Positions 1 through 12,127 of a stretch of 12,127 nucleotides of DNA are shown in pieces (the stretch's first letter is position 1; every line of letters begins with the position of its first letter). The position numbers and the translations under genes are program-made. Source of the stretch: Caulobacter sp. Lineage in GTDB: Bacteria; Pseudomonadota; Alphaproteobacteria; Caulobacterales; Caulobacteraceae. The DNA lies in NCBI GenBank assembly GCA_014378155.1, contig JACMOF010000252.1, positions 1 through 12,127 of the forward strand, written 5' to 3'. The notes under the pieces were generated by a model, which worked only from the letters and a program-made list of their open reading frames with translations, did no database searches and was not told the origin of the DNA.

Positions 1-1205
1 AGCTGGGTGGTGGGCACGGCGGCCGTGGCCAGGGCCTGTTCGCCCTCCGGCGCGCCGCCGATCACCCGCTTGGCCAGGAAGGCCCAGCAGATCCCGAAGC
101 CCGCGCCCAGGGTGAACATCGACGCCACCACGCCCCAGAGCCCGCCGCGCACCATCTCGACCGCGCCCCAGGCGACGCCGACCGCGATGATCGCCGCGCC
201 CAGGCGGATGGCCAGGCCCTCGTGCTTGGGCTTCAGCCCCGCCACCGCGAACGAGAAGCCCGTCCAGCCGGCGGCGATGGCCCCGATCACATAGCCGCTC
301 AGCAACGGGCTGGCGCCATGCAGCGCCTGGATGAAGGCCGGGCCATAGACCGAGAAGCCCATCGTCGCCGCCTCGCAGAAGAAGATCACCATCAGGCCCA
401 GCCCCGTGGCGGTGGTCAGGTCGCCGGCGGCGCGGGGCAGCAGGCGGTCCTCCGCCCGGCCATTGACCAGCAGCAGGGCCGCCAGGGCCGCCACGCCGAA
501 GAGCGCGCAGAGGCCGGCGGTGAGATGTCCCGGCACGACCCCGGCGGCGGCGATCAGCGACACGCCGACCACCAGCAGGGCCAGCTGGCGTCCGGGGATT
601 CGGCCACCCGCCGGAGCCTTGGGCGCGGCTGGAACCATGACCAGCACCGCGCCGACGAAGATCACGCCCTGCGCCACGAACAGCCAGAACGCCCCGCGCC
701 AGAAGCCCGCCTGCGCGAACAGCCCGCCGCAGAGCGGACCGAGCAGCGTCGCCGCCCCCCAAACCCCGGCGATCGCGCCATAGACGCGGGGCCAAAGGCT
801 CTCGGGGAACATCGCGCTGATCGCCACATAGCACAGCGACACGATCGCCCCCGCGCCCAGGCCCTGAACGAGGCGGCCGGCCACGAAGGTCAAAAAGTCC
901 GGGGCCAGCGCGCCCATGGCGCAGCCGAGGGCGTAGAGCAGGCCGGCCAGGGCGGTGGCGTTGCGCAGGCCCAGGCGGATCGAAAGCTTGCCCGCGCAGG
1001 CCCCCGCCAGGATCGAGCCCAGCAGGAAGGCGGCGATCGACCAGCCGAAATATTGGTAGCCGCCGATCTCGCGCGCCACGCTGGGCATGATCGTCACGGT
1101 CACCAGGGTGTCGGCGGCGTTCAGCCAGATCCCCAGGCACAGCAGGGCGAAGCGCGGCGCCAGCTCGGCGTTGAGCAGGGCGCGCCAACTGTTCGGCGTG
1201 GGCAT
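1..1205 (-). CDS. MFS transporter, DHA2/EmrB-QacA-like, 3' end outside window
   Basis: This reads from ATG at 1205 towards base 1 with no stop, so about 401 N-terminal residues are visible and the C-terminus is missing. The start is supported by GGAGG about 7 nt upstream. The protein is very hydrophobic, with successive membrane helices and only short polar loops. Helix 1 holds NAADTLVTVTIMP (residues 29-41), resembling the acidic-residue motif of DHA2 drug:H+ antiporters. Motif A-like GKLSIRLGLRN lies at about 72-82, and a motif C-like stretch, GVWGAATLLGPLCGG, at 147-161. These features point to an inner-membrane proton-coupled exporter of drugs or metabolites, but the substrate cannot be read from the sequence. 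It diverges from the extensin-like gene across a 122-bp gap. The long opposite-strand frame at 222-1400 is a shadow of this gene. The superfamily call is firm; the DHA2 subgroup is probable. Confidence 0.9.
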   Translation of the reverse strand, partial: MPTPNSWRALLNAELAPRFALLCLGIWLNAADTLVTVTIMPSVAREIGGYQYFGWSIAAFLLGSILAGACAGKLSIRLGLRNATALAGLLYALGCAMGALAPDFLTFVAGRLVQGLGAGAIVSLCYVAISAMFPESLWPRVYGAIAGVWGAATLLGPLCGGLFAQAGFWRGAFWLFVAQGVIFVGAVLVMVPAAPKAPAGGRIPGRQLALLVVGVSLIAAAGVVPGHLTAGLCALFGVAALAALLLVNGRAEDRLLPRAAGDLTTATGLGLMVIFFCEAATMGFSVYGPAFIQALHGASPLLSGYVIGAIAAGWTGFSFAVAGLKPKHEGLAIRLGAAIIAVGVAWGAVEMVRGGLWGVVASMFTLGAGFGICWAFLAKRVIGGAPEGEQALATAAVPTTQ

Positions 1206-1211
1206 CAAGGA

Positions 1212-1216
1212 CCTCC
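1212..1216 (-). promoter_or_regulatory. Shine-Dalgarno of the MFS gene
   Basis: On the minus strand GGAGG precedes the ATG at 1205 by 6-7 nt. It fixes the start of the transporter. Confidence 0.6.
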
Positions 1217-1327
1217 AGGGAGGCGCTACATGCCCTCTCGGGATCGCCTAGCCAAGCCTTGGCGGTTGAACCGCACGCCGTGGTCATGCTTGGGTGCAAC
1301 ATTAACCCTTCGAGCGCTCCCCCGCCC

Positions 1328-2080
1328 ATGGCCTATCGCGTCCCGCGCCATCCGCGTGTCGAGCATCGCACGCGCCACCAGAACAGGCTGGCGGGCCTGA
1401 CGGCGCTCGTCCTGCTCTGGGTCCTGGTGCTGATCATGGCCCTGGTGGCCGATCGCAGCATCGCGCGCCAGCACCTGCCCTGGAAGCCGCTCAGCGTGGT
1501 CGATCCGGTCGGCATGGCCACGCGGATCAAGGCGGCGCGGGCGGGCAGCGATCCGGTGATCTGTCGGGCCATCCTGCGCAAGGCTGGCCTGACCTATGCG
1601 GACTTGCCGGAAAAGACCGATGGCGGGTTCTGCGTGGTGCGCGACGCCCTGCGCATCGACAGCGGCATGGCGCCCCTGTCACCGACAGATGCGCCCATGG
1701 TTTGTAAAGAGGCCCTGGCCCTGTCGATCTGGGAGCGCCAGGTGGTCCAGCCGGCCGCCTATGAGGTGCTGGGCCAGGGTGTAGTGTCGATGGAGCACTA
1801 CGGCACCTATTCGTGCCGGCGCATGTACGGCAAGGCGGAGGGACCGGTCAGCGAGCACGCCAGCGCCGACGCGATCGACCTGGCAGGCTTCAAGCTCGCC
1901 GACGGCCAGACGGTGTATGTGGCCCGCGACTGGAATGATCCCGGGCCCAAGGGGCAGTTCCTGCACCGGGTGCGCGATGGAGCCTGCCGGGTGTTCCTGA
2001 CCACGCTGAGCCCCGACTACAACGCCCAGCATCACGACCACTTCCATCTCGACATGGCCGGCTGGAACAAGTGCGCGTGA
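1328..2080 (+). CDS. Extensin-like C-terminal domain protein, membrane-anchored, LAS metallopeptidase-like
   Basis: The protein is 250 aa from ATG 1328. The frame is open back to TTG 1259 and ATG 1286, but the 1328 start gives a compact basic N-terminus followed by one membrane helix (about 22-41); no start has a clear ribosome site. The rest matches the proteobacterial Extensin-like_C family by its general layout. Visible are SEHASADAIDLAGF (175-188) and HHDHFHLD (235-242). The spacing His177-x6-Asp184 plus His238-x-His240 is the zinc-ligand pattern of LAS peptidases such as D-Ala-D-Ala endopeptidases. Six cysteines (79, 102, 126, 163, 220, 249) suggest disulfides in a periplasmic domain. 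A cell-wall role is inferred. The gene converges on the AHSA1 gene with a 9-bp gap. Confidence 0.82.
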   Translation: MAYRVPRHPRVEHRTRHQNRLAGLTALVLLWVLVLIMALVADRSIARQHLPWKPLSVVDPVGMATRIKAARAGSDPVICRAILRKAGLTYADLPEKTDGGFCVVRDALRIDSGMAPLSPTDAPMVCKEALALSIWERQVVQPAAYEVLGQGVVSMEHYGTYSCRRMYGKAEGPVSEHASADAIDLAGFKLADGQTVYVARDWNDPGPKGQFLHRVRDGACRVFLTTLSPDYNAQHHDHFHLDMAGWNKCA

Positions 2081-2093
2081 GGCGTCGCCTCAC
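2077..2093. repeat. Palindrome spanning the stop codons of two convergent genes
   Basis: GTGAGGCG-T-CGCCTCAC is a perfect 8-bp inverted repeat with a 1-nt centre. It contains the TGA of the extensin-like gene (2078-2080) and, on the other strand, the TGA of the AHSA1 gene (2090-2092). It could form a short RNA hairpin in both transcripts and help separate or end them. No T-run follows on either side, so it is not a classical intrinsic terminator. Confidence 0.55.
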
Positions 2094-2563
2094 AACGTCT
2101 TCGCGACCGCCGTCATCTGATCGGCCGCGATCCCCCAGCCTTCCTTGAACCCCATGGCCTCGTGGGTCTGACGATCCTCGACGGTCCAGTGGCGGGCGGT
2201 GGCGGTGTAGCGGGTCGTACCGTCGCCCAGGTCTTCGAACTCGACGATACCGACCATGAAGGGCTTTTGTGACGGAACCCAGGTCGAGGTGAAGGCGTCG
2301 GTGAACACGATGCGGCGGTTCTCGACCACCTCCAGATAGACGCCTGGATTGACGACCTCTTCGCCGTTGGGCCCCTTCAGGGTGATCACGCTATTGCCCC
2401 CGGTGCGAACGTCCATTTCGGCGTGCGACACGACCCAGGGCGGCGGGCAGAACCACTTGGGCAGCAGTTCCGCCGTCGTCCAGCATTTGAAAAGCTTGTC
2501 GGCAGGGACGTCGATGACGCGGGTCAGCACGAGTTCGCGGTCGCTGGCGTTGTCGGTGGTCAT
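2090..2563 (-). CDS. SRPBCC/AHSA1-family protein
   Basis: This 157-aa soluble protein has the hallmarks of the Hsp90-ATPase-activator homology (AHSA1) branch of the SRPBCC fold. These are the N-terminal LTRVIDVPADKLFKCWTTAE with PKWFCPP (residues about 13-41), a central G.Y.EVVENRRIVFTDAF strand pair (about 73-91), a T.YTATARHWT strand (about 117-127) and a C-terminal helix carrying GFKEGWGIAADQM. The fold makes a deep hydrophobic pocket, but bacterial members have varied and mostly unknown ligands. Some sit next to ArsR-type regulators; none is visible here. The ATG at 2563 has GGAGAG about 5 nt upstream. The gene diverges from the SDR gene, and the two may share regulation through the 165-bp gap. 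Confidence 0.88.
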   Translation of the reverse strand: MTTDNASDRELVLTRVIDVPADKLFKCWTTAELLPKWFCPPPWVVSHAEMDVRTGGNSVITLKGPNGEEVVNPGVYLEVVENRRIVFTDAFTSTWVPSQKPFMVGIVEFEDLGDGTTRYTATARHWTVEDRQTHEAMGFKEGWGIAADQMTAVAKTL

Positions 2564-2618
2564 GACGCTCTCCAGGGATTTTTAGTGTTGTGCCCGAAGG
2601 ACGGCCGGCGCGTCTCGG

Positions 2619-2632
2619 CTCCGACATCGGAG
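2619..2632. promoter_or_regulatory. Inverted repeat in divergent promoter region
   Basis: CTCCGA-CA-TCGGAG is a perfect 6-bp inverted repeat lying between the divergent AHSA1 and SDR genes. It could be an operator half-site pair; nothing links it to a named regulator. Confidence 0.3.
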
Positions 2633-2690
2633 GCGGCAAATTTCGTCGATGCTTGACCGGTGGGCTGGCCTAGGGCCAATCTATGGGCAA

Positions 2691-2709
2691 TTCAAACGAT
2701 CGTTTTGAA
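2691..2709. promoter_or_regulatory. Palindromic TetR-type operator candidate upstream of SDR gene
   Basis: AAACGATCGTTT (2694-2705) is a perfect 12-bp palindrome. With one bulged T, the arms extend to TTC...GAA. It sits about 24 bp before the SDR start. Its form, CAAAC-N4-GTTT, resembles the recognition pattern remembered for PsrA-type TetR regulators of fatty-acid metabolism. No regulator gene is present in this window, so the binding factor is unknown. Confidence 0.5.
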
Positions 2710-2728
2710 AGCCCTGGGAGCCATCGCC

Positions 2729-3496
2729 ATGACCACCCTCTTCGACCTGACCGGCAAGGTGGCGATCATCACCGGCAGCTCACGCGGCATTGGCAAGGCC
2801 ATCGCCGAGCGGATGGCCGAGCATGGCGCCAAGGTGGTGATCTCGTCGCGCAAGGCCGGGCCTTGTGACGAGGTGGCCGCGGCGCTCAACAACAGGCATG
2901 GCGCGGGAACCGCTATCGCCGTGCCCGCCAACATCGCGGCCAAGGAAGACCTGCAGCGGCTGGTCGACGAGACCCGCGCGGCGTTCGGCAAGATTGACAT
3001 CTGCGTCTGCAACGCCGCGTCCAATCCCTATTACGGTCCGCTGGCCGGGATCGCCGACGACCAGTTCCGCAAGATCCTCGACAACAACATCATCAGCAAT
3101 CACTGGCTGATCTCGATGGTCGCCCCGGAGATGCGTGAGCGCAAGGACGGCGCGGTGATCATCATCAGCTCGATCGGCGGCCTGCGCGGCAACGCCATCA
3201 TCGGGGCCTACAATATCAGCAAGGCCGCAGACTTTCAGCTGGCCCGCAACCTGGCGCACGAGTTTGGGCCCGACAATGTGCGGGTCAATTGCATCGCGCC
3301 GGGCCTGATCAAGACCGACTTCGCCAAGGCCCTGTGGGACGATCCGGCCACCCTGGAGCGCGCGACCAAGGGCGTGCCGCTGCGCCGCATCGGCGAGCCC
3401 GACGAGATCGCCGGCGCGGCCGTCTACCTGGCCTCGAAAGCGGGAACCTTCATGACCGGCCAAGCCCTGGTGGTGGACGGCGGCGCGACCATCTAG
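2729..3496 (+). CDS. SDR-family NAD(P)-dependent oxidoreductase
   Basis: This is a 255-aa classical short-chain dehydrogenase/reductase. The Rossmann cofactor motif TGSSRGIG is at 15-22, and the SSRK turn with Arg41 after strand 2 favours NADP(H). The CNAA motif is at 94-97 (the usual NNAG in variant form), Ser148 follows IIISS, and the catalytic pair Tyr161/Lys165 is in YNISK. The C-terminus ends in the usual TGQALVVDGG. The active site is complete. The frame extends upstream to GTG 2660, but ATG 2729 gives the canonical family N-terminus and has GGGAG about 9 nt before it. The substrate is unknown; acyl or alcohol compounds are typical of the family. A palindromic operator candidate lies just upstream. 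The next gene begins about 200 bp downstream, so an operon is possible but not shown. Confidence 0.93.
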   Translation: MTTLFDLTGKVAIITGSSRGIGKAIAERMAEHGAKVVISSRKAGPCDEVAAALNNRHGAGTAIAVPANIAAKEDLQRLVDETRAAFGKIDICVCNAASNPYYGPLAGIADDQFRKILDNNIISNHWLISMVAPEMRERKDGAVIIISSIGGLRGNAIIGAYNISKAADFQLARNLAHEFGPDNVRVNCIAPGLIKTDFAKALWDDPATLERATKGVPLRRIGEPDEIAGAAVYLASKAGTFMTGQALVVDGGATI

Positions 3497-3700
3497 CGGC
3501 GCCCGACAACACCACCGGGCACTTCACCGCGTGGGTTCAACGCCTGCCCAAGCGCATCGTTTTGCTCCGAATCAGGACGGCGTAGCCCGGCTTCGGCCAG
3601 GCATGAGCGTCGCCCTTCACGTCGATACGCGGGCTGACACGCAACCATCGTCGCCCGCCAGGCATTTGGCAGGCGAACTTGGCTGTTAGGGAACACTGAC

Positions 3701-3958
3701 ATGAGCGGCGTAGGCTTTATTGGCGCGATTATCATCGGCATCTTCGCCGGCTGGATCGCCGAACAGATCATGGGCCGCAGTCACGGCCTGATCACCAACT
3801 TGATCGTTGGCCTGGTGGGCGCGCTGATCGGCGCGTTCCTGGCCAGCATGTTCAACATTCACTTCATGGGCTGGATTGGCAGCCTGATCGTCTCGACCAT
3901 CGGGGCGATCGTGCTGCTGTTCATCCTCGGCCTGTTTAGCGGCCGTCGCCGGATCTAG
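3701..3958 (+). CDS. GlsB/YeaQ/YmgE family membrane protein
   Basis: This 85-aa protein consists of three hydrophobic helices (about 5-21, 29-48, 54-78) with short loops and a basic tail (GRRRI). The signature GWIAEQIMGRSHGLITNLIVG (about 17-37), then a second glycine-rich helix GALIGAFLA, matches the transglycosylase-associated (Tgl_assoc) family. Members are small inner-membrane proteins often induced by stress; their biochemical role is not established. The start is supported by AGGGA about 9 nt upstream. The 204-bp leader was scanned for a general-stress (EcfG-type) promoter of the form GGAAC-N16-CGTT, and no convincing one was found. Confidence 0.9.
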   Translation: MSGVGFIGAIIIGIFAGWIAEQIMGRSHGLITNLIVGLVGALIGAFLASMFNIHFMGWIGSLIVSTIGAIVLLFILGLFSGRRRI

Positions 3959-3968
3959 CTTCCAAGAG

Positions 3969-4011
3969 TGTCATCCCGGACAAGCGTTCAGCGCGCCGAT
4001 CCGGGATGACA
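3969..4011. repeat. 12-bp perfect inverted repeat between convergent genes
   Basis: TGTCATCCCGGA (3969-3980) and TCCGGGATGACA (4000-4011) are exact reverse complements around a 19-nt loop. The element fills almost the whole gap between the GlsB/YeaQ gene and the GGDEF-EAL gene. The arm sequence resembles dispersed TGTCATCCCGG-type intergenic palindromes that I recall from alphaproteobacterial genomes. It may act as a bidirectional transcript end or mRNA stabiliser, though no T-run follows on either strand. Confidence 0.7.
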
Positions 4012-4024
4012 ACCGTCTGATATT

Positions 4025-6418
4025 CTAGCTTGCCCGGGCGGCGACCGCAGCCGCGTCGTCCAGCACTTCGCGTCGCAGCCGCTGGGCGGTATTGCCCAGC
4101 AGGAAGCCGGGGATGTCGGCCATGGGCATGGGCCGGCCAAACAGATAGCCCTGGAAGTGGTCGCAACGCATGTCCTCGAGGATCAAGGCCTGCTCGGCGG
4201 TCTCGACGCCTTCGGCGGTGACTTCCAGGTTCAGCGTGCGGCCCAGCAGGGTGATGGTGCGCAGGATGTCGGTGATGGCCGGATTTTCGGACATCTCGGC
4301 GATGAAGGTCCGGTCGATCTTGATCTTGTCGAACGGGAACCGCCACAGATAGGCCAGGCTGGAATAGCCGGTGCCGAAGTCGTCCATGGCGATGCGCACG
4401 CCCAGGGCCTTCAGCGCCGTCAGCTGCTCCACGGTGCCGGCGGTATCGGAGAGCAGCAGGCCCTCGGTGATCTCCAGCTCCAGGCGCGACGGCGCCAGGC
4501 CTGACGTGCCCAGGGCGTGGCGCACTTGGTCGACGAGGTCGCCGGTGGCGAACTGGTTGGGCGACAGGTTGACCGCCACCTTCAGGTGGTCGGGCCACGA
4601 GGCGGCTTGGGCGCAGGCCTCGTTCAGCACCCATTCTCCGATCTTGCAGATCAGTCCCCATTGCTCGGCGCATTCGATGAAGTCGTCGGGGCCCACCACG
4701 CCGCGGCGCGGGTGTTGCCAGCGCAGCAAGGCCTCGAAGCCGGTGGTCTCGTGTTCCTTGGCGCCGATCAGCGGTTGGAAGAACAGCTTGAGCTCGCCGT
4801 TCTTCAAGGCCGCGCGGAGGTCGATCTCGAGCGACCGGCGTTCCTGGGCCCAGATGTCCATATTGGCCTCGAAGAAGCGATAGGCGCCGCGACCGTCGCC
4901 CTTTGCGCGGTAGAGGGCCAGGTCCGCGTTCTTCAGCAGGGTGTCGGGGTCGCTGGCGTCGGCCGGGGCGATGGCGATGCCGACGCTGGCGCCGATCGAC
5001 ACATGGTGCTCGTGCAGTTCGAAGGCCTCGGCCAGGGTGTCGACGACGGCCTGGGCCAAGGCGCCGAGCGCGGCGGGGTCGAGGTTGTCGCGCACCACCA
5101 CGGCGAACTCGTCGCCGCCCAGGCGGGTGACGATCCCCATGTCGCCCACGCAGGCGCGCAGGCGGGCGGCCGCTTCGACCAGCAAGGCGTCGCCGATCGG
5201 GTGGCCCAGGCTGTCATTGACGCCCTTGAAGTGGTCGAGGTCGAGACACAGCACGGCGCAGCCGGTGGTCTCGCCGTCGGCGCTCCAGGCTCCGCCCAGA
5301 GCCTGCAGGAACGACAGGCGGTTGGGCAGGCCAGTCAGAACGTCGTAATGGGCCAGGCGGCGGATGCGCTCCTGGTCCTTGCGGGCCTGGGTGACGTCGG
5401 CGCCGACGCCGCGAAAGCCGGTGAAGACCCCGTCCACATCGTGGATCGGCTTTGCGGTCAGCGACCACCAGTGGATCGCGCCATCGACCACGATGGTCAT
5501 CGACACGTCGCGGAAACCCTTCTGGTCGGTCAGCAGACCCGACAGGGTGGCGGCCAGGCCGTCCGGCACCTCGGCCAGCTCTGCGCCCAAGCCGCCGACA
5601 TTGCGGCCGATCAGCGAGTCGCGCGTCACGCCGGCCGCCTCGGCCATGCGCTCGGACACATAGGTCAGGTCGCCGGTGGCGTCGATTTCCCACAGCCAGT
5701 CGTTGGAGCCTTCCTCGAAGTCGCTGAGCAACAGGCTGACGACCTGTTTCTGGCGTTCCAGTTCCTCGCTGGTGACGAACCGCTCGACGAACACCTTGGC
5801 GTGCAACAGGCAGGAGGTGGCCACGACCAGGTAGCAAAAGATTAGCAGGCCCGCCAAGGCCAGCAGGATGGGCTGGCCGCTGGTCAGCAGCACGAACAGC
5901 GAGCCGACCACCAGCGGCGTCGTATAGGCCAGGGCGGCCATCGGCAGGGTCAGTAGGGCGAAGGCGCCGCAGCCGATCATCCCGGCCATCAGGGCCACGA
6001 CCAGCATGCTCATGTGGATGCCGGCGGTGTCGTCGAAGGCGAACATCGGCAGCAGGCCCCACAGGCAACCCAGCAGGCCCGCTTGCAGCGCCACGCGCCG
6101 CGCGCCTCGGGCCGACACGGTGTTCTTGCCGCCCTTGCGGCGTTGAGCCGCGGTCCAGCCTCGCAGGCCCAGCAGGGCGTAGCCGATGACCACGGCGGTC
6201 CAGAGGATCAGGGCGTTACGGTGGTAGCCGCCAAAGCCAGCCACGCAGACCAGAATGGCGTTGACGATATTGGCGCTCATCATGACCGGCGTCAGGCGCA
6301 GGATGCTCTGAAGTTGCTCCATGCGAACGCGGCCGGCGATAGCCTCGGGGACCGGTGGAATCAGCCGCGACACCAGGCGGCCGGGTCCTCCGAGGACCAT
6401 CGAGGTGAGAGTGGTCAT
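4025..6418 (-). CDS. Membrane PAS-GGDEF-EAL cyclic-di-GMP signalling protein
   Basis: The protein is 797 aa from ATG 6418. The frame runs back to GTG 6538, but that codon lies inside the typA terminator, so 6418 is preferred; no clear ribosome site is visible. The N-terminal region carries about six membrane helices (about 43-60, 68-86, 109-127, 133-155, 160-180, 184-204). A linker helix then leads to a PAS domain (about 228-346), a GGDEF domain (about 354-515) and an EAL domain (about 528-780). Diguanylate cyclase residues are present: DLDHFK (393-398) and GGDEF (434-438). The inhibitory RxxD site is absent, since GDMG sits at that position. Phosphodiesterase residues are complete: EALLR (562-566), NLSPN, ELEITE, DDFGTGYSS (679-687), KID, EGVE and QGYLFGRP. 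It could therefore make or degrade c-di-GMP at the inner membrane; the direction cannot be decided from sequence. Confidence 0.93.
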   Translation of the reverse strand: MTTLTSMVLGGPGRLVSRLIPPVPEAIAGRVRMEQLQSILRLTPVMMSANIVNAILVCVAGFGGYHRNALILWTAVVIGYALLGLRGWTAAQRRKGGKNTVSARGARRVALQAGLLGCLWGLLPMFAFDDTAGIHMSMLVVALMAGMIGCGAFALLTLPMAALAYTTPLVVGSLFVLLTSGQPILLALAGLLIFCYLVVATSCLLHAKVFVERFVTSEELERQKQVVSLLLSDFEEGSNDWLWEIDATGDLTYVSERMAEAAGVTRDSLIGRNVGGLGAELAEVPDGLAATLSGLLTDQKGFRDVSMTIVVDGAIHWWSLTAKPIHDVDGVFTGFRGVGADVTQARKDQERIRRLAHYDVLTGLPNRLSFLQALGGAWSADGETTGCAVLCLDLDHFKGVNDSLGHPIGDALLVEAAARLRACVGDMGIVTRLGGDEFAVVVRDNLDPAALGALAQAVVDTLAEAFELHEHHVSIGASVGIAIAPADASDPDTLLKNADLALYRAKGDGRGAYRFFEANMDIWAQERRSLEIDLRAALKNGELKLFFQPLIGAKEHETTGFEALLRWQHPRRGVVGPDDFIECAEQWGLICKIGEWVLNEACAQAASWPDHLKVAVNLSPNQFATGDLVDQVRHALGTSGLAPSRLELEITEGLLLSDTAGTVEQLTALKALGVRIAMDDFGTGYSSLAYLWRFPFDKIKIDRTFIAEMSENPAITDILRTITLLGRTLNLEVTAEGVETAEQALILEDMRCDHFQGYLFGRPMPMADIPGFLLGNTAQRLRREVLDDAAAVAARAS

Positions 6419-6524
6419 GCGCAATGTGCGGCCCCGAGATCCGGAATGCCCCCCATCCCGTGCCGGCAGCCTAACGATGGTCTCTGAAGCCCCGGTTAAT
6501 CGTGCCGTGACCATTGGACGCATG

Positions 6525-6557
6525 AAAAAGGCCGCCACCCCGGAGGGCGGCGGCCTT
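6525..6557 (-). terminator. Intrinsic terminator of typA
   Basis: Read on the minus strand, a 9-bp GC-rich stem AAGGCCGCC/GGCGGCCTT (6549-6557 with 6528-6536) is followed by a T-run of five (two in the stem). It can be extended inward by three further pairs past a mismatch. It lies about 36 nt after the typA stop and separates typA from the downstream GGDEF-EAL gene, whose start is about 107 nt further on. Confidence 0.85.
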
Positions 6558-6592
6558 CTTGATCGTCTGCTCCGGAATGCTCCGGGAACCGA

Positions 6593-8425
6593 CTATTCTT
6601 CCTTGACGCGACGCTTGCGGAACGACGGGTTCAGCACCTGCTTGCGCAGGCGGATGTTCTTGGGCGTCACTTCCACCAGTTCGTCTTCCTCGATGTAGGC
6701 GATGGCCTGCTCGAGGGTCATGCGGCGCGGCGGGGTCAGGCGGACGGCTTCATCCTTGCCCGAGGCGCGGATGTTGTTCAGTTGCTTGGCCTTCATCGGG
6801 TTGACGTCCATGTCATCACCCCGGGCGTTTTCGCCGATGATCATGCCCAGATAGGTCTTCTCGCCGGCGCCCACGAACATGACGCCGCGATCTTCCAGGT
6901 TCCACAGCGCGAAGGCGGCGGTTTCCCCGTCCGAGTTGGAGATCAGCACGCCCTTGCGCTGTTGGTCGAGCGGGCCCTTGTAGGGCTCATAGTGGCTGAA
7001 CACGCGGTTCAGCACGCCCGAACCGCGGGTGTCGGTCAGGAACTCGCCCTGATAGCCGATCAGCGAACGCGACGGGGCGATCAGCGAGATGCGGGTCTTG
7101 CCGGCGCCGGACGGACCCATGTCCTTCAGCTCGGCTTTGCGCTGCGACAGCTTCTCGATGACGATGCCCGAGAACTCGTCGTCGACGTCGATCATGACGT
7201 CTTCCATCGGTTCCAGGCGCTTACCGGTTTCCGGGTCGATCTGGTACACCACGCGCGGACGGCTGATCGACACTTCGAAGCCTTCGCGACGCATGTTCTC
7301 GATCAGCACGCCCAGTTGCAGTTCGCCGCGGCCGGCCACCTCATAGGCGTCGCCCTCGGTGGACTCGGTGACCTTGATGGCCACGTTGGATTCGGCTTCC
7401 CGCAGCAGGCGGTCGCGGATGACGCGGCTTTGGACCTTGTCGCCTTCCTTGCCGGCCAGAGGGCTGTCATTGACCGAGACGCTCATCGAGATGGTCGGCG
7501 GATCAATCGGTTGGGCGGGCAGGGCCTCGGTGACGTCCAGGGCGCACAGGGTGTCGGCCACCGTGGCCTTCGACATGCCGGCGATGGCGATGATGTCGCC
7601 CGCTTCGGCTTCGTCAACCGGCTGGCGCCTGAGGCCGCGGAAGGCCAGCACCTTGGTGATGCGGCCGCGCTCGACTTCCTTGCCGTCACGGTCCAGGGCG
7701 TGGATGGCCATGCCGGGAACGGCCTTGCCGCTCTCGATGCGGCCGGTCAGCAGGCGGCCCAGGAACGGGTCGGCTTCGATCAGCACGTTCAGGATCTGAA
7801 ACGGCGCGTCGACCTTGGCGATCTGCTTGGGTTCCGGCACGTGGCGGACGATCAGGTCGAACAGCGGGGCCAGGTTATCGTTGGGGACGTTCAGGTCCAT
7901 CGTCGCCCAGCCGGCGCGGCCCGAGGCGTAGATGTGCGGGAAGTCCAGCTGCTCGTCCGTCGCGCCGATGGCGGCGAACAGGTCGAACGCGGCGTTGTGG
8001 ACCTTGTCCGGATCGGCGTGGGCGCGGTCGACCTTGTTGATGCAGAGGATCGGGCGCAGGCCCATCTTCAGCGCCTTGGTCAGCACGAACTTGGTTTGCG
8101 GCATGACGCCTTCCTCGGCGTCGACCAGCAGGACGCAGCCGTCCACCATGCCCAGGATGCGTTCGACTTCGCCGCCGAAGTCGGCGTGGCCGGGGGTGTC
8201 GATGATGTTGATGCGGGTTTCCCCGGCTTCACCGTTCCACAGGACGCTGGTGCACTTGGCCAGAATCGTAATGCCGCGTTCGCGCTCCTGGTCATTGGAG
8301 TCCATGGCGCGTTCGGTCGTCGCCTCATTGGCGCGGAACACGCCAGACTGGGCGAGAAGCTGATCGACGAGAGTGGTCTTGCCATGATCGACGTGCGCGA
8401 TGATGGCGATGTTTCGCATGGACAT
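6593..8425 (-). CDS. typA: Ribosome-associated translational GTPase TypA/BipA
   Basis: This 610-aa protein has the usual family length of about 605-615. It is a translation-factor GTPase related to EF-G that binds the ribosome and aids assembly and stress or low-temperature growth. G motifs are intact: AHVDHGKT (10-17), RERGITI (48-54), DTPGH (76-80), NKVD (130-133) and ASG later. Following are a beta-barrel domain II, EF-G-like domains III and V, and the BipA-specific C-terminal region with LMxxx-type [20 protein letters not shown], then RASGKDEA and [14 protein letters not shown]. The start [13 protein letters not shown] is at the family N-terminus; ATG 8419 is an equally good alternative. 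No Shine-Dalgarno is visible. A strong terminator follows. The 560-aa opposite-strand frame across it is a codon-bias shadow. Confidence 0.97.
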
Positions 8426-8747
8426 GGAGAAGGCGGGCTTTCGGGGAGAAGAGAAGTGGTTTGACGCTGTGCGCGTCAGGCGCGCGGCTTTTACGCGACT
8501 GCGCGACGTTTATCCACCCCACCTCTGCGCAAGGCTTTGACGTGGAAACCGGTGTCAGCCGCAAACCCCTTAATTTTATGGGGTTTGCGAAAGTTACGAG
8601 TGGATGTCGTTTCTCTCGCAACCAATTGTGCACTGCAGCATTGCGCCGAAATATGGCGAAGCTTGGCGATCGGCGTCCGCTAAACCTTATGTTACAAAGG
8701 ATTTCTAAGCTTTAGTGCGACAAAAAGTGACAGCGTTGCCGAACATT
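8426..8747. other. Gene-free stretch upstream of typA and the small RNA
   Basis: No plausible protein gene lies here. It should hold the typA promoter and leader (minus strand) and the upstream control region of the small RNA (plus strand). It contains a 10-bp palindrome (8560-8589) and one near-consensus DnaA box, TTATCCACC, at 8510-8518. It is more AT-rich from about 8570 onward than the flanking genes. A single DnaA-like box is not evidence of an origin. Confidence 0.6.
8560..8589. repeat. 10-bp palindrome with AT-only loop upstream of typA
   Basis: CGCAAACCCC (8560-8569) and GGGGTTTGCG (8580-8589) are exact reverse complements around the 10-nt loop TTAATTTTAT. It lies 135 bp upstream of the typA start codon and about 200 bp before the small RNA. 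No T-run follows on either strand, so it is not an intrinsic terminator. It could be a regulator site or a hairpin in a long typA leader. Confidence 0.6.
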
Positions 8748-8751
8748 TTGC

Positions 8752-8780
8752 TTGATGCATTTCGCACCGCACCCTATAAG
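8752..8780 (+). promoter_or_regulatory. Sigma-70-type promoter of the small RNA
   Basis: TTGATG (8752-8757) and TATAAG (8775-8780) are separated by 17 bp and match the housekeeping -35/-10 pattern. They place the transcription start at about 8786-8788, just before the first RNA hairpin. Confidence 0.65.
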
Positions 8781-8786
8781 CAACCT

Positions 8787-8868
8787 GTGAGGCGGCCTCG
8801 CCGCCTCTGCCCTTCCTGGGCGTTTCCTCCCTAATGAACTGCCCGGCTTTCGAGCCGGGCTTTTTTTT
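8787..8868 (+). ncRNA. Small RNA of the suhB / MmgR (alpha-r8) family
   Basis: This is an RNA of about 82 nt with no reading frame. In order it has a hairpin GAGGCGG-loop-CCGCCTC (8789-8807), a small hairpin GCCC-TTCCT-GGGC (8809-8821), the single-stranded core TTTCCTCCCT (8823-8832), and an intrinsic terminator hairpin with eight Ts (8841-8868). The 10-nt UUUCCUCCCU core between a hairpin and the terminator is the signature I recall for the alphaproteobacterial alpha-r8 family, listed in Rfam as suhB. That family includes Sinorhizobium MmgR, which limits polyhydroxybutyrate accumulation. The core resembles an anti-Shine-Dalgarno, so pairing with ribosome sites of target mRNAs (with Hfq) is the likely mode. 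The promoter call and the length agree with the family. Its targets in this organism are unknown. Confidence 0.85.
8841..8868 (+). terminator. Strong intrinsic terminator of the small RNA
   Basis: An 8-bp stem GCCCGGCT/AGCCGGGC closes on a TTCG tetraloop and is followed by eight consecutive Ts. No protein gene ends before it on the plus strand, so it marks the end of a non-coding transcript. Confidence 0.95.
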
Positions 8869-8890
8869 GGTCTGTGCCTTGGGCGGCTAA

Positions 8891-8953
8891 AAACCCTCTC
8901 TCTTTGAGTGAGGGAGGGGTCCGCCGCCCCAGGCGGTGGGAGGGTGAGAGGTT
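8891..8953 (+). repeat. REP-like repeat, copy A (63 bp)
   Basis: The unit begins AAACCCTCTCTCTTTGAG and ends GGGAGGGTGAGAGGTT. It can fold into two hairpins: CCTCTCTC/GAGTGAGG around TTT, with one mismatch, and CCGCC/GGCGG. An inverted partner lies at 9100-9162 with identical ends. It starts 22 bp after the small-RNA terminator. Confidence 0.8.
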
Positions 8954-9099
8954 TCACGGCCAACCGGAAAAGCTCGATACCTTTATTTGATCAACCCGTG
9001 CCGGGCGCGGGATCTCAAGGCAGTCCCAGTATCCATACGCCGGCGCGGGTAGGCGCGTTGTGCAAGGCATCCAGGCGGCGCCTTGGTCTGAGAGGGTGT
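8954..9099. other. 146-bp spacer inside the inverted repeat pair
   Basis: No gene is visible here. It contains a short inverted repeat CAAGGC/GCCTTG (9063-9068, 9080-9085) and, at the right edge, TGAGAGG (9089-9095) pairing with CCTCTCA (9102-9108) across the boundary of copy B. It holds no transposase or tRNA-like structure. Confidence 0.5.
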
Positions 9100-9162
9100 A
9101 ACCTCTCACCCTCCCATCGCTGCGCGATGGGCCTCTCTCTCTCTCTCAAAGAGAGAGGATTT
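9100..9162 (-). repeat. REP-like repeat, copy B (63 bp, inverted)
   Basis: Read on the minus strand it matches copy A in length and at both ends (AAAtCCTCTCTCTTTGAG and GGGAGGGTGAGAGGTT). Its first hairpin is a perfect CTCTCTC/GAGAGAG around TTT. The second stem is CCCATCGC/GCGATGGG, different in sequence from copy A yet still fully paired. Its outer end touches the stop codon of the N-formylglutamate amidohydrolase gene. Confidence 0.8.
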
Positions 9163-10082
9163 CAGAGCAACTCAGCCCAATCCGTCGCGGCCAACTGCCG
9201 GGTCACCGTCTCGATGTCCGCCTTCAAGCCCGCCAGACCCTCGGTCGGCTCGCGCGTGGTCTCGTTCATATAGAGCGCGCGATTGATCTCGACCTGGATG
9301 GCGTGGGTGCGTCGGGCGGGGCGGCCGTAGTGCGCGGTGGTATAGCCGCCGGCATAGGGCGCGTTGCGGGCGACGCGATAGCCCAGCGTCTCCAGCGCCC
9401 TTTCAATCAGCCCGGTCATCTTGGGCGAGCAGGCCGCGCCGAAGCGATCGCCCAGCACGATGTCGCACGGGCCGCCGCCGCGCGCCCGGTGGCCGCGCGC
9501 CGCCGCCGCCGGCATGGAGTGCCAATCGACCAGCACCGCCAGGCCGTGGGTGTTGCGCGCCTGGGCCAGCAGGCGGTCCAGCGCGTCGTGATAGGGGCGG
9601 TGGGCGGTGTCGATCCTGAGCTTGGCCTCGATGAAGGTGAGCTTGCGGGCATAGATCGGGCGGCCTTCGCCGGCCACCCGGGCAATCGTCCCCAGTCCGG
9701 CCGCCACCCGCGCCGTGCGGCCTTGGGCGAAGTCGGGCAGTTCGTCCTCGAACATCGCGGGATCCAATTCCCAGGCGTCGCGGTTGCAATCGACATAGGC
9801 CCGCGCCAGCCGGGCCCGGATCACATTGGCCCCCAGGGCCGGCGCGCCGCCGATCAGGTCATCGACGAAAGCGTCCTCGGAGCCGCGCAGCTCGCGAGCC
9901 TCCAGCCGGGCGGCGGCCATCATCTCGGGCGGATAGAGCTTTCCCGAGTGGGGCGAGGCGAAGACCAGGGGCGTCGGCGGCGGCAGACCCTCGGGCGCGG
10001 CGCGCAACACTTCGAAGGCCGGCGAAAAGCCATGCTCCGCCGTCGCCGGCGTTTTCGAAGCGATCTGCTCCCATGCGGTCAT
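9162..10082 (-). CDS. N-formylglutamate amidohydrolase family protein
   Basis: The protein is 306 aa from ATG 10082. The frame runs to TTG 10124, but the ATG is preferred; neither has a strong ribosome site. It is a soluble zinc-type amidohydrolase of the FGase family. Characteristic motifs appear in order: FASPHSG (41-47), RAYVDCNRD (94-102), the HRPYH metal/substrate motif (161-165), VDWHSMP (185-191), GDRFG (211-215), YAGGYTTAHYG (243-253) and QVEINRALYM (263-272). In histidine degradation this enzyme (HutG type) turns N-formyl-L-glutamate into glutamate and formate. No other hut genes are in view, so the true substrate may be a related N-formyl compound. It diverges from cpdR across a 177-bp gap, and a repeat element directly abuts its stop codon. 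Lower-frame shadows exist on both strands. Confidence 0.9.
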   Translation of the reverse strand: MTAWEQIASKTPATAEHGFSPAFEVLRAAPEGLPPPTPLVFASPHSGKLYPPEMMAAARLEARELRGSEDAFVDDLIGGAPALGANVIRARLARAYVDCNRDAWELDPAMFEDELPDFAQGRTARVAAGLGTIARVAGEGRPIYARKLTFIEAKLRIDTAHRPYHDALDRLLAQARNTHGLAVLVDWHSMPAAAARGHRARGGGPCDIVLGDRFGAACSPKMTGLIERALETLGYRVARNAPYAGGYTTAHYGRPARRTHAIQVEINRALYMNETTREPTEGLAGLKADIETVTRQLAATDWAELL

Positions 10083-10181
10083 GGACTTATTGTCGCGGCC
10101 CTGCGCGCCGGGGTCAAACGACAAGGCCGCAGCGTTATAGAGACAGGACCGGGCGCCCAGGCTTTAACTGTGGACGGTCGG

Positions 10182-10205
10182 CGGTAATTCATTCGCGATT
10201 TACCG
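10182..10205. promoter_or_regulatory. Inverted repeat in the cpdR upstream region
   Basis: CGGTAA (10182-10187) and TTACCG (10200-10205) are reverse complements separated by 12 bp, centred about 65 bp before the cpdR start. The spacing suits a dimeric regulator on one DNA face. No named regulator can be assigned. No full CtrA box (TTAA-N7-TTAA) is visible, only a TTAAC half at 10164. Confidence 0.35.
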
Positions 10206-10213
10206 TCCTTCTC

Positions 10214-10220
10214 TAGATTC
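10214..10220 (+). promoter_or_regulatory. Candidate cpdR -10 element overlapping a CcrM (GANTC) site
   Basis: TAGATT (10214-10219) fits a TAnnnT -10 element and overlaps GATTC (10216-10220), a CcrM methylation site, 40 bp before the cpdR ATG. A GANTC at the -10 with a poor -35 is the arrangement described for GcrA-dependent Caulobacter promoters. Assignment here is inference. Confidence 0.4.
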
Positions 10221-10259
10221 CTCCTTTCCAATCCCGACGTTCGCCCGGAAACTGACCGC

Positions 10260-10616
10260 ATGGCCCGCATCCTCCTCGCCGAAGACGATGACTCCCTTCG
10301 CGGCTTCCTGGCCCGCGCCCTGGAGCGGGCTGGCTTCGAGGTCCAGGCCTGCGCCGACGGCGAAGAGGCGGTCCAGCACCTGGACACCCCCTGGGACCTG
10401 TTGCTGACCGACATCGTCATGCCCGGCATGGACGGCATAGAGGTGGCCCGCCAGGCCGCCGCTCGTGATCCGTCCCTGCGCATCATGTTCATCACCGGCT
10501 TCGCCGCCGTGGCCCTCTCGGCGCAGGACCGCGCACCCGCCGGCGCCAAGGTCCTGTCCAAGCCCGTGCACCTGCGCGACCTGGTCTCCGAAGTCGAAAA
10601 GATGATGGCCGCCTAA
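10260..10616 (+). CDS. cpdR: Single-domain response regulator CpdR
   Basis: This 118-aa receiver domain has no output domain. Acidic pocket residues Glu8-Asp9-Asp10, phospho-acceptor Asp51 in LLLTDIVMPGMDG (47-59), Thr79 and Lys101 (LSKPVH) are all present. The length, Asp51 position and the FITGFAAVALSA segment match Caulobacter CpdR as I know it. Unphosphorylated CpdR binds ClpXP, directs it to the pole and primes it to degrade cell-cycle proteins; CckA-ChpT phosphorylation switches this off. The protein ends in Met-Met-Ala-Ala; a terminal Ala-Ala is the feature reported to make Caulobacter CpdR itself a ClpXP substrate. The start is preceded only by a weak GGAAA. It diverges from the FGase-family gene and is followed by tRNA-Val, so it is probably a single-gene unit. 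Confidence 0.92.
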   Translation: MARILLAEDDDSLRGFLARALERAGFEVQACADGEEAVQHLDTPWDLLLTDIVMPGMDGIEVARQAAARDPSLRIMFITGFAAVALSAQDRAPAGAKVLSKPVHLRDLVSEVEKMMAA

Positions 10617-10644
10617 AATTTTCCCAGGCGGCAAGTAAGGCGGC

Positions 10645-10673
10645 TTGCGCGATCCAGAAGCCGCCGCTATACC
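10645..10673 (+). promoter_or_regulatory. Promoter of tRNA-Val
   Basis: TTGCGC (10645-10650) and TATACC (10668-10673) lie 17 bp apart, giving a transcription start about 45 nt before the mature tRNA. Confidence 0.5.
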
Positions 10674-10725
10674 CCCACACCTTCCCGCCCGGGACGCTTT
10701 TAGAGCGCTCCAGGGCCGCTTTGGC

Positions 10726-10800
10726 GGACGCGTAGCTCAGCGGGAGAGCACCTCGTTGACATCGAGGGGGTCACAGGTTCAATCCCTGTCGCGTCCACCA
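10726..10800 (+). tRNA. tRNA-Val (anticodon GAC)
   Basis: A full cloverleaf of 75 nt including the encoded CCA is visible. The acceptor stem is GGACGCG/CGCGTCC, the D-arm is GCTC/GAGC, and the anticodon stem CCTCG/CGAGG has loop TTGACAT, giving anticodon GAC. The T-arm is ACAGG/CCTGT with TTCAATC, followed by discriminator A and CCA. It reads GUC and GUU valine codons. No terminator is evident just after it. The apparent protein frame through it is spurious. Confidence 0.97.
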
Positions 10801-11110
10801 TCTCCTCCCAAGATTGCGTTGTTGTCGGGCCTTGCTTGCACGGACGAATCTGCTCGGCCGCGAATGGTTCCGCAGCGGGCGCACTTTAAATCTCTGACCG
10901 TTGGCGTAACCATTTCCGGTCTGGTGCTTTAGCATCCTGCCGTCTGACGCGCTTCTTCTGCGCGAAACTCAGGGAATTTGGCGTTTTCACGTGTTGAAGC
11001 GGCGTCAAAATCTAGAGTTCACGGCGCGGGGATCAAGAATTCAGTCTCTGATTTCGCCGGTTCGGTTCAAGGTCGGTGGGAGTTGCAGGCTGCAAAGTCG
11101 CAATCTCGAC

Positions 11111-11150
11111 GAAATAGAGGCCGTTGTGGCGGATCGGCCACACCTATTTC
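11111..11150 (+). repeat. Imperfect long hairpin in the OmpA-like gene leader
   Basis: Outer arms GAAATAG/CTATTTC (11111-11117, 11144-11150) and inner arms TGTGGC/GCCACA (11125-11130, 11137-11142) nest around a 6-nt loop, with an asymmetric bulge on the left side. As RNA this would be a stable 13-bp interrupted stem. Confidence 0.55.
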
Positions 11151-11169
11151 CTGACTTGGCGCGTTTGTC

Positions 11170-11200
11170 GTCTTGAAGCTGCTTCTGTCGGCTTCAAGAC
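11170..11200 (+). repeat. Perfect 10-bp hairpin just before the OmpA-like gene
   Basis: GTCTTGAAGC (11170-11179) and GCTTCAAGAC (11191-11200) are exact reverse complements with an 11-nt loop, ending 22 nt before the start codon. It lacks a T-run. It could stabilise the mRNA or control ribosome access; the ribosome site (GAGGG, about 11210-11214) lies outside the stem. Confidence 0.65.
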
Positions 11201-11222
11201 ATTCATCTAGAGGGTTCACATC

Positions 11223-12127
11223 ATGAAAATCCGGTTGCTGGCAGGTGTCGCGACGCTTGCGCTCTGCGCCGCGTCAGGCGCCTCCGCCCAAAGTGCATTG
11301 AGCGGATGGTACGTCGCCGGCGACGTCGGGTACCACATGACCGACGGCGTCAAGGCGACTTCGTCGGTTAACGCCACAGACGGCCAACCTTACAAATGGA
11401 CGTTCTCGGCCGACGACGACTGGGCGGGCTTTGGCCGCATCGGTTATCGCTTTACCCCCAACTGGCGGGTCGAAGGCGAATACGGCTATCGCAGCGGCGA
11501 CATCTCCGGCGTCAAGGGTTCGGCCGGTCGTCCTCAGCCGATCGGTCTGTGCACCGCCGGCCCGATCCGCACCGTGGCCAACCCGACCTGCGGCGAACCG
11601 AACGGCGAGCTGAAGGCCACCACCCTGATGGCCAACGTCATCTATGACTTCATGCCCGACTCCAGCTTCCACCCCTTCATCGGGGCGGGCGTCGGTACGG
11701 CCTGGGTTCATAACAAGGTCTATGGCCAGCAAGCTGGCCGGGCCGTCACGCCCGTCACCACCGCGCAAATCCAGAACACCAGCTTCGACGACGTCGACCA
11801 GGCCCTGGCCTATCAAGGCCTGCTGGGCGTCGCCTGGGACTTCGCTCCGAACTGGTCCCTGGACCTGACGGGTCGCTACCTGGAGACCGACGACCTGCAA
11901 TGGGGTTCGGTGACCTCGAACGTCAGCCCCGTGGCTGGTGGTTCGGTGACCGATGTCGGCACCTTCAGCGGCAAGTACAAGGACACCTCGATCACCCTGG
12001 GCGTCCGTTACACCTTCGGCTCCCCGCCGCCGCCCCCGCCGCCCCCGCCGCCCCCGCCCCCCCCGCCCCCGCCTGAAATGCCGGCTCCCCCGCCGCCGCC
12101 GCCTCCGGCTGCTGCGTACGAAGCCAG
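11223..12127 (+). CDS. ompA2: OmpA-family outer-membrane protein, probably OmpA2, 3' end outside window
   Basis: 301 codons are visible and the frame runs off the right edge. Residues 1-22 form a signal peptide (MKIRLLAGVATLALCAASGASA, broken here only by the cleavage site), cut before Gln23. Residues about 24-266 form an OmpA-type beta-barrel of alternating aromatic strands: GWYVAGDVGY, GFGRIGYRFT, WRVEGEYGYR, LMANVIYDF, PFIGAGVGTAW, GLLGVAWDF, WSLDLTGRYLE and, ending the barrel in Phe266, ITLGVRYTFG. Cys110 and Cys123 lie in one probable surface loop and may form a disulfide. Next comes a linker of 17 prolines (268-284), EMPA, then seven more. The peptidoglycan-binding OmpA C-terminal domain should follow beyond the edge. 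Such proteins tie the outer membrane to the wall. The ompA2 name rests on Caulobacter resemblance and position near cpdR. The start has GAGGG about 8 nt upstream. Confidence 0.88.
   Translation, partial: MKIRLLAGVATLALCAASGASAQSALSGWYVAGDVGYHMTDGVKATSSVNATDGQPYKWTFSADDDWAGFGRIGYRFTPNWRVEGEYGYRSGDISGVKGSAGRPQPIGLCTAGPIRTVANPTCGEPNGELKATTLMANVIYDFMPDSSFHPFIGAGVGTAWVHNKVYGQQAGRAVTPVTTAQIQNTSFDDVDQALAYQGLLGVAWDFAPNWSLDLTGRYLETDDLQWGSVTSNVSPVAGGSVTDVGTFSGKYKDTSITLGVRYTFGSPPPPPPPPPPPPPPPPPEMPAPPPPPPPAAAYEA
12024..12110 (+). repeat. Polyproline-coding CCG/CCC tract
   Basis: Seventeen consecutive proline codons (12024-12074), mostly CCG and CCC, are followed by four other codons and then seven more proline codons. 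Runs of up to nine Cs occur. The tract encodes the periplasmic linker after the OmpA-like barrel; it is prone to slippage and would need EF-P for translation. Confidence 0.9.

Follow-up and report, generated by a model that had tools for sequence, protein, structure and literature searches.

A probable sisA small RNA gene of a Caulobacter species, with a PhaR-type promoter box and a gene for the sponge RNA CrfA in the same genome

Overview

The stretch analyzed here, 12,127 nucleotides of a Caulobacter sp. contig (hereafter the window), contains what is probably the sisA gene of this species, encoding a trans-acting and probably Hfq-bound small RNA, the level of which would be set by PhaR at the promoter and then by CrfA after transcription. 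The RNA itself is ordinary: it extends a known family by one member, and its ortholog has been characterized. Family membership, the locus, the presence of CrfA and PhaR genes and the conservation of the promoter box were computed here; repression of targets, sponging and the binding of PhaR to the mmgR promoter come from Caulobacter crescentus and Sinorhizobium meliloti. The CrfA half of the scheme has been published for C. crescentus (PMC12559287), and the PhaR/polyhydroxybutyrate (PHB) half draws on promoter anatomy and on S. meliloti.

The small RNA gene and its family

The 82-nt unit comprises a promoter, two hairpins, a 10-nt core and an intrinsic terminator (Table 1). All these elements were checked letter by letter, and the -35 and -10 elements with a 17-bp spacer, the two hairpins, the exact core and the tetraloop terminator with eight T proved to be where the initial annotation had placed them. 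The predicted transcript start is G 8787. The core is present in a single copy in the window, both strands counted. As the RNA 10-mer UUUCCUCCCU, it is single-stranded, stands after a weak hairpin and is followed by the intrinsic terminator, which is the arrangement of the family.

Table 1. Features of the small RNA locus (positions in the window)
Feature	Position	Strand	Basis
typA (divergent neighbor)	6593..8425	-	TypA/BipA and GTP_EFTU Pfam domains
Distal PhaR-type box CAATTGTGCACTGCAGCATTG	8623..8643	+	identical at 19/21 letters to the site printed in PMC12542648 that PhaR binds at S. meliloti mmgR
-35 element TTGATG	8752..8757	+	sequence
Proximal PhaR-type box, CGCACCGCA at 8763-8771, in the -35/-10 spacer	8760..8774	+	pattern YGCRNYGCR
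-10 element TATAAG	8775..8780	+	sequence; 17-bp spacer from -35
SisA/alpha-r8 (suhB, mmgR) small RNA	8787..8868	+	RF00519 match, fold z, pair counts; both ends inferred
5' hairpin GAGGCGGC-CTC-GCCGCCTC	8789..8807	+	MFE fold; pair counts
Weak second hairpin TGCCC-TTCCT-GGGCG	8808..8822	+	MFE fold
Anti-Shine-Dalgarno core TTTCCTCCCT (RNA nt 37-46)	8823..8832	+	exact match
Intrinsic terminator GCCCGGCT-TTCG-AGCCGGGC	stem-loop 8841-8860, eight T 8861-8868	+	terminator scan, sequence
N-formylglutamate amidohydrolase gene (FGase; convergent neighbor, marker of the SisA locus)	9162..10124	-	PF05013, E 1.1e-72

The assignment to the alpha-r8/suhB/MmgR family, proposed earlier from the letters, was borne out by a scan with the Rfam suhB/mmgR covariance model (RF00519), which matched 8802-8875 over its full length (model positions 1-77) with 58.6 bits against a gathering score of 41 (E 3.3e-10). 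SorX, anti-hemB, SorY and NsiR1 of Rfam have a C/U-rich stretch and a terminator in common with the window RNA; however, all four scored below their own gathering cut-offs at the RNA gene. The 82-mer folds at -41.2 kcal/mol compared with -25.4 +/- 2.95 in 200 shuffles, none of which was as good (z -5.35). A generic promoter scan at its thresholds yielded no promoters (0.3 expected), as it demands T at the sixth position of the -10 element, which is G here, and a terminator scan yielded one, that of the RNA gene (1.2 expected in shuffles). Since these counts are near the shuffle expectation, chance could account for the promoter and terminator matches taken by themselves, and the case for the RNA gene rests on the covariance-model match and on conservation.

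Conservation was assessed in the FGase loci of relatives. Among 80 such loci, 61 contain the exact core on the strand opposite to FGase, within 2.5 kb in 58, and 19 lack it; with the three loci having the core beyond 2.5 kb dropped, the window and 58 relatives make up 59 FGase-linked loci. In their alignment, columns 8751-8754 (CTTG) of the -35 region are 91-100% conserved and columns 8755-8757 just 38-49%, and the TA at 8775-8776 of the -10 element is conserved at 100% and 94%. For covariation, the window was aligned with 30 relatives chosen from the 58 usable ones for their diversity (31 sequences, 30 distinct). Standard pairs occupy 98.3% of the cells over the 21 predicted pairs in the 30 distinct sequences, versus 34.9-50.3% when the structure is slid. 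Changes on both sides were found in 7 of the 21 pairs versus 0-2 when slid (shuffle mean 4.2, with 1 of 500 shuffles as high), and the number of pair types was not beyond shuffles (54 of 500 as high). Five of the seven pairs of the main terminator stem show both-side changes; the 5' hairpin is paired in 97.9% of cells and has one such pair; all five pairs of the weak second hairpin are invariant, which speaks neither for nor against pairing. Invariance of the core among the relatives is partly built in, as the loci were chosen on the exact core and relatives are non-independent samples. A silent relic with a core preserved by chance is scarcely credible, given that promoter, structure and terminator are intact and accompanied by compensatory changes across relatives.

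The assembly (3.83 Mb, 598 contigs, 85% complete) contains three suhB copies over the cut-off, the third of which has a shortened core, TTTCCTCCTA. The fourth-ranked match (L004, 28.6 bits) is under the cut-off and has no core; it was excluded from the copy count together with 11 further matches under the cut-off. Of 149 Caulobacteraceae genomes, 144 have suhB over the cut-off.

Locus organization and orthology to SisA

Contrary to the initial annotation, which had the RNA gene downstream-opposed to typA, typA (minus strand) is divergent from it, and the convergent neighbor is FGase, which that annotation does not mention. The FGase of the window is 82-86% identical to its seven nearest records, all of which are labeled Caulobacter, and this places the organism in Caulobacter. 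In 45 of the 59 loci, the window included, a divergent typA begins at a distance of 244-411 nt from the core. No typA match was found in the other 14, of which L092 ends too soon to tell and seven are labeled Brevundimonas (L079, also Brevundimonas, has typA). The proximity of the divergent typA in these 45 loci, and the convergent orientation of FGase, could suggest that the unit acts in cis on one of the two mRNAs; this is very unlikely, as the RNA is kept in the 14 loci without a typA match and the core is kept in copies with no FGase nearby.

Two repeats were observed in the flanking regions. A near-perfect inverted repeat (CGCAAACCCCTTAA / TTATGGGGTTTGCG) lies at 8560-8589 between typA and sisA; 23 aligned loci of the Caulobacter type retain it in part. 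The interval from the RNA terminator to FGase holds an inverted pair of 67-nt GA-rich repeats (8891-8957 and 9096-9162, 76% complementary); as these contain GGGAGGG/AGGGAGG, RNA transcribed from them might in principle base-pair with the core.

The role of such an RNA in a Caulobacter-like cell, considered open at first, has meanwhile been described. C. crescentus has four alpha-R8 siblings, SisA-D, and the FGase-linked one is SisA, reported to be Hfq-bound and to act through the 10-mer as a repressor of several mRNAs, those of TonB receptors among them; in carbon starvation it is removed by the sponge CrfA (PMC12559287, 2025). Hfq binding of R0014 (= SisA) is also reported in PMC11005374. The earlier suggestion that the C/U-rich core covers Shine-Dalgarno sites is supported. 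With 8787 taken as nucleotide 1, the published SisA residues G33, C40 and C45 correspond to G8819, C8826 and C8831, and the footprint G33-C45 to 8819-8831; the fit of these numbers supports the start at 8787. From the FGase linkage and the nucleotide numbering, the window RNA gene is likely the ortholog of C. crescentus SisA (CCNA_R0014). The two share the FGase-linked locus, the 10-mer at fitting numbers, the preceding weak hairpin and the terminator, and CrfA is present in the genome; the likeness was judged by locus, numbering and features. They differ in that C. crescentus has four siblings, whereas three copies are over the cut-off in this 85% complete assembly. With MmgR (alpha-r8) of S. 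meliloti the window RNA shares the Rfam suhB family, the core and a PhaR-type promoter box, but MmgR is the sole copy there (PMC12559287), as against three suhB copies here.

Promoter box and PhaR

The spacer of the window promoter contains the pattern YGCRNYGCR, which is present between -35 and -10 in 57 of the 59 FGase-linked genes, compared with 8.4% of equal windows further upstream; the two genes without it are those of L098 (Desertibaculum) and L113 (an Acidocella MAG). Linkage was examined in 41 distinct copies, consisting of the three of the genome, the best 30 suhB loci of the family and further copies recovered in the searches for core complements, with identical upstream stretches counted once and FGase linkage taken as FGase within a roughly 3-kb locus. 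The box was found in all 20 FGase-linked copies and in 3 of the 21 unlinked ones (Fisher p 7.5e-9, kinship ignored). Of the 45 loci with a divergent typA, 44 have a second box between -165 and -200 relative to the core, as have 3 of the 14 without a typA match; as this distal box goes with typA linkage, it may belong to typA, and it could serve typA, SisA or both.

A PhaR gene (PF07879, E 2.1e-30) is present in the genome and adjoins a frame that by eye resembles a thiolase, so that a PhaR-type promoter site and a PhaR gene are found together, as in a PhaR regulon. In S. meliloti, PhaR recognizes WNWD2NYGCRNYGCRNH2WNW, occupies CAATTGTGCACCGCAGCATTA in the mmgR promoter and acts as a repressor of mmgR (PMC12542648); in Bradyrhizobium the site is TGCRNYGCASMA (PMC6201568). 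The pattern TTGTGCRNYGCA has eight sites in the genome versus two for the reversed pattern. One of the eight is situated some 190 nt upstream of a frame read by eye as pyruvate phosphate dikinase (ppdK), but inside the preceding frame; ppdK is a PhaR target in S. meliloti (PMC12542648). The other sites in the genome have no evident link to PhaR-controlled genes.

On our prediction, the PHB-sensing repressor PhaR occupies the box in the -35/-10 spacer of sisA. Alternatively, the RNA could be SisA, with a box that belongs to the core promoter or is recognized by a different factor, and its level in Caulobacter would then be set by CrfA alone. SisA is reported as near-constitutive in C. crescentus, where the sisA-D promoters showed no shared motif (PMC12559287), and the window box begins with C, not T. 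Nevertheless, the same pattern is PhaR-bound at the S. meliloti mmgR promoter (PMC12542648), the box tracks FGase linkage, and the site at the PhaR-repressed gene phaZ1 of B. diazoefficiens begins with CGC. We therefore regard control without PhaR as unlikely, though it is the most serious of the alternatives, and prefer PhaR at the promoter. The main text of PMC12559287 does not describe a PhaR-type box of the kind present in the window promoter and does not mention PhaR or AniA; no SisA-PhaR connection was found in a literature search of limited scope.

The sponge RNA CrfA

The genome contains a CrfA gene (RF01527, 161.2 bits, from C214:10420). The element was found through a 9-mer complement of the core not preceded by A and was later confirmed by Rfam, the model start coinciding exactly with the base set beforehand from the published CrfA footprint G49-C63. 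A conserved intergenic complement of the core is present in five of six Caulobacter genomes, and the sixth (G134) also has a CrfA match. Two other routes were abandoned: a search of 61 genomes for complements of the core adjoining a downstream T-run gave matches in three, which read as self-complementary terminator hairpins, and exact 10-mer complements in five relatives were mostly the suhB genes themselves.

A model built from five copies and applied with stricter filters gave matches in 130 of 149 Caulobacteraceae genomes, which represent 20 of 22 genera and include all 23 genomes of the genus of the window; many of the 19 genomes with no match under these filters belong to one genus (g22). 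An alignment of 29 of the best 30 loci from the 130 genomes gave, after removal of one spurious minus-strand match, 28 distinct rows. In these best-scoring sequences all eight pairs of the pairing hairpin GGCGTTTC-GGGGAG-GAAACGCC are invariant, and 27 of the 38 other pairs show changes on both sides. The lower-scoring CrfA genes L271 and L272 keep the loop and have one G-U in the stem of the pairing hairpin, which is therefore not invariant family-wide. Pairing with the invariant Sis core appears to be the most economical reason for frozen hairpin letters in an otherwise covarying RNA.

SisA and CrfA contain a perfect 14-nt complement, allowing 14 contiguous base pairs. Their duplex energy is modestly below that with shuffled CrfA (-71.0 versus -59.2 +/- 5.2; 6 of 500 as low) in a model that leaves accessibility out. 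The 18-letter hairpin pattern, which misses diverged sponges, was found in 5 of 385 genomes of the class, namely in all four Caulobacteraceae and in one of the 381 others. This single match outside the family (L275) aligns with the CrfA model just locally, over 18 positions, has no CrfA context and was not accepted as CrfA. The distribution of the hairpin pattern in the class sample is another point of difference from MmgR of S. meliloti, although diverged sponges elsewhere would be missed.

Candidate targets

The genome has four copies of the perfect complement of the core, AGGGAGGAAA: in two suhB genes, inside one open frame and at the ribosome site of a GH3 gene, which it covers as AGGGAGGAAAAGAATG (10 nt). 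The TonB receptor gene divergent from the GH3 gene (G000:C72; L121, L131, L132) has a core-complementary ribosome site too, AGGGAGGGATGAAGAATG, and this pair of genes provides candidate SisA targets. In another genome (G130, L157), two bases separate AGGGAGGAAA from the ATG of what reads by eye as a TonB receptor gene.

The earlier suggestion that several genes of the window are conceivable targets is weak, the longest complement to the core region being 7 nt versus the perfect 10-nt match elsewhere in the genome. Upstream of 11 starts of 10 window genes, taken as in the ORF list and some probably wrong, Watson-Crick complements of 7 nt and 6 nt were each found once and of 4-5 nt in the other nine; the 7-nt one is TTAGGGA, before a gene for a transglycosylase-associated protein (3701). 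As a conserved target hppA was rejected: its counterpart in C. crescentus is a SisA target (PMC12559287), but in the genome of the window the upstream region has a match of at most 8 nt with wobble pairs and no strong site. AGGGAGG-N2-12-ATG sites number 44 in the genome versus 13 for the reversed pattern, and among 30 of the 44 read for frames many have no real frame. No target enrichment is claimed, because ribosome sites enrich the AGGGAGG motif anyway and many sites lack a real frame.

A mainly MmgR-like action on phasin and PHB genes, with transporter repression as a side effect, would agree with the PhaR-type promoter box and with the link between MmgR and PHB in S. meliloti (PMC12542648). 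It seems improbable, as published SisA targets include several TonB receptors (PMC12559287) and the only perfect start-codon complement in the genome belongs to the GH3 gene beside a TonB receptor gene. Repression of uptake and sugar-degradation genes is the preferred reading.

Promoters of the sibling copies

The third suhB copy of the genome (L003:690-760, G000:C492) and L217 (G096, another Caulobacter) carry a perfect palindrome, TGACAACGTTGTCA, that begins 56 nt upstream of the core and overlies the likely promoter; a one-letter variant stands between the GH3 and TonB receptor genes (L121). A second motif, TGTTAGCGCTATCA, is conserved near -55 of the core in suhB copies L018, L019, L023 and L031, with variants in L026, L033 and L038, and a third, GTGAACATAGATCAC, occurs in another sibling class (L159, L171, L173, L176). 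To our eye TGTTAGCGCTATCA and TGACAACGTTGTCA resemble what we take to be LacI-type operators, and GTGAACATAGATCAC presumably a CRP-like one. For XylR, a 14-bp operator is described in PMC7198004.

Tentatively, with somewhat less than even confidence, the Caulobacteraceae suhB siblings may be seen as a bank of promoter-coded carbon sensors built on one core: the FGase-linked copy would read PHB via PhaR, others would read particular sugars or global carbon via LacI-type or CRP-like operators, and CrfA, with a nearly frozen hairpin that would pair with the common core, would wipe out all of them at once under starvation.

Proposed regulation and its meaning

In the proposed scheme the single-stranded core would cover the ribosome-binding sites of transporter and sugar-degradation mRNAs. 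Under carbon surplus, stored PHB would titrate PhaR off its box, so that SisA would rise and close the uptake genes. Starvation-induced CrfA would pair with the SisA core through its G/A-rich hairpin, and SisA would be removed. The CrfA loop GGGGAG may act as a toehold, after which SisA would displace the 5' arm of CrfA, whose letters, GGCGUUUC, are the same in SisA. We infer that the whole SisA/PhaR/CrfA scheme operates in the strain of the window.

The Sis-CrfA pair appears to occur widely in Caulobacteraceae and to be maintained by a constraint on pairing; since RF01527 is already in Rfam, the range of CrfA may in part have been known before. What our analysis would add to the known biology is a candidate upstream input for SisA, namely PhaR and, through it, the PHB store; the main text of PMC12559287 does not name this input.
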